From Rhodothermus profundi (lineage in GTDB: Bacteria; Bacteroidota; Rhodothermia; Rhodothermales; Rhodothermaceae), in assembly GCF_900142415.1 (NCBI RefSeq), contig NZ_FRAU01000003.1:188307-252306 (forward strand): 64,000 nt of DNA, given 5' to 3'. Every line of letters starts with the position of its first letter. Positions within the stretch are counted from its first letter, which is position 1. Made by a program: the position numbers and the translations under genes. Shown one piece after another: positions 1-64,000 of this stretch. Under the pieces are notes generated by a model. The model did no database searches. It worked only from the letters and a program-made list of their open reading frames with translations, and was not told the origin of the DNA.

Positions 1-96
1 CAGAGAAAAGGCAAAGCGTACGTGCAAATGTTATATTAAGGCCAGCAACCTTCCTCCCTTTGGAGAAGGGACGGGTCTTTCCCTGATAGCTCTGAG

Positions 97-792
97 GTGA
101 TGGTACAGATTGGCCTGACGACTGCCTTCGACGGCAACCGCCAGCAAATAGACTATGCCTACGTGCAGGCGCTGGAAAAAGCGGGCGCGCTCCCGGTATT
201 GCTTCCGATAATTCGCTCCCAGGCTCCTGCTCGGCTGTTTGCCCGGCAGTTGGATGGGCTCGTTGTGCCCGGAGGTCCTGCCGTGACGGATGGCCTGATC
301 GGAACGCTTCCCGATGACCTGGACCCGCCACAGCCGCTGCGCACTGAAAGCGACCGATACTATCTGGAGGCCTTCCTGGAAGCCGGTAAACCCATTCTGG
401 GCATCTGCTATGGCATGCAGTTGCTCAATGCGGTCCTGGGCGGCACCCTGTATGCCGACGTGCAGCGACAACGCAAGGACGTACTGCCCCACAGCCCCAA
501 ACGCGGAGGGCAGCAGCATGCCCTTGCCATAACCCCCGATACCCACCTTGCCCGCCTGGTAGGTCAGCTTACCTGGCAGGTCAACACGCGTCACCTCCAG
601 GCTGTGGCCACGGTAGGCCAGGGACTCCGCATCAGCGCCCGCGCTCCTGACGGCGTAATTGAGGCCATCGAATCACCGGACGGCCGTCTCGTAGGCGTAC
701 AGTTTCACCCTGAGCGGATGGGAACCGAAGGATTAATTTTGTTTCGCCACCTGGTCAGCCAGGCCGAAAAATTTGCTGCCCGCAGCGTCTGA
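97..792 (+). CDS. Gamma-glutamyl-gamma-aminobutyrate hydrolase-like class I glutamine amidotransferase (peptidase C26)
   Basis: A cytoplasmic hydrolase of the C26 family, whose members cleave gamma-glutamyl bonds such as in gamma-Glu-GABA. The nucleophile elbow GICYGMQLL puts the catalytic Cys at residue 104, and FHPE near residue 204 supplies the His and Glu of the triad. The oxyanion-type motif VVPGGP is near residues 56-61. The length of 231 aa is normal for the family. The frame opens with GTG at 97 followed directly by ATG at 100, so either may be used. The exact substrate cannot be told from sequence, and no polyamine-degradation genes are adjacent. Confidence 0.85.
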   Translation: MMVQIGLTTAFDGNRQQIDYAYVQALEKAGALPVLLPIIRSQAPARLFARQLDGLVVPGGPAVTDGLIGTLPDDLDPPQPLRTESDRYYLEAFLEAGKPILGICYGMQLLNAVLGGTLYADVQRQRKDVLPHSPKRGGQQHALAITPDTHLARLVGQLTWQVNTRHLQAVATVGQGLRISARAPDGVIEAIESPDGRLVGVQFHPERMGTEGLILFRHLVSQAEKFAARSV

Positions 793-868
793 CACCCCAA
801 TTGGTACGCATTTCGCCGCGATTATAGGGTGTAGTCTGATCGCAGGTTGGCAGCCTACGTAAGTTCCC

Positions 869-2623
869 ATGATGCGACCGCATGCCTGGCGCCTTTTATG
901 GGTAGCCGTCCTGGGAGGCATCGTGTCAGTCAATCTGCCGCAACTTGCCGCAGCAATCCGAACATATCTCCTGCCTCCTGATTCGGCCAGTTTGCCCTCT
1001 GCTCCTGCCTCCCCGCCCCGTAACCATTCCGTTCTTTCCCTGGGCGCCTTGGCTTTTGACCTGCATCCTGATGTTCGCTACGGGCCGTACTTTACCGGCG
1101 TGCTGACTCCCTCAGACCGCTCCCTTGCTGCGGCTTCTCTGTTGCCTGCGTTTCAGCATTTGCTCACGCAGTACACGTTGCGCCAGGCCGTTGACGACAA
1201 CTTTACCCTCCGCATTTATGACGGCCGCAGCGGAACGCTGCTGGTTCGGTATGAGCTAACCGACATACGGCAACGCTACCAGGCAACCGGCCACGCCGAC
1301 TGGGATCAAGTAGATCGCCTGCGTCGAGACATAACCCGTTCCCTTCTGGATCGTCTGGTTGCCCGCGGCTTCCCACGCCGCGATCTCGTTGTGCGCTGGG
1401 GACGCGCTAACCAGGTGCAAGAAGCCTTTATGCGGGCAGTCCCCTACCTTGAGTATGAAATCCGGCTGGCTCGAACGCTCAATCTAAGCCTGCTCAGCAC
1501 AGCGGTCAGCATCGTAGAGACGTTTAGCGATGACCGGCGGGTCTCACCAGCCGGTGCACGCAGTCGCTATCAGCTTATGCCCTACCTGTTGCGCCAATAT
1601 GATCTTCACCATTACACGCTACGCACAGCGGCTGGCACCCGAGTGCGCATACGCGAAGCATGGCATCCCCTGCTGACCATGGAACCGGCCTTTCTGGTCA
1701 TGCGCAGTTATGCCAATGCAGTAGGCCACGAAGTGCCCGGCCTTTCTGCTTACCATACCGGACCAGCCAATCTCTTTCGTCTCTACCGCCTGTTTCTCAC
1801 CCGGGGTCTTGATTACCTGCAGCCTGGAACCACCGTGCTGGATGCCTATCTCTGGGCGATAACCGAAGGGTTTAACGAACTGGCCCGCCGCACAACCTTC
1901 CGGGAATATTCACGAGGTTACATCCCGTCTCTCTACGGTACGCTCCGCGCGCTGGAACACCTGCCGCTCGACACCAGCCGTACCATACGCGCCGAGCTGG
2001 TGCAGATAACCACTTCGGATCCGTTCTACCTGAGCGACCTGCTTACGCTGCTGCGTACAACGGGAGCCGATACGCTGGACTGGCGGGTAGGCAATTCGGC
2101 AACCAGCCTTTACAACCGATTCCGCCTACTCAACCCGCATTTTGATTTACCAGAGGTACCTGACAGCGCGAACGTTCCCCCGACAGGGGATGTCCTTTTT
2201 GCAATAACGGAAACTAAGCATCCTATCCGTATTTTCCTTCCCCTGGGCACCACCCAACGCCTCCGGCAGCTTGGATTCCAGGGCCTGCGCCTCCTGCAGC
2301 GCTTCGACCACACCACCTTCACCCCGGCTTCCCCTTCTCACCGAACTCAATGGGATCAGGCGTACGCCCAACTCCTCCACGACATCCAACGCTTCGGCTT
2401 TACGTTCGCCAACCGTATCCGACTGGACACGCTCGTCGCACGTTTTACCCACCTGGCCGCTGCCCTTCCTTCCCCCTACCGGCAACGTCAGCTTCGAATT
2501 ATCCGCACCCACGCCTACCTGTGGCAGTTCGATGCCTGGGAACAACTGGCCCATGCTGCCGAAGCCGCCACTGGCCGACTCCGTCTTCCGGCCCAACCCC
2601 TTGAGCCAACCGGAGCTGATTGA
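869..2623 (+). CDS. Secreted or membrane-anchored SLT-like (lytic transglycosylase-type) protein
   Basis: An N-terminal hydrophobic stretch (about residues 8-29) suggests a signal peptide or anchor. The centre carries an SLT-type signature: VSIVETFS (candidate catalytic Glu217), then VSPAGARSRYQLMP at 225-238 and AYHTGPAN at 294-301. These match the E-x(n)-SPAGAxGxxQxMP...YNAGxxN pattern of murein lytic transglycosylases. The first ~190 and last ~280 residues are not recognised. Such enzymes cleave peptidoglycan glycan strands in the periplasm. The canonical G of the GLMQ segment is replaced (RYQLMP), so activity is likely but not certain. The gene ends 5 bp from the convergent cytochrome gene. 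Confidence 0.7.
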   Translation: MMRPHAWRLLWVAVLGGIVSVNLPQLAAAIRTYLLPPDSASLPSAPASPPRNHSVLSLGALAFDLHPDVRYGPYFTGVLTPSDRSLAAASLLPAFQHLLTQYTLRQAVDDNFTLRIYDGRSGTLLVRYELTDIRQRYQATGHADWDQVDRLRRDITRSLLDRLVARGFPRRDLVVRWGRANQVQEAFMRAVPYLEYEIRLARTLNLSLLSTAVSIVETFSDDRRVSPAGARSRYQLMPYLLRQYDLHHYTLRTAAGTRVRIREAWHPLLTMEPAFLVMRSYANAVGHEVPGLSAYHTGPANLFRLYRLFLTRGLDYLQPGTTVLDAYLWAITEGFNELARRTTFREYSRGYIPSLYGTLRALEHLPLDTSRTIRAELVQITTSDPFYLSDLLTLLRTTGADTLDWRVGNSATSLYNRFRLLNPHFDLPEVPDSANVPPTGDVLFAITETKHPIRIFLPLGTTQRLRQLGFQGLRLLQRFDHTTFTPASPSHRTQWDQAYAQLLHDIQRFGFTFANRIRLDTLVARFTHLAAALPSPYRQRQLRIIRTHAYLWQFDAWEQLAHAAEAATGRLRLPAQPLEPTGAD

Positions 2624-2628
2624 GCCGC

Positions 2629-3129
2629 TCAATGTTCTGATGTTTCTTCCGCCTCTGGAATTCCTGTCTGCTCCCACAATACAGCCGGATCCCAGGGCTC
2701 CCGTTGCCGGCTGGCAGCCCGCACCGCCGCCACTTCTTCAGGCGACACAGCCGCTGCCTGATTACCAAAGTGCTGGCGAATATAAGTCAACACCGCAGCG
2801 ATCTGCTCATCCGTCAGAAAATCATGCGCCGTCATCACATTATTGTACACCTCCTCCCCCACCCGCATCTCTCCCTGAGCCCCATGCAACACCAGCCGAA
2901 TGAGCCGCCCTTTGTCGCCCTGCACCCATTCGTTAGGCGTCAGAGGCGGATAAATGCCCGGAACTCCCTGCCCATTTGGCTGATGACAGGTAGCACAATA
3001 ATTCTGATAAACGCGTCGTCCGAGCTGCATAAACGAATCCTCTCCGGAACCTGGCAAGGTATGCCCTTCCGAACGACAGGCGACCAGGACAGCCGCCAGT
3101 CCAATAGCCAGGATGCTCAAGCTGCGCAT
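2629..3129 (-). CDS. Monoheme c-type cytochrome, predicted lipoprotein
   Basis: Start chosen at the ATG at 3129 rather than upstream codons because it gives a clean lipoprotein signal (MRSLSILAIG..., lipobox LVAC, Cys18) and is preceded by AGAGGG. The haem site is CATCH at residues 45-49, and Met99 in NNVMTAHDFL is the probable distal ligand of a class I cytochrome c. The mature protein would sit in the periplasm on a membrane and carry electrons. It lies 14 bp after the MOSC gene on the same strand, so the two probably share a transcript. Length 166 aa. Confidence 0.9.
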   Translation of the reverse strand: MRSLSILAIGLAAVLVACRSEGHTLPGSGEDSFMQLGRRVYQNYCATCHQPNGQGVPGIYPPLTPNEWVQGDKGRLIRLVLHGAQGEMRVGEEVYNNVMTAHDFLTDEQIAAVLTYIRQHFGNQAAAVSPEEVAAVRAASRQREPWDPAVLWEQTGIPEAEETSEH

Positions 3130-3143
3130 AGGCCCTCTGAGTT

Positions 3144-3629
3144 TTACAACTTGCGAACAGGATCTCCTACGTGAACGATACCACCCCGGCACACCCGGAA
3201 TAAGGCCCCCCGCAAACCAGTGCGCGCTACGGCTTCAAAGGCTTCCGGGCTGGTGCGCGCCCGAAACGTAGCGCACGGATGATGCGGCCGGTCGCTGCGT
3301 TCCAGTACCACATCGCCTACCATCAACCGATCCCCCGGGCTGAAGGTCCGCAGGTCAATACCCTCCAGAATCAGATTATCCCCGGGAACGGCGGGCGGTA
3401 TGCCCAGTGCTCGCAACACTTCCAGGCTTATGGCACTCACTTCCCGACCCGGCGCGTGGCGACGCGCGTGATCACCCGGGCACCCTATCCCCACTTCCAA
3501 AGACAGCGCAGCCCGCAACAGATGCCTGCCCGGCACCGGACTTTCCACCAGATAGGCCACGCGGCCTATCGGATCAAATCGAAGCGCCTCCAGCGCCCGG
3601 ATATAAGCCGCAAGCTGCGCGTCGTCCAT
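3144..3629 (-). CDS. MOSC domain-containing protein
   Basis: Resembles MOSC-domain proteins (related to the molybdenum cofactor sulfurase C-terminus). It shows GDNLILEGIDLRTFSPGDR followed by VGDVVLERS and HPCATF, the Cys-containing segment typical of these folds, and REVSAISLEVL near the middle. The start is taken at the ATG at 3629, preceded by AGGA; a GTG at 3668 in frame would add 13 residues. MOSC proteins are linked to sulfur carriage or Moco enzymes. Here the only neighbour is a cytochrome c, with no molybdoenzyme gene in view, so the physiological role is open. Confidence 0.8.
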   Translation of the reverse strand: MDDAQLAAYIRALEALRFDPIGRVAYLVESPVPGRHLLRAALSLEVGIGCPGDHARRHAPGREVSAISLEVLRALGIPPAVPGDNLILEGIDLRTFSPGDRLMVGDVVLERSDRPHHPCATFRARTSPEAFEAVARTGLRGALFRVCRGGIVHVGDPVRKL

Positions 3630-3717
3630 AGGTCCTGCATAATGGTTCACGGGTAATGTAGGATGCACAGAGAATTGACGGACAGCCCCGGCGCCGTTTT
3701 CCCGAATTGTTTAACTT

Positions 3718-4980
3718 ATGGCCGCTCCTTCAGTAAGCCACACGGGATACGTGGATGCGCTGACCTTACCATTACCTCCCCCCCATCCGTTCCCGGATCC
3801 CTGGATTCCTGAGCCGCTGGCCAATCCCCCGATTATTTCCTGCGCGGCAGGCTTCGAAGCTGTCGTGGCCGCCGAACTGCAAGAGCTGGGCTACCGCGCT
3901 TGCTATCTGAAGTCGGCTAAGCTGGTCGTGCCCGAGGCATCGCTGGACGCCTGCCTTCCCCTGATTTTCTATGGGCGTACGCTGCACCGCGTCTACCTAT
4001 TGCTGGGGATAGGCCGAGTTAAGACGTTAAACGATGTGCGAGATTTTGCCCAGGCTATCTCCTTTCAAGATTATCTACATCCCAGCCAGCGGTTTGCCGT
4101 ACGGGCGCAGCGACACGGCACCCATCCTTTTACTTCCATGGATGTAGCACGTGAGGTCGGCACAGCAGTTGTTGACCGCATCCTCGCCCATACCGGGCAG
4201 CGCATCCGCGCCGACCTGGAAACGCCGGATGTAGAAATCATGGCAGAACTGAGCGACGATCAACTTTTGCTCTTGCTCAACGCGTCAGGTCCGCCCCTGC
4301 ATCGCCGGCATCGCCGTGCCTTTCAGCACTTTGCTCCCCTGCTTCCCACCTTAGCGGCTGCCCTGCTGCGCCTGTCCGATTTTCCCAGCGCAGTAGATCT
4401 CCTGATCGACCCGATGGCCGGTGGGGGTACCATTCCCATCGAAGCGGCGCTCATGGCGCGCCAGATTGCCCCAGGCCTGTTGCTTCCAGAAGAGCACCTG
4501 GTCTTCTTTCGGCTTCCCTTCTTCGACGCAGCCGGCTGGCACCAGCTTCGCCAGCAGGCAACATGCCAGGTTCGCCCACGCTCGCCTGTTCCGATTCTGG
4601 CAGCGGATCGTTTTGCCCGCAACGTCCGGGGCATGCAGGCCAATCTTGCTGCCATGGGCGTTGCAGCCGACGTGTCCGTCCATGCTGGAAACGCCGAGCG
4701 CATGACATACCTGGAAGGGATGGCCGGCGGGCGCTGGACGGTGGTCACCAATCCACCGTACGGCCTGCGCCTGGGCGACCCACGGCGCATCGACCAGCTC
4801 TACCGCGACTTTGCGCAGGCCTGCGCCCGGTACACCATTGGCGAGATTGTGGCCCTGACGCCCCGCCGCGATTCCTGGCTCAACGCCTTTGCGCAGGCAG
4901 GTTATCATCCCACGCTGATCCAGCCTGTGCGTTACGGCCGACTGGAAGCGTTCGTGCTGCGCGTTGAGCTGGCAGCTTAA
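3718..4980 (+). CDS. THUMP-domain class I SAM-dependent RNA guanine-N2 methyltransferase (RlmL/TrmN-like)
   Basis: Residues about 40-190 form a ferredoxin-like/THUMP RNA-binding region (SCAAGFEAVVAAEL start; RVYLLLG; VRAQRHGTHPFTS). Residues about 195-415 are a Rossmann methyltransferase with the SAM motif DPMAGGGTIPIEA (231-243) and the catalytic NPPYG (345-349) typical of N2-guanine or N6-adenine methylation. The family methylates guanine N2 in 23S rRNA (RlmL N-terminal part) or tRNA (TrmN/Trm14). Sequence alone does not decide which. The length of 420 aa fits the stand-alone form, not the fused RlmKL. Confidence 0.85.
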   Translation: MAAPSVSHTGYVDALTLPLPPPHPFPDPWIPEPLANPPIISCAAGFEAVVAAELQELGYRACYLKSAKLVVPEASLDACLPLIFYGRTLHRVYLLLGIGRVKTLNDVRDFAQAISFQDYLHPSQRFAVRAQRHGTHPFTSMDVAREVGTAVVDRILAHTGQRIRADLETPDVEIMAELSDDQLLLLLNASGPPLHRRHRRAFQHFAPLLPTLAAALLRLSDFPSAVDLLIDPMAGGGTIPIEAALMARQIAPGLLLPEEHLVFFRLPFFDAAGWHQLRQQATCQVRPRSPVPILAADRFARNVRGMQANLAAMGVAADVSVHAGNAERMTYLEGMAGGRWTVVTNPPYGLRLGDPRRIDQLYRDFAQACARYTIGEIVALTPRRDSWLNAFAQAGYHPTLIQPVRYGRLEAFVLRVELAA

Positions 4981-5030
4981 TAACAACGGGGTAGCCGGAA
5001 AGCCAGCCACCCTGTTCACCCCAGCGCTTC

Positions 5031-5516
5031 CTAGGCTGTTTGTGGCAGAGGCTCGGGCCACAGGTGGCGGATGGCTTTAGGCAACATAGCCCGCACGTCG
5101 GCAATCTCGCCGGCACTAATGTGCCGGTTAAGCACCTCAAAGACAACCCGCGCCGCCTGCTGCGGGCTGATAGTTAGACCAATCTGGTGCAAGGCCTCTT
5201 GAATGGGCAGCAGAAAATCCTGCTCATGCCGCAGGCGAAGCGGCTTATCGGTGGGATCCCAGCCCTCGAAGAAAATACCGCGTACCAGCAGAGGGAGCTG
5301 GGCTGCAAATTGTGCCGCTTCTTCGATGGTCAGCCGATCACGGAGCTGATGCAACACCGCCCGCAGCACATGATAGGCGTAGCGCCGGGCCGTCTCCTCT
5401 GGGTGCGGGCTATTACCTACATGTTCATCCAGATGCAACGCTTCACGGATTTCCTTCAGCCACGTATTTGTTTTTTGGATCGTGCTGTCAAACACGTCCA
5501 ATCCCGTCATCGACAT
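5031..5516 (-). CDS. DUF2267 domain-containing protein
   Basis: A 161-aa protein with the helical DUF2267 pattern: FDSTIQKTNTWLKEI near the N-terminus, AYHVLRAVLHQLRDRLTIEE and AAQFAAQLPLLVRGIFFEGW in the middle, then FLLPIQEAL and AARVVFEVLNRHIS. The domain is widespread in bacteria, often near stress genes, and its biochemical role is unknown. Two in-frame ATGs (5516 and 5510) could start it. No signal peptide. It sits between the RNA methyltransferase gene and the sensor kinase gene, with no overlap with either. Confidence 0.8.
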   Translation of the reverse strand: MSMTGLDVFDSTIQKTNTWLKEIREALHLDEHVGNSPHPEETARRYAYHVLRAVLHQLRDRLTIEEAAQFAAQLPLLVRGIFFEGWDPTDKPLRLRHEQDFLLPIQEALHQIGLTISPQQAARVVFEVLNRHISAGEIADVRAMLPKAIRHLWPEPLPQTA

Positions 5517-5595
5517 GGCGCGCCTCTGGGTCTGGTTGACACGCTGTCATCCACAGGCTTCCTCTGTAGACTGCGACAAAGCCCGTACCGGTCTG

Positions 5596-7029
5596 TCAGG
5601 CCGGCAGTACCGGAACCGGGCAGGCAGGCCAGCGCACTTCGAACGTACTGCCGCGGCCCGGGCCATCGCTCCAGGCATGCACCGAACCGCCGCAGGCTTC
5701 CACAATGGCGCGCACAATGGCTAACCCCAGTCCAGAGCCCGGCTTTCCCTCGGCGGAGCGTCCGCGATAGAACCGATCAAATAGATGGGCGGCTTCTTCC
5801 GGATCGAAGCCTATCCCTGTATCAGATACGCGCAGTCGCACCTGTCCATCTATTTGATGCACCTCTAACCGAACCCGTCCGCCCGGAGGCGTATACTTGC
5901 ACGCATTAGCGAGCAGATTATCCAGCACTTCGTCCAGATACTCCGGCACGCCACATACCCAGGCCCTTTCGGGCAGCACCACGTCAAGCGTCAGGCCAGC
6001 TCGCATTAGCCGCGGTTGCCAATCCTTCAGTCGAGTCTGGCAGCGTTCGACTAAATCGATCGGACGCGCGCGTTCGTGGGTGTCGGTCCGTTCCAGACGT
6101 GCCAGATGCAATAACCCCCGTACCGTGTCGGTCATGCGCTCCACGTCGCGCAATGCTTCCTGCAGCACCTCATGGTAATATGCGGCAGAACGTTGGCGCC
6201 GCAGGGCTACTTCCAGCTCACTACGCAGGGCCGAAAGGGGTGTCAGGAGCTCATGAGCAGCATTGTCCGTGAAACGCCGCTCGCGCTCCAGCGAGGCAGC
6301 CAACCGATCCAGCAAATCATTAAAGGTCTCTGCCAGTTCGCTCAGTTCGTCTCGCACCTCACCCGGGACCGGCAATCGAGCTTCCAGGTTATCTGCCCCG
6401 ATCTGGCGAGCCGTGGCTGTCAGCACCGCTACAGGCCGCAGAGCGCGTCGGGCCAGCCAGTACCCCCCCACTGCTGCCAACAGGGTGCTCAGCAGAATCC
6501 CCAGCCCCAGCACAAGCCCCAGATGGTGCAGCTCGCGGTGAAGTGACCACTCAAACCCCGTCACTTCCAGCCAGCCAAATAGCCGTCCCTCCTCCGAAAA
6601 AAGCGGCGTGTAGCGCGTGCGCGCCGGTTTATCTTCCCAGACGTGGCTGTACACCTGGGGCTCCTGGATGGGCTGCACGCGCACTGGCAGCGGGGCATGA
6701 CGCGCAAAATTTGGACTTTCGTAGACCACTTCACCATCAGGTCGAAGCAGTCGCACGTAGGTTCCATAGATACCATCTGTCTGATAGGCAACCGAGCGTA
6801 GCGTATCCAGAGCTACAAAAACCGGCCCGGCAATTCCCTGCTGCACGAAGGGTAGTAACTGACGCGTCTCATGAATCAGATGCTGGTCAAAGTCGCGGTG
6901 ACGCGCTACGTGAAACGTAAAGTAGCTGAAGGCAGAAAACAGCCCCAGCAAAATCAACATGGCAGCGGCAAACCAGAGAGCCAGCCGCACCGAAATCGAC
7001 CACGGCACCAGTTTCCAGCGGCGCATCAT
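5596..7029 (-). CDS. Sensor histidine kinase, CusS/CopS-like heavy-metal type
   Basis: The inner-membrane sensor of a two-component system. TM1 is about residues 12-40, a periplasmic sensor region about 41-165, TM2 about 170-192, HAMP about 193-245. HisKA is FTDNAAHELLTPLSALRSEL with phosphoacceptor His259, then N box (NLLANACKYTPPGG), G1 DTGIGF and G2 GSGLGLAIV. The overlap of 4 bp with the upstream response-regulator gene implies coupled translation. The cognate genes are inferred to be the divergent copper genes starting at 7881. Metal specificity (Cu rather than Ag or another metal) rests on this context. Confidence 0.88.
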   Translation of the reverse strand: MMRRWKLVPWSISVRLALWFAAAMLILLGLFSAFSYFTFHVARHRDFDQHLIHETRQLLPFVQQGIAGPVFVALDTLRSVAYQTDGIYGTYVRLLRPDGEVVYESPNFARHAPLPVRVQPIQEPQVYSHVWEDKPARTRYTPLFSEEGRLFGWLEVTGFEWSLHRELHHLGLVLGLGILLSTLLAAVGGYWLARRALRPVAVLTATARQIGADNLEARLPVPGEVRDELSELAETFNDLLDRLAASLERERRFTDNAAHELLTPLSALRSELEVALRRQRSAAYYHEVLQEALRDVERMTDTVRGLLHLARLERTDTHERARPIDLVERCQTRLKDWQPRLMRAGLTLDVVLPERAWVCGVPEYLDEVLDNLLANACKYTPPGGRVRLEVHQIDGQVRLRVSDTGIGFDPEEAAHLFDRFYRGRSAEGKPGSGLGLAIVRAIVEACGGSVHAWSDGPGRGSTFEVRWPACPVPVLPA

Positions 7030-7727
7030 GAGGAAAACATTTCTTCCGAGCTGACGCGCAGGGCATATCCTACGCCCCGGACCGTTTCGATTTGCAGGGC
7101 CGGGGTTGCCTCACTCAACTTCTGACGCAGTCCCGAAACCGTCACATCAATGGTATTGTCGCTGACGTAGAAGGGATCGCCCCATACTTGTTCGGCGATC
7201 CGTGTCCGCGAAAGCACCTCTCCGGGATGGCGAGCCAAAAAACGCAGAAGGTCGTACTCTTTGGGCCGAAGCGGAAGCACCTGGTCGCCGATTCGCGCCT
7301 GGCGGCGTCGTTCGTTGATTTCCAGCGGTCCTACCCGAATTAAGTCGCTGGGTTGCCACACAGGCGCCCGTCGCAGCAGCGCCCGCAAACGCGCCAGCAA
7401 TTCTTCAAAGGCAAACGGTTTGCCCAGATAGTCGTCGGCGCCCGCATCCAGGCCGGCCACGCGATGCTCCAGATCATCCAATGCTGTCAGCATCAGGATA
7501 GGCATCTGGTAGCCTGCCTGCCGCAGGCGGCGGACAAGGGTCTGACCGTCCATTCGGGGCAAACGCCAATCGACGATGAGCGCATCATAGGTGCTGGCCT
7601 GCACGCGCGCTTCAGCTTCCAGGCCATCGGCTACTCGATCGACCTGATACCCTTCCTCGCGCAGCCCGCGGGCCAGCGCCCGCGCCAGCCGCTCATCGTC
7701 TTCTACGAGCAAAATCCACATGACCAT
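7026..7727 (-). CDS. OmpR/PhoB-family response regulator, CusR/CopR-like
   Basis: REC domain at residues 1-120 with acidic cluster VEDD, phosphoacceptor Asp53 (IVDWRLPRMDG) and conserved Lys103 (LGKPF). This is followed by a winged-helix trans_reg_C domain ending in TVRGVGYAL. The open frame runs further upstream to 7871, but the REC fold begins at MWILLVEDD, so ATG 7727 (or 7721) is taken as start. It overlaps the kinase gene by 4 bp. It is divergent from copA across about 150 bp, the expected place for its operator. It probably activates the copper genes. Confidence 0.9.
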   Translation of the reverse strand: MVMWILLVEDDERLARALARGLREEGYQVDRVADGLEAEARVQASTYDALIVDWRLPRMDGQTLVRRLRQAGYQMPILMLTALDDLEHRVAGLDAGADDYLGKPFAFEELLARLRALLRRAPVWQPSDLIRVGPLEINERRRQARIGDQVLPLRPKEYDLLRFLARHPGEVLSRTRIAEQVWGDPFYVSDNTIDVTVSGLRQKLSEATPALQIETVRGVGYALRVSSEEMFSS

Positions 7728-7781
7728 TACGTTACTTTTTTTCAAACGATGAAAGGTCGCATTTCCCGTTTCAGTTCCAAC

Positions 7782-7797
7782 CTTAAAGGGTTTTAAG
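7782..7797. promoter_or_regulatory. Inverted repeat CTTAAA-N4-TTTAAG in the cop divergent intergenic region
   Basis: A perfect 6-bp inverted repeat with a 4-bp spacer lies between the response-regulator gene (start 7727) and copA (start 7881). It is the clearest symmetric element in this 153-bp region. Its place suggests an operator for the copper response regulator or another factor. OmpR-type regulators more often bind direct repeats, so this is only a candidate. Confidence 0.3.
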
Positions 7798-7880
7798 CAG
7801 GCATCCAGATCGGCTTTAGTTCTTTGCCTGGAGATTGCTAGCGTTCTGGTGCAATCCCCACGGACCAACATCCATGAGCA

Positions 7881-9734
7881 ATGGGAACGTTTACACGGCG
7901 TGATTTTTTGCAGGCGCTGGCTGTGCTGGGGATCACGACAGGCTTAGAAGCCTTGCTACCGGCTTATGCGCGGCCGCGTCCGCAAGTGCGACCGCTTCGC
8001 CGGCAGACTGATGGTCCGGTCACGTACGATCTAACCATCGCCGAAACGCCGATTCGGATTGGCGCGCGGAAGGCTACGGCGACCACCATCAATGGTACCG
8101 TTCCGGGTCCTCTGCTTCGCTTTCGCGAAGGAGATGAAGTCATTCTGCGCGTTACCAATCGACTGAAGGAGGATACGTCCATTCACTGGCATGGTCTGCT
8201 GGTACCCTTTGATATGGACGGGGTGCCGGGCGTCAGTTTTCCAGGAATCAAGCCGGGCGAAACATTCGAATATCGGTTTCGCATCCGCCAGCATGGTACC
8301 TATTGGTACCATAGCCACAGTGGGTTGCAGGAACAGACAGGCGTCTACGGCCCCCTCATTATTGACCCCGCAGAAGAGCCGTATCCGTATGATCGCGAGT
8401 ACGTGATTGTCCTGAGCGATTGGACTTTTGAAAATCCCTACCGGGTGCTGGCCCGCCTGCGCAAATATCCGGGCTATTACAACTTTCAGCGGCGCACGCT
8501 GTCCAATCTGTTTGAGGAAGCCAGAGAGCGGGGCTTCTGGAGCGCCCTGAAAGATCGACTGAGCTGGGGACGCATGCGCATGGGGGCCACCGACATTGTC
8601 GATATTACGGGAGCCACCTATACCTATCTGCTCAACGGCCGTGCTCCCGAAGACAACTGGACCGGTCTGTTCCGGCCTGGCGAGCGCGTGCGGCTACGCT
8701 TTATCAATGCGGCAGCCGGTAGCTTCTTCGACGTGCGCATTCCCGGGCTGCCCATGACCGTAATTCAGGCCGACGGGCAGTACGTGCAGCCGGTGACGGT
8801 CGATGAATTTCGCATCGGCATCGCCGAAACCTATGACGTCATCGTCGAGCCCAAAGAGGAGAAGGCCTATACAATTTTTGCTGAATCCATGGACCGGAGT
8901 GGCTATGCCCGGGGCACACTGGCACCCCGCGAGGGCATGGAAGGTCCCATTCCCCCGCTCCGGAAACGTCCCCTACGAACCCACGCCGACATGGGCATGG
9001 TGCACGGAGATGGGGACCACGCAGGCATGCAGCATGGCGGCATGCAGCAGCATGAAGGAAGGGAGCACCGGCCAATGCACCACCAGAATCAGCAACATCA
9101 GGACATGTCCCATGCTCAACATGGGGCCATGATGGCCGGCATGATGGGAGGCGTAGGCCAGCCTCCAGGCATGCCACCGGAACCACAACCGCACAGCAAA
9201 GAAACGCACGGCCCTGGCAACGCAGCCATTCCGATGGTTACGCGAAGCCGTCTGCATGAGCCGGGCGTGGGACTGGGCGAGGATGGCTGGCGCGTGCTGG
9301 TCTACACCGACCTGAAAAGCCTTTACCCACGAAAAGACTTTCGTCCGCCTACCCGAGAGATTGAGTTGCACCTGACCGGCAACATGGAGCGCTTCCTGTG
9401 GAGCATCGACGGAAAAACCTACTCCGAAGCGCCAGAACCCATCCGGCTTCGCTACGGAGAGCGGGTGCGACTCATTCTCGTCAATGACACGATGATGGAA
9501 CACCCCATGCACCTGCACGGGATGTGGATGGAACTCGAAAACGGCCATGGCCGGCATATTCCTCTTAAACATACCATCCTGGTCAAGCCGGCCGAACGGG
9601 TCTCGGTGCTGATCACCCCTGATGAGCCCGGCCCCTGGGCTTTCCACTGCCACATCCTCTATCACATGGACATGGGGATGTTTCGGGTCTTTGAAGTCAG
9701 CGAACCAGAAACTGCAGCGAAGACGTCATCATGA
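7881..9734 (+). CDS. copA: Copper-resistance multicopper oxidase, CopA family
   Basis: A Tat-exported periplasmic copper oxidase, 617 aa. The signal TRRDFLQALAVLG lies at residues 5-17. The three-cupredoxin copper ligands are visible: HWHG at 102-105, HSHSG at 144-148, HPMHLHG near 540, and HCHILYHMDMGM at 589-600 with the type 1 Cys between the His residues. A Met/His-rich insert spans about residues 365-430 (GMQHGGMQQHEG and similar), the hallmark of CopA/PcoA proteins, thought to bind extra Cu(I). Its last codons overlap copB by 4 bp. It probably oxidises Cu(I) to Cu(II) in the periplasm. Confidence 0.92.
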   Translation: MGTFTRRDFLQALAVLGITTGLEALLPAYARPRPQVRPLRRQTDGPVTYDLTIAETPIRIGARKATATTINGTVPGPLLRFREGDEVILRVTNRLKEDTSIHWHGLLVPFDMDGVPGVSFPGIKPGETFEYRFRIRQHGTYWYHSHSGLQEQTGVYGPLIIDPAEEPYPYDREYVIVLSDWTFENPYRVLARLRKYPGYYNFQRRTLSNLFEEARERGFWSALKDRLSWGRMRMGATDIVDITGATYTYLLNGRAPEDNWTGLFRPGERVRLRFINAAAGSFFDVRIPGLPMTVIQADGQYVQPVTVDEFRIGIAETYDVIVEPKEEKAYTIFAESMDRSGYARGTLAPREGMEGPIPPLRKRPLRTHADMGMVHGDGDHAGMQHGGMQQHEGREHRPMHHQNQQHQDMSHAQHGAMMAGMMGGVGQPPGMPPEPQPHSKETHGPGNAAIPMVTRSRLHEPGVGLGEDGWRVLVYTDLKSLYPRKDFRPPTREIELHLTGNMERFLWSIDGKTYSEAPEPIRLRYGERVRLILVNDTMMEHPMHLHGMWMELENGHGRHIPLKHTILVKPAERVSVLITPDEPGPWAFHCHILYHMDMGMFRVFEVSEPETAAKTSS

Positions 9735-10471
9735 TGCGCCCAATTTTCTCCCTGTTGCTGGTGCTTGGACTGGGGCTTTCTGGGCGCCCGTTATGGGCCC
9801 AAACGCAGCCCCTGATCCATTTTGCCAACGAAAACACCCTGGCCTTCATCCTGTTTGACCTGTTGGAAACCCAGCCCCGCCTGGAGGGACGTCCGGTGCA
9901 ATGGGACCTGGATGCGTGGGTTGGGAAAATGTACAACCGGCTCTGGATTCGAAGCGAGGGCGAAGCGCTCACCAGCCAGCAAGGTGGCGAAGCTGAGTTC
10001 CAGGCGCTCTACAGCCGCGTCATTGCTCCTTTCTGGGATCTTCAGATAGGCGTCCGCATGGACGTGGCCTATGGAGAAGAGACGCGCACCCGCGCTCACC
10101 TCGTTTTTGGCCTGGAAGGACTGGCTCCGTACTGGTTCGAATTCGAACCGCTTTTTTACGTGAGCCAGGATGGTGATCTGGCAGCCTCGCTGGTTGCGTC
10201 TCATGACCTGTTCATCACGCAGCGGCTCATTCTGCAGCCCCGTTTAGAAATGCTGGCTGCAGCGCAGAACGTACCAGAGTGGGGCATCGGACGCGGCCTG
10301 AACCGCATCGATTTTGGTCTGCGGCTTCGCTTCGAGCTCGTGCGGGAATTTGCTCCCTACATTGGATTCAACTGGAGCCGTCTCTACGGAAGTGCGGCTT
10401 CACTGGCACGACGCGAAGGCGAAGCAGCACGCACGTCGGGTATTGTGGCCGGCGTCCGCCTCTGGTATTGA
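9731..10471 (+). CDS. copB: Copper-resistance outer-membrane protein CopB
   Basis: 246 aa with a signal peptide (MMRPIFSLLLVLGLGL...WAQ, cleavage about residue 23) and a beta-barrel pattern of alternating residues ending in an aromatic (VRLWY). Segments VQWDLDAWVGKMYNRLWIR, GVRMDVAYG and GLEGLAPYWFEFEP match the PcoB/CopB family. CopB proteins sit in the outer membrane and work with CopA to sequester or efflux copper. The long Met-rich N-terminus of some CopB proteins is absent here. Start overlaps the copA stop by 4 bp, so the pair is translationally coupled. Confidence 0.9.
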   Translation: MMRPIFSLLLVLGLGLSGRPLWAQTQPLIHFANENTLAFILFDLLETQPRLEGRPVQWDLDAWVGKMYNRLWIRSEGEALTSQQGGEAEFQALYSRVIAPFWDLQIGVRMDVAYGEETRTRAHLVFGLEGLAPYWFEFEPLFYVSQDGDLAASLVASHDLFITQRLILQPRLEMLAAAQNVPEWGIGRGLNRIDFGLRLRFELVREFAPYIGFNWSRLYGSAASLARREGEAARTSGIVAGVRLWY

Positions 10472-10483
10472 TAAAATTTAATG

Positions 10484-10530
10484 CAGGCCGGGAGCCTGAT
10501 CCCCCTCCTGATCGTAAGGCTCCCGGCCTG
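10484..10530 (+). terminator. Strong hairpin between copB and the DUF411 gene
   Basis: A perfect 14-bp inverted repeat (CAGGCCGGGAGCCT at 10484-10497 and AGGCTCCCGGCCTG at 10517-10530) encloses a 19-nt loop. The following TATTTCCC is not a full U-tract. It may be a weak terminator or an mRNA-stabilising hairpin that sets copAB expression above the downstream genes. Confidence 0.5.
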
Positions 10531-10559
10531 TATTTCCCAGAAACAAACTTCTTGGAAGC

Positions 10560-11054
10560 ATGCGCATAACTCGCAAAACCTATGTGCTGGGTTTTCTGCT
10601 GGGCGCTGCCGTGGCCGCCATTGGCCTGGCCGTTTACAGCAGCCAGCGAGGCGCCATCGCCCAACCCACGCTGACCGTCTTCAAAAGTCCCACCTGTGGT
10701 TGCTGCAGCGACTGGGTTACCCATATGCAGAATGCGGGCTTTAAGGTGCGCGTAGAAGACGTGCAAGATATGGCGACCATCAAAGCCCGATTTCGCGTTC
10801 CCTACCAGTTGCAGTCGTGCCATACAGCCCTTATCGAAGGATATGTAATCGAGGGGCATGTGCCTGCGCGCGACGTGCAACGCCTTCTGCAGGAAAAACC
10901 GGCGGTAGCAGGCCTGGCGGTTCCAGGCATGCCCGTCGGATCGCCGGGCATGGAACAGGGAGACCGGCGCGATCCGTACGACGTGCTGACCTTTACTACG
11001 GACGGACAAACGCAGGTATACGCGCGTTACGGTCTGCCAGAGCTTAAACAATAG
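10560..11054 (+). CDS. DUF411 domain copper-associated protein
   Basis: 164 aa. Residues about 8-25 form a signal anchor, followed by the DUF411 domain: TVFKSPTCGCCSDWV with Cys46, Cys48, Cys49, then QLQSCHTALIEGYVIEGHVP. This Cys-rich thioredoxin-like domain is found repeatedly beside copper and silver resistance genes and is thought to bind metal in the periplasm. It is separated from copB by the hairpin at 10484-10530 and is followed after 4 bp by the TlpA-like gene, so it belongs to the same gene group. The biochemical activity is unknown. Confidence 0.85.
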   Translation: MRITRKTYVLGFLLGAAVAAIGLAVYSSQRGAIAQPTLTVFKSPTCGCCSDWVTHMQNAGFKVRVEDVQDMATIKARFRVPYQLQSCHTALIEGYVIEGHVPARDVQRLLQEKPAVAGLAVPGMPVGSPGMEQGDRRDPYDVLTFTTDGQTQVYARYGLPELKQ

Positions 11055-11058
11055 CGCA

Positions 11059-11724
11059 ATGCAAGAGTCGTTGCCGCTTTCCCCTTCCCTGCTATACGGA
11101 CTGGCGGCGCTGCTAACGCTTGGAGGTGCAGTGCTGCTCTGGCTGGCCCCACGCCTTAATCCCCATCGGCGCCTGGAAGGAGCCGCGGCGTGGACGGGTG
11201 TGGTGCTTGGCAGTTTTGTGACGCTTTCCGGTCTGGCGCTTGGCGTGCTGGCCTACCTGCGCCAGCAACAACCTGAACTCGTGCAACCACCGGGCGCTGT
11301 CGGACGACCCGCCCCTGCCCTGACCTTTCGGCTGGTCGAAACAGACGAACCGCGCACGCTGGCCGATTACCGAGGTCAGGTGATCTTGCTCAACTTATGG
11401 GCAACATGGTGCGGCCCCTGCCTGGCTGAAATTCCGGAACTGAACCGTTTCCAACAGGCCTATCGGGACCAGGGCGTCGTGGTCATCATGATCTCCGACG
11501 AACCCCGGCAGACCGTCCTGGAATTTATGAAAGAGCGGCCACTGGAGCCTGTCAGCGGGTACCTGCCACCCGGTACCCGCTGGCCCTGGCCGTATAACCG
11601 CGTCGAACAGGCGCGTCCCACTACGTTTGTCATCGATCGCCAGGGGATTATTCGCGAGACCTGGCCAGGCGCCGCCGACTTCGCCCAGTTTGAAGCAGCC
11701 GTATTACCATACCTGGAACAATAA
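11059..11724 (+). CDS. TlpA/ResA-like membrane-anchored thioredoxin
   Basis: Two N-terminal transmembrane helices (about residues 10-31 and 43-68) are followed by a periplasmic thioredoxin fold with the redox motif WCGPC (Cys118 and Cys121) in ILLNLWATWCGPCLAEIPEL. The cis-Pro segment ARPTTFVIDRQGIIRE follows. It is 221 aa and starts 4 bp after the DUF411 gene. Family members reduce disulfides or deliver electrons to cytochrome c and copper-centre assembly. Here it may keep metal-binding cysteines such as those of the DUF411 protein reduced; this is inference from neighbourhood. Confidence 0.88.
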   Translation: MQESLPLSPSLLYGLAALLTLGGAVLLWLAPRLNPHRRLEGAAAWTGVVLGSFVTLSGLALGVLAYLRQQQPELVQPPGAVGRPAPALTFRLVETDEPRTLADYRGQVILLNLWATWCGPCLAEIPELNRFQQAYRDQGVVVIMISDEPRQTVLEFMKERPLEPVSGYLPPGTRWPWPYNRVEQARPTTFVIDRQGIIRETWPGAADFAQFEAAVLPYLEQ

Positions 11725-12165
11725 CTTTGCCGGCCTACGCCGCCCAGGCCCGATCTGCCTTCGAAAAAACGCGGCCGGTGAAACTCCAGGCTGCGCCTTT
11801 ACAGTGCAAACCCCTCCTTTTGGCCAAGCATGGCCCTGCTCTTCTGTCAAAGCCTCCCGAGCTCTACGCACCTCGCCGGCCCGGCACCAGCGGCTTTTTA
11901 AAACTGGATTCCCGTTAAATGACCGCCGCCGACTCCTTGTGGGGTAAACTGATCCGAACCTGTCAGCGATCTTTCCTTTCTGCCGAAAATGCAGCGTTCA
12001 CAGCCTGTTTCTCGGAGCAAATAGGCCTTCCTCCCGGTGAGCCATTGCCAACCACAATCCACCGAATAACGGGTCCTTTTCGCTGCTAAATATCAAAATT
12101 TATAGCACCATCTCCTAAAACACAGGCCGCAAAAAACAATCATAAACTTACGGCACGTGCCCTGT

Positions 12166-12194
12166 TTTGCTGCGTGAGGCTTGAGCTACTTTTA
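12166..12194 (+). promoter_or_regulatory. Candidate Bacteroidetes-type promoter
   Basis: TTTG at 12166-12169 and TACTTTTA at 12187-12194 are separated by 17 bp. This resembles the Bacteroidetes -33 TTTG and -7 TAnnTTTG elements with one mismatch. It would start a transcript about 150 nt upstream of the Met/His-rich gene. Confidence 0.3.
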
Positions 12195-12232
12195 TCATTC
12201 TATTCTGGGACAATGGCATAGCAATGATCACT

Positions 12233-12250
12233 CGTAACGGTATCGTTACG
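12233..12250. promoter_or_regulatory. Inverted repeat CGTAACG-N4-CGTTACG
   Basis: A perfect 7-bp inverted repeat with a 4-bp spacer (GTAT) lies 100 bp upstream of the ATG of the Met/His-rich gene and about 40 bp downstream of the promoter candidate. The geometry suits a dimeric repressor or activator. No regulator family is assigned. Confidence 0.4.
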
Positions 12251-12349
12251 CCGCTTAAAGGCTTTTCAGGATCGTCTAAGCCTTAGCTCCCGTCTTTTTA
12301 AATAGGTTAAGACAGGTATGACACGAGAAGCCAAACTACAGAAACGACC

Positions 12350-13111
12350 ATGAAAACGTATGGAACCATTCTCGTCTTAAGCCTGCTATGGGCCCTGCCG
12401 GTGCTTGGACAACCCCACCGGCACCAGATGAACCGGCCGGATACGGCGCGTAGCATGATGCACATGCAGCAGGGGGGGATGCAGGGGCACATGATGATGC
12501 AAATGATGTCGGGCATGATGGGCATGATGCAGGGAGGCATGATGATGCAGCGTATGCAACAGCCGCTGCATCGGGCTACGATGATGGCTTTTGTCTTGCC
12601 CGTTATGGCCGACTCGTTGGGCCTCTCTACGCAGCAACAGCAGCAGCTTCGCGAGCTCAAGCAGCGCATGATGCAGCAGCATCATGCGCGTCAGCAGGAA
12701 ATGCGCCGGCACCGCCAGGCTCTTCAGGCGCTCTTTAAAGAAAATCGACACCCTGAACCGGCTGCAGTGCGAGAGCATCTACAGGCAATGGCACGCCTGA
12801 AAGTAGAAGATCAGGTGGCCCCGTATGAAACTTTCCGCCAGATGATGCAGGTGCTGAATGAAACGCAGCGGACTCGTCTGCGCGAGCTCAAGCCACGCCA
12901 GATGATGCATTACATGATGCGGTTGCCTATGATGGAAATGATGCAGATGATGCACATGATGCATGGCCGCGAGGGTATGATGCGCATGATGCGCGGGGGT
13001 GGCATGATGGACATGATGGGAGGCGGCGGCATGATGCATCGCCAGCAAGGATCATCGTCGCATCAACACCAGAATGACCAGAACAAAGGCCATCGTCATC
13101 AGCCACGCTAA
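12350..13111 (+). CDS. Secreted Met/His-rich Spy/CpxP-like metal-binding protein
   Basis: 253 aa with a signal peptide (MKTYGTILVLSLLWALPVLG). The mature protein has a Met-rich N-terminal segment (residues about 35-80, many MM, HMMM and GGM groups). A helical core carries two LTxxQ-like sites (LGLSTQQQQQLREL and LNETQRTRLREL) as in Spy/CpxP chaperones. The Met/His-rich C-terminal tail (about 185-253) ends in HRHQPR. Such residues bind Cu(I)/Ag(I), while the LTxxQ core suggests a periplasmic chaperone. It opens the second half of the copper island, 14 bp before the SHOCT gene. The combination suggests a periplasmic copper buffer; this is inference. Confidence 0.75.
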   Translation: MKTYGTILVLSLLWALPVLGQPHRHQMNRPDTARSMMHMQQGGMQGHMMMQMMSGMMGMMQGGMMMQRMQQPLHRATMMAFVLPVMADSLGLSTQQQQQLRELKQRMMQQHHARQQEMRRHRQALQALFKENRHPEPAAVREHLQAMARLKVEDQVAPYETFRQMMQVLNETQRTRLRELKPRQMMHYMMRLPMMEMMQMMHMMHGREGMMRMMRGGGMMDMMGGGGMMHRQQGSSSHQHQNDQNKGHRHQPR

Positions 13112-13125
13112 CTCCTAATTGAACG

Positions 13126-13362
13126 ATGTACGGACCACACATGGTTTGGGGCATGCACTGGGGCTGGTGGATTTTCTGGATCGTCGTGATCATTGCGCTG
13201 GTCTGGCTGCTCAGCCAGCAGCGGCGCTCTGGCGAACCAGCCCACCGGCCCGCACGGGAATCGCCGCTGGAACTTTTGCAGCGGCGTTATGCCGCCGGTG
13301 AGATCTCCACAGAAGAATACGAAGAACGGCGGGCCCGCCTGGAACGCGACCGGCTGACATGA
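13126..13362 (+). CDS. Small SHOCT-domain membrane protein
   Basis: 78 aa. A His/Met/Trp-rich start (MYGPHMVWGMHWGWW) leads into one transmembrane helix (about residues 14-31). A C-terminal SHOCT motif follows: SPLELLQRRYAAGEISTEEYEERRARL. SHOCT is a short helical module of about 30 residues found at protein termini and thought to mediate oligomerisation. Small proteins of this shape are common in metal-resistance clusters. It overlaps the following methyltransferase gene by 4 bp. The N-terminal His and Met residues could ligate copper at the membrane surface (inference). Confidence 0.8.
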   Translation: MYGPHMVWGMHWGWWIFWIVVIIALVWLLSQQRRSGEPAHRPARESPLELLQRRYAAGEISTEEYEERRARLERDRLT

Positions 13363-14024
13363 ACGCCCTCCGTCAGCAGACGCTATCTCCTGATCCGGAG
13401 GCCACCGCCTTCGCCCGGAAAGCCTATGACCGCCTGGCAGGCCGGTACGACCTGCTGGAGCTCCCGATGGAATGGCTGGCTTTTCGGCGATGGCGCCGCC
13501 GGCTCTGGGCCCGGGTGCAGGGACCAGAAGTGCTGGAGATCGGCGTCGGCACTGGCAAAAATATCCCGTTTTATCCCTCGGGCATTCGGGTTACCGCCAT
13601 TGATCTGTCGCCACGCATGCTGGAACGGGCCCGCCGGCGCCTCCAGAGCACCCCCGAACGCGCAGTCACCCTGCTGGAAATGGATGCGCAGGCGCTGCAC
13701 TTTGAGGACGACCGCTTTGACGAGGTCGTAGCCACATTCGTCTTCTGTTCGGTTCCGGATCCCATCCTGGGGCTGCAAGAGGCGCTGCGCGTAACCCGAC
13801 CCGGGGGACGCCTGCATCTGCTGGAGCATATGCGCGTTCGTTGGGAGTGGCTGGGGCGCTGGATGGACCGCCTGGATGCCCCTGTCTATCGCCTGACAGG
13901 CGTGCATATTGCACGCCGCACCGTTGACAATGTACAACGGGCTGGCTGGGCGCTGGAAGAAGTTACTGATCTGGCCCCCGGCGGCCTGGTGCGTCATATT
14001 GTTGCGCGTAAACCTCAACCTTAA
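13359..14024 (+). CDS. Class I SAM-dependent methyltransferase (UbiE/COQ5-like fold)
   Basis: 221 aa with the SAM-binding motif I VLEIGVGTGKN, motif II VTAIDLSPRML, and post-I elements FDEVVATFVFCSVPDP and RPGGRLHLLEHM. This is a Methyltransf_11/UbiE-type fold. The substrate is unknown. Its start overlaps the SHOCT gene by 4 bp and it is followed by a DUF302 gene after 20 bp, so it is embedded in the metal-related operon. Methyltransferases of this shape recur in copper and mercury islands without an assigned role. It is unlikely to be the quinone-biosynthesis UbiE given this context. Confidence 0.8.
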   Translation: MNALRQQTLSPDPEATAFARKAYDRLAGRYDLLELPMEWLAFRRWRRRLWARVQGPEVLEIGVGTGKNIPFYPSGIRVTAIDLSPRMLERARRRLQSTPERAVTLLEMDAQALHFEDDRFDEVVATFVFCSVPDPILGLQEALRVTRPGGRLHLLEHMRVRWEWLGRWMDRLDAPVYRLTGVHIARRTVDNVQRAGWALEEVTDLAPGGLVRHIVARKPQP

Positions 14025-14044
14025 CAAAACAACCCGGAGATGCC

Positions 14045-14446
14045 ATGAGCGAAGTCAAAACGACTTACTACTTTGCCCGGACTCTTCCTATCGGACTGGA
14101 AGAAGCCGAAGCCCGCGTGCGAGAACTGCTGCAGGAAGAAGGCTTTGGGGTGCTAACCGAGATCGACGTGCGCGAAACGCTGAAAAAGAAACTGAACATC
14201 GAGGTACGCCCCTATCGGATCCTGGGAGCCTGTAACCCGCACTTTGCCCATCAAGCGCTGCAAGCCGAGCCGCACATCGGCACTATGCTGCCCTGTAACG
14301 TGATCGTCCGCCAGACGGAGGATGGGCAGACCGAAGTAGCGGCCATCGATCCAGTCGCGTCAATGCAGGCCGTTGACAACCCGGCTTTGCGCCCCATTGC
14401 CGAACAGGTGCGGGAGCGGCTGAAACGCATTATTGAAAAACTCTAA
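14045..14446 (+). CDS. DUF302 domain-containing protein
   Basis: 133 aa and matching the DUF302 fold: LEEAEARVRELLQEEGFGVL, then EIDVRETLKKKLN, and YRILGACNPHFAHQAL, with PCNVIVRQ and AAIDPVASMQ later. No signal peptide, so cytoplasmic. The single Cys residues in GACNP and LPCNV are characteristic of the family. DUF302 proteins often accompany heavy-metal and sulfur genes, but their activity is not known. The ATG is preceded by CCGGAGATGCC, giving a GGAG ribosome-binding site. It sits 6 bp before the in-frame TTG of the propeller lipoprotein gene. Confidence 0.85.
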   Translation: MSEVKTTYYFARTLPIGLEEAEARVRELLQEEGFGVLTEIDVRETLKKKLNIEVRPYRILGACNPHFAHQALQAEPHIGTMLPCNVIVRQTEDGQTEVAAIDPVASMQAVDNPALRPIAEQVRERLKRIIEKL

Positions 14447-14467
14447 CCTCGATTGGGACGCAACACC

Positions 14468-15418
14468 ATGCGATTCCTGGTGGCCGGGCCGATCCTTCTG
14501 CTGCTTGGCCTGATGGGAGGGTGTGCCCCAACGGTTTCCACCCCCGACGATCTGGTCTTTGTTACCCTGTCGGCCCAGCAGGCAATAGCCGTATTAGGAC
14601 ATCAGACTTCCTGGCCAGCGGGTCAGCAGATTACATACGTTGCCGCAGACCCTGAAGGAAGACTGGTGCTGGCCACCAGTAGCCGCGAAAACCGAATCTA
14701 TGTCTACGATGCTCCCAGCGGACGCTTGCGGGATATCCTTTCGGTTGGCCAAACGCCCAAAGGAGTCCAGATCGACCATGCAGGTCGATGGGCGGCTGTT
14801 GCAAACGAAGGAGAAGGCACAATTTCACTGATTGAGCTGGCTACGCTGAGGATTGCGGCGACCATCCCGGTAGGCCCTATGCCCCACAACAGCGTTTTTT
14901 CTCCAGACGATCAATTGCTCTACGTGACGCTTCAGGGAGACAGTAGCGTAGCTGTCGTAAGCTTGCCGCAGCGAACTGTCGTCGATCGCCTGCCAGCCGG
15001 ACGCGCTCCCCATAATGTAGATCTTTCGCCTGACGGGCGCTGGCTATATGTCTCCAACATTGGCAGTCGCAACCTGACCGTTATCGACCTGACCACGCGC
15101 CGCATCATTCGACGGATTCCGCTTAGCGCCCCTCATTATGGCGTCGATGCAACGCCGGATGGACGGTACGTACTGGTCACTGGCCTTGCCGATTCAGTCG
15201 TTACGGTCATTGACGCGCAGCAATTGGAAGTGATGCAGCAAATTACGGTAGGTCCTGGCCCTCATGGCGTGCGCGCCAGCCTGGACGGCCGAAAAGCATA
15301 CGTAGCCCTGGCCTTACAGGACCGCGTAGCCGTCCTTGATCTGACAACCCTGACGGTTACCCGGTACCTGAGTCCCGGCAAGGGGCCTTTCTGGATTGCA
15401 ATCCCGGGAAATTCTTAA
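14468..15418 (+). CDS. YVTN/cytochrome D1-like beta-propeller lipoprotein
   Basis: Start at ATG 14468 gives a lipoprotein signal with Cys after LMGG (MRFLVAGPILLLLGLMGGC); an upstream TTG at 14453 would mask it. The body repeats a blade of about 42 residues: GRLVLATSSRENRIYVYD, GRWAAVANEGEGTISLID-like, DQLLYVTLQGDSSVAVV, GRWLYVSNIGSRNLTVID, GRYVLVTGLADSVVTVID, GRKAYVALALQDRVAVLD. That is about 6-7 blades of the YVTN type. No haem or metal motif stands out. It is predicted to be on the periplasmic side and precedes the second multicopper oxidase by 11 bp, so a partner role is plausible. Confidence 0.85.
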   Translation: MRFLVAGPILLLLGLMGGCAPTVSTPDDLVFVTLSAQQAIAVLGHQTSWPAGQQITYVAADPEGRLVLATSSRENRIYVYDAPSGRLRDILSVGQTPKGVQIDHAGRWAAVANEGEGTISLIELATLRIAATIPVGPMPHNSVFSPDDQLLYVTLQGDSSVAVVSLPQRTVVDRLPAGRAPHNVDLSPDGRWLYVSNIGSRNLTVIDLTTRRIIRRIPLSAPHYGVDATPDGRYVLVTGLADSVVTVIDAQQLEVMQQITVGPGPHGVRASLDGRKAYVALALQDRVAVLDLTTLTVTRYLSPGKGPFWIAIPGNS

Positions 15419-15429
15419 CGTATTCAGCC

Positions 15430-16872
15430 ATGCCTGATCGGCGCACGTTTCTCCGAACCTTACTGAGCTCAACGGCGGCGCTGGCAGCGCCTGGCCTGTG
15501 GGCAGGGTGCCGTCAGGAAACAACCGACCAGGCCGAAGCAGCACCGCCGCTGCGCCGCACCACCCCTACCGGTCCTACCCGCACGGTACGCCTCCGGGTT
15601 GAACCCATTGAAGTCGAGGTGGCCCCGGGCCGCATCTACCGCACCTGGGGCTATAACGGCGCATTTCCCGGCCCAGAGCTTCGCGTGCGCGAAGGCGAAC
15701 AACTACAGGTTATCGTCGAAAACTTTCTGCCAGAAGGGACCACGATCCACTGGCATGGCGTACCGGTCCCTAACGCTATGGACGGAGTCCCCGGCCTGAC
15801 CCAAGACCCCATTGCGCCCGGCGAAACCTTTACGTACACGTTCGTGGCCGCTCCTTCCGGTAGCTATCTATACCACAGCCACGTTGGCCTGCAGCTCGAC
15901 CGTGGCCTGCTCGGCGCGTTAATCATTGAAGAAACCACACCGCACGTATCCTATGACCGGGAGTACACCCTGGTACTGGACGACTTCCTGCCCGGCGCCC
16001 CGCAGCCGCTTGCAACCAGCGCTCCCGGCAGGCCCGGTCGCGGCATGATGGGACGTGGCATGATGGGGGGCATGCGGGGAATGATGGGCATTCAGATGCC
16101 TTCCTATGCCGGATCGTTGATCAACGGTCGTCTGCCGGAAGCAGCGCCGGTCTTTGAAGTACGGCAGGGTGAACGCATCCGCCTGCGGCTGCTGAATCCT
16201 TCCGGTGCCAGCACCTTCCGCTTCGCTATCGACGGACATCCCCTGCTGGTTACCCACGCAGACGGCCGGCCTGTAGAGCCTGTGCGCGTCGACAATCTGC
16301 TTATCGGCATGGGCGAACGCTACGATGTCATGCTGGAAGCCACTAATCCCGGCCGCTGGGCTATCGTGGCCATTCCGGTTGAAGGCACGCACGCCCCGGC
16401 CCGCGCCATCCTTCACTATCGAGAAAGCCGCGCGCGAGGGCTGCCGTCCGGACTGCCAGAAACGCTCCAGGGGCGCACGCTTACCTACGCCGACCTGCGC
16501 TGCCTGGAAATGCTACCGGCCCGGCGTCCCGACCGCACCTTCCACCTCGTCCTCTCAGGCGGCATGCCCATGGCGCCACGCTGGACAATCAATGGCCAGG
16601 CATATCCCGAAGCTGACCCCCTGGAAATCACGAAGGGCGAGCGCGTGCGCTTTCGCATGATCAATCACAGTATGATGCTGCATCCCATGCACCTGCACGG
16701 CCACTTCTTCCGCGTAGGCGACGCCCTGAAAGACACCGTGCTGGTGCTTCCCCACATGGGCCGCATTAGCTTCGACTTTATTGCCGACAACCCGGGACGC
16801 TGGTTCTTCCACTGCCACAACCTCTACCACCTTGAAAACGGCATGGCCCGGGAAGTGCGGTATCGGTCCTGA
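15430..16872 (+). CDS. Second multicopper oxidase (laccase-like)
   Basis: 480 aa. The twin-arginine-like signal DRRTFLRTLLSSTAALA (residues 3-19) indicates Tat export. Copper ligands are HWHG at 107-110, HSH at 149-151, HPMHLHGHFF, and FHCHNLYHLENGM near the C-terminus with the type 1 Cys. A short Met-rich loop (GMMGRGMMGGMRGMMG) spans about residues 199-214. It is shorter than the CopA-family oxidase at 7881 and lacks the long His insert. It is closer to CueO or spore-coat/laccase-type oxidases. It is the last gene of the run that starts at 12350. A role as a periplasmic cuprous oxidase fits the neighbours. Confidence 0.9.
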   Translation: MPDRRTFLRTLLSSTAALAAPGLWAGCRQETTDQAEAAPPLRRTTPTGPTRTVRLRVEPIEVEVAPGRIYRTWGYNGAFPGPELRVREGEQLQVIVENFLPEGTTIHWHGVPVPNAMDGVPGLTQDPIAPGETFTYTFVAAPSGSYLYHSHVGLQLDRGLLGALIIEETTPHVSYDREYTLVLDDFLPGAPQPLATSAPGRPGRGMMGRGMMGGMRGMMGIQMPSYAGSLINGRLPEAAPVFEVRQGERIRLRLLNPSGASTFRFAIDGHPLLVTHADGRPVEPVRVDNLLIGMGERYDVMLEATNPGRWAIVAIPVEGTHAPARAILHYRESRARGLPSGLPETLQGRTLTYADLRCLEMLPARRPDRTFHLVLSGGMPMAPRWTINGQAYPEADPLEITKGERVRFRMINHSMMLHPMHLHGHFFRVGDALKDTVLVLPHMGRISFDFIADNPGRWFFHCHNLYHLENGMAREVRYRS

Positions 16873-16964
16873 TCAGAACCAGTCGGCTGGATCCGGCAAC
16901 GGCATCCCCCGATTCAGCACAAAAAAAGAGGATTGTCAACCTGCCCTAATAATGTTCAACCCAC

Positions 16965-17402
16965 TCATGTAGCAGCCGTACCGGTCCACGAAGGCGGATC
17001 GCTGGCCGGAAACGACTCCGCATCCGCCTCCTCCACTTCATCCAGTGGGAGAGGCTCTGGCAGCGCAACCATCAGCACCTGCCCGGGCTCTGCTCCGTTG
17101 AAATGCAGCCGGCATCCGGAGAGCGTATCTTCCAGCAGCACTAAGGTGCCGGGCGTCAGCCGGTGCCGGAACGCAGGAGGCACGCGGAGCTCAAGCTGCC
17201 CGGAAAGCACGGCCAACAGTTGGGTCCCGTCCTCCAATTGCCAGATGGCTTCGCTTCCGGGCTGGGCCTCCAGCACCTGCATCCGCACCGCCGGCCAGCG
17301 CTTGATCAACAACCCCACGTCGCCCACATCCCGCAGCTTGAGTTCCAACCGGCCCGATACGACCTGGCCATCCGGACGCCGGTAAATGCGCGTAACCCAC
17401 AT
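16965..17402 (-). CDS. Small cupin-like protein with a SFPASDPP tail
   Basis: 145 aa on the opposite strand, convergent with the multicopper oxidase. The central part (GSEAIWQLEDGTQLLAVLSGQ, then LTPGTLVLLED) has the beta-rich layout of cupins, but the usual His metal ligands are missing. The C-terminus EEADAESFPASDPPSWTG matches a short acidic Ser/Pro motif (SFPASDPP) that recurs at the ends of many unrelated small bacterial proteins. No signal peptide. Function unknown. A sensor or organic-ligand-binding role is possible, but nothing in the sequence proves it. Confidence 0.6.
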   Translation of the reverse strand: MWVTRIYRRPDGQVVSGRLELKLRDVGDVGLLIKRWPAVRMQVLEAQPGSEAIWQLEDGTQLLAVLSGQLELRVPPAFRHRLTPGTLVLLEDTLSGCRLHFNGAEPGQVLMVALPEPLPLDEVEEADAESFPASDPPSWTGTAAT

Positions 17403-17534
17403 GGATTGCTCCAGGAATGTTTCAGGAACCGATTTCCTTACCCGGTATCCTTGAGGAGGTTTTCAAAAAAGCCGCCTTTCGGCAAAACAGCATGATGAAG
17501 AAAATGCGAAGCTCTCTAAAATTTCGTCCCTCTC

Positions 17535-17562
17535 TTGACCATGAGTCTTTTTTTTAGTCTTG
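17535..17562 (+). promoter_or_regulatory. Candidate promoter upstream of the small Cys-rich frame
   Basis: TTG at 17535-17537 and TAGTCTTG at 17555-17562 (close to TAnnTTTG) are separated by 17 bp. It lies about 75 bp upstream of ATG 17636. Just downstream are two short inverted repeats, at 17559-17572 and the palindrome AGAGCGGCCGCTCT at 17571-17584. Confidence 0.3.
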
Positions 17563-17635
17563 CTTCAGCAAGAGCGGCCGCTCTATTGGATCAACATCTT
17601 GCCAAACCGTTCATCCCAAAACCTGTCAGAGCGCC

Positions 17636-17941
17636 ATGAAACGGTGGATGCTTCTGGTATGGCTGCCTTTTCTGTTGGGCAGCGGCAACGAACGTCCTAC
17701 AGGGTTAGCTCTGAACACAACGGCGCATGATCCTCTCTGTGCCCTGGCAACCGAAGATTGCAGGGATGGCATTCCGTGATTAGACTGCCAGATAGGGAAA
17801 GTCCAGGTCATGGGCGTCTTCGGTGCGACCTTGCCCAAGATCCATTTCCAATGTGAACCGGGAGGCTCCTACCGCTGTGATGGCGAAGCTATTCTGGCGT
17901 TGTTGACATCGGCAGGTGGTATGAATGAAGAACCGGAGTAA
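17636..17941 (+). pseudogene. Small secreted Cys-rich protein frame interrupted by one in-frame TGA
   Basis: From ATG 17636 a signal-like start (MKRWMLLVWLPFLLGSG) leads to DPLCALATEDCRDGIP and then TGA at 17777-17779. The same frame continues without another stop for 53 codons: LDCQIGKVQVMGVFGATL, then PKIHFQCEPGGSYRCDG, ending at TAA 17939-17941. That TAA overlaps the start of the next gene (17925) by 17 bp. Five Cys lie on both sides of the TGA. The pattern fits the small secreted Cys-containing peptides that precede 6-bladed beta-propeller genes in Bacteroidetes. A nonsense mutation or read error is most likely; recoding is a remote alternative. The 47-aa peptide before the TGA could still be made. 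Confidence 0.5.
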
Positions 17942-19028
17942 TCGTGCACAAAAAGCTGTAACGCTGCCAATGTCCCCCCTTATGATTGCGTTGTTGCTGG
18001 GCCTCATCGCGTCGGCGGTGCAGGCTCAGCAACAACGCCTGCGTGTTACTTTTCGGCTGGAACAGCCCATTCTGCTCCAAGAACAACCCGGGGCCTACAT
18101 TCAAACGGTAACCTCAATCACCCGCACCGACTCGCTGCTCTGGATCACGGGTGGCCGGCCGGGCAATACGGCGCTTTATGTTTATGACCTGAACGGTCGC
18201 TTCATCCAGCAGGTCGGCGAGCAGGGAGATGGTCCCCATGCGTATCGCAGTGCCGGATTTCTACGAATCTTTCAGGATACGCTCTGGCTGTGGGACAACA
18301 TGGGGCTCAGGCTACTGGGCATTGATCTTAAAACGCGACAAGTCGTTCAACGGTACTCCGATTTCAGCTTAAACTGCCAAGACTTTATTTATCGTTATCC
18401 TTTTGTGATCTTTAGTCACTCTCAAAGAACCTCACAGTTTATTACGCTATTCGATCTGCGCCACAAACGATATGTGGAAAGTTTTGGAGAAGGCCAGTAT
18501 GAAGACGAAATCCTGTCGCTTATGTCAGGAACCGGACATTTAGCCTACCTAGATTCCCTGGTTTACTTTGTTCGACCATCGCAGCCTGCACTCTACCGAC
18601 TGAATCTGCGAACGCGCCAGGTTCAACGTTTCCCGTTAGCAATTCCAAACTTTACCGTTGCTCCCTATAAAGGTCCACGTGTACCCGCCCTTACCCTACA
18701 AGCCGTGCGCTATATCTTTACCAATTCTGTAAACCGTGGCGTATGGAAAACTCCCATAGGTCTCGTCCTTTTGATCGACACAGGAGCTTATGTGTTTAAA
18801 GATTTCACACCAAAAAGCAATGGAGACCGATCGCTAAACTTTGTCGTGGTCGACTTACGAACATTGCAACAGATTGGCCATATTTATCTTGAAACAGACT
18901 TTCTCGTAAAGAATGGTTTGAACCAGTTTGTTGGTTGGGATCCGGAGACGGCCACCTTCTATTTTTACAGCGTTCGTGAAGAAGAGCCCCTGCACCAGAT
19001 TATTCCTGTCCGTTTGCATTTTGAGTAA
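17925..19028 (+). CDS. Secreted 6-bladed beta-propeller protein
   Basis: 367 aa with a signal peptide (about residues 17-35, LMIALLLGLIASAVQAQ). The fold is indicated by repeated hydrophobic-DxxG strands such as TALYVYDLNGRFIQQVGEQGDGP, a hallmark of Bacteroidetes 6-bladed beta-propeller proteins (BF4221 type). No enzymatic motif is visible. The gene is visibly more A+T rich than its neighbours, hinting at different ancestry. Its ATG lies inside the end of the preceding Cys-rich frame. The C-terminal half is homologous to the damaged copy right downstream (VAPYKG, FTNSVNRGVW and HQIIPVRLHFE all recur there). Confidence 0.8.
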   Translation: MKNRSNRAQKAVTLPMSPLMIALLLGLIASAVQAQQQRLRVTFRLEQPILLQEQPGAYIQTVTSITRTDSLLWITGGRPGNTALYVYDLNGRFIQQVGEQGDGPHAYRSAGFLRIFQDTLWLWDNMGLRLLGIDLKTRQVVQRYSDFSLNCQDFIYRYPFVIFSHSQRTSQFITLFDLRHKRYVESFGEGQYEDEILSLMSGTGHLAYLDSLVYFVRPSQPALYRLNLRTRQVQRFPLAIPNFTVAPYKGPRVPALTLQAVRYIFTNSVNRGVWKTPIGLVLLIDTGAYVFKDFTPKSNGDRSLNFVVVDLRTLQQIGHIYLETDFLVKNGLNQFVGWDPETATFYFYSVREEEPLHQIIPVRLHFE

Positions 19029-19046
19029 TGGGCCTGCGAGCATGCC

Positions 19047-19582
19047 ATGCTTTCCTTCTGGGACCCGACGCTCCATCTAGCTGCGCAGGGTGCCTACATC
19101 TATTTCGCCCCTCCCGCAGAAGCAGCCTTTGCCTGCGTGCGCACTTTCAAGATCGAAACCTTTCCCCTGGGTACGGAATTTTCCGTCGCTCCCTACAAAG
19201 GTGATCCGACCCCCTATGCGCCCGAGATGGCGCCGTTCCTTTTCACGCAGTCGATCAACCGGGATGTCTGGTGCACTCGCCAGGACCTGACACTTATCGT
19301 AGCGACTGGTCCCTATCAGCTCCCGGTCGAAGGCACGCGGGTGGACATCATCTGGCGCAAACGGAAGAAGCGGAAGTGCATTTTATGCTGGTAGATCCCC
19401 ACACCATGCGACAGATGGGTCATCTGCAGTGGGAAGGGGCGTTTGTTCATCAACACAAACTGCTCAGACTAGCAGGCCGCGCTTCGGCAACCGCCACCTG
19501 CTACTTTTACGGACAGCGTGAAACCGAGTCCATCCATCAGATCACGCCGGTGCGGTTCTATCTGGAGCCGGCGGCGCGCTGA
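19047..19582 (+). pseudogene. Truncated, frameshifted copy of the beta-propeller gene
   Basis: Read in two frames, this region matches the C-terminal half of the 17925-19028 product. Frame one (from 19047) gives FSVAPYKGDPTPYAPE and FLFTQSINRDVWCTRQ, then runs off into RKRKKRK and a stop. The second frame picks up at about 19350-19375 with EAEVHFMLVDPHTMRQMGHL and ends HQITPVRFYLEP. The parent has FTVAPYKGPRVPA, FTNSVNRGVWKT, VVVDLRTLQQIGHI and HQIIPVRLHFE. The N-terminal half is missing. One indel and a 5' truncation therefore separate it from a working gene. It is more GC-rich than the intact copy, so it is not a recent duplicate. Confidence 0.75.
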
Positions 19583-19601
19583 GGAAGCGGAATTTGCCGG
19601 T

Positions 19602-21275
19602 TCAGGTGGCGCAGCAACTGAGCTGGCGTACATCTTTTGTAAAGCCCAGCGCGGCCAGCTTGACGGCCTCAGACCAGGTCAGGTAGGGACAGAAGCAGCG
19701 GGCCAGCTCGGAAACCGGAATGTCGTAGCGCAGGGCCAGCGACAGCCCCATCAGCAGCTCGCCGCCTTCCGGGGCCACGATGCGGGCGCCCAGGAGCCGG
19801 TCGCTCCGGGGGTCACGTAGCAGCTTCAGGAAGCCGCGCGCGTCGCGCCCCACCTGCGCGCGCGGCACCTCGGAAATCGGCAGCACGGAGGTTTCGTAGT
19901 CGAGGCCGGCTGCCTGCGCCGCCCGTTCGTCCAGGCCCACCCCGGCCACCTGGGGATCCGTAAAAATGACCCAGGGCACGTTCTGCTCGTCGCGTCGCTC
20001 CTGCTGATGCAGCAAGGCATTTTCTGCAGCCAGCTTTCCTTCGTACGCGGCGGTGTACACGAACAGCGGCGCACCAATCACATCGCCTGCGCCCCATACG
20101 GTGGGTACAGTAGTCCGCAGCGTCTCGTCCACCTGCAAAAAACCCTGCGGGTCGGTTGCAATGCCCAGCGCCTCCAGGCCCAGGTGGTCCGTATTGCCCC
20201 GGCGTCCGGTGGCCACCAGCAGGTGCGTACCGCTGATCCGGTGGGTTTTCCCGGCTTGGACGTAACGCACCTGCACTCCGTCCTGCTGCCAGGAAACGTG
20301 CTGGAGCTGCACGCCGGTCCGAATGTCCACGCCTTCTTCCTGCAGATAGGCCGCCAGGGTATCAGACACATCAGGATCCTCCCGAGAGAGAATCCGGGCC
20401 GAGCGTTGCAGGAGCGTCACCTGGCAGCCGAGTCGGGCGAACGCCTGCGCGTTTTCCAGCCCGATGTAGCCGCCGCCCAGCACAATCAGATGCCCGGGCA
20501 GGGTATCCAGCCGATACAGCGTTTCATGCGTGAGATACGGGCCTTCGGTCAGTCCTGGAACAGGCGGCAGGGCCGTCCGCGCACCGGTCGCAATCAGCAC
20601 AGCACGGCCCGAGAAAATCTCATCGCCGATCTGGATCGTGTTCGGACCGGCCAGGCGCGCCCGTCCTTTCCGAAAGGCGATCTGCCTGCCATCGATCAGG
20701 TCCAGGTACTTATGCTGGCGCAGTTTGCTGGTGAGCGCCTGCACCTGTTCGATCAGGGCGCCAAAGTCCACCACCTGGCTGGTCGAGCGAATTCCAGCAA
20801 ACGGATGATGCGCCGCGCGGTAATGGGCTTCGGCTGCCCGAATGAGCGCTTTCGACGGCACGCACCCGACGTTCACGCAGGTGCCTCCAGGGGGTAGCCC
20901 TTCGTTGACGATCAGGCTGCGGAAGCCCAGTTCACGCGCCCGCAACGCTGCCGCAAACGCTGCCGATCCGCCACCGATGATCAGCAGATCGTAATCCACC
21001 CGATCCGAAACGCCCTCAGGCAGCGTTTTATCGCCGATCTCACGCACCACTTCCCACCGCTCCAGCCGATAGCCAGGACCAGCGGCGGCGATAGCCTGTG
21101 CCAGCGCTTCGGCCTCCACTGTCTTCCCCTTCCACGTAACCATCACTCGTCCATGGGACCAGTCGACCACTTGTGCCCGCGTCACGCCAGCCACCTGCCG
21201 GAGTGCCCGTTCAATCGCACGCGCGCAGTGAGCGCACGTCATCCCCTTGATATGCAGGGCTAAGATTTTTTTCAT
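19602..21275 (-). CDS. merA: Mercuric reductase MerA with N-terminal HMA domain
   Basis: 557 aa. Residues 1-70 are a heavy-metal-associated domain with GMTCAHC (Cys14, Cys17). The rest is a flavin disulfide reductase: FAD motif GGGSAAFAAA, redox-active GGTCVNVGCVPSK (Cys133, Cys138), NAD(P)H-binding GGGYIGLENAQAF, and a dimer domain. The C-terminus ends LSCCAT with vicinal Cys554-Cys555, which deliver Hg(II) to the active site and set MerA apart from lipoamide dehydrogenase. It reduces Hg(II) to Hg(0) with NADPH in the cytoplasm. It overlaps the MerTP gene by 4 bp. Confidence 0.95.
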   Translation of the reverse strand: MKKILALHIKGMTCAHCARAIERALRQVAGVTRAQVVDWSHGRVMVTWKGKTVEAEALAQAIAAAGPGYRLERWEVVREIGDKTLPEGVSDRVDYDLLIIGGGSAAFAAALRARELGFRSLIVNEGLPPGGTCVNVGCVPSKALIRAAEAHYRAAHHPFAGIRSTSQVVDFGALIEQVQALTSKLRQHKYLDLIDGRQIAFRKGRARLAGPNTIQIGDEIFSGRAVLIATGARTALPPVPGLTEGPYLTHETLYRLDTLPGHLIVLGGGYIGLENAQAFARLGCQVTLLQRSARILSREDPDVSDTLAAYLQEEGVDIRTGVQLQHVSWQQDGVQVRYVQAGKTHRISGTHLLVATGRRGNTDHLGLEALGIATDPQGFLQVDETLRTTVPTVWGAGDVIGAPLFVYTAAYEGKLAAENALLHQQERRDEQNVPWVIFTDPQVAGVGLDERAAQAAGLDYETSVLPISEVPRAQVGRDARGFLKLLRDPRSDRLLGARIVAPEGGELLMGLSLALRYDIPVSELARCFCPYLTWSEAVKLAALGFTKDVRQLSCCAT

Positions 21276-21886
21276 AACGACTCGTTTGCTTTCAGGTGCG
21301 CGTCAAATCCAGCGCTGCGAATGGTCTCGATGAGCTGCGCTACCGACACCTTTTCCGCCTCGAAGCGCACGCGTGCTTCTGGCGGCTCCAGCGTTACCTC
21401 GGCCGCCCGTACCCCCTCAAGGCGCTGCAACGCATAGACCACCGCCTGGCTACAGGCCTCGCAAGTCATCCCCTGCACCTCCAGGACCACCTCCTGCACC
21501 GACGGGTTGGTCTCCTGCGTAACTGCCGGTACCGTATGCGCAGATTCGATCAAAGAGGGCGCGACCAGCAGTCCCAGCACCAGCACTGTCGCGCCTCCCA
21601 GCAACAACCGACGCATCTTCGGATGCAGACCGGCCTCGCAGTCGCAATCTGGATCCTGGCGACGCCGCGCTTCCCGATACCAGGCCAGCGCCAATGCTCC
21701 CAGCGCCAGCGCTATAAAAAATGGTCGATAGGGTTCCAGCGCGGTAAGCTGACTCACCCAGACACCCCCCACGCCAGCGGCCACTGCAACTAAAGGGCCA
21801 ACACAACAGATAGAAGCCAGCACCCCGGCTCCAATGGCCGCCAACAGGCTGGAACGAACTACCGCGTTTGTCTTTTGGGCGCGCAT
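21272..21886 (-). CDS. merTP: MerTP: mercury transporter MerT fused to a MerP-type HMA domain
   Basis: 204 aa. The N-terminal half is MerT-like with three hydrophobic helices. The first holds the Hg-binding pair in ASICCVGPLVA (Cys27-Cys28), and a cytoplasmic or loop CDCE (Cys81, Cys83) lies between helices two and three. After a linker, residues about 130-204 form a MerP/HMA domain with GMTCEAC (Cys142, Cys145). The fusion tethers the periplasmic scavenger to the importer, so Hg(II) can be passed to the MerA HMA domain. The stop overlaps the merA start (ATGA), and the gene follows the regulator after only 6 bp. Confidence 0.92.
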   Translation of the reverse strand: MRAQKTNAVVRSSLLAAIGAGVLASICCVGPLVAVAAGVGGVWVSQLTALEPYRPFFIALALGALALAWYREARRRQDPDCDCEAGLHPKMRRLLLGGATVLVLGLLVAPSLIESAHTVPAVTQETNPSVQEVVLEVQGMTCEACSQAVVYALQRLEGVRAAEVTLEPPEARVRFEAEKVSVAQLIETIRSAGFDAHLKANESL

Positions 21887-21892
21887 ACGTGG

Positions 21893-22297
21893 TTACCCCG
21901 TAGCATTCAGGTTCAGTTGAATTCGGTCCAGGTCCAGCTCATCGAAAAGTCGCCCCAGCAATCGGGCGAACGGATGAGCCGTGCAGACCCGATAGTAGAT
22001 CGTCTGCGCCTCCCGTCGCGCTTCCACCAGCGCTTTCTCCCGCAGGATTTTCAGATGACGTGAAACCGCCGGCTGCGAGATCTCAAAAATATCGGCCAGG
22101 TCGCACACGCACAGCTCGCCCGCTCGATGTAGCACGTAAAGCATCCGCAGGCGCGTTTCATTACCGGCAGCCTGCATGAAGGCAGCCAACGCCACCAGAT
22201 GATCATTCCCAAGCGCTTCCCGGCGAAGCCGGGCCAGCTTCTCTGCATCGACCGCCACGCGCACGCAGGTGCGATCGGTCACCTCCTGCCGTCTCAT
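21893..22297 (-). CDS. ArsR/SmtB-family metal-responsive repressor of the mer operon
   Basis: 134 aa winged-helix regulator. ELCVCDLADIFEISQPAVSRHLKIL carries the metal-site pair Cys63/Cys65 followed by the recognition helix. Further Cys at 11 and 105 could complete a soft-metal site. This is an ArsR-type repressor rather than the MerR-type activator of Proteobacterial mer operons. It is the first gene of the merTP-merA transcript and sits just downstream of a palindromic operator. It is expected to leave DNA on binding Hg(II) or a similar thiophilic ion. Confidence 0.85.
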   Translation of the reverse strand: MRRQEVTDRTCVRVAVDAEKLARLRREALGNDHLVALAAFMQAAGNETRLRMLYVLHRAGELCVCDLADIFEISQPAVSRHLKILREKALVEARREAQTIYYRVCTAHPFARLLGRLFDELDLDRIQLNLNATG

Positions 22298-22311
22298 AAT
22301 TTAACAAATTG

Positions 22312-22321
22312 GTTAATTAAC
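22312..22321. promoter_or_regulatory. mer operator palindrome GTTAATTAAC
   Basis: A perfect 10-bp palindrome, extendable with one mismatch pair to 22309-22324, lies between the -10 element and the regulator start codon. That would place it over the transcription start. A+T-rich palindromes at this place are typical of ArsR/SmtB repressors, so autoregulation is likely. Confidence 0.5.
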
Positions 22322-22329
22322 TAACTTGC

Positions 22330-22358
22330 TATATAACAAACAGCAGGGAATTTGTCAA
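22330..22358 (-). promoter_or_regulatory. Sigma70-like promoter of the mer operon
   Basis: On the minus strand TTGACA (22358-22353) and TATATA (22335-22330) are separated by exactly 17 bp. They lie about 33 bp before the start codon of the ArsR-type regulator. This near-consensus proteobacterial-style promoter is unlike the Bacteroidetes TAnnTTTG pattern and may reflect acquisition by transfer. Confidence 0.6.
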
Positions 22359-22395
22359 CCTTCCGACAGGAGGCAGTTGCAGAAGGACAGGCCTG

Positions 22396-22428
22396 AAATA
22401 AAAAACCCCGACTTGAAAGCCGGGGTTT
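22396..22428 (-). terminator. Rho-independent terminator of the tRNA-Thr transcript
   Basis: On the minus strand an 8-bp hairpin stem (AAACCCCG with CGGGGTTT, loop of 10 nt) is followed by a T-rich tract (TTTTTTATTT). It begins 5 bp beyond the 3' end of the tRNA gene. Confidence 0.75.
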
Positions 22429-22433
22429 GTAGG

Positions 22434-22506
22434 AGCCAACGGCCGGACTCGAACCGGCGACCTGCTCATTACGAGTGAGCCGCTCTACCAACTGAGCTAC
22501 GTTGGC
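22434..22506 (-). tRNA. tRNA-Thr (anticodon CGU)
   Basis: A full cloverleaf can be folded on the minus strand: acceptor GCCAACG/CGTTGGC, T8 A9, D arm GCTC...GAGC with AGTTGGTA, anticodon stem GCTCA/TGAGC with loop CTCGTAA, and T arm GCCGG-TTCGAGT-CCGGC. The loop gives anticodon CGU, which reads ACG threonine codons. The discriminator is U. The next encoded bases are CCT, so the CCA end is not fully encoded and must be completed by CCA-adding enzyme. Confidence 0.95.
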
Positions 22507-22511
22507 TCGGC

Positions 22512-22586
22512 ATGCTAGAGCAATTTAGCGAAGCATTTCACGCGCAGTCAAGTGTCAGGATCCCGCTCAGCGACCACCTTTCCTGA
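22512..22586 (+). CDS. Possible 24-codon leader ORF (tentative)
   Basis: ATG at 22512 opens a 24-codon frame (MLEQFSEAFHAQSS..., stop 22584-22586) that ends 28 bp before a strong plus-strand terminator hairpin. It has no clear ribosome-binding site. It is listed only because a plus-strand terminator with no other upstream plus-strand gene needs an explanation. It may be noise. Confidence 0.15.
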   Translation: MLEQFSEAFHAQSSVRIPLSDHLS

Positions 22587-22614
22587 CCTTAACATTTCTT
22601 CAAGCAGCCCGATT

Positions 22615-22657
22615 AAGCGGCTTCCGGCTGGGCCATGTGCGCCGGAAGCCGCTTTTT
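22615..22657 (+). terminator. Orphan rho-independent terminator or attenuator upstream of the M32 peptidase
   Basis: A perfect 14-bp stem (AAGCGGCTTCCGGC at 22615-22628, GCCGGAAGCCGCTT at 22641-22654) with a 12-nt loop runs into TTTTT at 22653-22657. No plus-strand gene precedes it, since the tRNA is on the other strand. It would therefore end an unknown short transcript or attenuate the peptidase mRNA. Confidence 0.65.
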
Positions 22658-22742
22658 GTCTGCCGTTCAGTTTCACAGCTTACAGACAGCGTCGAATCTT
22701 CCGATGATTGTATCTTGGAGCCTGTCAGACGCGGGTATTCCT

Positions 22743-24296
22743 ATGCAGACGATGAACAGACCTGCGCTTTTTTCAGAGCATCCAGCCCTGTCCAGGTTGT
22801 GCGCTCACCTGGCACGTATTGCTGACGTTCGGGCGGCGGCTGCGTTGTTGGAGTGGGATCAGGAGACGTACATGCCTTCAGGAGCTACAGGCGTTCGTGC
22901 CGAACAGCTCAGCACGTTACACCGGCTGGCGCACGAATGGTTCATCTCGGAAGAGACCGGAGTATTGCTGGAAGCCGCAGCCGCCGCAGTGTCCGGATGG
23001 CCCCCCGATGATCTGGCTGTTCGCCTGGTTGCCGTTGTCCGTGAAGACTATGATAGAGCGCGGCGGCTTCCGCCCGAGCTGGTAGCGGCCCTGGCTCGCA
23101 CGGAAACGGAGGCGCGCGAAGCCTGGAAGCAGGCCCGCCAGGAAAATAATTACATGCTTTTTGCGCCCTATCTGGAGCAGCTGCTCAACCTCAACCGCGA
23201 AAAGGCAGAAGCACTGGGCTACGAGGCGCATCCGTATGATGCGTTGCTGGAGCAGTACGAGCCAGGCATGACCACCGCCGACGTGCAGCGGCTTTTCGAG
23301 CAATTGCGGGCCCACCTGGTACCCCTGGTGCAGGAGCTTGGCGGCCAGTCGCAGCCGGCGCATGCGTTTCTCCATCGTCACGTAGATGCCGAGCGCCAGT
23401 GGAAGCTCAACCGCATGTTGCTAGAGGTAGTCGGCTTCGATCTTCAGCGCGGACGCCTGGATGCCTCCGTGCATCCCTTTAGCACCGGCATTGCGATTTC
23501 CGACGTGCGGCTGACCACCCGAATCGATCCGCACGACTTCACCAGCGGACTGTTTGCCACGCTCCACGAAGCTGGCCACGGCCTCTACGAGCAGGGCATC
23601 GATCCGGCCTTGGAGCGCACGCCCCTGGCTGACGGGGCCTCACTGGGTCTGCATGAGTCGCAGTCCCGTCTCTGGGAAAATTTGATCGGCCGCAGCCTGC
23701 CCTTCTGGGAATATTTTTTCCCCCACCTCCAACGGCTGCTGGAAGGCGTCCTGGACGATGTTTCTCTGGAGGCCTTTTACCGCGCTATCAATCGGGTGCA
23801 GCCTTCGCTGATTCGCGTCGAGGCCGATGAAGTAACCTACAACCTGCACATTCTGCTGCGCTTTGAGCTAGAGTTAGCCCTTCTGGAAGATAGTCTATCG
23901 GTACAGGACTTGCCAGAAGCCTGGAATGACCGCATGCAGTGTTACCTCGGCCTGCGACCGGTAACCTTCCGGGAAGGCGTGTTGCAGGATATTCACTGGT
24001 CACAGGGAGCTTTTGGGTATTTTCCGACCTATACATTAGGGAACCTGATGTCTGCCCAGCTTTGGGAAGCCCTGGAGCAAGAGATTGCAGACGTGGCCGT
24101 CTACATACGCAGGGGCGACTTTCATCCAGTGCTGGCCTGGCTGCGCCAGCAGATTCATCGCTATGGCCGCGCCTGGAAAGCTCCCGTTTTATTGCAGCAG
24201 GCCACAGGTAATCAGCTCAGGGTGGAACCCTGGCTGGCGTACATACGGAAAAAGTATCAGGCGCTGTACCCAACGGCGTCTGTTTCTTGGTCGTAG
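22743..24296 (+). CDS. Thermostable metallocarboxypeptidase, M32 (Taq carboxypeptidase) family
   Basis: The ATG at 22743 (517 aa) is preferred over upstream codons because family similarity starts at FSEHPALSRLCAHLARI. Zinc ligands are in LHEAGHGLYEQG (HEXXH, about residues 275-279). Other M32 signatures are visible: HPF, DVRLT, HESQSR, INRVQPSLIR and GVLQDIHW. The enzyme removes C-terminal residues from peptides in the cytoplasm and is a helical dimer in known structures. The upstream hairpin at 22615 may affect its expression. It is followed after 26 bp by the hibernation-factor gene, possibly co-transcribed. Confidence 0.93.
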   Translation: MQTMNRPALFSEHPALSRLCAHLARIADVRAAAALLEWDQETYMPSGATGVRAEQLSTLHRLAHEWFISEETGVLLEAAAAAVSGWPPDDLAVRLVAVVREDYDRARRLPPELVAALARTETEAREAWKQARQENNYMLFAPYLEQLLNLNREKAEALGYEAHPYDALLEQYEPGMTTADVQRLFEQLRAHLVPLVQELGGQSQPAHAFLHRHVDAERQWKLNRMLLEVVGFDLQRGRLDASVHPFSTGIAISDVRLTTRIDPHDFTSGLFATLHEAGHGLYEQGIDPALERTPLADGASLGLHESQSRLWENLIGRSLPFWEYFFPHLQRLLEGVLDDVSLEAFYRAINRVQPSLIRVEADEVTYNLHILLRFELELALLEDSLSVQDLPEAWNDRMQCYLGLRPVTFREGVLQDIHWSQGAFGYFPTYTLGNLMSAQLWEALEQEIADVAVYIRRGDFHPVLAWLRQQIHRYGRAWKAPVLLQQATGNQLRVEPWLAYIRKKYQALYPTASVSWS

Positions 24297-24322
24297 TTCA
24301 ATCACCAGCCTGGAGAACCTCC

Positions 24323-24652
24323 ATGGAGACGCCTGAAATTGCCTTTGAGTATTACAGTGAAAATCATGAATTGACCGATGCGCTGAAGGCTAAGGTGGAG
24401 CAGCGCATTCAGAAGCTGGCTAAAAAGCATCGGGACATCACGGGCGTGTCGGTCGCCGTGCAACAGGTTGAGCATAGCCATACTCCCCACGCCTACCGAG
24501 CGCGGGTCGTTATCTATCACCGGCCAGAAAACGTGGTGGCTACGGAGGTGGCCCCTACGGTCCAGGAGGCGCTGCTCAGCGCCCTGAACTCGGTGGAGCG
24601 TCAGGTGCGCGAGCAGCGACGTAAGCTTCGCGAAGCCTGGAAGCGTTCGTAA
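24323..24652 (+). CDS. hpf: Ribosome hibernation promoting factor (HPF/RaiA-type, short form)
   Basis: 109 aa from ATG 24323, preceded by GGAGAACC as ribosome-binding site; the upstream 12 codons in frame are not needed. The fold is given by HELTDALKAKVEQRIQKLAKKH, then VSVAVQQVEHSH, AYRARVVIYHRP and VQEALLSALNSVERQVREQRRKL. This is the HPF/YfiA pattern. The protein binds the 30S subunit in stationary phase and inactivates ribosomes. The long-form C-terminal dimerisation domain is absent. It ends just before a bidirectional terminator. Confidence 0.9.
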   Translation: METPEIAFEYYSENHELTDALKAKVEQRIQKLAKKHRDITGVSVAVQQVEHSHTPHAYRARVVIYHRPENVVATEVAPTVQEALLSALNSVERQVREQRRKLREAWKRS

Positions 24653-24654
24653 AA

Positions 24655-24688
24655 AAACAAGGGGCGGTTTATATACCGCCCCTTGTTT
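24655..24688. terminator. Bidirectional rho-independent terminator
   Basis: A 14-bp perfect stem (AAACAAGGGGCGGT / ACCGCCCCTTGTTT) with a 6-nt loop lies between convergent genes. It has an A-run on the left (24651-24657) and TTGTTTCT on the right, so it can stop transcription from both sides. Confidence 0.8.
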
Positions 24689-24712
24689 CTGCCCTTGCTC
24701 CTTGCAAAGCCT

Positions 24713-25171
24713 TTATTCGGAAGAGGAACGTGTAGCCCGGGGAGTTTTTTGCAGACGTCCGCCGCGCTGCCGCAGCAAATCTTCGCGTAAAAAGATCAGC
24801 AAGTAGTCGCGTGCCACCTGGCTTTCTATGCCCGCCTGTTCAGCGCGATCAAAAAACTCCGCAAAGCTCATCTCCTCGGGCAGCTGGGCCAGAAAAGCCA
24901 TGGCTTGCTGAAGCACTTCAGCCGACAGTTCTGGAAGGCCTTCCTCAGCAGGGGGTTGAATTTCTTGAAACAGGCGATACAGCGTAACTTCTTCTCGAAG
25001 GCGCCGATTTTCTTCCCGAAGCCGCTCGTTCTCTTCGATCAGTCGTTCAACCTCCCGCTGAAGCCAGGCCAACCGCTCCTGCACATACGCAATAAAATCT
25101 TTGGGGTCCAACGGCATCGAGAGCGCTTCTTCTGCAGGACGACTACGTACCAGATCCAGGCTTCTCGCCAT
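24713..25171 (-). CDS. Coiled-coil protein of unknown function
   Basis: About 152 aa from ATG 25171 (GTG at 25192 and ATG at 25117 are alternatives). A strong coiled coil covers the first half: FIAYVQERLAWLQREVERLI then EENERLREENRRLREEV, with leucine and glutamate heptads. The second half is helical (LSAEVLQQAMAFLAQLPEEM, FAEFFDRAEQAGI) and ends in a basic tail. No signal peptide or catalytic motif. It may be a scaffold or a DNA-associated bZIP-like factor, but no basic DNA-binding region precedes the zipper. Unrecognised family. Confidence 0.6.
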   Translation of the reverse strand: MARSLDLVRSRPAEEALSMPLDPKDFIAYVQERLAWLQREVERLIEENERLREENRRLREEVTLYRLFQEIQPPAEEGLPELSAEVLQQAMAFLAQLPEEMSFAEFFDRAEQAGIESQVARDYLLIFLREDLLRQRGGRLQKTPRATRSSSE

Positions 25172-25320
25172 TGGGATCCGTGGTGCTTCCACTTAACAAA
25201 TAGTGTCCGAAAAGTTCGGCTCAACCGACAAAAACTGTTGGCTCAGTAAATATGCGCCATTGGCGCATCCCCTGACGTAATTTATGGCGCATCTGTATGC
25301 CCCTGTCTCATGAGCTAAAG

Positions 25321-26142
25321 TTAAGCACAACAGCACTTATCAGGTAGCGTTTCCCGCGTAAATTGATGGCTACGGAACGTGATGAATCGGCGGGTGGAGG
25401 GATCGTAGCAGTGCTCCGTAATCAGCACGCTTCCTCTGGCAAGACGCATGACATTATAAAAATTCTTGTCTCGATGCGGACCTCGGCCCCGACTGCTTGT
25501 AGCAGTACCGGCGCTTACAACAACCAGACGATGGCCATCAGGGTACACCACGACCGGCTCTACATGCGCCACGTGCAGGTGTCCGCACAGGATAAATTCG
25601 ACCCCGACCTGAGCAGCCACCTGCAATGCCTTGCGAGCACCTCGCGCAATATCGTACGTTTCTACCGCCTGCAATGGCACCAGATGGTGGTGCACAACCA
25701 GGATGCGTACAGCCGACGGGGGCGCGCTGGCAAAGAACGTCTGCATGTAAACTAAGTCTTCGGCCGCAAGGCGCCCGCCTTTAACCGTAGCCCCATGCGC
25801 TGTATTCAACCCGAGGACGGCTGCTTCGCTGCAGACAAAAGACGGACGGAGCGTCGCGGAAATATACCGGCGGTAGCGAGCTAGCGGACGCACCAATCGG
25901 CTAAGCGGATACCACCAGGGATACACATCATGGTTGCCCGGCACCACCAGTACAGGAGATGGCAGCGCTTCCAGAAAGGCGCGTGCCGCTCGAAATTGAC
26001 TGCGGCGGGCACGCTGCGTCAGATCGCCGCTAATCACTACCAGATCCGGCCTCTGCCGGTGCACTGCACGCAACAGATCCTCGACGACGGCATCTGACGC
26101 CAGCCGTCCGAAGTGCAAGTCGGAAAGATGCACAAGTACCAT
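25321..26142 (-). CDS. Calcineurin-like metallophosphoesterase
   Basis: 273 aa with all metal-site motifs in order: LSDLHFG (Asp8, His10), VVISGDLTQ, VPGNHDVYPWW, VVHHH and GHLHVAH. This is the class III cyclic-nucleotide-phosphodiesterase-like/metallophosphoesterase fold binding two divalent metals. The C-terminus ends in CCCA, which is unusual. Substrate unknown. It is on the same strand as and downstream of the pyruvate dehydrogenase operon, 71 bp after E2 with a hairpin between, so it is probably a separate unit or reached by read-through. Confidence 0.85.
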   Translation of the reverse strand: MVLVHLSDLHFGRLASDAVVEDLLRAVHRQRPDLVVISGDLTQRARRSQFRAARAFLEALPSPVLVVPGNHDVYPWWYPLSRLVRPLARYRRYISATLRPSFVCSEAAVLGLNTAHGATVKGGRLAAEDLVYMQTFFASAPPSAVRILVVHHHLVPLQAVETYDIARGARKALQVAAQVGVEFILCGHLHVAHVEPVVVYPDGHRLVVVSAGTATSSRGRGPHRDKNFYNVMRLARGSVLITEHCYDPSTRRFITFRSHQFTRETLPDKCCCA

Positions 26143-26159
26143 AGCCCCGTAAACAGACA

Positions 26160-26178
26160 GGCGGCCCCGGGGACCGCC
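26160..26178 (-). terminator. Possible terminator after the PDH operon
   Basis: A GC-rich interrupted hairpin (GGCGG...CCGCC with an inner CCCC/GGGG pairing) is followed on the minus strand by TGTCTGTTT. It falls between the E2 stop (26214) and the metallophosphoesterase start (26142). Confidence 0.4.
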
Positions 26179-26213
26179 CGCCCCTAACGTCCTGACAGGC
26201 GTTCAGGTGCCCG

Positions 26214-27530
26214 CTACAACAGCAAATTGAGCGGTTCCTCCAGGTATTGCTGGACCGTCTTGAGAAAGCGCGCTCCGGTGGCCCCATCCACAATGCGGTG
26301 ATCGCAGGACAACGTCAGCCGCATCCGCTTGCCTGGCACAATCATGCCATTTTTCACGACAGGCACCTCCCGAATGGCCCCGATTGCCAGAATGCAAGCA
26401 TTGGGCGGATTAATAATGGCGGTGAACTCTTCAATGCCGTACATCCCCAGATTGCTCGTGGTAAAGGTAGCCCCTTCCATTTCTTCCGGTTGTAGCTTAC
26501 GCTGGCGAGCCTTTTCTGCCAGCGCTTGCGTTTCCTCCGCAATCTGGCCCAGGCCCTTCTGGTCAGCGTTGCGAATGACCGGCGTCACCAGTCCGTCCTC
26601 TAAGGCCACGGCAACCCCGATGTGGATTTCCTTCCAGCGACGGATTTCACCGTCCTGCTCCAGATACGAAGCATTGATTTCAGGGTGCTGACGCAGGGCC
26701 AGGGCGCAGGCTTTCGTAATCAGATCATTGAAAGAAATTCTGGGACGCCCCTGGGCTTCAGCCAGCTCGTTAAGCTGTTGACGGAAGGCAACCGCCTTCT
26801 CCACATCCACATCAACCGTCAGATAGAAATGCGGCGCGGTAAATTTACTCTGTGCCAGCCGCCGCGCAATCGTACGCCGCATAGGCGTGATTGGTACAGC
26901 TTCATAGGGCAGCTCCGGTGCCGGGGTAGGCGCAGCAGCAGGCGCCGGTGCAGGAGCTGCTGCAGGCGCGGGCGCAACCTCCTCAGCCGGCGGCCGCTGG
27001 CGCGCCAGCGCTGCTTCAATGTCGCGGCGCACAATACGTCCTTCCGGTCCCGTTCCCTGGATAGTGCGTAGATCTAGCCCATACTCTTTGGCCAGCTTAC
27101 GCGCCAGCGGCGAAGCCTTGATGCGCAACTCCGCGCCATCACCGGCGGCTGCGGTCGGCGCAGGGGCTCCGTCTCCCACGCGCGCTGGCTCAGCCTGCGG
27201 CGCCGCAGGCTGAGCCGGCTCTGCGGCCCCCTTCTCAGCAGGAACCTCGGCCTTGCCGCTGTAGCGGGCCAGAATCTCCGAAATGTCTTCGCCTTCCTCC
27301 CCCAGCACGGCAATGAGTCCACCGATGGGGACCGACTCACCCTCTTGTACCACTTTTTTCAACAGAACCCCATCGTCATAGACCTCCAGGTCCATAGTCG
27401 CCTTGTCTGTTTCCACCTGAGCGATCACGTCGCCCGCCGACACGCGCTGCCCTTCCTCCACCAGCCATGCCACCAATACCCCCTCTTCCATCGTGTCGCT
27501 CATCTTGGGCATTTCAACAGGAATCGCCAT
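26214..27530 (-). CDS. pdhC: Pyruvate dehydrogenase E2, dihydrolipoamide acetyltransferase
   Basis: 438 aa. The N-terminal lipoyl domain has the modified Lys43 in ETDKATMDLEV. An Ala/Pro-rich linker is followed by an E3-binding domain (SPLARKLAKEYGLDL...GRIVRRDIEAAL, about residues 133-170) and a second Ala/Pro linker. The C-terminal acyltransferase carries SCDHRIVDGATGARFL (His411, Asp415). It transfers the acetyl group from lipoate to CoA at the core of the complex. It is the third gene of the E1a-E1b-E2 operon. No lipoamide dehydrogenase (E3) gene is in this cluster. Confidence 0.93.
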   Translation of the reverse strand: MAIPVEMPKMSDTMEEGVLVAWLVEEGQRVSAGDVIAQVETDKATMDLEVYDDGVLLKKVVQEGESVPIGGLIAVLGEEGEDISEILARYSGKAEVPAEKGAAEPAQPAAPQAEPARVGDGAPAPTAAAGDGAELRIKASPLARKLAKEYGLDLRTIQGTGPEGRIVRRDIEAALARQRPPAEEVAPAPAAAPAPAPAAAPTPAPELPYEAVPITPMRRTIARRLAQSKFTAPHFYLTVDVDVEKAVAFRQQLNELAEAQGRPRISFNDLITKACALALRQHPEINASYLEQDGEIRRWKEIHIGVAVALEDGLVTPVIRNADQKGLGQIAEETQALAEKARQRKLQPEEMEGATFTTSNLGMYGIEEFTAIINPPNACILAIGAIREVPVVKNGMIVPGKRMRLTLSCDHRIVDGATGARFLKTVQQYLEEPLNLLL

Positions 27531-27562
27531 TGCCGTCTTTTTTGCTTGATGGTTCCGGGGGA

Positions 27563-28546
27563 TCAGTCCACGTACATTACCTTTTTGCAGGCCTCGTAGG
27601 CCGCCTCGACGCTGGGCATATAGTACTCAATCAGGTTTTTCGCGTAAGGCGCCGGCGTATCTTTAGCCGTTACGCGCAGCACCGGCGCATCCAGGTAGTC
27701 AAAAGCCCGTTGCTGAATCTGGAAAGCCACTTCCGAAGAGACGCTGGCAAAGGGATTGCTCTCGTCAATAATCACACAGCGGTTTGTTTTTTTGATAGAC
27801 TGCACGACCGCGTCGAAGTCGAATGGCCGAATCGTTCGCGGATCAATCACTTCGGCGCTGTATCCTTCCTCGGCCAGCCGATCGGCCACCTCCATAGCAA
27901 TCCAGTAGCTTTTCGAGTGCGCCACAATGGTTACATCCTCCCCTTCTCGAGCGATGCGAGCTTTCCCGAGCGGAATCAGATACTCGGGGTCTTCATTCAC
28001 CTCAGCCCGCATGCTGTACATCAACTCGCTCTCCAGGAAGATTACCGGATCGTCGTCGCGAATGGCCGATTTCAGCAGTCCCTTGGCATCATCCGGGTTT
28101 GAGGGGGCGACCACCTTCAATCCGGGGAAATAGCTATAGATCGATTCCGTTGACGTGCTGTGCGTGGCAGCTAGCTGCCCGGCTGCCCCGTTGGGTCCGC
28201 GAAAGACTATTGGGATTTTGAACTGTCCTCCCGACATGTAGCGGATTTTAGCCGCATTGTTGACGAGCTGGTCAAACGCCACAAAAGAAAAGTTGAACGT
28301 CATGAACTCCACAATCGGCCGCAGACCGTTCAGCGCGGCTCCAATGCCCAGTCCTGCAAAACCTGCTTCGCTGATGGGTGTGTCGATCACTCGTTTAGGG
28401 CCAAAGCGCTTGAGCATGCCCTCACTTACCTTATAGGCTCCATCGTACTGCCCGACTTCTTCACCAATGAGAAAAACGCGCTCGTCGCGCTCCATTTCTT
28501 CGATCATGGCGGCCCGAATGGCCTCGCGAAACTGCATAATGGCCAT
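27563..28546 (-). CDS. pdhB: Pyruvate dehydrogenase E1 component beta subunit
   Basis: 327 aa transketolase-like beta subunit: MQFREAIRAAMIEEMERDERVFLIGEEVG at the start (here split: MQFREAIRAAMIEEM, then ERVFLIGEEVGQYDGA), SEAGFAGLGIGAALNGLRP, GPNGAAGQLAATHS and VIDPRTIRPFD. It pairs with E1 alpha to form the ThDP site that decarboxylates pyruvate and acetylates the E2 lipoyl group. It lies 39 bp downstream of E1 alpha and 32 bp upstream of E2, all on the minus strand. The branched-chain oxoacid version is a possible alternative, but the length and pattern favour pyruvate. Confidence 0.92.
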   Translation of the reverse strand: MAIMQFREAIRAAMIEEMERDERVFLIGEEVGQYDGAYKVSEGMLKRFGPKRVIDTPISEAGFAGLGIGAALNGLRPIVEFMTFNFSFVAFDQLVNNAAKIRYMSGGQFKIPIVFRGPNGAAGQLAATHSTSTESIYSYFPGLKVVAPSNPDDAKGLLKSAIRDDDPVIFLESELMYSMRAEVNEDPEYLIPLGKARIAREGEDVTIVAHSKSYWIAMEVADRLAEEGYSAEVIDPRTIRPFDFDAVVQSIKKTNRCVIIDESNPFASVSSEVAFQIQQRAFDYLDAPVLRVTAKDTPAPYAKNLIEYYMPSVEAAYEACKKVMYVD

Positions 28547-28585
28547 GGTCTATCGCCTCGGTTAGGTTCTTGGAAGCTTGTTCCG

Positions 28586-29725
28586 TTAGCTCAGGAATGG
28601 ATAATCTGGCTGCACGTAAACGTCTTCGTAGATCGACTCCAGGGGAGGATACGGACTCTTTTCGGCAAACGCTACGGACGCCTGCACCTCTTTCTTGACG
28701 TCAGCATCAATCGCATCCAGCTCTTCGTTTGTTGAAAGTCCGTGCTGCAGGAGATAGCTTTTCAGGCGGATGATTGGATCTTCTTTCTTTTTGGCTTCCA
28801 GCTCTTCTTTTGTGCGATACTTGGCCGGGTCACTCATGGAATGCCCGCGGTAGCGGTAGGTGCGAATCTCTACAACAGACGGCTGATACTCTCGCGCCAT
28901 GGCTACATACTTGCGCAAGGCCTTGATCACACTGAACACATCCATGCCGTCCACCAGAGCCCCCGGCATGTTATAGCTGGCCGCATAGCGGTAAAATTCT
29001 GTGTTCGCAAAGGCCCGCCAGACCGCTGTGCCCATCGCGTACTGGTTATTCTCAATAATGAAGACAACGGGCAGTTGGTACAGCGCTGCCAGGTTCATGG
29101 ACTCATGTACGGTCCCCTGCCCCATAGCGCCGTCCCCAAAAAACGTCAGGCATACCCCCCCATCTTCCCGGTACTTGTGCGCAAAGGCAATTCCTACCCC
29201 GAGCGGCACATGTCCTCCTACAATCCCATGCCCTCCGAAAAACTTCTTTTCCGCCTTAAAAAAGTGCATCGATCCGCCCTTGCCCCGCGAGCACCCGTCA
29301 ATTTTACCGAACAATTCCGCCATGCACTCGTCAGCGGTCATCCCCAGCGCCAACGCAATGCCATGATCGCGATAGGCTGTGATCACCGAGTCATGGCCAA
29401 TGTTTATCGAATACGCAGCGCCGGTCGAAACCGCCTCTTCGCCAATGTACAGATGCAGGAAACCCGCAATTTTCTGTTTTCCGTACATCTGCGCGGCCCG
29501 CTCCTCAAAACGCCGCTGCAGCAACATATTGCGATAAATGTTCAAGAGGTCTTCCCGGCTCAGCCCAAGTTCTTCGTGCGTGTAGGCACCGGCCGGGTAC
29601 GTCTCGAACGTCTGCTCAAAGTGAATAGCCTTGGCGGGTACCTGCTGCAACAGCACCTGGCCATCTGCCAGACCGGCCTGATCTACTGAAGCCGCCTGTT
29701 GCTTTTTCCTGGTCTTGCTGGCCAT
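28586..29725 (-). CDS. pdhA: Pyruvate dehydrogenase E1 component alpha subunit
   Basis: 379 aa, the first gene of the operon. The ThDP-binding motif is GDGAMGQGTVHESMNLAALY followed by ENNQYAMGT, and the phosphorylation-loop-like segment is YRYRGHSMSDPAKYRTKEE. FGGHGIVGGHVPLGVGIAFA is also typical. An N-terminal extension of about 50 residues starts with the basic MASKTRKKQQ and does not match the core fold. It catalyses the decarboxylation step with E1 beta. The 214-bp region upstream is shared with the divergent GT2 gene and should hold the operon promoter. Confidence 0.92.
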   Translation of the reverse strand: MASKTRKKQQAASVDQAGLADGQVLLQQVPAKAIHFEQTFETYPAGAYTHEELGLSREDLLNIYRNMLLQRRFEERAAQMYGKQKIAGFLHLYIGEEAVSTGAAYSINIGHDSVITAYRDHGIALALGMTADECMAELFGKIDGCSRGKGGSMHFFKAEKKFFGGHGIVGGHVPLGVGIAFAHKYREDGGVCLTFFGDGAMGQGTVHESMNLAALYQLPVVFIIENNQYAMGTAVWRAFANTEFYRYAASYNMPGALVDGMDVFSVIKALRKYVAMAREYQPSVVEIRTYRYRGHSMSDPAKYRTKEELEAKKKEDPIIRLKSYLLQHGLSTNEELDAIDADVKKEVQASVAFAEKSPYPPLESIYEDVYVQPDYPFLS

Positions 29726-29939
29726 AGCAAATCCGTGATGCTTAGTTCAAAGCCCTGGCTATCGTTTGCCACCCTGTGGAAAGGGAGCGTTTAAAGATAC
29801 AACAAAGCTGCTGCGAAAGCGTAGATGAACCCCTGCCATTTCTTGAGATACCCGTGAACTTGAAGCGAAACAGGCTTGGGTCTTTGCCAGGTCTGTTGTA
29901 GTTTAAGGGCCACCCAACTGACCAGCAACTGCGCTGAAC

Positions 29940-30692
29940 GTGGTCGCTTCGCCAACGAGCTCAGCTACTCCAGACACACTCGTTGTCATTCCAACCTACA
30001 ACGAGGCCCAGAACATTACGCGACTGCTCCCCCAGGTGTTGGCTTTGCCCTGCCAGGTTTCCGTCCTGGTTGTGGACGACGCCTCCCCTGATGGAACCGC
30101 TGAGCGCGTGCGAGCGCTGCAACCCCAGTACCCAAACCGCCTGTTCCTCATTGAGCGTACGGGCAAGCTAGGCCTGGGATCCGCCTATCTGACTGGCTTC
30201 CGCTTCGGGCTGGAACGAGGCTATACCTATCTGGCCGAAATGGATGCCGACCTCTCGCACGATCCAGAAGATCTGCCGCGGCTGCTGGATCCACTGCGTC
30301 GCAACGAAGCGGATGTGGTTATCGGTTCTCGCTACATCGGCGGCGTGCGCATCATCAACTGGCCACTCTCGCGGCTGATTCTCTCCTACAGCGCCAGCCT
30401 CTATACCCGGCTGATCACCTGCATTCCGGTCTGTGACGTCACCTCAGGATTTAAGTGCTATCACCGACGCGTGCTTGAATCTATCGACCTGGAACGCATC
30501 CGATCCAACGGCTATTCTTTCCAGATCGAAATGAAGTACCGGGCCTGGCGCAAGGGATTCCGCCTTCTGGAGGTGCCCATTATCTTTACCGACCGCCAGG
30601 AGGGCTCTTCCAAAATGAGCAAAGCCATTGTCTGGGAAGCTGCCTGGAAAGTCTGGGAGCTCCGGCTGCGCGATCTGTTCGGAACCCTTTAA
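29940..30692 (+). CDS. GT2 polyprenol-phosphate mannosyltransferase-like glycosyltransferase
   Basis: 250 aa from a GTG at 29940. GT-A fold: TLVVIPTYNEAQNI, VLVVDDASPDGTAERV, then the DXD region YLAEMDADLSHDPEDLP, and the family-specific GSRYIGGVRIINWPLSRLI and DVTSGFKCYHRRV. These match dolichol/polyprenol-phosphate mannose synthases lacking the C-terminal membrane domain. It would transfer mannose (or glucose) from GDP- or UDP-sugar to a lipid phosphate on the inner face of the membrane. No ribosome-binding site is obvious, as is usual in this phylum. Confidence 0.88.
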   Translation: MVASPTSSATPDTLVVIPTYNEAQNITRLLPQVLALPCQVSVLVVDDASPDGTAERVRALQPQYPNRLFLIERTGKLGLGSAYLTGFRFGLERGYTYLAEMDADLSHDPEDLPRLLDPLRRNEADVVIGSRYIGGVRIINWPLSRLILSYSASLYTRLITCIPVCDVTSGFKCYHRRVLESIDLERIRSNGYSFQIEMKYRAWRKGFRLLEVPIIFTDRQEGSSKMSKAIVWEAAWKVWELRLRDLFGTL

Positions 30693-31174
30693 AAGATGGG
30701 GCCCCTTTCTCTGGAATCAACTAAATTATCTGGCCCGGCATGAACCGTATGTGCCCCCTGCCACCATCCCGGATAGGCTTTTAAAATTCCCTCTTTGCCC
30801 GGACTATTCCTGGCTTCAACATGAGGCTTGTTTAAAACCCATGGCGAAAGGGGCGAAATTATAAAGGAGGCCCTGTAGTTTATATCCGGTCGCTGTACCG
30901 GAGCGCCCGAGCCCCAGCCCGAGGCCTGGCGCCCCTGCCCTCAACCAGCGCAAGCCAATAGGAGTGCGCTATATGCCACGTCGGTTTCAGCCAGAAACCC
31001 TGCAATAGCAGGGACACATACTTTGGGGCTTTACGTTCATGCAGCAGTCCCTGGCCAGAAGTGGCTCCTTTTTTCTGCGGGAAGCGGGAAACGGCCAACG
31101 AGCCACACCTCAGCCCACGCCTGATGCAATTTTATGCAGAAAGATGAAAAAACCGGAAGTCTGGATGGACGCAA

Positions 31175-31200
31175 GCAGCGCCTCCAGGCACTGCTTTTTT
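31175..31200 (+). terminator. Terminator-like hairpin in the intergenic region
   Basis: GCAGCGCCT (31175-31183) pairs with AGGCACTGC (31186-31194), with one non-canonical C-A pair and a very short loop, and runs into TTTTTT (31195-31200). The nearest plus-strand gene ends 480 bp upstream, so it would end either a long 3' UTR or an unseen RNA. Confidence 0.4.
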
Positions 31201-31214
31201 ACAGCGGCTTTTTG

Positions 31215-31222
31215 TACTTTTG
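31215..31222 (+). promoter_or_regulatory. Candidate -7 element TACTTTTG
   Basis: An exact match to the Bacteroidetes -7 consensus TAnnTTTG, 36 bp upstream of the PhoD-like gene. The -33 TTG is not obvious; a T-run lies at about that distance. Confidence 0.4.
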
Positions 31223-31257
31223 ACGCCGGAACGCGATGATCAATCAGGCCTGTTATC

Positions 31258-32643
31258 ATGCCGATGCATTGCAAACGTGCCCTGTTGCTTGGTCTGCTGC
31301 TATGGGCTATTGCAGCCGCTGCCCAGGAAGCACCTGTCCGCCTACCCGAAACCCTACCTGTAGCGGAGCTGCTGCGTGCGGGTCCAATGAACGGCCATGC
31401 GACCCAGCGTGAAGTGGTAATCTGGCTGCAAACCTGGGCCCCGGCCCAGGTGCAACTGCTCTACCGCGAGGAGGGGATGCCAGAAGACAGCGCACGCATC
31501 ACGCCTCCTTACTTTGCTGGACCGGAAACAGACTACACCGTCCATATCTCTATTCCTTATCTGGAGCCGGGCCGCCGTTACGTCTATGACGTGGTGCTCA
31601 ACGACACGATCCTGACGCTTCCCTACCAGCCGCGTTTCCAGACGCAGCCACTCTGGCAGTGGCGCACCGATCCCCCCACCTTTACGGTGGCCGCAACTTC
31701 TTGCTTTTACGTAAACGATCCGCCTTACGATCGGCCCGGTCGTCCCTATGGAGGCGATTTCCAGATTCTCACGCACCTGGCCCGCCTGCAGCCCGACGTC
31801 ATGCTCTGGCTGGGCGACAACACCTACCTGCGCGAAGCCGACTTTGGCAGCCCGACCATGATGTCTTACCGCTACGCCCACACCCGCAGCCATCCTCTAC
31901 TGCAGGAACTGCTGGCTACCGCGCACCACTACGCCATCTGGGACGACCACGACTACGGTCCGAACAACGCCGACCGTAGCTACGTCTTAAAAGGCGCTGC
32001 CCTGCGTCTTTTCCAGCAGTACTGGGCTAACCCGTCTTATGGACTGCCCGGCACGCCAGGTGTCTTTACCCAGTTTACCTGGGGCGACGTAGACTTTTTC
32101 CTCCTGGACGATCGCTTCTATCGAAGCCCCAACGACGCTCCCGATGATTCCACCAAAACCATGTGGGGCGAAGCCCAACTGACCTGGCTCATTGATGCCC
32201 TCACCTATAGCCGCGCACCCTTCAAGATCGTCGCCAATGGCAACCAGATTCTCAACCGCTACACGCGTTTTGAGTCGGTGGCAGCCCGCTTCCCCCGCGA
32301 TTATGAGCGACTACTCCAAGAAATCGTGCGCCGGCGCATTTCAGGCGTAGTATTCCTAAGCGGCGACCGCCATCATACCGAGCTGATGCGTTACCAACCG
32401 GAAGGCTTCTATCCCCTTTACGAAATTACCACTTCCCCGCTGACCGCGGGCCCTTCCAACATAGAAGAAAACAATCCCCTCCGCATTGAAGGAACCCTGC
32501 TGCGCGAGCGGAACGTCGTCCTGCTCACCTTTTCTGGCCCCCGCACCGATCGGGTGTTAACCATTACCGCCTATGACGCGCAGGGACAGGAACGCTGGCG
32601 CTATACCATCCGCGCCCGTGAACTACGCCCCCCGGAACCGTGA
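31258..32643 (+). CDS. Secreted PhoD-like metallophosphatase (alkaline phosphatase D family)
   Basis: 461 aa with a signal peptide (CKRALLLGLLLWAIAAAAQ). The N-terminal part resembles the PhoD Ig-like domain (PYLEPGRRYVYDVVLND). The catalytic part carries AATSCFY, PDVMLWLGDNTYLREAD, YAIWDDHDYGPNNADRSY and VVFLSGDRHHTELMRY, the metal ligands of PhoD-type phosphatases. They act as phosphodiesterases or phosphomonoesterases in the periplasm or outside the cell, often under phosphate limitation, but no Pho box was identified. It follows a promoter-like element at 31215. Confidence 0.88.
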   Translation: MPMHCKRALLLGLLLWAIAAAAQEAPVRLPETLPVAELLRAGPMNGHATQREVVIWLQTWAPAQVQLLYREEGMPEDSARITPPYFAGPETDYTVHISIPYLEPGRRYVYDVVLNDTILTLPYQPRFQTQPLWQWRTDPPTFTVAATSCFYVNDPPYDRPGRPYGGDFQILTHLARLQPDVMLWLGDNTYLREADFGSPTMMSYRYAHTRSHPLLQELLATAHHYAIWDDHDYGPNNADRSYVLKGAALRLFQQYWANPSYGLPGTPGVFTQFTWGDVDFFLLDDRFYRSPNDAPDDSTKTMWGEAQLTWLIDALTYSRAPFKIVANGNQILNRYTRFESVAARFPRDYERLLQEIVRRRISGVVFLSGDRHHTELMRYQPEGFYPLYEITTSPLTAGPSNIEENNPLRIEGTLLRERNVVLLTFSGPRTDRVLTITAYDAQGQERWRYTIRARELRPPEP

Positions 32644-32728
32644 AGCTTCTGCCAAACCAGACAAAAAGGCCCGCTTTATGTTAACTTAAAGCCGGTATTT
32701 CTCTGAGTGAAAAACACCGACAGGTATC

Positions 32729-34009
32729 ATGGCCCAACCGGTATCTGCAGAAGTCCCTGCTTTTGAGCATCTGACTCCCCCGGCAGAAGGGGCGCGTATC
32801 CTGAAGCGTCCTGATGGCACCCTGGACGTTCCGGACCAACCGATCATCCCCTTCATTGAAGGGGACGGCACAGGGCCCGACATCTGGCGAGCGGCCAAAC
32901 AGGTCTTTGATGCCGCCGTGGCGAAGGCGTACGGGGGCCGCCGCAAGATTGTCTGGTTTGAAGTCTTTGCCGGCGAAAAGGCCTACCGTCAGCTCGGTAC
33001 CTGGCTACCAGAAGATACGCTGAAAGCTATCGACTATTACCTCGTTGCAATCAAGGGGCCGCTGACCACGCCGGTAGGCGGAGGCATTCGCTCGCTGAAT
33101 GTGGCGCTCCGCCAGCAACTCGACCTATACGCCTGCGTGCGCCCGGTGCGTTACTTTCCAGGCGTTCCTTCGCCCGTTAAGCATCCGGAGCTCGTCGACA
33201 TGGTCATCTTCCGAGAAAACTCGGAAGACGTGTATGCGGGGATTGAATTCCCGGCGGGCTCTCCTGAAGCGCAAAAGCTCATCCGTTTCTTACAGGAAGA
33301 ACTGGGGGTTCAAAAGATTCGTTTTCCGGAAACCAGTGGCATCGGAATCAAGCCGATTTCCCGGGATGCCACGCGCCGGCTGGTGCGCGCTGCGATTCGT
33401 TACGCTATTAGCCGCGGTCGCAAAAGCGTCACGCTTGTGCACAAGGGCAACATCATGAAGTTCACGGAAGGGGCCTTTCGCGAATGGGGCTATGAACTAG
33501 CGCGAGAGGAATTCGGAGCCCGTCCGCTTGATGGGGGCCCCTGGCATATCCTTGAGCACGAAGGGCGCGAGATCGTTATCAAAGATGTCATTGCCGATGC
33601 GTTTCTGCAGCAGATTCTAACGCGTCCGGCTGAATACGACGTGATTGCCACCATGAACCTGAACGGGGACTACGTCTCGGATGCGCTGGCAGCTCAGGTA
33701 GGTGGCATTGGCATTGCGCCGGGTGCCAACATCAATTATGAGACCGGTCACGCGGTCTTTGAAGCCACACATGGCACCGCGCCCAAATATGCGGGGCAGG
33801 ACAAAGTGAACCCCAGTTCGGTGATCCTGTCGGGTGAAATGATGTTGCGCTACATGGGATGGCATGAAGCAGCAGACCTGATCATTCGTGGAATAGAGCG
33901 GACAATCGCGCAGAAACGGGTCACCTACGACTTTCATCGCCTTATGGAAGGCGCTACCCTGCTCCGAACGAGTGAGTTCGGGCAGGCCATCGTGGAAAAC
34001 ATGGATTGA
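32729..34009 (+). CDS. icd: Isocitrate dehydrogenase, NADP-type
   Basis: 426 aa matching the E. coli Icd type: [36 protein letters not shown] (substrate Ser), [29 protein letters not shown] (catalytic Lys), [27 protein letters not shown] and [18 protein letters not shown]. It oxidatively decarboxylates isocitrate to 2-oxoglutarate in the TCA cycle. The coenzyme segment [10 protein letters not shown] fits NADP-linked bacterial enzymes. A strong terminator follows at 34017-34054. Confidence 0.95.
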
Positions 34010-34016
34010 ACCAGAC

Positions 34017-34054
34017 GGCGGGGCCGTCGTATCTGGCCGGCCCCGCCTTATTTT
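34017..34054 (+). terminator. Rho-independent terminator after icd
   Basis: A perfect 10-bp stem (GGCGGGGCCG / CGGCCCCGCC) with an 11-nt loop is followed by TTATTTT. It lies 7 bp after the icd stop and ends 5 bp before the ATG of the next reading frame. Confidence 0.75.
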
Positions 34055-34059
34055 GGGGC

Positions 34060-34509
34060 ATGCCTGACCGCATTACAGAACACCTGGATGAAGAAGGACG
34101 GCGTTTTGTTATCCGGGCGCCGGCCGAGATAGGCCCCGATGAAATCCTCGAAGCCGCGCATCACCAGTTTATCCTGACGCACTGGGAAGAACTGGCTGCC
34201 GCCTCGCTGAGCGGTTACCGTCAGGCCGGCAAAGGGGTGCTCATTGTAGGTGAAGCTACGCCTCCACGCAATAAGGCACTGCGGCACAGTTTCATGATTC
34301 ATCGCCTGGCTTACGCAGCGCAGGACGCTTTGCAGTCTGTGCAGGAAATCCCCTCCTTACAGTGGTTGCTGGATCAGGTCGAGCGGTATGATCCCCACCA
34401 GACGGTACTTTTGCTCTTCACGACTGAAGCGGACACACATGCCTACGCTGTTGAAGGCGATCCACCGCCTCCCGACGCGCTGCTGTTCGTGCAGGCATCC
34501 AACAACTGA
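34060..34509 (+). CDS. Hypothetical protein downstream of icd
   Basis: 149 aa from ATG 34060. An upstream start at 34006 in frame would read through the terminator hairpin and is less likely. The product (MPDRITEHLDEEGRRFVIRA..., ILTHWEELAAASLSGYRQAG, VERYDPHQTVLLLFTTEAD) is mixed alpha/beta with no recognised motif or signal peptide. Good codon use and a coherent amphipathic pattern support a real gene. Its start directly after the T-tract suggests expression by read-through from icd or a promoter inside the icd 3' end. Confidence 0.6.
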   Translation: MPDRITEHLDEEGRRFVIRAPAEIGPDEILEAAHHQFILTHWEELAAASLSGYRQAGKGVLIVGEATPPRNKALRHSFMIHRLAYAAQDALQSVQEIPSLQWLLDQVERYDPHQTVLLLFTTEADTHAYAVEGDPPPPDALLFVQASNN

Positions 34510-34725
34510 TCTTGCCAGACACAACCAATGTTTTGCTTCCCCCGGTCGAACTCCAGGTCAACCCGACCCGATTCGTAGAGGGCAGGTGCGTCCTACTTAC
34601 CTCTCCCGGACCATCAGCCTGACGCAAGCAAGCGTGTCCGACCGGCTTTCGACGATTGACAAGCTCCCCCTTCTCCAGGAAAGAGCACTTCTGCTACCTT
34701 TCCCCAGAGGCGCGGCTTTTTTTAT

Positions 34726-35907
34726 TCAGGCTGTCACGGCCATGGCCTCGTCCGACCGCGCCGGTGTTGCGCCGGCTACTTCCTCAAATAGCCGATCATA
34801 CGCGGCCACGTGACGCTTCCAGTCCAGATGCGCGGGAATTTCTCGCAGACGTTCTGGAGGCAGGGGGCGTTCCTCGCCTGTTAACAGGGCCGAAAGTAGG
34901 TGAAAGAGGGCTTCTTCATCTTCGTACAGCGTGGGAGCATGCAGGAGAGGCCGGTGCAAGGGCTCAGGGATTAATTCTGGATAGCTCAGTCGGTTGGGCA
35001 ACAGCGGATGACAGCCGCAGTAGATAGCTTCCAGCACAGCTACACCGAAAAATTCATGGCGCGCTGTTGAGACAATGATATCGGCTCGGTGCAGCAGCCG
35101 GCTGTATTCTTCAAAGTCTTCAGCGTAGCCATAGTGCAAGATGCGATCGGCATAGCGCTCAAACGCCTTGTCCAGCTCATACGGCTGCTCTTCAAAGCGC
35201 TCACCCGCCAGAATCAGCCGAAAACGATGGCCGGCATCGTCCAGGCGGTTCATCACCCGCAGAAAGACTTCCGGGGCCTTATCATATTCCCAGCGTTGAT
35301 TCCACAGGATGGTAGGAGGCGGCATACCTGGCCCCCAGTAACGAGGACGGCGACTTCCAGCGTACTGATCATGCGCCGACAGATCAATGCCCGGGTAGAG
35401 CACCGAAGCCTTTGCCCGGATTGCCTGCACAGCGTCCAGGTGCGTGTAGTCTGGAAAAGCCCGTAGCAACAGAGGAAGTGCCTCCAGGAATTCTTCCAGG
35501 TGAAAGCGCGTGTTGAACAGTACCCGGTCAGCTGCCAGGCACGACAGGTAGTTGATATATCCAAAGGCAGGATCGCGCTCTTTGCCTTCAGGAAGCGGAT
35601 AGGTCAGGGCGTTTTCATGGAAGTACAGGATAACCGGGACGTGCGCCAGCCGGCTTCGGGTCAGCGAAAGAAAAGCAGGCAAGTTGACCATGTTCGTGGC
35701 AAAAATGACGTCCGGATGAAACCCCTCCTCCCAGGCCTGCAGCGCCTTACGTGCCATGGTGACGGCCCCTCCATGCATGCGCCAGCGCCGATACCGCGGC
35801 GCCATTGTCACCGCATGAAACCGATGCCGACTGTGGCGAATCAGGCCATCAAGAAAATTCTTGTGTGACCCTCCGTACCAGGGTTCCAGTGCCAGAATGT
35901 TCAGCAT
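34726..35907 (-). CDS. DUF3524 glycosyltransferase, tRNA-queuosine mannosyltransferase-like
   Basis: 393 aa. The N-terminus LNILALEPWYGGSHKNFLDGL is the signature of the DUF3524 domain found in GTDC1/QTMAN, which mannosylates queuosine in eukaryotic tRNA-Asp. Residues about 190-380 form a GT4-type sugar-nucleotide domain (ILWNQRWEYDKAPEVFLRVM, FRLILAGERFEEQPYEL, FFGVAVLEAIYCGCHPLLPN with the EAIYCG donor-site Glu). Bacterial homologues exist, but their acceptor is not established. No queuosine genes are in this window. It precedes no operon partner; the small gene at 35923 is 15 bp upstream on the same strand. Confidence 0.8.
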   Translation of the reverse strand: MLNILALEPWYGGSHKNFLDGLIRHSRHRFHAVTMAPRYRRWRMHGGAVTMARKALQAWEEGFHPDVIFATNMVNLPAFLSLTRSRLAHVPVILYFHENALTYPLPEGKERDPAFGYINYLSCLAADRVLFNTRFHLEEFLEALPLLLRAFPDYTHLDAVQAIRAKASVLYPGIDLSAHDQYAGSRRPRYWGPGMPPPTILWNQRWEYDKAPEVFLRVMNRLDDAGHRFRLILAGERFEEQPYELDKAFERYADRILHYGYAEDFEEYSRLLHRADIIVSTARHEFFGVAVLEAIYCGCHPLLPNRLSYPELIPEPLHRPLLHAPTLYEDEEALFHLLSALLTGEERPLPPERLREIPAHLDWKRHVAAYDRLFEEVAGATPARSDEAMAVTA

Positions 35908-35922
35908 TCGCCCTATCGATTT

Positions 35923-36168
35923 TTAGCTGCTCTGCTGCTGCGCCAGTTGCTGACGGAGCTGTTCTTCTTCCTCTTCGGTAGTTGGCCGAACAATCGACAC
36001 AGCACGCACCTGAAGTTTTTCGCGCAGCACGGGATCGCGCACTTCTTCGGCTGTGAGGAACGCCTCTTCACCAGGCTTGAGCCGGATCGTACGCGTACTC
36101 ATGGGAATTTCAACCGGCACATCATTCGTATTTTTGATAATCATACCACGACGCTTGCGACTGGCCAT
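35923..36168 (-). CDS. Small conserved-looking protein of unknown function
   Basis: 81 aa. The basic N-terminus (MASRKRRGMIIKNTND) is followed by VPVEIPMSTRTIRLKPGEEA, which has the layout of a small beta domain. Then come LTAEEVRDPVLREKLQVRAV and an acidic/Gln-rich tail (EEEEEQLRQQLAQQQ). No known motif. It is on the same strand 15 bp upstream of the DUF3524 gene and divergent from comF. The regular composition and compact length support a real gene. Confidence 0.6.
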   Translation of the reverse strand: MASRKRRGMIIKNTNDVPVEIPMSTRTIRLKPGEEAFLTAEEVRDPVLREKLQVRAVSIVRPTTEEEEEQLRQQLAQQQSS

Positions 36169-36281
36169 GCTGCCCTCTCTGGATGGTTCACCGAATGCTG
36201 CAGGTTGCGAGCGTATGCTTGCGCACTTTCTTTAAAGTATACAATTTTTCAGGCAGGTATGCGAATCATTTTCTTAGAACC

Positions 36282-36989
36282 ATGTCCGTTTTATCGGATT
36301 CTTCCACGCTACATCGCCTGGGGCGCGCGCTGCTGGAGCTGGTGTATCCCGGGTACTGCCTGCATTGTGGCGCGCGCTCGCCGAAACGGACGTTTCCGTT
36401 GTGCGCTTGTTGTCTGGCTTCCCTGCGTCGCGTCCCTCGGGGAGAGCCATTGCGTCGGCTGCACCGATTACCGGAAGCCATGGGTTGTTTTCAGGACGCC
36501 CACAGTCTGTGGTATGCTTCGCCGTCCGGTCCTTTTCGCCCACTGCATCACGCGCTGAAATATGCCAACCGGCCGGTCTATGCCCTTCATCTAGGTCGTT
36601 TGCTGGGCCAGACCTTTCAGAATGCGCTGTCCTCCATTGAACTCATCATACCCGTTCCCCTGCACCGTCGTCGCTATCTGGAACGTGGCTATAACCAGAG
36701 TGCCTGGCTGGCCCGGGGCATCGGTGAGGTGCTGGGACGTCCTGTTAAGCCCGAGTTGCTGATGCGCGTGCGCCCGACGCAAAGCCAGACCTATCTGGAT
36801 CGGGAAGCGCGACGCGCCAACGTAGCGCATGCTTTTGTGGCTCCTTACCCGGAGCGCGTAGCCGGCCGGCACGTGCTACTTGTCGACGATCTGCTTACCA
36901 CCGGCGCCACGGCTGCCTGGGCTGCTCAGGCCCTCCACCAGGTTCGCGTGGGCAGCCTCACGCTTGTCACGCTGGGCCTGGCAGTTTAG
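36282..36989 (+). CDS. comF: ComF-family phosphoribosyltransferase-like protein
   Basis: 235 aa from ATG 36282; upstream in-frame codons lie in an A+T-rich leader and are not needed. An N-terminal zinc ribbon (CLHCGARSPKRTFPLCACC) is followed by a type I PRTase fold with VPLHRRRYLERGYNQSAWLA and the PRPP loop VLLVDDLLTTGATAAWAAQAL. ComF proteins are linked to natural DNA uptake. The stop overlaps the convergent ABC ATPase gene by 23 bp. Confidence 0.9.
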   Translation: MSVLSDSSTLHRLGRALLELVYPGYCLHCGARSPKRTFPLCACCLASLRRVPRGEPLRRLHRLPEAMGCFQDAHSLWYASPSGPFRPLHHALKYANRPVYALHLGRLLGQTFQNALSSIELIIPVPLHRRRYLERGYNQSAWLARGIGEVLGRPVKPELLMRVRPTQSQTYLDREARRANVAHAFVAPYPERVAGRHVLLVDDLLTTGATAAWAAQALHQVRVGSLTLVTLGLAV

Positions 36990-37611
36990 CAAGCGCCTGC
37001 AGGTCTACCTGCAGCATACAGGCGGCCGCTTCGTTGGCGTCGTTGGTAGCCACCACGACCAGTCGTCCCTGCTGCTGCGCCTCGGCCAGCAAGGATTCGA
37101 CGAGCTGGTGGCCAGCTTTGTCCAGGTTTGAGCGGGGTTCGTCCAACAACCAGAGTGGCGGATTGGTCAGCAGCGCCGCAGCCAACCGAAGCCGCTGACG
37201 CATGCCTGATGAAAAGATGGCCACGGGCTCATCCGCAAACGCCCGCAGGCCCACCCGTTCCAGCCAGTGCTCTACCCATCGGGATCCTTCAGCCAATCCC
37301 CTGGCGCGGGCAATAAACGCCAGATTCTCTCGAGCTGTAAACCCGTCGTAAAGCTGTAGATAAGGTGCAGCGAGCCCTACGTGAAACGGACGATCTGTCG
37401 CTTCGATCCATCGCCCATTAACCTGCAGCCGCACTTCCCCACTGGAAGGGCGCAACACGCCAGCCAGAATACGCAGCAGCGTAGACTTGCCGGAGCCATT
37501 TGGCCCGGTAACGGCCAGGGTCTGACCGGCCGTCATGACAAAGGAGAGCCCGTCAAACAGCTGTCGGAAGCCAAAGCGCTTGCTGAGCGCAATTACTTCA
37601 AGGCGATTCAT
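36967..37611 (-). CDS. ABC transporter ATP-binding protein (CcmA-like)
   Basis: 214 aa ATPase: Walker A TGPNGSGKSTLLRIL, signature FSSGMRQRLRLAAAL, Walker B PLWLLDEPRSNLD, and an H-loop replaced by VVATNDANEAAACM (Asn rather than the usual His). The short length and overall pattern resemble the haem-exporter subunit CcmA. No permease or cytochrome-maturation gene is adjacent, so the partner is unknown. It is divergent from polB over 84 bp and overlaps comF tail-to-tail by 23 bp. Confidence 0.82.
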   Translation of the reverse strand: MNRLEVIALSKRFGFRQLFDGLSFVMTAGQTLAVTGPNGSGKSTLLRILAGVLRPSSGEVRLQVNGRWIEATDRPFHVGLAAPYLQLYDGFTARENLAFIARARGLAEGSRWVEHWLERVGLRAFADEPVAIFSSGMRQRLRLAAALLTNPPLWLLDEPRSNLDKAGHQLVESLLAEAQQQGRLVVVATNDANEAAACMLQVDLQALAKLPGPA

Positions 37612-37635
37612 GGGTATTAAAATACAACACCCCTG

Positions 37636-37667
37636 ATACCAGAACCGTCGTCTCTTTCTTCTGGTAT
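37636..37667. promoter_or_regulatory. Inverted repeat ATACCAGAA-N14-TTCTGGTAT
   Basis: A perfect 9-bp inverted repeat (37636-37644 and 37659-37667) lies in the 84-bp region between the divergent ABC ATPase and DNA polymerase genes. The spacing of about 23 bp centre to centre (two helical turns) suits a dimeric regulator acting on both genes. It does not match the E. coli LexA box. Confidence 0.45.
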
Positions 37668-37695
37668 ATCCTTTTGCTCAAGTTTTACGTGAGCC

Positions 37696-40053
37696 ATGAA
37701 CGATCAGGCCTCCCTGTACGACGACGTTGCGCTGTTTGGCCGGGATCCTTCGCCGGGATTGCTAGATGTGCAACCGCTGCTGGACGGCGACGCTGACACC
37801 CCTGCCCGCGTGCGCCTGTACTGGCGCGGCGAAGACGGCACGGTGCGCACCGAGGAGCAGCCGTTCTATCCGTTCTTTCTGCTCTCCGACATTCAACTGT
37901 TGCGCGGCTATCCTCGCCGGCGCTTTCGCTTTCAACCGCTGCGGGGACGCGAGCACTTCCGCTACCTGGTCGTCTTTGAAAGCTGGACCGCCTATCGGGA
38001 GGCGATCCGGCATGTTGAACAGGCTGCTGTGGGCGCCGAGCGTCCGCCTATCTACCAGATCAATGCCCCGGCCCAGCAGTACCTGATGCAATCGGGTCGC
38101 ACCTGCTTCAAAGGCATGACGCTCAACGACCTCCATCGTCTCCAGCTCGATATTGAGGTCTATACCACGTCTGGTTTCCCCAACGCCGAGCGACCTGAAG
38201 ACCAGATTGTGCTCATTGCGCTGCATGACAACCGGGGCTGGCACCGCGTGCTGGACGTACGCGAAGCTGGCTCCGAGGCTGCGCTGTTGCGTCAGTTTCT
38301 GGAAGTGCTGCGCGACCGGGACCCCGACGTCCTGGAGGGATACAACCTGCTCGCTTTCGATCTGCCTTATCTGCAGCGACGTTGCCAGCGCTACGGTATT
38401 CCCCTGGGGCTGGGACGCGACGGCTCCGAACCTCGCACGTTTCCAGCAAGCATCCGTTTTGCGGAACGCACCGTCGAGTACACTGCCTTTGAGATAGCTG
38501 GCCGGCATGTCATAGACGTGTACTTTCAGGTACTGGCCTTCGATGTATTCAAGCGCGATCTGCCCGACTACACGCTGAAGACGGTGGCACGCTACTTCGG
38601 TCTTGCCACCCGGGACCGGACCTACATTGCCGGAGCCGAACTGTCGCGCACCTGGAAGGAAGATCCTCAGCGCGTGCGCGCCTACGTGCTCGACGACGCG
38701 ATAGAAACGGAACGATTAGCCCGCATGCTGTCGGGCTCGGCCTTCTACCTGACCCAGATGGTGCCTATGCCCTACGGGCAGGTGGCCCGCACCGGTCCGG
38801 CCGCTAAAATCGAAGCGCTCATGGTGCGTGAGTATCTGCGACAGCGCCATAGCCTGCCCTGCCCTCAGTGGGGCAGCCAGGCATTGGGCGGATACACTGA
38901 CGTTTTCGTAACAGGCGTGGTTGGCCCGATTGTCTACGTGGATGTTGAAAGCCTCTATCCTTCCATTATGCTCACCTATGGCATCCAGCCGCGTACCGAT
39001 CGGCTGGGGCTGTTTCAGCAGTTGCTGCGTCGGCTGACCGAACTGCGCCTGGAAACCAAGCGCCAGATGCGGGCGGCTTCTTCCGAAGCGCTGCGCCGCG
39101 AACTCGACGCCCGGCAGAACTCCTACAAGATCCTGATTAACTCGTTCTACGGCATGCTGGGCTTCTCGCTGGCTGCTTTCAACGACTTCGAGGCGGCCGA
39201 TCGCGTGGCCGCTACCGGTCAGGAAGTGCTGCGCCGACTCATTCAGGCCATCCAGCGGGCTGGCGGCCAGGTCGTCGAAGTAGACACCGACGGCGTACTC
39301 TTCGTACCTCCCCCGCATGTGCGGGATGAAGCGGCTGAACGCGCCTTTGTTGAGCAGCTCGGCAAAACACTACCTGCCGGAATTCGCGTAGGCTTCGAGG
39401 GACGCTTCCGGAAAATGCTCTCCTATAAAAAGAAAAACTATGCGCTGCTGGGCTACGATGGCACGTTGAAATTCAAAGGCTCCTCGCTTATCTCGCGTTC
39501 CGTCGAACGGTTCGGGCGACAGTTTGTGCGCGAAGCCATCACCTGTTTGCTGGAAGAGAATATTCAAGGATTGCATGAACTCTACCTGCGCTATCGCACC
39601 CGCATTCTGCAACACGACTGGGAAAGCGTGCACGACTTTGCACGTACCGAGACGTTGAAAGACACGTTAGACAACTATCTGGCGGATGTAGAAGCAGGAC
39701 GCCGACCTCGCGCCGCGGCCTATGAGCTGGCGCTCCGCCTGCGCGCAGCAGGTCGCTCCGTGCGCAAAGGGGACCGCATTACCTACTACATTACGGGCAC
39801 GCATCCGAACGTAGCTGCCTATGAGCACTGCCGCCTGGCCGAAGAGTGGGACCCCGCCAATCCGGACGAAAATGTTGCCTACTACCTTCGGCGCCTGGAC
39901 GAATTTGCTCGCAAGTTCGAGCCTTTCTTTACACCGGCCGACTTTCGACGCATCTTTTCGCCGGACGATTTATTTGGGTTCTCTGCCGAGGGCATTCGTC
40001 TGGTCCGTCAGATCCGTGACCCCGAGGAAGTCTTCACGGCCCCTCCGTTTTAA
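37696..40053 (+). CDS. Family-B DNA polymerase
   Basis: 785 aa. The 3'-5' exonuclease motifs are LQLDIEVYT (Asp152, Glu154), YNLLAFDLPYL and YVLDDAIET. The polymerase motifs are A DVESLYPSIM (Asp416), B RQNSYKILINSFYGMLG, and C VVEVDTDGVLF (Asp530, Asp532), then KKKNYALLGYDG. All catalytic residues are present, so this should be an active proofreading polymerase like Pol II or archaeal PolB, probably for repair. Motif C has DTDG instead of the common DTDS. A divergent 9-bp inverted repeat precedes it. speA follows after 6 bp. Confidence 0.92.
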   Translation: MNDQASLYDDVALFGRDPSPGLLDVQPLLDGDADTPARVRLYWRGEDGTVRTEEQPFYPFFLLSDIQLLRGYPRRRFRFQPLRGREHFRYLVVFESWTAYREAIRHVEQAAVGAERPPIYQINAPAQQYLMQSGRTCFKGMTLNDLHRLQLDIEVYTTSGFPNAERPEDQIVLIALHDNRGWHRVLDVREAGSEAALLRQFLEVLRDRDPDVLEGYNLLAFDLPYLQRRCQRYGIPLGLGRDGSEPRTFPASIRFAERTVEYTAFEIAGRHVIDVYFQVLAFDVFKRDLPDYTLKTVARYFGLATRDRTYIAGAELSRTWKEDPQRVRAYVLDDAIETERLARMLSGSAFYLTQMVPMPYGQVARTGPAAKIEALMVREYLRQRHSLPCPQWGSQALGGYTDVFVTGVVGPIVYVDVESLYPSIMLTYGIQPRTDRLGLFQQLLRRLTELRLETKRQMRAASSEALRRELDARQNSYKILINSFYGMLGFSLAAFNDFEAADRVAATGQEVLRRLIQAIQRAGGQVVEVDTDGVLFVPPPHVRDEAAERAFVEQLGKTLPAGIRVGFEGRFRKMLSYKKKNYALLGYDGTLKFKGSSLISRSVERFGRQFVREAITCLLEENIQGLHELYLRYRTRILQHDWESVHDFARTETLKDTLDNYLADVEAGRRPRAAAYELALRLRAAGRSVRKGDRITYYITGTHPNVAAYEHCRLAEEWDPANPDENVAYYLRRLDEFARKFEPFFTPADFRRIFSPDDLFGFSAEGIRLVRQIRDPEEVFTAPPF

Positions 40054-40059
40054 AAAAAC

Positions 40060-42099
40060 ATGCGAGGGATGCGGCTGCGAAACCCGTCCCAGATGCGTAG
40101 CGTTCGGACCTCGACCTGTGCCCCAAACTTCGAGCCGCCCTTGGACGAGGTCCAACACCTGCAGACAGACACAGAGGCCTGGACTCCCCGCTCGGCGGAA
40201 GCACTCTACCACGTGCCGGCGTGGGGGGCGGGTTATTTCCACGTTAATGACTCCGGGCACGTAGCTGTCCGTCCTTTAGGCCCTAACGGGCCATCCATCG
40301 ATCTGCTTGAAGTGGTTGCCCGTCTGCGCTCGCAGAATGTTCATCCACCTTTCCTGCTACGATTTCAAGATCTGCTGCGCACGCGCGTCACCCAGCTCAA
40401 CCGGGCCTTTCGGCGAGCCATTGCCGAAACAGGATATGCCAATACGTATCGGGGAGTCTATCCCATCAAAGTCAACCAGCTTCGTGAGGTTGTTGAAGAA
40501 ATCCTGGAAGCGGGCCTTCCTTTTTCCTTTGGCTTAGAATGCGGTTCCAAGTCCGAATTGCTGGCTACGCTGCCCTACCTGGACCGGGACGATATGCTGT
40601 TGATTTGCAACGGCTGTAAGGACCGGGCCATGATGCAGCTCATCCTGGCAGGGCAGCGTCTGGGCAAAAAAGTGATTCCCGTCATAGAGCGCATGGCAGA
40701 GTTTCAGTTGTTGCTGGAGGTGTTGGAGGACCGCACACTTCCCCCGGTTAGCCTGCCTGCTGCTTTTGGCATACGGTTGCGTCTATCGGCAACAGGATCC
40801 GGGCTGTGGTCTGAGTCTGGCGGTGAAACCTCCAAGTTCGGGCTATCGCTTGCCGAGCTTCTGGGCTTGCTCGACCACATTGCCGACAACCACTCAGCGC
40901 TCTCCCTGCAACTGTTGCACTTTCATATGGGCAGCCAGATTGCCCACCTGAAACAGGTGCAGGAAGCCGTTGCCGAAGCAACCCGCATCTATGCCCGGCT
41001 GCGCAAGCGGGGCCTTGGCATTACCTACCTGGACATTGGCGGAGGACTGGGCGTTACCTATGAGGCAGGGAATCCTGAAGCGCCAGGTAGTATCGACTAC
41101 ACGCTGGACGATTATGCCCGCGCCGTGGTAGCAACCGTACAACAGGTCTGCAACGCGGAAGATGTTCCTCCACCTGTCCTGATCTCTGAAAGCGGCCGAG
41201 CGCTAACCGCTTACCATTCGGTCTTTATAACTGAGGTGCTTGATACCCGCTCCCGTCACTACGAACGCCCCTCCTGGGCCGACGGGCAGCACCATGCCCT
41301 GCTGGAAGCGCTGCATCAACTCTACGAACTCGCCGCTTCTGAAGCCCCTCTTGCTCTGCATGAGCGTCTGGAGACGCTTCGCCACCAGGTCAACCAGGCC
41401 TTTCGGGAAGGTGCCCTCACACTCGAACAAAAAGCAACAGCCGAGCAGCTTTACTGGGCTACCTGCGCGCGCCTCTGCGAGCGCCTCCCCCAAGCCCCCG
41501 AAGCGTTGCAGGATCTGCCTGATCCCCTGCGCCAGCTTCCCACACAACTGGCAGATCATTACCTGTGCAATTTCTCTGTTTTTCGTTCCTTAATCGATCA
41601 CTGGGCCATCGGCCAGCACTTTCCCATTATGCCTATCCATCGGCTGGATGAGCCGCCCTCTCGACGAGGCATCCTGATCGACCTGACCTGCGACTCCGAC
41701 GGCCAGGTCCGGGACTTTGTTACGCCCGTTGGCGAAAAACACACGCTGGAGCTGCATCCTCTGCGTCCGGGTGAACCCTACTATTTAGGCTTCTTTCTCA
41801 TGGGCGCCTATCAGGACATCATGGGTGACCAGCACAACCTGTTTGGCCGTGTAACAGAAGCCCACATTTATCTTGATGAAGACGAACCGGGCAACTTTTA
41901 CGTTGAGCTGATCTTACCCGGTGCAACGGTCGAAGAGGAACTGGCTCAGGTGCAGTACTACCCCAATGACCTCGAGCGTCGCATGAACCACCTGATCCAG
42001 GAAAAAGTACGGACAGGCTTTATTCGTCCGCGTGAAGGCGTAGACCTCCTCGAGTTATACCGACGCATTCTGCGCACTTCCACCTACCTGGAACACTGA
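40060..42099 (+). CDS. speA: Biosynthetic arginine decarboxylase
   Basis: 679 aa PLP-dependent fold-III enzyme: YRGVYPIKVNQLREV with the PLP Lys137, LECGSKSELLA, LICNGCKDR, SGGETSKFGLS, LHFHMGSQIAHL, DIGGGLGVTYEG-like (YLDIGGGLGVTYEA), ISESGRALTAYH, LIDLTCDSDGQV and FFLMGAYQDIMGDQHNLFG. These align with E. coli SpeA throughout. It makes agmatine for polyamine synthesis. ATG codons at 40069 and 40093 are alternative starts, as the first ~45 residues are not conserved. It follows polB by 6 bp. Confidence 0.93.
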   Translation: MRGMRLRNPSQMRSVRTSTCAPNFEPPLDEVQHLQTDTEAWTPRSAEALYHVPAWGAGYFHVNDSGHVAVRPLGPNGPSIDLLEVVARLRSQNVHPPFLLRFQDLLRTRVTQLNRAFRRAIAETGYANTYRGVYPIKVNQLREVVEEILEAGLPFSFGLECGSKSELLATLPYLDRDDMLLICNGCKDRAMMQLILAGQRLGKKVIPVIERMAEFQLLLEVLEDRTLPPVSLPAAFGIRLRLSATGSGLWSESGGETSKFGLSLAELLGLLDHIADNHSALSLQLLHFHMGSQIAHLKQVQEAVAEATRIYARLRKRGLGITYLDIGGGLGVTYEAGNPEAPGSIDYTLDDYARAVVATVQQVCNAEDVPPPVLISESGRALTAYHSVFITEVLDTRSRHYERPSWADGQHHALLEALHQLYELAASEAPLALHERLETLRHQVNQAFREGALTLEQKATAEQLYWATCARLCERLPQAPEALQDLPDPLRQLPTQLADHYLCNFSVFRSLIDHWAIGQHFPIMPIHRLDEPPSRRGILIDLTCDSDGQVRDFVTPVGEKHTLELHPLRPGEPYYLGFFLMGAYQDIMGDQHNLFGRVTEAHIYLDEDEPGNFYVELILPGATVEEELAQVQYYPNDLERRMNHLIQEKVRTGFIRPREGVDLLELYRRILRTSTYLEH

Positions 42100-42101
42100 C
42101 G

Positions 42102-42572
42102 CTATGCTGCCCGGCGCCGTCCCCGGCGCAGCAAATACAGCGCAATACCCAGCAGTTGAGCCGGATTTACCGGTCGCACCAGACAGGCGTCTGCTCCCAC
42201 TTGATAGGCTTCCGTAATTACCTGCGGATTATCTTCCTGCAACACTACCAGCAGCGGTACGTCGGCCAGCGGCATCTCTCGACGCAACCGGATTATCCGC
42301 GTCCAGTCCGGTCGGGGCCCGCGGGCCTCTAACACCAGCAGTCGGCCAGAAAGCACGCTGTGAATTTCGACCAGTGAAGCCACCCAGTGCGTATCGGCCA
42401 CCTGAAAGCGTTGCACAACGGGAGGCGTCTCGGTCGTTTTTTCCGAATGCGGTACTTTCTGCAGTTGCACCTGGAGCGACTGAATTACGGCAAGGAGCTC
42501 GTTCAGGAATGATTGCAAGGGCTCCTTTGCTGCTGCACGTCCGGCTGAGGCCTGGTGGTTGATCGCCTGCAT
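42102..42572 (-). CDS. Pseudo-receiver (degenerate REC) protein
   Basis: 156 aa. The C-terminal two-thirds look like a REC domain: GRLLVLEARGPRPDW, DVPLLVVLQEDNPQVITEAY, GADACLVRPVNPAQLLGIAL. The phosphoacceptor Asp appears to be replaced by Glu82 or Ala83, and the conserved Lys of the KP pair is Arg133 (VRP). It is therefore unlikely to be phosphorylated normally. The N-terminal part is a helical segment (LQSFLNELLAVIQSLQVQLQ). No output domain is present. It is convergent with speA (2 bp apart). Such proteins can act as phosphorylation-independent adaptors. Confidence 0.65.
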   Translation of the reverse strand: MQAINHQASAGRAAAKEPLQSFLNELLAVIQSLQVQLQKVPHSEKTTETPPVVQRFQVADTHWVASLVEIHSVLSGRLLVLEARGPRPDWTRIIRLRREMPLADVPLLVVLQEDNPQVITEAYQVGADACLVRPVNPAQLLGIALYLLRRGRRRAA

Positions 42573-42677
42573 ATCTGAACAAAATGCTTAACTCCCTGGG
42601 GCTATTTCAAGTATCGGTTCAAAACCGGTGGGGATTAAGCCAGAGGAGCAAGCATCATGCCCGCTGGCATCGAGCGG

Positions 42678-44060
42678 TCAGCCACCCGGCGGAAACCGCC
42701 GCGGCAACGGCTCCGGCAGATCAGCTACGACATAAGCCATAATGGCCAGTGCGGCAATACACAGATTGAGTTCATGAGGATCCAGTTTGTCGATGGTGTC
42801 GGCGTCGGTATGATGATACCAGAAGTACCGCGTGCCGTCTACGCGCAATCCCATGCCCGGCACGCCTTCACGCATTAACGGAGCAATGTCAGCTCCCCCA
42901 CCTCCTTCCCAGATACGATCTGCTCCGATCGGCTGAAGCAATCGCGCTATCCTGCGAACGATGGCCAGCGCCTCGGGCGTCCCGGTAAATCCGAACCCCT
43001 CTGGTCGAAACACGCCGGCGTCCGATTCAATGGCCAGCACATGCCGGTCCAGTTCGTTTCGGTAGCGATTCCGGTACGCCAATGCCCCTCGCAGGCCGTT
43101 CTCTTCGTTGGTCCAGAGCACAACACGGATGGTTCGGCGTGGCCGCAATCCCAGCCGTTTCAAAAGTCGCACGGCTTCCCAGGCTGCCACGCATCCGCCT
43201 GCATCATCCATAGCCCCCTGCCCTACGTCCCATGAATCAATGTGTCCTCCTACGACAACAATTTCATCAGGACGCTCCCTTCCCACCAGCTCAGCCATCA
43301 CATTGCGCGACGGTACCTCTGGAAGCGTTTGCGCCTCCATGTAGAGCCAGAGTCGTGGCCGCTGCCCTCGATCCTGTAACCGTTGCAGCAGTTCGGCATC
43401 CTCGACGGTCAACGCAGCGTGTGGAATGCGCGGCACCCCTTGCTCGTAGCGCATGCTCCCGGTATGCGGCGTGTACAGCGAACGGGGTGTCACCGAGCGA
43501 ACCAGACTCGCTACCGCACCGGCGCGCGCAGCAGCTATCGCCCCCAACACGCGGTAACGTACGGTCTCCCCATAGGTGGTAAACGGCACGTTGAACACAA
43601 CAATACGTCCCTGCGCCGCTTCTCGCCGGGCTTCCAGTTCGTCAAAAGAGCGCACTACCAGCACCTCAGCCTCAATACCTTCGGGCGGTGTGGCTACGCT
43701 GCCTCCCAACCCCAGCACAGCCAGCTTCTTTCGATAAGGATAGCGGAGCTCCAGCGCCTCTTGCCCACGCACCCAACGAGGTACCATTACAGTATCCCCT
43801 CGAACGTTCTCCAGCCCGTCCTGACGCATGGTTTCCAGAATCCAATCAATGGCTCGCTCCAGTTGCGGAGTGCCGCTGAACCGCGGCCCAAACGTATCCA
43901 CCAGATAAGCCAAACGTTCGAACGCACTGCTGTCGGCCAGTGCTGTCTCGATAATGCGTTGTGCGATGGCCTCATAGCGGTTCCACAACGTATCCGATAG
44001 CGTCTGCGCCTGTGCAAGTCCGCTAATCACAAAAACGAGGGCGGTGATAAAGGAACGCAT
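42678..44060 (-). CDS. Secreted M28-family zinc aminopeptidase/carboxypeptidase Q-like
   Basis: 460 aa with a signal peptide (MRSFITALVFVISGLAQAQ). A PA-type insert lies in the middle (AAQGRIVVFNVPFTTYGETV). Zinc ligands follow the M28 order: VVGGHIDSWDVGQGAMDDAGG (split here as VVGGHIDSWD and GAMDDAGG), VVLWTNEENGLRGALAY, AIESDAGVF and FWYHHTDADTIDKLD. The organisation matches plasma glutamate carboxypeptidase (CPQ)-like enzymes. It would cleave peptides in the periplasm or outside. Divergent from the DUF429 gene. Confidence 0.9.
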   Translation of the reverse strand: MRSFITALVFVISGLAQAQTLSDTLWNRYEAIAQRIIETALADSSAFERLAYLVDTFGPRFSGTPQLERAIDWILETMRQDGLENVRGDTVMVPRWVRGQEALELRYPYRKKLAVLGLGGSVATPPEGIEAEVLVVRSFDELEARREAAQGRIVVFNVPFTTYGETVRYRVLGAIAAARAGAVASLVRSVTPRSLYTPHTGSMRYEQGVPRIPHAALTVEDAELLQRLQDRGQRPRLWLYMEAQTLPEVPSRNVMAELVGRERPDEIVVVGGHIDSWDVGQGAMDDAGGCVAAWEAVRLLKRLGLRPRRTIRVVLWTNEENGLRGALAYRNRYRNELDRHVLAIESDAGVFRPEGFGFTGTPEALAIVRRIARLLQPIGADRIWEGGGGADIAPLMREGVPGMGLRVDGTRYFWYHHTDADTIDKLDPHELNLCIAALAIMAYVVADLPEPLPRRFPPGG

Positions 44061-44125
44061 AATGGCTTGACCGACAGGTTAACCCGGATTATCGTGTAGC
44101 TTACAAAACCTGCTGCAGAAACGCC

Positions 44126-44734
44126 ATGCCTTCTCCCGCATCTGACAGTTACTGCGGCCTAGATTTTGGCGCCCGCACGGCAGGCACAACGGTGCTCGCC
44201 TGGAACGGCCGCGACGGCCGCCTCCACCTGCGCGCCTGCCCTCGCCAGACCGATGCCGACCTCTGGCTCAAACGGTTGCTCACTCCGCATCCACCGCGCC
44301 TCCTTGCCATCGACGCCCCCCTCAGCCTCCCGCGCGCCTATTGCGGTCCTCCTCAGGACAAAGCCCCCGACTTTTTCTTTCGCGCGGCTGACCGCCTGGC
44401 CGGTGCCATGTCTCCGCTTTTTCTGGGAGGACTGACTGCACGCGCTATTGCCCTGGCTCACCACCTGCGCCGCCTCGGTAGCACCGTGCTGGAAACCTAT
44501 CCGCGCCTGATCGTCCAACGCCGCCTGCCCGAAAACCTTCAGGCTCGCTACCGCCGCGACGACCCCGCCGTTTTTGCCCACGATCTATTACCCCTGCTGC
44601 CCCAACCCTGCGCCGAACCTCCCGTTAGCTGGCACGGCGTGGACGCTCTCCTGGCCTGGTGGACCGCCTGGCGCTATGCGCACCATCAGGCCGCTTCCCT
44701 GGGAGACCCCGACGAGGGCCTGATCTGGTATTGA
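44126..44734 (+). CDS. DUF429 domain protein, predicted RNase H-like nuclease
   Basis: 202 aa. CGLDFGARTAGTTVLAW at the start gives the first acidic residue of an RNase H-like fold, LLAIDAPLSLPR the second, and VSWHGVDALLAWWTAWR near the end a third (D in GVDAL). This is the DUF429 family, predicted nucleases of unknown substrate. The segment CGPPQDKAPDFFFRAAD is the expected insert. Cytoplasmic, no signal peptide. The start is 65 bp from the divergent M28 gene. Activity is not proven for the family. Confidence 0.75.
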   Translation: MPSPASDSYCGLDFGARTAGTTVLAWNGRDGRLHLRACPRQTDADLWLKRLLTPHPPRLLAIDAPLSLPRAYCGPPQDKAPDFFFRAADRLAGAMSPLFLGGLTARAIALAHHLRRLGSTVLETYPRLIVQRRLPENLQARYRRDDPAVFAHDLLPLLPQPCAEPPVSWHGVDALLAWWTAWRYAHHQAASLGDPDEGLIWY

Positions 44735-44738
44735 ATGG

Positions 44739-45437
44739 TTAAAAATGAAACGTCAATCCCAGACGCCAGATAAGCACATTCGTTCGCGAACGATATACGT
44801 CGTAGAAGACGCGTCCGTTAACGCGTCGTATAGATCCTTTGCGCAGGTATTCCGCTTCGGATCCATACAGATAGCGTCCTCCTACATGCAGCAGCAGCCG
44901 CTGCCGTCTTCGGGGGGTAGCTTTCTGATACAGTTCGATTTCCACGCCCCCTCCATACCCATAACTCAGCGCCACATCTTCATAGTTGGTCGAAGCGGCA
45001 ATTTCTTCTTGCTGTTCGCTTTCGATAGAAGTGCGGGTGTAGAAATAACGCCCACCAGCCAATCCTTCTACAAAGGGCCAGAGTCGCCCTAGCGCGGGCT
45101 GCACGCGCATCACCAGATGCCCCATGGCCATGTTGTTGACCGTCTCCACATCGACCGTTACGTCCGGAATAGTCATGCTAAACGGCTCTTTTCGGCGTTC
45201 TACACCGTAGATCATGAACCCGAGCTCTGCGCCCAGAAAGAGCGGTGCATGCTGAAAGCGCCAACCTACGTCAAAGTCCAGCCCGAAGCCTGCATTGTCA
45301 ACGTTAGCTCGGAAAGCTCCTTGTGGGATTCCGGCGAGCAAGTAGACGCTTCCTTGAAAGGTTGTTTGCGCCTGTGCAGAAAGGCTCAGCCATACCCCCA
45401 GCATTATTCCGGGCAGTATGCGCATGATGCCCCGCAT
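44739..45437 (-). CDS. Outer-membrane beta-barrel protein
   Basis: 232 aa from ATG 45437, which gives a good signal peptide (MRGIMRILPGIMLGVWLSLSAQA); an upstream codon at 45476 would bury it. Alternating aromatic strands (GFGLDFDVGWRFQHAPLFLG, HLVMRVQPALGRLWPFVEG, LSYGYGGGVEIELYQK, LLHVGGRYLYGS) end with the terminal aromatic motif WRLGLTFHF. This is the OmpA/OprF-like small barrel pattern of Bacteroidetes outer-membrane proteins. Function unknown; nothing marks it as a transporter. Convergent with the DUF429 gene (4 bp apart). Confidence 0.8.
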   Translation of the reverse strand: MRGIMRILPGIMLGVWLSLSAQAQTTFQGSVYLLAGIPQGAFRANVDNAGFGLDFDVGWRFQHAPLFLGAELGFMIYGVERRKEPFSMTIPDVTVDVETVNNMAMGHLVMRVQPALGRLWPFVEGLAGGRYFYTRTSIESEQQEEIAASTNYEDVALSYGYGGGVEIELYQKATPRRRQRLLLHVGGRYLYGSEAEYLRKGSIRRVNGRVFYDVYRSRTNVLIWRLGLTFHF

Positions 45438-45490
45438 GTGACGGTTATCTGTGCTATGCAGGTCATGCCGCAACATATGCGTTCCGTTGC

Positions 45491-46702
45491 TTATGGATGC
45501 GCAGGATTCGGTGCGCTAGCGTCCTTTGCAAAGACAGCTCGTCCGTTCCGCGCAAACAGATCATAGCCTTCCGGTTGAGGCTGTCCCAGGAGCAACTCAG
45601 CCAGCAGTCGCCCCATGCGGAAACTATATCCCATGCCATGTCCGGTAAAACCAGCTACCCAGTAACTACCTGGCAGCCCGGGAATCTGGTCGATCATCGG
45701 AAGACCATCTGGCGAAAACCCCATCGTGCCACTCCAGCGACAACGCACCCTGAGCCCCGTGGTCTGGGGAAAATAGGCCTGCAAATAGCGCTCCAGATCA
45801 GCCTGCAGAGCCTCAGTCGTGACATCGTCATATCCTACTTCTTCCTCCAGATGTAAATGCCGGGCACCGCCCAGCAGTAACGTACCATCACGCAGTTGAC
45901 GCAGATAAAAAAAGCCTTCATGTGAGTAGACCGGACAGGGAATCCAGCGCTGGCGCGCTGGCTCGGTAGCCAACATCTGGGCGCGCACAGGTCGCACATA
46001 AGCGGCTGTCTCCGGTAGCAGCCGGGGAAGATAGGCGTTTAGCGCCAGTAGCACTTGCCCGGCTCGGATTGCCCCATAAGGTGTCTCTAGCCGCACCCCC
46101 TCATTACAGGGCATCAGTGCCAGCACGGGATGGTGCGTCAGCACGGTTGCCGTGCTCTGGATAGCCAGGTACCGCACAAAGGCTACTGGATCCAGACAGC
46201 CTCCTTCAGGCAGATACAGCCCACCACGATATCCCTGCGCCTGAAGCCGCCGGTTCACCTCGGCAGACGTCAGAAAAATCACCGGTATGCCATCGCTTCG
46301 GAGCAAAGCGACAGCCTGTTGCAGCCGCGCTTCTTCTTCGGCTGAGCCTGCCACAATCAGCGCTCCGCTGCTCTCCCAGTCAAAGGCAGCCGGATCCAGT
46401 TCACGCAACAGCAGCGAGCGATTCTCCCGCGTAAACTGCCAGAGCCTGCGCGCTCGCGTTTCGCCGTATCGGCGACAATCCTTCAGAAAATCGGCCGATG
46501 CGCCGGGCAAGATGAACCCGGCATTGCGCCCACTGGCCCCATCGGCCAGCGCGCTGGCTTCCAGCAGCATCAGACGCAACTGCGGCCGAAGCCGACGCAG
46601 CCAGAAGGCAGTAGCACACCCAATGACCCCGCCTCCGACAATAGCAATGTCGGCGATGCGTTCGGCCGCCTGATGTTGTCGCTGCCAGTAAGATCGTGTC
46701 AC
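45491..46702 (-). CDS. FAD-dependent oxidoreductase, DAO family (D-amino-acid/glycine oxidase-like)
   Basis: 403 aa with the FAD motif IAIVGGGVIGCATAFWLRRL near the N-terminus (about residues 19-38), ASGRNAGFILPGASA, and the C-terminal WVAGFTGHGMGYSFRMGRLLAEL. This is the DadA/SoxA/glycine-oxidase superfamily, which oxidises amines or imino acids with FAD. The substrate cannot be assigned. Gene order on the minus strand is amidohydrolases, AcuI-like reductase, then this gene 2 bp later, so it is likely co-transcribed with them. Confidence 0.85.
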   Translation of the reverse strand: MTRSYWQRQHQAAERIADIAIVGGGVIGCATAFWLRRLRPQLRLMLLEASALADGASGRNAGFILPGASADFLKDCRRYGETRARRLWQFTRENRSLLLRELDPAAFDWESSGALIVAGSAEEEARLQQAVALLRSDGIPVIFLTSAEVNRRLQAQGYRGGLYLPEGGCLDPVAFVRYLAIQSTATVLTHHPVLALMPCNEGVRLETPYGAIRAGQVLLALNAYLPRLLPETAAYVRPVRAQMLATEPARQRWIPCPVYSHEGFFYLRQLRDGTLLLGGARHLHLEEEVGYDDVTTEALQADLERYLQAYFPQTTGLRVRCRWSGTMGFSPDGLPMIDQIPGLPGSYWVAGFTGHGMGYSFRMGRLLAELLLGQPQPEGYDLFARNGRAVFAKDASAPNPAHP

Positions 46703-46704
46703 GG

Positions 46705-47691
46705 CTACGTCCGTACGTCAACGACCAGGCGGCCCTGCGTTTTACCGGCAAGCATCGCTTCACTCCACTGTGGCACTTCCGAAAGCGGAATGACACGGGT
46801 AACCCGGTGGAGCGCTTCCTTAGGCAGATCGTGCGTCAGACGATGCCAGGCCCGACGCCGTCGCTCCTGAGGGCAGGTGTTCGAATCAATGCCCAGCAGG
46901 TTAACACCACGCAGAATAAATGGAAAAACTGTGGTGGTGAACTCGTGGCTCTGCGCTAACCCGCAGGCAGCGACGCTACCATGGCGCTTGATCTGACTGA
47001 GCAGGGCTGCCAGCGTTGCGCCTCCAACCGTATCAACAGCTCCTGCCCAGCGTCCGGAGTCGAGCGGTCGCCGGGGTCCCTGCCCCAGCTCCTGCCGGTC
47101 TATGACGCGTGCTGCCCCCAGCGCCTGCAGCAGCCCATGAGCCGCAGGCTTACCCGTGGAGGCCACCACCTCGTAGCCCAGGTGGGCCAGAATAGCTACA
47201 GCCAGACTTCCCACCCCACCACTGGCGCCTGTCACTACAACCTCGCCCTGATCTGGCATGAGACCGTGCTCTTCAAGCGCCATCACCGAAAGCATGGCCG
47301 TAAAACCAGCCGTGCCAATGGCCATCGCCTCCAGGGGTGTAAGCCGACGAGGAAGCGGCACTACCCATTCAGCGCGCACGCGGGCCCGCGTTGCGTATCC
47401 TCCCCACTGCGACTCTCCAATTCCCCAGCCTGTTACGATCACCGTCTGACCGGGCTTGAGATTGGGATTACTCGATTCCAGAACGGTACCTACCAGGTCA
47501 ATACCTGGTACGAAGGGATAGTCTCCGCGAATGATTTTTCCCCTGCCCGTGACCGCCAGGGCATCCTTGTAATTCAGACTGGAGTAATGCACCTCCAGCA
47601 GCACGTCGCCTTCTGGCAGACGTTCTTCCGGCAGCGTCTCCACACGCGGTTGAATTGAGCCGGCTTCGTTGTACAGGACCAGTGCTCGCAT
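46705..47691 (-). CDS. YhdH/YhfP-type (AcuI-like) NADPH quinone or acrylyl-CoA reductase
   Basis: 328 aa from ATG 47691 (4 bp after the upstream amidohydrolase stop); an upstream start at 47730 would overlap that gene. Medium-chain reductase fold: LNYKDALAVTGRGKI, FVPGIDLVGTV, VIVTGWGIGESQWGGYA, NADPH motif VVVTGASGGVGSLAVAILA, and the family-typical GVNLLGIDSNTCPQERR near the C-terminus. Members reduce acrylyl-CoA or small quinones with NADPH. No zinc-binding Cys cluster, as expected. The physiological substrate is not given by context. Confidence 0.88.
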   Translation of the reverse strand: MRALVLYNEAGSIQPRVETLPEERLPEGDVLLEVHYSSLNYKDALAVTGRGKIIRGDYPFVPGIDLVGTVLESSNPNLKPGQTVIVTGWGIGESQWGGYATRARVRAEWVVPLPRRLTPLEAMAIGTAGFTAMLSVMALEEHGLMPDQGEVVVTGASGGVGSLAVAILAHLGYEVVASTGKPAAHGLLQALGAARVIDRQELGQGPRRPLDSGRWAGAVDTVGGATLAALLSQIKRHGSVAACGLAQSHEFTTTVFPFILRGVNLLGIDSNTCPQERRRRAWHRLTHDLPKEALHRVTRVIPLSEVPQWSEAMLAGKTQGRLVVDVRT

Positions 47692-47695
47692 GGAA

Positions 47696-48901
47696 TTACT
47701 GACAGGTTTGGTGAACGAGTTCGCCTTCAATGATTACGCCACATACGTGCGTGGTGTACTCGAAGGGATCGCCGTCGAAAAGCACCAGATCGGCATCTTT
47801 ACCGGGTTCTAACGAGCCTACGCGATCCGCAATTCCCAGAATACGGGCGGCCTGAATCGTCAAGGCCTCCAGCGCAGCCATACGGGGCAACCCGTTGGCT
47901 ACGGCCATCGCCGCTTCAAACAGGACCACCCGCGTCTTAGGCACATAGCTTTCAAAGCCACTCTGGAAGGCAAAAGGAATGCCCGCCTCATAAAGCCTGG
48001 CCGCCGTTTCGAGGGTGGCATTGACCGTTTCGCCCCGGGGACGCACCATTGTCGGATGCAGAATCACCGGAACGCCAGCCTTCTTGATCTCATCCAGCAC
48101 CAGGTACGCCTCCGCAGCCCCATCCAGAATCAATCGAAAGCCAAACTCGCGTTGCAGGCGCAGCGCTGCCATGATTTCAGGCACCTGCTGCGCTGTGATC
48201 ATCAGCGGAATTTCGCCATCGAGCACGCGAACAAGCGTCTCCAACCCCAGATCTGGATCAGGACGCCGCGCCGGATCCGAAGCCTGCCGCTTGCGGCGAT
48301 AGGCCTGGGCTTTGAGCAGTTCGGCCCGTAGCATGGCCACCGCCTTGGCGCGAGTCCCGGGACTGCGAAAGTAGCGTTCAATCATGGGGCCCAGCGTGGC
48401 CGCAACGGTCGCCACAGAATCAACCAGCGCCTCTTCGACTGTTTCGCCGCGCGTTTTGACCAGCATGGTCTGGCCACTGATGACCGCCCCTGGCCCGTGA
48501 CCGGTGTGCAACGTTGTCACGCCGAAGCTGCGCACCCATGCTACCAGTTTTTCCCGTGCATTGTAGGCGTCAATAGCCCGCAGCTCTGGCTGGATCGGAT
48601 CGGAACGGTCCAGTTGATCCTGGTCGTGGTCATAGTTCAGGATGCCGGCCAATCCGACCACGCTGTGCGCGTCGATAAGCCCGGGCGTAACAACAGCGGC
48701 TTCCAGCACCTGGTATCCTTCGGGAACGCGAACGTCCTGTGCCGGTCCGACCTGTTCAATTTTTCCATCCCGGATCAGCACAACCCCCTCTATAATCGGA
48801 GCGCCGCTCATTGTATAGAGCGTATCCGCCCGCACAGCCAGTTGTGCCCGGGCAGAAGCCACGCATAACGACAGTCCGACCAGCAGACTCCATGCTTTCA
48901 T
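47696..48901 (-). CDS. Secreted amidohydrolase paralogue lacking metal ligands
   Basis: 401 aa from ATG 48901 with a signal peptide (WSLLVGLSLCVASARAQ); a TTG at 48931 is possible but unnecessary. The fold is that of the upstream neighbour (IDAHSVVGLAG, ALRLQREFGFRLILDGAAEAY, AARILGIADRVGSLEPGKDADLVLFDG). The metal-binding HxH is reduced to a single His79 (AHSVVG). FHTHRHDDI is ITAQQVPEI, VLHHVSEAW is ILDGAAEAY, and IHTDDLITD is FQSGFESYV. It should therefore be inactive as a hydrolase and may pair with the intact enzyme. It lies 27 bp downstream of it. Confidence 0.82.
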   Translation of the reverse strand: MKAWSLLVGLSLCVASARAQLAVRADTLYTMSGAPIIEGVVLIRDGKIEQVGPAQDVRVPEGYQVLEAAVVTPGLIDAHSVVGLAGILNYDHDQDQLDRSDPIQPELRAIDAYNAREKLVAWVRSFGVTTLHTGHGPGAVISGQTMLVKTRGETVEEALVDSVATVAATLGPMIERYFRSPGTRAKAVAMLRAELLKAQAYRRKRQASDPARRPDPDLGLETLVRVLDGEIPLMITAQQVPEIMAALRLQREFGFRLILDGAAEAYLVLDEIKKAGVPVILHPTMVRPRGETVNATLETAARLYEAGIPFAFQSGFESYVPKTRVVLFEAAMAVANGLPRMAALEALTIQAARILGIADRVGSLEPGKDADLVLFDGDPFEYTTHVCGVIIEGELVHQTCQ

Positions 48902-48927
48902 AGCACCCAATCCATTTTTTTCCTGGT

Positions 48928-50217
48928 TCAATGATCAGCATGTACAAACACATCCCCATCCTCAAATACCCCGGCTCCCCCCACTGCATATTTACGATCT
49001 TCTGGATTTGCCCGGTCAAACACCTTCTGGCCTTCCACCCAGGTTTGCTCTACATGCGTATAGACGCTGAGCGGATCGCCGGACAAAACGATAAAGTCCG
49101 CGTCTTTACCGGGCTCCAGGGAGCCGATGCGGTCGGCCAGGTCTAGCATGCGGGCGCCGGCCAGCGTAAGGGCCTCCAGAGCCTTTTCGGGAGACATGCC
49201 CGCCCGAACGGCCAGGGCTGCCGCTCGCAGGAACCATCGCGAATCTGTAATCAGGTCATCGGTATGAATGGCCACTGCTGCACCAGCTTGCTCCAGCGCG
49301 GCCCCATTTTTCATGCTTAGATCCACTGCTTCCAGTTTACCGCCTGGCGCATCCAGGATGATGATGGAGCTGGGCACGCCAGCAGCGGCAATTTCATCGG
49401 CCACCTTCCAGGCCTCGCTGACGTGGTGCAGCACAACGCGGAATCCAAATTCTCGTTGCAGACGCAGCACAGTCAGAATGTCGTCGTGCCGATGCGTGTG
49501 AAAATGCACGATCCGCCGCCCGTCCAGCACCTCCAACAGCGCTTCCATATCCAGATCACGCTCTGGCATCTTCTCGGGATCACCCTTTGCCTGTTCGATT
49601 TTGCGCCGATAGGCTAAGGCTTTCAGAAACTGCTGGCGCACCAGGGCGGCTGCCTTGGCCCGGGTCCCTGGAAACGGGGGATCGCCCTGCGGATTGGTAC
49701 CGTTGGCCATTTTTAATCCCCCGCAGACCTCTGTCAGCGGGTCTTTGCAGTAAAGCAGGTCTTCAATGGTGTTGCCTTTGCGCAGCTTCAAGTAAACCGT
49801 CTGACCACTGAGCAGGTGGCCAGAACCCGACATCACATTCACAGTGGTTATGCCGCCTGCCCGCGCCCGCTGCACCGAGCTATGCCGCACATCAATGGCA
49901 TCCAGGGTGCGGACCGCCGGATGCATGGGCGCGGAGCGGTCGCCGCCTTCAACGCGACCAATGTGTGAATGCGTATCGACCAGTCCCGGCATAATTACCT
50001 TACCCGTCACGTCATAAACCGTAGCTCGCTCCGGAACTGGCACGCTATCCTCGGGCCCTACCGCCACGATCTTGCCATGCTGCACCACCAGCACGCCGCG
50101 TTCAATGGGAGGCTGACTGATGGGATAAAGTCGGGCCCCACGAAAAACCAGCGGCTGTTCTTGCCCATAGAGCACCAACGGGACCAGAACCGCCAACAAT
50201 GTCAGAGATACCCGCAT
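48928..50217 (-). CDS. Secreted amidohydrolase family protein with intact metal site
   Basis: 429 aa from ATG 50217, chosen for its signal peptide (MRVSLTLLAVLVPLVLYGQ) over the upstream codon at 50274. The catalytic layout is MPGLVDTHSHIG (His83, His85), VHFHTHRHDDIL, FRVVLHHVSEAW and AVAIHTDDL, then DLADRIGSLEPGKDADFIVLSG. This resembles imidazolonepropionase-like or dipeptidase-type amidohydrolases with a binuclear metal site. The substrate is unknown. It is followed 27 bp later by a paralogue that lacks the ligands. Divergent from the TonB-like gene. Confidence 0.88.
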   Translation of the reverse strand: MRVSLTLLAVLVPLVLYGQEQPLVFRGARLYPISQPPIERGVLVVQHGKIVAVGPEDSVPVPERATVYDVTGKVIMPGLVDTHSHIGRVEGGDRSAPMHPAVRTLDAIDVRHSSVQRARAGGITTVNVMSGSGHLLSGQTVYLKLRKGNTIEDLLYCKDPLTEVCGGLKMANGTNPQGDPPFPGTRAKAAALVRQQFLKALAYRRKIEQAKGDPEKMPERDLDMEALLEVLDGRRIVHFHTHRHDDILTVLRLQREFGFRVVLHHVSEAWKVADEIAAAGVPSSIIILDAPGGKLEAVDLSMKNGAALEQAGAAVAIHTDDLITDSRWFLRAAALAVRAGMSPEKALEALTLAGARMLDLADRIGSLEPGKDADFIVLSGDPLSVYTHVEQTWVEGQKVFDRANPEDRKYAVGGAGVFEDGDVFVHADH

Positions 50218-50368
50218 ACGCTGGCTCCAGGTTGGGTGGCACATACCTATGCAGAGGGTTTTAAAGTTAGGCAAAATTCAGAAAAGGGCGGACGTCGATG
50301 AGCCATCCGGCAACTTTTTGGACTGTCTATGGTTTTTTCACAGAGGTTTCTCACTGGGTGAGGTGGTC

Positions 50369-51076
50369 ATGGGGCGTGGGCCTACAGGGTCTTGGAGACG
50401 CCGCCAGCTCTACCATCGGCTGGAAGTGCGAGAGCACATCTATGCGCTCCGCCTCCTTGGCAGCTTAGCCGTTGTCCTCATGCTGTGTTTATGGCTTACC
50501 CGGCTTCCCTGGTACCCGGCCCCACGTCCCATCGGCTGGCAACTGGTCGAAGAAGATCGGCGACTGGCCTTAATGGCGACGCAGCTTGAAGCGAAAGCCC
50601 AGGAAGACGCAGGCGTTCCGATCACCCGCTTTACGCCCCCAGAACCTGAACAGAAACAGGAAGGCCGCGACACTTCGCAGCGGCCAACGTTTAAGCTGCG
50701 CCGCCGGTTAGAACCTCCGGCGCGTCTCCAGGCGCGAGAAGTTATCTTCGAGAACCCAGAGCAACCACCACGCATCATTGGAGGATTAGGGGCTTACTAC
50801 ATCCACATCGAATACCCAGAGGAAGCCATTCGTGCGGGTATTGAAGGGCGGCTGGTGCTTCGTTTTATTGTAGAAACGGACGGACGCCCCTCCCGCATTC
50901 AGGTCATTGAACCGCTGCATCCACTCCTTGACTCAGCGGCTGTAGCGGCCCTGCGCCGCGTGCGTTTCATTCCGGGTAAACAGAACGGCCGTCCGGTGCG
51001 CGTCCGCATGCAGTTGCCCGTGCGCTTTCGCTTGCTACCCAGTCCGGTTCAGGCCAACAACGACGGTGGGCATTAA
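50369..51076 (+). CDS. TonB-family protein with single membrane anchor
   Basis: 235 aa from ATG 50369, preceded by GTGAGGTGGTC as ribosome-binding site. It has a basic N-terminus, one transmembrane helix (about residues 27-45, LRLLGSLAVVLMLCLWL) and a charged linker. The C-terminal TonB domain (about 145-225) reads IEYPEEAIRAGIEGRLVLRFIV, then DGRPSRIQVIEPLHPLLDSAAV and RVRFIPGKQNGRPV. TonB transduces proton-motive energy to outer-membrane receptors. No ExbB/ExbD or receptor gene is adjacent, so its partner is unknown. Confidence 0.85.
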   Translation: MGRGPTGSWRRRQLYHRLEVREHIYALRLLGSLAVVLMLCLWLTRLPWYPAPRPIGWQLVEEDRRLALMATQLEAKAQEDAGVPITRFTPPEPEQKQEGRDTSQRPTFKLRRRLEPPARLQAREVIFENPEQPPRIIGGLGAYYIHIEYPEEAIRAGIEGRLVLRFIVETDGRPSRIQVIEPLHPLLDSAAVAALRRVRFIPGKQNGRPVRVRMQLPVRFRLLPSPVQANNDGGH

Positions 51077-51083
51077 CGCAGCT

Positions 51084-52202
51084 TTACCACCCCGAAACAA
51101 TCACTTCGTCACTCTCGGGCAACTCAGGAGGAGGCAGCGCATCCAGGTTCAGCACGTCCTGTCCAACCTGCTGTTGCCAGCGCTCCTGTGCCCTTCGATT
51201 ACCCGATACCCAGCGGAACGTCGCTGCGGTACCATCTTCAGAGATGGTCAGCACCCCAGACAACACGCAGAGCGGTCGGAACCAACCGCCTTCGCGCCAG
51301 CGTGCGGTTACCTCCACCACATACTGGAGGTTCAGTGGATTAAAACTCCAGCTTTCCACCTGAAGCCAGACAGGATACCATCGCCCGCTGAGGCGCTCGA
51401 CCACCTGCTGCAACGCTTCTCCGGCGAAATGCGCCACTTCCGCTTTACGTTCGGCCTCCGTCTTAGGCCGCAAGCGCCGCGTAACAGACGTAAGCAGCTC
51501 AGGCGTCTCCAGGCCGGCGTAAAGCTCAAAGGTCACCGTAGCCGAACGCCCGACGCGAAATTGCTGCTGCAACGCGTAGCGAAAATCAGAAAAAGCAGGC
51601 AGTGCAGACAGTTCGATAACCCCTTCCCAGGTTCGGAGGGGCACGCGGAGTTGACTGTGCGGATCAGCCTGCGTTCCGATAAGCAGATATCCCTGAAACG
51701 ACCGTTGCAGTGGCAGTGGCTCCCAGCCATCCCCGTCGTAGCGCTGACGCTCCCATCGGGAACGCAGCCGATAGTAGAGCCGAGCTGTTGTTCCCTGGAA
51801 CGGATAGACGATTTCTGGCTCAACAACCAGCCGTTTGGGGGACGCATTCAGGCCAATCTGATCACACACCACCCGCCCCGCGAACCATCCACACACTTCC
51901 AGCAACAGCCGCTCCTGATCCTCCAACCGAGCATCTGGAACCGGAATCATCCGCGCTGCGCCCAGATACAGCGTATCGTAACGTGCGCTCAGCAGCAGGA
52001 CTTGCAACGAATCGGGTTGGACGGGCTCAGGACTGCTCGGCCACCGCTGCTTTACAAACTGCACAGCTACCTGCAAGGAATCCCATCCGTACCGGTGCAG
52101 CAAAAGCTGGGCAACCCGGTAAGACGCTTGCTGCTGGCAGCCGCTTAGTAGCAATACCAGCACAATACCTGCAATCCAGCCCGCAATTTTTCCCGTTCGC
52201 AT
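51084..52202 (-). CDS. Predicted lipoprotein of unknown function
   Basis: 372 aa from ATG 52202 with a lipobox (IAGIVLVLLLSGC). The rest is a soluble, largely beta-predicted region (WEPLPLQRSFQGYLLIGTQA, RYALQQQFRVGRSATVTFEL, VEVTARWREGGWFRPL) with no recognised domain or catalytic motif. It is convergent with the TonB-like gene (7 bp apart) and lies 33 bp downstream of the Nudix gene on the same strand. Periplasm-facing membrane lipoprotein is the only safe statement. Confidence 0.7.
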   Translation of the reverse strand: MRTGKIAGWIAGIVLVLLLSGCQQQASYRVAQLLLHRYGWDSLQVAVQFVKQRWPSSPEPVQPDSLQVLLLSARYDTLYLGAARMIPVPDARLEDQERLLLEVCGWFAGRVVCDQIGLNASPKRLVVEPEIVYPFQGTTARLYYRLRSRWERQRYDGDGWEPLPLQRSFQGYLLIGTQADPHSQLRVPLRTWEGVIELSALPAFSDFRYALQQQFRVGRSATVTFELYAGLETPELLTSVTRRLRPKTEAERKAEVAHFAGEALQQVVERLSGRWYPVWLQVESWSFNPLNLQYVVEVTARWREGGWFRPLCVLSGVLTISEDGTAATFRWVSGNRRAQERWQQQVGQDVLNLDALPPPELPESDEVIVSGW

Positions 52203-52235
52203 GACCATGCCCAGGGAGGCCGCCTACAGAACGAA

Positions 52236-52802
52236 TCAGGCCGCCCGGTTCGCATGCCCATCAGGCAAAATCCCACGAAAATGGGCCCAGAACAGCGCAG
52301 CCGCGTGAATCCCATGTATAATCTGCCCTTCGTCGGCTAAACGCAAGGCATCAGCCGGGCTTACAAGGCGAACCTCCATGTCTTCCCCCGGATCCAGACG
52401 CGGCGATCTGACCTGCCGTGCCGCTCGTGCTACAAAGATGTGCGCCAGGTTGGTGTGCTTGCTGGGGTCCGGCGCGCAACGCCCCAGCGGTTCCCAGCAG
52501 CAGGCCTCATAACCGGTCTCTTCCAGCAATTCACGCTGCGCCGCCTCCAGCGGATCTTCCCCCGGCTCAATTCCACCGGCCGGAAGCTCCAGGCTCACAA
52601 CCCCCAGGCCGTGCCGGTACTGCTCTACCATTACCAACTGTCCCTCCTCTGTCAAACAGAGCACGCACACCCAGTCTGGATACTCAATGACATGAAACTC
52701 TTCAATCTCTTCTCCACTGGGTAAGCGCACCCGATCCACGCGAAGGTTCATCCACCAGCGTCGGAGCAGATACTCCTGTTTAAGAACTTTCCAGCGTTTC
52801 AT
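52236..52802 (-). CDS. Nudix hydrolase, ADP-ribose pyrophosphatase type
   Basis: 188 aa. The Nudix box GGIEPGEDPLEAAQRELLEETGYEA fits GX5EX7REUXEEXGU. An N-terminal segment (LRVDRVRLPSGEEIEEFHV) and VMVEQYRHGLGVVSLELPAG before the box are typical of ADP-ribose or NDP-sugar pyrophosphatases (NudF-like). It hydrolyses nucleoside diphosphates linked to another moiety in the cytoplasm. It heads the minus-strand pair with the lipoprotein gene. The intergenic region upstream is 169 bp and divergent from DoxX. Confidence 0.9.
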   Translation of the reverse strand: MKRWKVLKQEYLLRRWWMNLRVDRVRLPSGEEIEEFHVIEYPDWVCVLCLTEEGQLVMVEQYRHGLGVVSLELPAGGIEPGEDPLEAAQRELLEETGYEACCWEPLGRCAPDPSKHTNLAHIFVARAARQVRSPRLDPGEDMEVRLVSPADALRLADEGQIIHGIHAAALFWAHFRGILPDGHANRAA

Positions 52803-52971
52803 CTATGCCGACAGATCGGTCCTACCAAAGCGTCAATGGGCATCAAACAACATACCGTCGGGCGGTAACGCACATGGATCCAAAAAGATGCGGCAGGCCG
52901 GAACGCTTTGCGGTGGTTGGCATATCTCCTCTTTAAGAAATCTTAACAATTAACAATCATCCTGCGGGACC

Positions 52972-53436
52972 ATGAGACCGCTCAAGGACCTCTACACCTG
53001 GCTTGACGCGCATCGGCTGCTCGGGTATGACCTGATCCGCATGTACCTGGGGGTGGCGCTTTTTGTACGTGGGTGGCTGTTTGTAGCCGACTCTTCCCGG
53101 ATTATGGCTTTTGTGGAGGGTCAGAATCTGGACTGGTTCCTGCCCATGGCGGCGGTCCACTACGTCGCGCTGGCACACCTGGCCGGCGGCCTGATGCTGG
53201 CAGCCGGGCTGCTCACGCGTCTGGCTGCCCTGGCACAGGTACCTATCCTGTTTGTCGCAACTTTCCTTCTGCACTTGCAGGAAGGTCTGCTTTCGACCAG
53301 CCAGTCGCTGGAGCTCTCAGCACTGGTGCTGTTTCTGCTGGTCGTGTACAGCGTCTTTGGCGCCGGTCCGTATTCACTTGATGCCCGGATACTGTCCAGG
53401 CCTTCTGCCCAACGACTGGAGCCTCAGGGCGCCTGA
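52972..53436 (+). CDS. DoxX-family membrane protein
   Basis: 154 aa with four hydrophobic helices. Features are [18 protein letters not shown], then [21 protein letters not shown] (the DoxX G-x-x-L-x-x-G region), [16 protein letters not shown] and [20 protein letters not shown] with the final GPYSLDARI. DoxX proteins are inner-membrane components linked to quinol or thiosulfate oxidation and to oxidative-stress sensing. Function here is not assigned. Its 3' end overlaps the convergent msrB gene by 13 bp. The upstream region has a direct repeat TTAACAA TTAACAA. Confidence 0.82.
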
Positions 53437-53834
53437 TCAGCTGGTTCAAAAACCAGCGCAGCCGAGTTAATGCAGTAGCGCAGCCCTGTAGGCGGCGGCC
53501 CATCCGGAAACACATGTCCCAGATGGCCTCCGCAGGCAGCACAATGCACCTCAATGCGATGCATCCCCAGACTGTAGTCGTCGGACGTCTCGACGTGCGC
53601 CGGGTCAATCGGGGCATAAAAACTTGGCCATCCGGTACCCGAATCATACTTCGCAGCGGACGAAAACAAAGGCAGCCCACATCCTGCGCAACGATAAATG
53701 CCCGGCGCTTTGTGATTCCAGTATTTTCCGCTAAAGGCTGGCTCCGTACCATGTTCTCGCAGAATGCGATACTGCTCTGGCGTCAGCAACTGTCGCCATT
53801 CTTCTTCAGTGCGCGTAACCCTGGGAACAGCCAT
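53424..53834 (-). CDS. msrB: Peptide methionine-R-sulfoxide reductase MsrB
   Basis: 136 aa from ATG 53834; the longer upstream frame is non-coding. Zinc-binding CAGCG and CAACGG motifs and the catalytic Cys in [11 protein letters not shown] are present, together with the signatures [28 protein letters not shown] and [18 protein letters not shown]. It reduces Met-R-sulfoxide in proteins using thioredoxin, in the cytoplasm as no signal peptide is seen. It is convergent with DoxX (13-bp overlap) and divergent from the acyl-CoA synthetase gene. Confidence 0.95.
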
Positions 53835-53943
53835 CGCACTATCCGGATCGTTACTCTTCGGGCTTCCTAAACGATCTTGCACCGGGCAAGCTCCTCCCCG
53901 TATCATTAAAGGTCCCTCCGACACAACCGGTGGTATCCGAACC

Positions 53944-55935
53944 ATGCAAACAGGAAGCGCTTTTGATTCGATTACAGAAACGTTTCCCTTCAACCAGCCC
54001 GTAGTCTGGGAACCGCGACCGGAATGGATTGCGGCCAGCAACCTGCAGCGATTCATGAATCGCCACCGCATCAGCTCACTGGACGAGCTGCAGGCGCGTT
54101 CGGTCGAGGATCCGGAATGGTTCTGGCCGGCCGTGCTGGAAGACCTGGACATTCGCTTCTACCGCCCTTATACGCAGATCTTAGACCTGAGCGAGGGCCC
54201 TGCCTTTCCCCGCTGGTGCGTCGGCGGTCAGCTCAACATCGTCCATAATCTGCTGGACAAATGGCAGGAAACGGAAACGGCCGAACGCATCGCCCTGCGC
54301 TGGGAAGGCGAAGAAGGAACGCAGCGCACACTGACCTACGCAGGACTGCATGCCGAGGTCTGTCGCTGCGCTCGCGCTCTGCAAACCCTGGGCTTCCAGC
54401 AAGGTGACGTGGCCGCGCTGTTTATGCCTATGACGCCCGAGCTGGTCATCGCTTTTCTCGCTGTGATCAAGCTGGGCGGCATTGTGCTACCGCTTTTCAG
54501 CGGCTACGGCGCCGAAGCAGTCCGCACCCGCATTCGCGACGCAGCCGCACGCTTTCTGTTTACGGCCGACGAGTTTTACCGGCGCGGCCGCCCTGTCTAT
54601 CTGAAGCCAATTGCGGACGAGGCGCTGGCCGACTGTCCCAGCGTAGCGCACGTCATTGTCTTCCGGCGCCTGGAAACCGAGCCCGCGTCGGTCCCTATGC
54701 AGCCCGGACGCGACCACTGGTGGCATGAGCTCGTCTGGCCGCAGCCGTCCGAGGCCGAGACGGTCCGCACCGAGGCCGAGGATGTGCTCATGGTCATCTA
54801 CACCAGCGGGACCACCGGCCGTCCCAAAGGCGCAGTTCACACGCACTGCGGCTTTCCCATTAAAGCCGCGCAGGACATGTACCAGTGCATGGATCTCAAG
54901 CCTGGCGAAACCATGTACTGGGTCACAGACATGGGCTGGATGATGGGGCCCTGGTTGGTTTTTGGCACCTTGCTTATCGGTGCCACCATGGTGCTCTACG
55001 ATGGCGCACCCGACTATCCAGACGTGGATCGCCTGTGGGCACTGGTCGAGCAGCATCGCATTACGCATCTGGGCGTCTCCCCTACCCTGATCCGGGCTCT
55101 GCGTCCCCATGGACCAGAGCCCATCCACCGCCACGATCTGTCGAGCCTGCGCGCCGTCGGTTCAACCGGAAGTCCCTGGGACCCTGATTCCTGGCTCTGG
55201 TGCTTTGAACACGTGCTTGGCCGTGAAAAGCCCATTCTGAACTACTCGGGCGGCACGGAAATCTCTGGAGGTATCCTCTGCGGGAATTTCTTCCGCCCCC
55301 TGAAACCCTGCGCGTTCTCCGGACCGGTGCCGGGCATGGCCGCCGATGTAGTGGACGAACAGGGACGTCCCGTGCGGGAAGCAGTCGGCGAACTCGTTAT
55401 CCGCAAACCCTGGATTGGCATGACCCGGGGCTTCTGGCGCGACCGGGAACGCTATCTCGATACCTACTGGCGGCGCATCGAAGGCCTCTGGGTACATGGC
55501 GACTTTGCTGCCATTGACCGCGATGGCCTCTGGTACATTCTGGGACGCTCAGACGATACGATCAAAGTGGGCGGCAAGCGGCTGGGGCCGGCCGAGGTCG
55601 AGGCAATCCTGAACGCGCACGAAGCCGTCGCCGAAAGCGCGGCCATTGGGGTCCCTCACGAAGTCAAAGGCGAAGAGGTGGTTGCTTTCGTGGTGCTCAA
55701 GCCTGGCAGAACGCCCTCCGAACGTCTCCGCCAGGAGCTTATGGATCGGGTGGTAGCCGCGCTGGGCAAACCGCTAAAACCTCGCGAAATTCGTTTCGTG
55801 ACTGCCCTGCCCAAAACGCGCAATGCTAAGATCATGCGTCGTGTGATTCGGGCAACCTATCTGGGACAGGACCCAGGCGACCTGAGCAGCCTTGAAGACC
55901 CAACAGCCGTCGAAGCCATTCGGCAGGCTGTCTGA
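53944..55935 (+). CDS. AMP-forming acyl-CoA synthetase (acetyl-CoA synthetase-like)
   Basis: 663 aa from ATG 53944; the 60 upstream codons in frame are antisense to msrB and not used. ANL superfamily: P-loop [43 protein letters not shown], hinge [20 protein letters not shown], and the C-terminal Lys segment [14 protein letters not shown]. It activates a carboxylic acid as acyl-AMP and then acyl-CoA. The size and N-terminal region fit acetyl-/propionyl-CoA synthetase relatives. The exact acid is not fixed by sequence. Confidence 0.9.
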
Positions 55936-56164
55936 CTGCTGTCTATTTGGGCACTCAGCCAGGTGTCGGAAGGCTCCTGGTATTTGCCTGTAAAATAACC
56001 TGTCGGCTGCGGCTCGCTCATTGGCCTCAGGCCTCCAGGTTCGTCGCCGCCATGGGAGACCGTTTTCCTCCCACCATTCCTTACAGGACACTGCGCTCGC
56101 CTTGCCCGTATCCCCCGACGACGCTAACTTGCAGAGGTCGTGTGATGTTGTGTTACCTGAAGCC

Positions 56165-59100
56165 ATGCCCCACAGCCGGAATACCTGCCTTTTGACGCTG
56201 CTATGGGTGGCGCTGCTTGCAACTGCCTGCCGCCCAACCCCCTCGGTGCCGGAGCCCGGCACTGATGCCTATCAGGAAACCATCACCGCCTTCTATACAG
56301 GGCTGGCAGCCCTGCAGGCCGGCGAAGATCGCGGAGCCCGTGCACTTTTAGAACGGGTGACCGAACAGGCTCCCGGCGAACCGGCCGCCTGGGCCAACCT
56401 GGGCCTGCTGGCCCTGCGCCGAAACGATCTGGAAGCGGCCCGCCGCTATCTGAATCAGGCCGCCCGTCTGGCCCCTGAAAATCCGCGCATTCACGTGCTG
56501 CAAGCGCGACTGGCCCTGGCCGAAGACCAACCTGAACAAGCCCGATCACATTTGCTCCAGGCGCTCCGCACCGACCCATCTGATCTTGAAGCCGCCTATT
56601 TGCTGTTCCAGCTGCTGGAGACCCATCCTATGCCCGACGATACGCTAACGGCCGACACGCTGCTTGCCCGCATGCTGCACTACCACCCCGACAACCAGGC
56701 CCTCTGGCTGGAACGCCTGCACCGAGCGGTCGCCACCCAAAACGCACGAATGCTTCGCGAAACCGTTACGCATCTGCAATCCCTTGTCAGCACCTGGCCG
56801 GAAGAGGCGCGCGTTGTCTGGCAGGAACTGCAAGCCCTGATCCGCCCCCCTGACTGGACGGCTCTGACCACTCAGGTGCGCTTCCTTCGGAACACGCTTC
56901 TTCAGCATCCAGCCTTTCGGACCGACCTGGCCGAACTGCAACCACCACCGGATGTGCTCAGCCCCCCTCTTTCCAATCCCTTGCGCCTGAAACGCCCACA
57001 GGCCACCTTTGCCCTGCCCGATACGCTCATGACCTTCCAGCCAGAGCCATTGTCCACGGCTTCCGTACAGGCGCTGCGCGTGGTCTGGAAGGCCGCCGAT
57101 GCCAGCCCCTCCCTGCTTCTGGTCCGCGCACGCGACGTGCAATTCCACGACGGTGCTGTGCTAAACCGTCCGGGCCCTACACCACCGACCGTTTCTCCAC
57201 GCAACAGTCTGGCCCTGTTCGATTTCGACAATGACTTCCGCATGGACATTGCCCTGCTGGGCCGCCAGGGCCTCCGGCTTTATCGCCAACATGCCGATGG
57301 TGCCTTCACCACGATAGAGCTCCCAGACCTGCCTGCGGTCACCCTTACCGGCCTCTGGGTAGCTGACTTTGACCTAGAAGGCGATCTGGACCTACTGGTG
57401 GGCACCCGTTCTGGCATTTTCTGGGTGGGCAATAACGGAGACCAGACCTTCCAGATCCAACGCGTCTTCTCCACAGCTCCCCATCAACTCGTCTGGAGCG
57501 ACCTCGACAGCGATGGCGACCCTGATCTGGCCGTGCTCGACCTGAACGGCACGCTCCACCTCTGGCGCAACGAGCGCCAGGGTCTCTTTCTGCCCGATAC
57601 GACCCTACCCTCCACCACAAGCTGCACCATCACTACCGCCGACCTGGATCACAACGGCCGTCTCGAACTGATCCTGTGGCGTCCCGACGGTACGCTGCAG
57701 CAACTGGCCTACGCCCCGCACACCCGCTCCTGGCACATATCTTCCCTGCCCTCTCGGACACCTACGCTTCCCGAATCTACCTGCCGCCAGGCACACCTCT
57801 TTACCGCCGACCTGGACAACAACGGCGCTCAGGATCTCATCGCATCCGTGCCTGCCCAGACCTGGATCTGGCTGGTTAACGCCCGCGGAAATCTCCGCCC
57901 CGAACCGCTCTCCCTCAACGCGCAGACTTTTGACGCAGCTGACCTCAACGGGGACGGTCGCCTGGATCTTGCTGCCGTCCAACCCGACGGCACCCCCATT
58001 CGCCTCCTGAACCAGAGCGACGCCCCCTATGGCTGGACGCAACTGCATCCCCAGGCCGTTGTCGTGGGTGACCAGCGCGTGAACAGCTTCGGCATCGGGG
58101 GGATTGTCGAAATCCGCGCCGGCACTATCTATCAGAAGCAGGTCATTCAGGCCCCGGTAGTGCATTTCGGCCTCGGACTGGAAACGCGCGTGCCGCTGGC
58201 CCGCATCGTCTGGCCCAACGGCAACGTCCAGGCCGAGTTCAACCTGGCCGCTAACCAGACTGTGCAGGCCACGCAACGCCTGAAAGGCTCCTGTCCCTGG
58301 GTCTTTACATTCAACGGCGAACGCATGGTCTTCGTGACCGACTTCATCTGGGGTTCGCCGCTGGGCCTGCGCATCAATGCCCAGGAAACAGGCGATATTG
58401 CCCAGACCGAAGACTGGATTAAAATCCGCGGCGACCAGCTCCGCCCGCGCAACGGTTTCTATGACGTGCGCATCACGGCCGAGCTATGGGAAACGCACTT
58501 CTTTGATCATATATCACTCATGGCGGTCGATCATCCGGAAGGAACCGAAATCTGGGTAGACGAACGCTTTGCTTTCCCTCCACGCCTGTTGAAACTCTAC
58601 ACCACCGGCCCCGTGCAGCCCATCGCTCGCGCTACCAACCACACCGGCCGAGACGTAACCGCGATGGTGCAACAGCGCGACGGCCACTATTTCGACGCAT
58701 TTGCGCTGGGCGCCTACCAGGGCATCGCCGAACCGCACTTCATTGAGGTGGATCTGGGTAAGGAGGTGCCGGCAGATCAGCCCCTTTACCTGATCGCCTA
58801 CGGCTGGCTGCGGCCTACCGATAGCTCCATTAACGTTGCCATCAGTCAGGGACGCCACCCGCGGCCGCGGGGCCTGCGCGTCGAGGTCCCTGACGGCCAG
58901 GGGGGCTGGCGCGTAGCGTACCCGGACCTGGGCTTTCCGGCCGGTCGCCTGAAAACGATTGTGATTGACCTGACGAATCAGTTTCCGAAAGGCGGTCCTT
59001 ACCGCGTGCGCCTCCATACTAACCTGGAAATCTACTGGGACTGGATTGGCTGGGCAGAAGGCCGTCCTGCGCTTTCGCTGCGCACCCACCGCCTGCAACC

Positions 59101-59587
59101 TGCCGTCGCCGAACTTCGCTATCGCGGTTATTCGGCAACCGTTCAACCTTTCCATGCAGCCCCTGAAATTCCGCTGTATGATTCGCTGGCCAGTACGGCC
59201 CAGCGCTGGCGTGACCTGGAAGGCTACTACACGCGCTTTGGCGACGTGCGCGAGCTGCTGGCTCGCGTGGACGATCGCTACGTCATTATGAATGCCGGAG
59301 ACGAACTGGTTTTGCGGTTTCAGGCGCTTCCCGATCCACCTGAAGGCTGGGTGCGCGACTTTGTGCTGATTGGCGATGGATGGGTCAAAGACGGCGATTT
59401 CAACACGACGTTCTCACGTACCGTGCGCCCGCTTCCCTACCACGGGCAACCCGGCTACGATACCCCGCCCGGGCGGCTCTGGGACGATCCGGTCTATCAA
59501 CGCTTTCCGGAAGACTGGCTGCACTTTCACACGCGATACGTCGCACCGGACCGCTTCGACCAGCAACTAACACTGCCGCTCAAGTAG
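56165..59587 (+). CDS. Large TPR, FG-GAP/VCBS and UnbV (ASPIC)-containing lipoprotein (CRTAC family)
   Basis: 1140 aa from ATG 56165 with a lipobox (LLATAC, Cys22). Residues about 40-150 are TPR-like helices (AWANLGLLALRRNDLEAARRYL, RIHVLQARLALAEDQPEQA). About 349-600 hold at least six FG-GAP blades with calcium-loop motifs: DFDNDFRMDIALL, DFDLEGDLDLLVG, DLDSDGDPDLAVL, DLDHNGRLELIL, DLDNNGAQDLIA, DLNGDGRLDLAAV. About 640-700 match ASPIC/UnbV (NSFGIGGIVEIRAG, PLARIVWPNGNVQ). The last ~430 residues are unrecognised. It is surface- or periplasm-facing, and function is unknown. The FG-GAP part suggests a propeller that binds partners or glycan. Confidence 0.85.
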   Translation: MPHSRNTCLLTLLWVALLATACRPTPSVPEPGTDAYQETITAFYTGLAALQAGEDRGARALLERVTEQAPGEPAAWANLGLLALRRNDLEAARRYLNQAARLAPENPRIHVLQARLALAEDQPEQARSHLLQALRTDPSDLEAAYLLFQLLETHPMPDDTLTADTLLARMLHYHPDNQALWLERLHRAVATQNARMLRETVTHLQSLVSTWPEEARVVWQELQALIRPPDWTALTTQVRFLRNTLLQHPAFRTDLAELQPPPDVLSPPLSNPLRLKRPQATFALPDTLMTFQPEPLSTASVQALRVVWKAADASPSLLLVRARDVQFHDGAVLNRPGPTPPTVSPRNSLALFDFDNDFRMDIALLGRQGLRLYRQHADGAFTTIELPDLPAVTLTGLWVADFDLEGDLDLLVGTRSGIFWVGNNGDQTFQIQRVFSTAPHQLVWSDLDSDGDPDLAVLDLNGTLHLWRNERQGLFLPDTTLPSTTSCTITTADLDHNGRLELILWRPDGTLQQLAYAPHTRSWHISSLPSRTPTLPESTCRQAHLFTADLDNNGAQDLIASVPAQTWIWLVNARGNLRPEPLSLNAQTFDAADLNGDGRLDLAAVQPDGTPIRLLNQSDAPYGWTQLHPQAVVVGDQRVNSFGIGGIVEIRAGTIYQKQVIQAPVVHFGLGLETRVPLARIVWPNGNVQAEFNLAANQTVQATQRLKGSCPWVFTFNGERMVFVTDFIWGSPLGLRINAQETGDIAQTEDWIKIRGDQLRPRNGFYDVRITAELWETHFFDHISLMAVDHPEGTEIWVDERFAFPPRLLKLYTTGPVQPIARATNHTGRDVTAMVQQRDGHYFDAFALGAYQGIAEPHFIEVDLGKEVPADQPLYLIAYGWLRPTDSSINVAISQGRHPRPRGLRVEVPDGQGGWRVAYPDLGFPAGRLKTIVIDLTNQFPKGGPYRVRLHTNLEIYWDWIGWAEGRPALSLRTHRLQPAVAELRYRGYSATVQPFHAAPEIPLYDSLASTAQRWRDLEGYYTRFGDVRELLARVDDRYVIMNAGDELVLRFQALPDPPEGWVRDFVLIGDGWVKDGDFNTTFSRTVRPLPYHGQPGYDTPPGRLWDDPVYQRFPEDWLHFHTRYVAPDRFDQQLTLPLK

Positions 59588-59596
59588 CCGGCGCGG

Positions 59597-59710
59597 TCAA
59601 CGAAGCCGCACCATCTTTCCGGTAAATGCCTGTCTGTCTACCAGCAACCGGTAGAAATAAACGCCGGACGAATAGCGCGTCCCGTGTCATAACAACCTAC
59701 CCCTCTGGAC
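59597..59710 (-). pseudogene. Remnant of a T9SS type A C-terminal sorting domain
   Basis: Reading the minus strand upstream of TGA 59597-59599 gives RYSSGVYFYRLLVDRQAFTG then KMVRLR, the end pattern of T9SS type A sorting tails (SGVYFYRL...KMVLLR). An in-frame stop cuts this off after 29 codons. The preceding DTGR of the usual WDGRDDTGRRVSSG motif appears in a neighbouring frame (GCYDTGR), so a frameshift split it. No gene body is attached. It is therefore the decayed 3' end of a secreted protein gene. Confidence 0.6.
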
Positions 59711-59770
59711 CAACCTGGGAGGTCAGAAGGCGGAAAGGCTGCACGTCGCGCAGCTGGACTTTCTTCAGCT

Positions 59771-60913
59771 TCAAACGGCCCCGGTAGGCCGGCGAAAGAG
59801 GAGCACCCGCGTGCGGTCGCGCGTGCGCCCCGCCACAATACGGGTCCCCACGGCAAGCTCCTCCACGTCCACAGGAAGGTAGGTGTCGGCCAGCAGATGC
59901 CCCTGCGCATTGAAAATCAGCCAGTGGGCCTCGGAAACTCCGTGCGGCGGACTGAGCCGCACCCAGATGGTCTCGTCTGGACCCAGTGCAAAGGTGGTAA
60001 ACACAGGCTTAAAAGCGGGCAGTTTATAGCCCGTCTCCCGTATCAGCAGCGCAAGCGTTTCGCCCTGCAGAAGCGAATCGCGATCGGCCTCGGTAACGGG
60101 CACCCGGGGCACCTGATACTGCACCACCACGACACGCTGTTTTTGCTGCCAGTCGATACGTTCAATCTTCAGGGAATCAGTGCGCCCGTACCAGAGAAAG
60201 CCCCGTTGGTCTGCGCGAATCACCGGCTGCCAGGCAAACGGCGGCTCACTCACAGCAATCGCCCCACTTGAAAGCCGATGCACCAGAGGCGGGTGAATCT
60301 CCTGCTGCAAGAGCGTATCCTGTACCTGTCCGTTCCACGAAGCGTACAACACCAGGACCGGACGTGGCGCTGCCAGCTCCTCGAAGCTTCGCAGCGGCGG
60401 TAAATACTGCAGCAGCATGCCTTCAGGAACGACCCCCACCAGGCGCAGGCCAAACTGACTGAGAACCCCTGGTTGCCCCGGTGCTTGCCAGTCTGGCCGG
60501 AATGCCCGCACAAATCCATTCTCGAACGTAAACACCTGCACCCTTCCCGCCTGCCAGTCCCAGGTATACAGCGAATCACCTGGTCCCAGCGCAAGGGATA
60601 GCAGCCCTTGAAATTCCCCGGGTCCTTCCCCTTTGCCACCCCATCGATGCTGCCAGGTCCCATCGGCCGTAAAGACATAGATTTCACCTGCATCGCGATC
60701 GGCCACCCAGATTCGGTCGCGCCGATCGACCACCACCTGTTCAATCCAGCCAAATACGACCGAATCGGTCTCTTCCCCCAGCGTTGCGATGGGCGTTAGC
60801 GTCCAGGTGTCGAGAGCAGCAGGCAGATCAGATAGCTGCGGCGGTCTTTCTGAACGGCAGGCTGTCAGGAACATGAGCAGGAGTCCCAGGCCAAACAGGT
60901 GTCTCCTGTGCAT
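59771..60913 (-). CDS. 6-bladed beta-propeller lipoprotein
   Basis: 380 aa with a lipobox (LGLLLMFLTAC). Propeller blades read RDRIWVADRDAGEIYVFTAD, WQHRWGGKGEGPGEFQGL, DSLYTWDWQAGRVQVFTFEN and later FNAQGHLLADTYLP. This is the Bacteroidetes 6-bladed beta-propeller (BF4221/NHL-like) type. The function is unknown; such proteins may bind carbohydrate or partners on the cell surface. The genes at 17925 and 19047 belong to the same broad family but to a different subgroup. Divergent from etfB, with about 180 bp between. Confidence 0.8.
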   Translation of the reverse strand: MHRRHLFGLGLLLMFLTACRSERPPQLSDLPAALDTWTLTPIATLGEETDSVVFGWIEQVVVDRRDRIWVADRDAGEIYVFTADGTWQHRWGGKGEGPGEFQGLLSLALGPGDSLYTWDWQAGRVQVFTFENGFVRAFRPDWQAPGQPGVLSQFGLRLVGVVPEGMLLQYLPPLRSFEELAAPRPVLVLYASWNGQVQDTLLQQEIHPPLVHRLSSGAIAVSEPPFAWQPVIRADQRGFLWYGRTDSLKIERIDWQQKQRVVVVQYQVPRVPVTEADRDSLLQGETLALLIRETGYKLPAFKPVFTTFALGPDETIWVRLSPPHGVSEAHWLIFNAQGHLLADTYLPVDVEELAVGTRIVAGRTRDRTRVLLFRRPTGAV

Positions 60914-61093
60914 GATGCTGTCGCGTCAAAAATGGCTCCTCAGCTCCTCTTCTGAAAGAACGGACCGGCGCAATACTTTATTTTAAAGCAGCGCCTTTTC
61001 GGGATCTTCTGCAAAGAATCCAAAAGCGCTTCCTTCCTAATGGCGGAAATTTTGTAAAATGGGGATGCTTCTGAAGATCAGTTCTGAAAGGCC

Positions 61094-61861
61094 ATGAACA
61101 TCTGCGTCTGCATTAAACAGGTACCTGACATTCAAGCGCCCTTTCGAATTGTGGATGGGCGCCTGCAATTCGACGTCGAGCGCCACGTGCTCAATGCTTA
61201 TGATGCGTCTGCGGTAGAAGGCGCATTGCAGCTGGTCGAGCAGCACGGAGGTAGCGTCGAGGTTGTTGCTATCGGCCCGGCCTCGGTTTCCGAAACGATC
61301 CGTAAGGCCCTGGCCATGGGGGCCGAGCGGGCCTATCATATCGAAGCCGACCCTGCAGGCTGGGACTCGGCTACCATAGCCACAGTGCTCGCGGCCTTTT
61401 TCAGGGACCGAAGTTACGATGCAATTTTTACGGGCAAACAGGCCCAGGATACCGATGCAGGACTTACGGGTACGATGCTGGCCGAGCGGCTGGGCCTGCC
61501 CTACGTGAGCAATGCGGTGGGGCTGGCTTATGAGCAGGGCCGGTTGATCGTGACCCGCCAGGGCGATGCCGGTCGCGAGCTTATTGAGCTGACCCTGCCG
61601 GGCCTGGTAACGATCTCTAACGACATGAACGATCCCCGCATCCCCTCGATTCGGGGAATCATGCAGGCTCGGCGCAAGCCCGTTGAGCGGATTACGCTGT
61701 CTGACCTGGGGCTGGCGCCTGATCAGCTTCAGCCGCAAACGCGCGTAACCGGCTACCGACCGGTACCGCCCCGTACTCCTGGCCGCAAGCTCGAAGGTGA
61801 GCCGGCCGAAGTCGTTCGTGAACTTGTTCATCTACTCCGCGAAGAAGCCCGTGTGTTGTAA
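61094..61861 (+). CDS. etfB: Electron transfer flavoprotein beta subunit
   Basis: 255 aa. MNICVCIKQVPDIQAPFRI at the start, LNAYDASAVEGALQLVEQHG, the ETF-beta signature around DAIFTGKQAQDTDAGLTGTMLAERL, and LPGLVTISNDMNDPRIPSIRGIM then ARRKPVERITL. It binds AMP and, with EtfA, carries electrons from acyl-CoA dehydrogenases. A GAAAGG ribosome-binding site precedes the ATG. It overlaps nothing; etfA starts 2 bp later. Confidence 0.94.
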   Translation: MNICVCIKQVPDIQAPFRIVDGRLQFDVERHVLNAYDASAVEGALQLVEQHGGSVEVVAIGPASVSETIRKALAMGAERAYHIEADPAGWDSATIATVLAAFFRDRSYDAIFTGKQAQDTDAGLTGTMLAERLGLPYVSNAVGLAYEQGRLIVTRQGDAGRELIELTLPGLVTISNDMNDPRIPSIRGIMQARRKPVERITLSDLGLAPDQLQPQTRVTGYRPVPPRTPGRKLEGEPAEVVRELVHLLREEARVL

Positions 61862-61863
61862 CC

Positions 61864-62847
61864 ATGAGCACCTACCTCTGCTATATTTCGATTCAACAGG
61901 ATCGACCCACCCGTTCTTCGCTGGAAGTACTGACGCGCATGCGGGAGCTGGCCCGTCGCGATGGCGTCCCGCTGGCTGCCTGCGTGCTGCACCCCGACGC
62001 AGAACGCTTCATCGAAGCACTGAAGCCCTACGGCGTAGATCGGATCTACCTAGTGCAGCATGCTGCGCTGGCCCAACACCTGAATGCGCCGGTGCTGGCA
62101 GCGCTGGAGGCTGTGTTTCAGGCCGCGCAGCCGGCCGTGATGGCTTTTCCCTCGACGGAAGCCATCAAGGATGTGCTGGGAGCGCTGGCAGCCCGCGTGA
62201 GCGCTGCAGCCCTGCCCGACGTCGCCTCGTTCGAGGTGACCCCGACCGTTACGGTCACGCGCCCGGTGATGGCTGCCCGCGTGCTGGCCGATACTGAAGC
62301 AGCCGCGCAGCCGGTATTAATTTCAGTGCGCGCAGGCGCTTACCACGCGCAGCCCGCGGAGACTGCTACCGACCCGGAAGTGGTTGCCGTGCCGTTCGAT
62401 TTTGATGCCAGCGTGCTGCGGGCTACGCTCCGGGAAGTCCTAACCGGCGCAACCGATCAGGTCGATCTCTCGGAAGCCGACATCATCGTGGCCGCCGGCC
62501 GAGGCGTGCGCGACGAAGCCGGTAAGCAACTGGTGGAGACGCTGGCCCGCGAGCTGGGGGCCGCTGTAGGTGCATCCCGCGCCGCCATCGAGGCCGGGCT
62601 TTTCCCGGCTTCGCTGCAAATCGGCCAGACCGGTAAGGTGGTTTCCCCTACGCTTTATATTGCCGTGGGGATCTCCGGCGCAATTCAGCACGTGGCCGGG
62701 ATGGCCGGCAGCAAGGTAATCGTGGCCATTAATAAGGACCCGGACGCGCCGATCTTCAATATCGCCACGTATGGCATCGTGGGCGATCTGTACCAGATTC
62801 TGCCGCTGCTCATTGAAGAAGTACGTCGCATCAAGGCCGGAAGCTAA
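61864..62847 (+). CDS. etfA: Electron transfer flavoprotein alpha subunit
   Basis: 327 aa. The C-terminal FAD-binding domain shows LSEADIIVAAGRGVRDEAG, LGAAVGASRAAIEAGLFPAS, QIGQTGKVVSPTLYIAVGISG then AIQHVAGMAGSKVIVAINKD, the standard ETF-alpha pattern. It forms the heterodimer with EtfB and passes electrons to the quinone reductase encoded next. Its TAA stop overlaps the ATG of that gene by 1 bp, so the three genes form one operon. Confidence 0.95.
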   Translation: MSTYLCYISIQQDRPTRSSLEVLTRMRELARRDGVPLAACVLHPDAERFIEALKPYGVDRIYLVQHAALAQHLNAPVLAALEAVFQAAQPAVMAFPSTEAIKDVLGALAARVSAAALPDVASFEVTPTVTVTRPVMAARVLADTEAAAQPVLISVRAGAYHAQPAETATDPEVVAVPFDFDASVLRATLREVLTGATDQVDLSEADIIVAAGRGVRDEAGKQLVETLARELGAAVGASRAAIEAGLFPASLQIGQTGKVVSPTLYIAVGISGAIQHVAGMAGSKVIVAINKDPDAPIFNIATYGIVGDLYQILPLLIEEVRRIKAGS

Positions 62848-64000
62848 TGGAAGCGGAACGCTTTGGCTGCATCATTGTCGGAGGCGGCGTTGCCGGGCTG
62901 AGCGCCGCCATGGTGCTGGCTCGCAACGAAGTCCCGTTTCTGCTGATCGAACGAGGGGCCTACAGTGGCGCCAAAAACGTCTCTGGCGGGGTGCTCTGGG
63001 GCACCGACCTGGCCCGCCTGGTCCCCGAGTACTGGAACGACCCGAACGCCGGCTTCGAACGCTTTGTCAATCATCGACGGCTTACGTTTCTGGATGAGCA
63101 GTCTGCTTTTTCCATCGACTTCAAATCAAGCCACTACGATACGCCCCCTTACATGGGCGTGACGGTATTGCGGGCTGTGTTCGACCGCTGGCTTGCCGAC
63201 AAGGTGCAGGAAGTCATCGACCAGAGCGCCTGCGCCGAATCGTCGCTGCTGGCCTTCGACGTACTTGTAGAGCGCCTTCTGGTTGAAAACGGCCGCGTCG
63301 TGGGCGTTGAGGCCGGAGGCGAACGCTTTTACGCCGACTGTGTGATTCTGGCCGAAGGGGTCAACAACCTGCTCACGCGCCAGATTGGCCTGCAAACCGC
63401 ATACGTCCCGGCCGATTACCTGGCCGTGGGCGTCAAAGAAGTGCTTCGTTTTGATCGCAAGGTGCTCGAAGATCGCTTCCAGCTCACCGAGCGCAGCGGC
63501 ATGGCTAACGAGTTCATCGGCGCGATTACCGAAGGCGTCGAAGGCGGAGGCTTTCTCTACACAAACCGCACCACCGTGTCGATTGGCCTGGTCCTGGGCA
63601 TGGCCGACCTGCGCCGCAAAGGCAAAAAACCCTATGAGTTGCTGGACCGCTTCAAAGCACATCCGGTGGTGGCCGATATGATCCGGGGCGGCGAGGTCGT
63701 CGAATATGCCGCCCATGTGGTCTCTACCGGCGACCTGCGAGCCATGCCGCGTGAGGTGTATGCCGATGGGGTTCTGGTAGCCGGCGAAGCGGCCAACCTG
63801 CTCCTGAATGCTGGCAAAGCCATTCAGGGCATGGACTTCGCAATGCATTCGGGCATCCTCGCGGCTGAAACCGTCCTCGACGCCCGCCAGGCCGGCGACT
63901 TTTCAGCCGCTACGCTCCGCCGCTACCGCGAACGCCTGGAACAGAGCTACGTCCTGCAGAACATGCGGAACTTCCAGGCAGCCGTCCGTTTGCTTCATGA
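62847..64000 (+). CDS. fixC: FixC-like electron transfer flavoprotein-quinone oxidoreductase (partial, runs off the window)
   Basis: At least 384 codons; the 3' end lies beyond 64000. It opens MEAERFGCIIVGGGVAGLSA with the FAD dinucleotide motif GGGVAG (residues 12-17). Then come YSGAKNVSGGVLWGTDLARL, VILAEGVNNLLTRQIGL, VSIGLVLGMADLRRKGKKPY and the C-terminal FAD segment DGVLVAGEAANLLLNAG. This is the FixC/ETF-QO family (FixC type without fused ferredoxin). It should take electrons from EtfAB to quinone or ferredoxin. A fixX-type ferredoxin gene is expected just downstream. Confidence 0.9.
   Translation, partial: MEAERFGCIIVGGGVAGLSAAMVLARNEVPFLLIERGAYSGAKNVSGGVLWGTDLARLVPEYWNDPNAGFERFVNHRRLTFLDEQSAFSIDFKSSHYDTPPYMGVTVLRAVFDRWLADKVQEVIDQSACAESSLLAFDVLVERLLVENGRVVGVEAGGERFYADCVILAEGVNNLLTRQIGLQTAYVPADYLAVGVKEVLRFDRKVLEDRFQLTERSGMANEFIGAITEGVEGGGFLYTNRTTVSIGLVLGMADLRRKGKKPYELLDRFKAHPVVADMIRGGEVVEYAAHVVSTGDLRAMPREVYADGVLVAGEAANLLLNAGKAIQGMDFAMHSGILAAETVLDARQAGDFSAATLRRYRERLEQSYVLQNMRNFQAAVRLLH

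Follow-up and report, generated by a model that had tools for sequence, protein, structure and literature searches.

In Pseudomonas, an inactive chain of amidohydrolase fold, the pseudo-dihydroorotase pDHO, is needed for the activity of the organism's aspartate transcarbamoylase, according to the published account (PMC7053772). Similarly, CRMP-4 keeps two of the six metal-binding residues, and its bridging lysine is replaced (PMC4051505). The CRMPs, which are related to dihydropyrimidinase, are dead relatives of a binuclear amidohydrolase, just as B, one of the two proteins described here, is a dead relative of its neighbor A. Both are encoded in a 64,000-nucleotide stretch of the Rhodothermus profundi genome, the whole of which is referred to below as the window.

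An adjacent pair of amidohydrolase paralogues

Gene A (48928-50217, minus strand, ATG at 50217) encodes a putative secreted amidohydrolase of 429 amino acids with a complete expected metal site, and gene B (47696-48931, minus strand) encodes its paralogue, which lacks this site and is 411 amino acids long if read from the TTG at 48931. The two genes are arranged head to tail on the minus strand, and the TTG of B overlaps the stop codon of A. An alternative ATG at 48901 would yield a B protein of 401 amino acids and is the likelier start, because the match to the orthologues starts at B residues 9-12. In both A and B a hydrophobic N-terminal stretch reads as a signal peptide, and residues 3-26 of B are helical in the structure model of this protein.

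The two proteins are 40% identical over 394 amino acids (E 2e-74), and the paralogy is thus not a matter of chance. The Pfam family Amidohydro_1 (PF01979) matches A with 67.8 bits and B with 51.1 bits at a cut-off of 25. Because B passes the same cut-off as A, annotation by profiles would label both proteins amidohydrolases and count B as an enzyme. By sequence, the best solved relative of A (E 6.7e-64) as well as of B is 3OOQ, an amidohydrolase of Thermotoga maritima MSB8. Structures of the dihydropyrimidinase type reach only E 2.4e-4 with A and are not listed for B up to E 0.001. The AlphaFold model of B (pLDDT 94.1, pTM 0.90) superimposes on 3OOQ with a Z score of 52.5 and 1.8 Å over 375 residues, the next entry scoring 26.8.

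Downstream of B follow genes for an ADH-type dehydrogenase (46705-47730, minus strand) and an FAD-dependent oxidoreductase (DAO protein; 45491-46702, minus strand). A dehydrogenase family resembling the former is found directly downstream of B in seven named loci, and an FAD protein resembling the latter in four. Upstream of A lies a divergent gene for a TonB-C protein (50249-51076), followed by one for a 374-amino acid protein (51084-52208, minus strand) that starts like a lipoprotein and matches no Pfam family at E up to 0.001. The window also encodes an M28 family peptidase with a signal-like start (42678-44060, minus strand; 111.4 bits). With regard to a third conserved partner, no neighbor family occurred in more than seven of the loci L110-L189, two larger clusters aside; these clusters (61 and 19 loci) are taken for antisense frames because every member lies on the minus strand.

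The metal site in A and its loss in B

We take six aligned positions (HxH, Lys, His, His and Asp) to be the metal ligands, based on what is generally known of the amidohydrolase superfamily. The assignment also rests on the alignment with 3OOQ, which has the same six residues as A, at the level of sequence rather than from coordinates. In A, the site consists of H83 and H85 of the HSH motif (49963-49971), K169 at β4 (49711-49713), H240 at β5 (49498-49500), H265 at β6 (49423-49425) and D320 at β8 (49258-49260), all encoded on the minus strand. The corresponding positions of B, likewise on the minus strand, are H89-S-V91 in place of HSH (48659-48667), A177 in place of K169 (48401-48403), T246 in place of H240 (48194-48196), G271 in place of H265 (48119-48121), and, in place of D320, residue E327 within the signature Q323-S-G-F-E327-x-Y-V-P-K332-T-R334 (47930-47965). 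A has all six residues, whereas B has one, the first histidine of HxH (H89), so that compared to 3OOQ five of six metal-site residues are missing. The β4 lysine of A suggests a bridge formed by a carboxylated lysine.

A census was taken of the domains from 189 loci after removal of identical ones; it covered domains of at least about 330 residues and, for A and B, of at least 500 bits, a floor below which aberrant forms of the two could be missed. All six residues are present in 98 of 100 A domains, the other two having gaps at HxH. In contrast, each of the 109 B domains has none (39) or one (70) of the six, figures that count sequences and not events, since the domains of near relatives are not independent. 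The second histidine of HxH, the lysine, the β6 histidine and the β8 aspartate are each kept in 0 of 109 B domains and the β5 histidine in four, while the first histidine of HxH is found in 66 and replaced by arginine in the other 43. The β8 position is occupied by glutamate in all 109, and an acidic residue thus stays; an earlier alignment with a different gap placement had put glycine at this position of B. Because B has at most one of the six residues in 109 of 109 domains and A all six in 98 of 100, the loss in B is a trait of the family, not a local decay.

The original prediction had described two adjacent secreted paralogues, in the second of which every histidine cluster of the first is lost or reduced. 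The adjacency and the paralogy hold, as does secretion insofar as the N-termini are read as signal peptides. Five of the six residues are indeed gone and the losses are shared family-wide; however, H89 is kept, and the loss of the β4 lysine had been omitted from the list of lost ligands.

Pairing across genomes and a related three-gene system

Loci were collected by a scan of a genome collection with 20 aligned B sequences, from which the best 80 of at least 569 relatives were used; the search set had been picked by the signature motifs of B itself, and aberrant forms could therefore be missed. In 77 of these 80 named loci the gene directly upstream of B, in the same orientation, is A, which the start of the contig truncates in several of them. 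In the remaining three (L137, L163 and L173) only 100-170 bases of contig precede the B domain. When the start of B is chosen permissively, no more than 50 bases separate it from the stop of A in 70 of the 77. In one locus (L154:4640-5938, plus strand) A is present in two pieces of the same frame (4640-4909 and 4913-5938) before an intact B, which points to either an internal stop codon or a misassembly. The best 80 come from Rhodothermus, other Rhodothermia, Balneolales, Chlorobi, Ignavibacteria, Calditrichota, Gemmatimonadetes, Acidobacteria, Planctomycetota, Verrucomicrobia and one gammaproteobacterial bin; since nearly all of these records are metagenome bins, single odd placements may be due to mis-binning.

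A similar picture emerged from two overlapping genome samples. Among 195 genomes of the class, A (E 1e-90 or better) occurs in 127, B (E about 1e-80 or better) in 128, and both in 126. In the discordant genomes (G146, G328 and G362) the single gene was found at or near a contig end, and in a further one (G316) a partial B match at a contig start stayed below the threshold. Among 247 genomes of the phylum, A occurs in 57 and B in 56, all of the latter with A; G146 is the sole genome with A only. The genome G001, which belongs to the same genus as that of the window, has neither gene. In the samples of 195 and 247 genomes no clear loner of A or B was seen, and in the loci examined no natural A-B fusion. 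The notion that the A-B pair is a local quirk is ruled out by the named loci and the genome samples.

One genome (G211) has a single gene for 408 amino acids (L190:5052-6278, plus strand) with an A-like first and a B-like last part. It reads as a natural A/B chimera that replaces the pair in this genome and was counted under both A and B. By our own reading of its residues, the putative chimera keeps HSH, the lysine and the β5 histidine and has the B version elsewhere. In another genome (G328), B at a contig end is directly preceded by an open reading frame whose start resembles that of a lipoprotein (L191:2776-3450, minus strand), and in G017, which bears the same family code, about 600 bases separate A from B. 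Given this upstream frame and this distance, a gene may sit between the two there.

Conservation of the pair and of the losses in related genomes had been proposed as a check, and a B protein that stands alone with restored ligands as the case that would speak against a partnership. Both the pair and the losses proved to be conserved; the opposite case was looked for and not seen in the loci and samples described, the gene of G211 being an apparent chimera.

The genome of the window harbors a second locus, C-A'-B' (G000:C4:53030-57280; L003, L004 and L006), of a kind present in many Bacteroidota. As in the A-B pair, an active-type protein, A', is encoded beside dead relatives. However, there are two dead copies instead of one, and C and A' often form a single fused protein of about 1000 amino acids. 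All six metal-site residues are present in 48 of 48 A' domains, and zero to two are kept in C (28 domains) and B' (46 domains). Matches to A' at E 1e-30 or better occur in 142 of the 247 genomes of the phylum sample; in some of these genomes A alone accounts for the match. Among the matches listed, 71 are in frames of 983-1164 residues outside the order of the window's genome, and all 13 such long-frame loci that were inspected encode a dead N-terminal domain followed by A'. The fused N-terminal domains (14, one of them spurious) keep zero to two metal-site residues.

Within a set of 60 A' loci, some of which stem from one genome, the dead domain and A' are fused in 13, C is a separate gene immediately before A' in 35, and in 12 the sequence upstream is too short to tell. 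B' follows A' in 50 of the 60; two are cut, and eight are without B' by the search rule, a number that overstates the absence of B' at least in L037, where a B'-like open reading frame is present. The gene next downstream of C-A'-B' (L003:2902-4158) presumably encodes a gamma-glutamyltransferase-like protein. An open frame in G045 (L086:2162-8749, plus strand) extends for at least 2196 amino acids, up to the end of the available sequence, and comprises a dead N domain and a partial A' domain.

In a tree of 60 rows every class groups as a single clade, and a split with a support of 100/96 divides A, A' and 3OOQ, whose sites are complete, from the dead B, B', C and fused N domains. Separate C and fused N domains are sister clades (100/100). 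After removal of the metal-site columns together with two neighbors on each side, the split between active and dead proteins is still supported at 96/91. Both of these careful trees are unrooted, and a spurious out-of-frame domain (L048_N) and two outgroup rows were dropped from them; in a quick tree that included two distant outgroup rows, the backbone of A, B, A' and B'/C lacked resolution. From these sequence comparisons we favor a single loss before A and A' parted, and hence one origin of the dead branch. A topology with A and B as nearest sisters, in which B would have lost its site independently of B' and C, is not favored, nor is it rejected by the AU test without the metal-site columns (p 0.274, for a topology named after the tree had been seen).

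B as a probable partner of A

B is under strong purifying selection. The dN/dS values (NG86) are 0.04-0.16 for B and 0.03-0.16 for A, each from 15 pairwise comparisons of six genomes, five from the genus of the window and one from its order, and are rough, as dS is often above 1. In the 69 named loci where the genes are complete, the mean pairwise identity is 0.57 for B and 0.60 for A; the two identity sets correlate at 0.79, which does not show contact because shared ancestry alone gives a high correlation. Furthermore, conservation reaches at least 95% in 79 of the 411 columns of B, and 30 of these columns hold residues that are rare in A. The vanished metal site could also mark B as a decaying duplicate that is kept by chance, but with dN/dS and identity values so close to those of A, so many conserved columns and a presence in many bacterial groups this is hardly credible; decay is in the main ruled out by dN/dS, column conservation and taxonomic spread.

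In the amidohydrolase superfamily the active site is located on the loops after the barrel strands. Of the 30 B-specific conserved positions, 16 lie in such loops, which make up 98 of 411 residues (p 2.7e-4, indicative only, because the zone was self-defined by the strand list of the B model and the signal peptide is part of the background). Two further signatures of B, H142-T-G-H-G-P-G148 (48488-48508, minus strand) and H292-P-x-M-x-R297 (48041-48058, minus strand), also follow barrel strands, and H142, H145, H292 and E327 hardly vary, if at all. These four residues, placed after barrel strands in the B model, might for example form a new metal site and make B a second, different hydrolase; yet among the structure hits we recognized no solved relative that has a site of this kind, and we regard this as quite improbable. 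The conserved loop positions would also suit a B protein that acts on its own in the same pathway without being bound to A, either as a binding protein or as a metal-independent enzyme, with substrate, product or cofactor bound in the former active-site pocket. The structure prediction for an A-B chain carries little weight either way. In L135 the two genes share one frame, and the chain obtained by reading through the stop was modeled with AlphaFold from an alignment of 8 paired and 18 B-only rows (L140, which has unknown residues, was dropped from the structure alignments). Both barrels form, with a mean pLDDT of 81.5, a pTM of 0.51 and a confidence below that for B alone; with these 8 paired rows the model neither placed the two barrels relative to each other nor predicted an interface. 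Against an independent B stand the facts that it was never seen without A in the loci and genome samples tested, that the genes are close (the gap of at most 50 bases, under the permissive start rule, in 70 of 77 loci), and that the related C-A' system has the corresponding domains in one fused protein; we thus consider it unlikely.

Instead, we think it probable that A is an active amidohydrolase and that B is its dedicated pseudoenzyme, an obligate non-catalytic subunit of a hetero-oligomer with A. The strict linkage to A, the conservation and the fusion of the equivalent domains in C-A' argue that B is a dedicated partner and probably a working one. A shared pathway without contact would likewise give rise to linkage and to joint gain or loss; by analogy, the fusion of a dead to an active domain in C-A' supports contact between A and B. 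The original prediction had reasoned from the retained fold and the lost ligands to a selected non-catalytic partner. Fold, shared loss, purifying selection and linkage support this in part, and binding of B to A is suggested by the analogy. From its residues we infer that B is without catalysis.

With B as a dedicated partner, A would hydrolyze a small substrate, presumably an amide, peptide or lactone, outside the cytoplasm via its metal site. Following an old duplication, B would have lost metal binding while keeping the barrel, and would have gained conserved residues of its own, about half of them on the loops after the barrel strands. Lacking the means to build a metal site of the A type, B would most likely bind A in the predicted hetero-oligomer and be needed for the folding, stability or assembly of A or for substrate entry; it may also sense a ligand in its remodeled pocket. 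A more far-reaching idea, which we put forward as tentative and rather doubtful, is that the secreted amidohydrolases of this branch are obligate hetero-oligomers of one active and one or two dead barrels, an arrangement that would have arisen once, before the split of A and A', and then have been duplicated and spread, with the dead pocket serving as a second functional site, be it as a ligand sensor or as a donor of residues to a composite site.

If the partnership is true, A and B represent an old and widespread unit of an active and a dead paralogue, with unfused and fused related pairs coexisting, and would be well suited for asking what the inactive barrel contributes to the active one. 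Assays that use A without its neighbor may be unsuccessful. No paper on the A-B pair was found in a search of the open-access literature by title and start of the abstract, a scope outside which most subscription papers fall. The CRMPs are cytosolic proteins of animals and belong to the dihydropyrimidinase branch; to our knowledge they are not encoded as a tandem pair with an active enzyme. A and B, in turn, are far closer to 3OOQ than to dihydropyrimidinase. No aspartate transcarbamoylase gene lies beside B in the window, where the neighbors are A and the ADH-type, DAO and TonB-C proteins. The partner of pDHO is an unrelated transcarbamoylase, whereas the partner of B is its active paralogue and both proteins look secreted. 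Thus, while dead amidohydrolases that partner other enzymes are known, here a dead chain is paired with its own active paralogue, in many bacterial groups.
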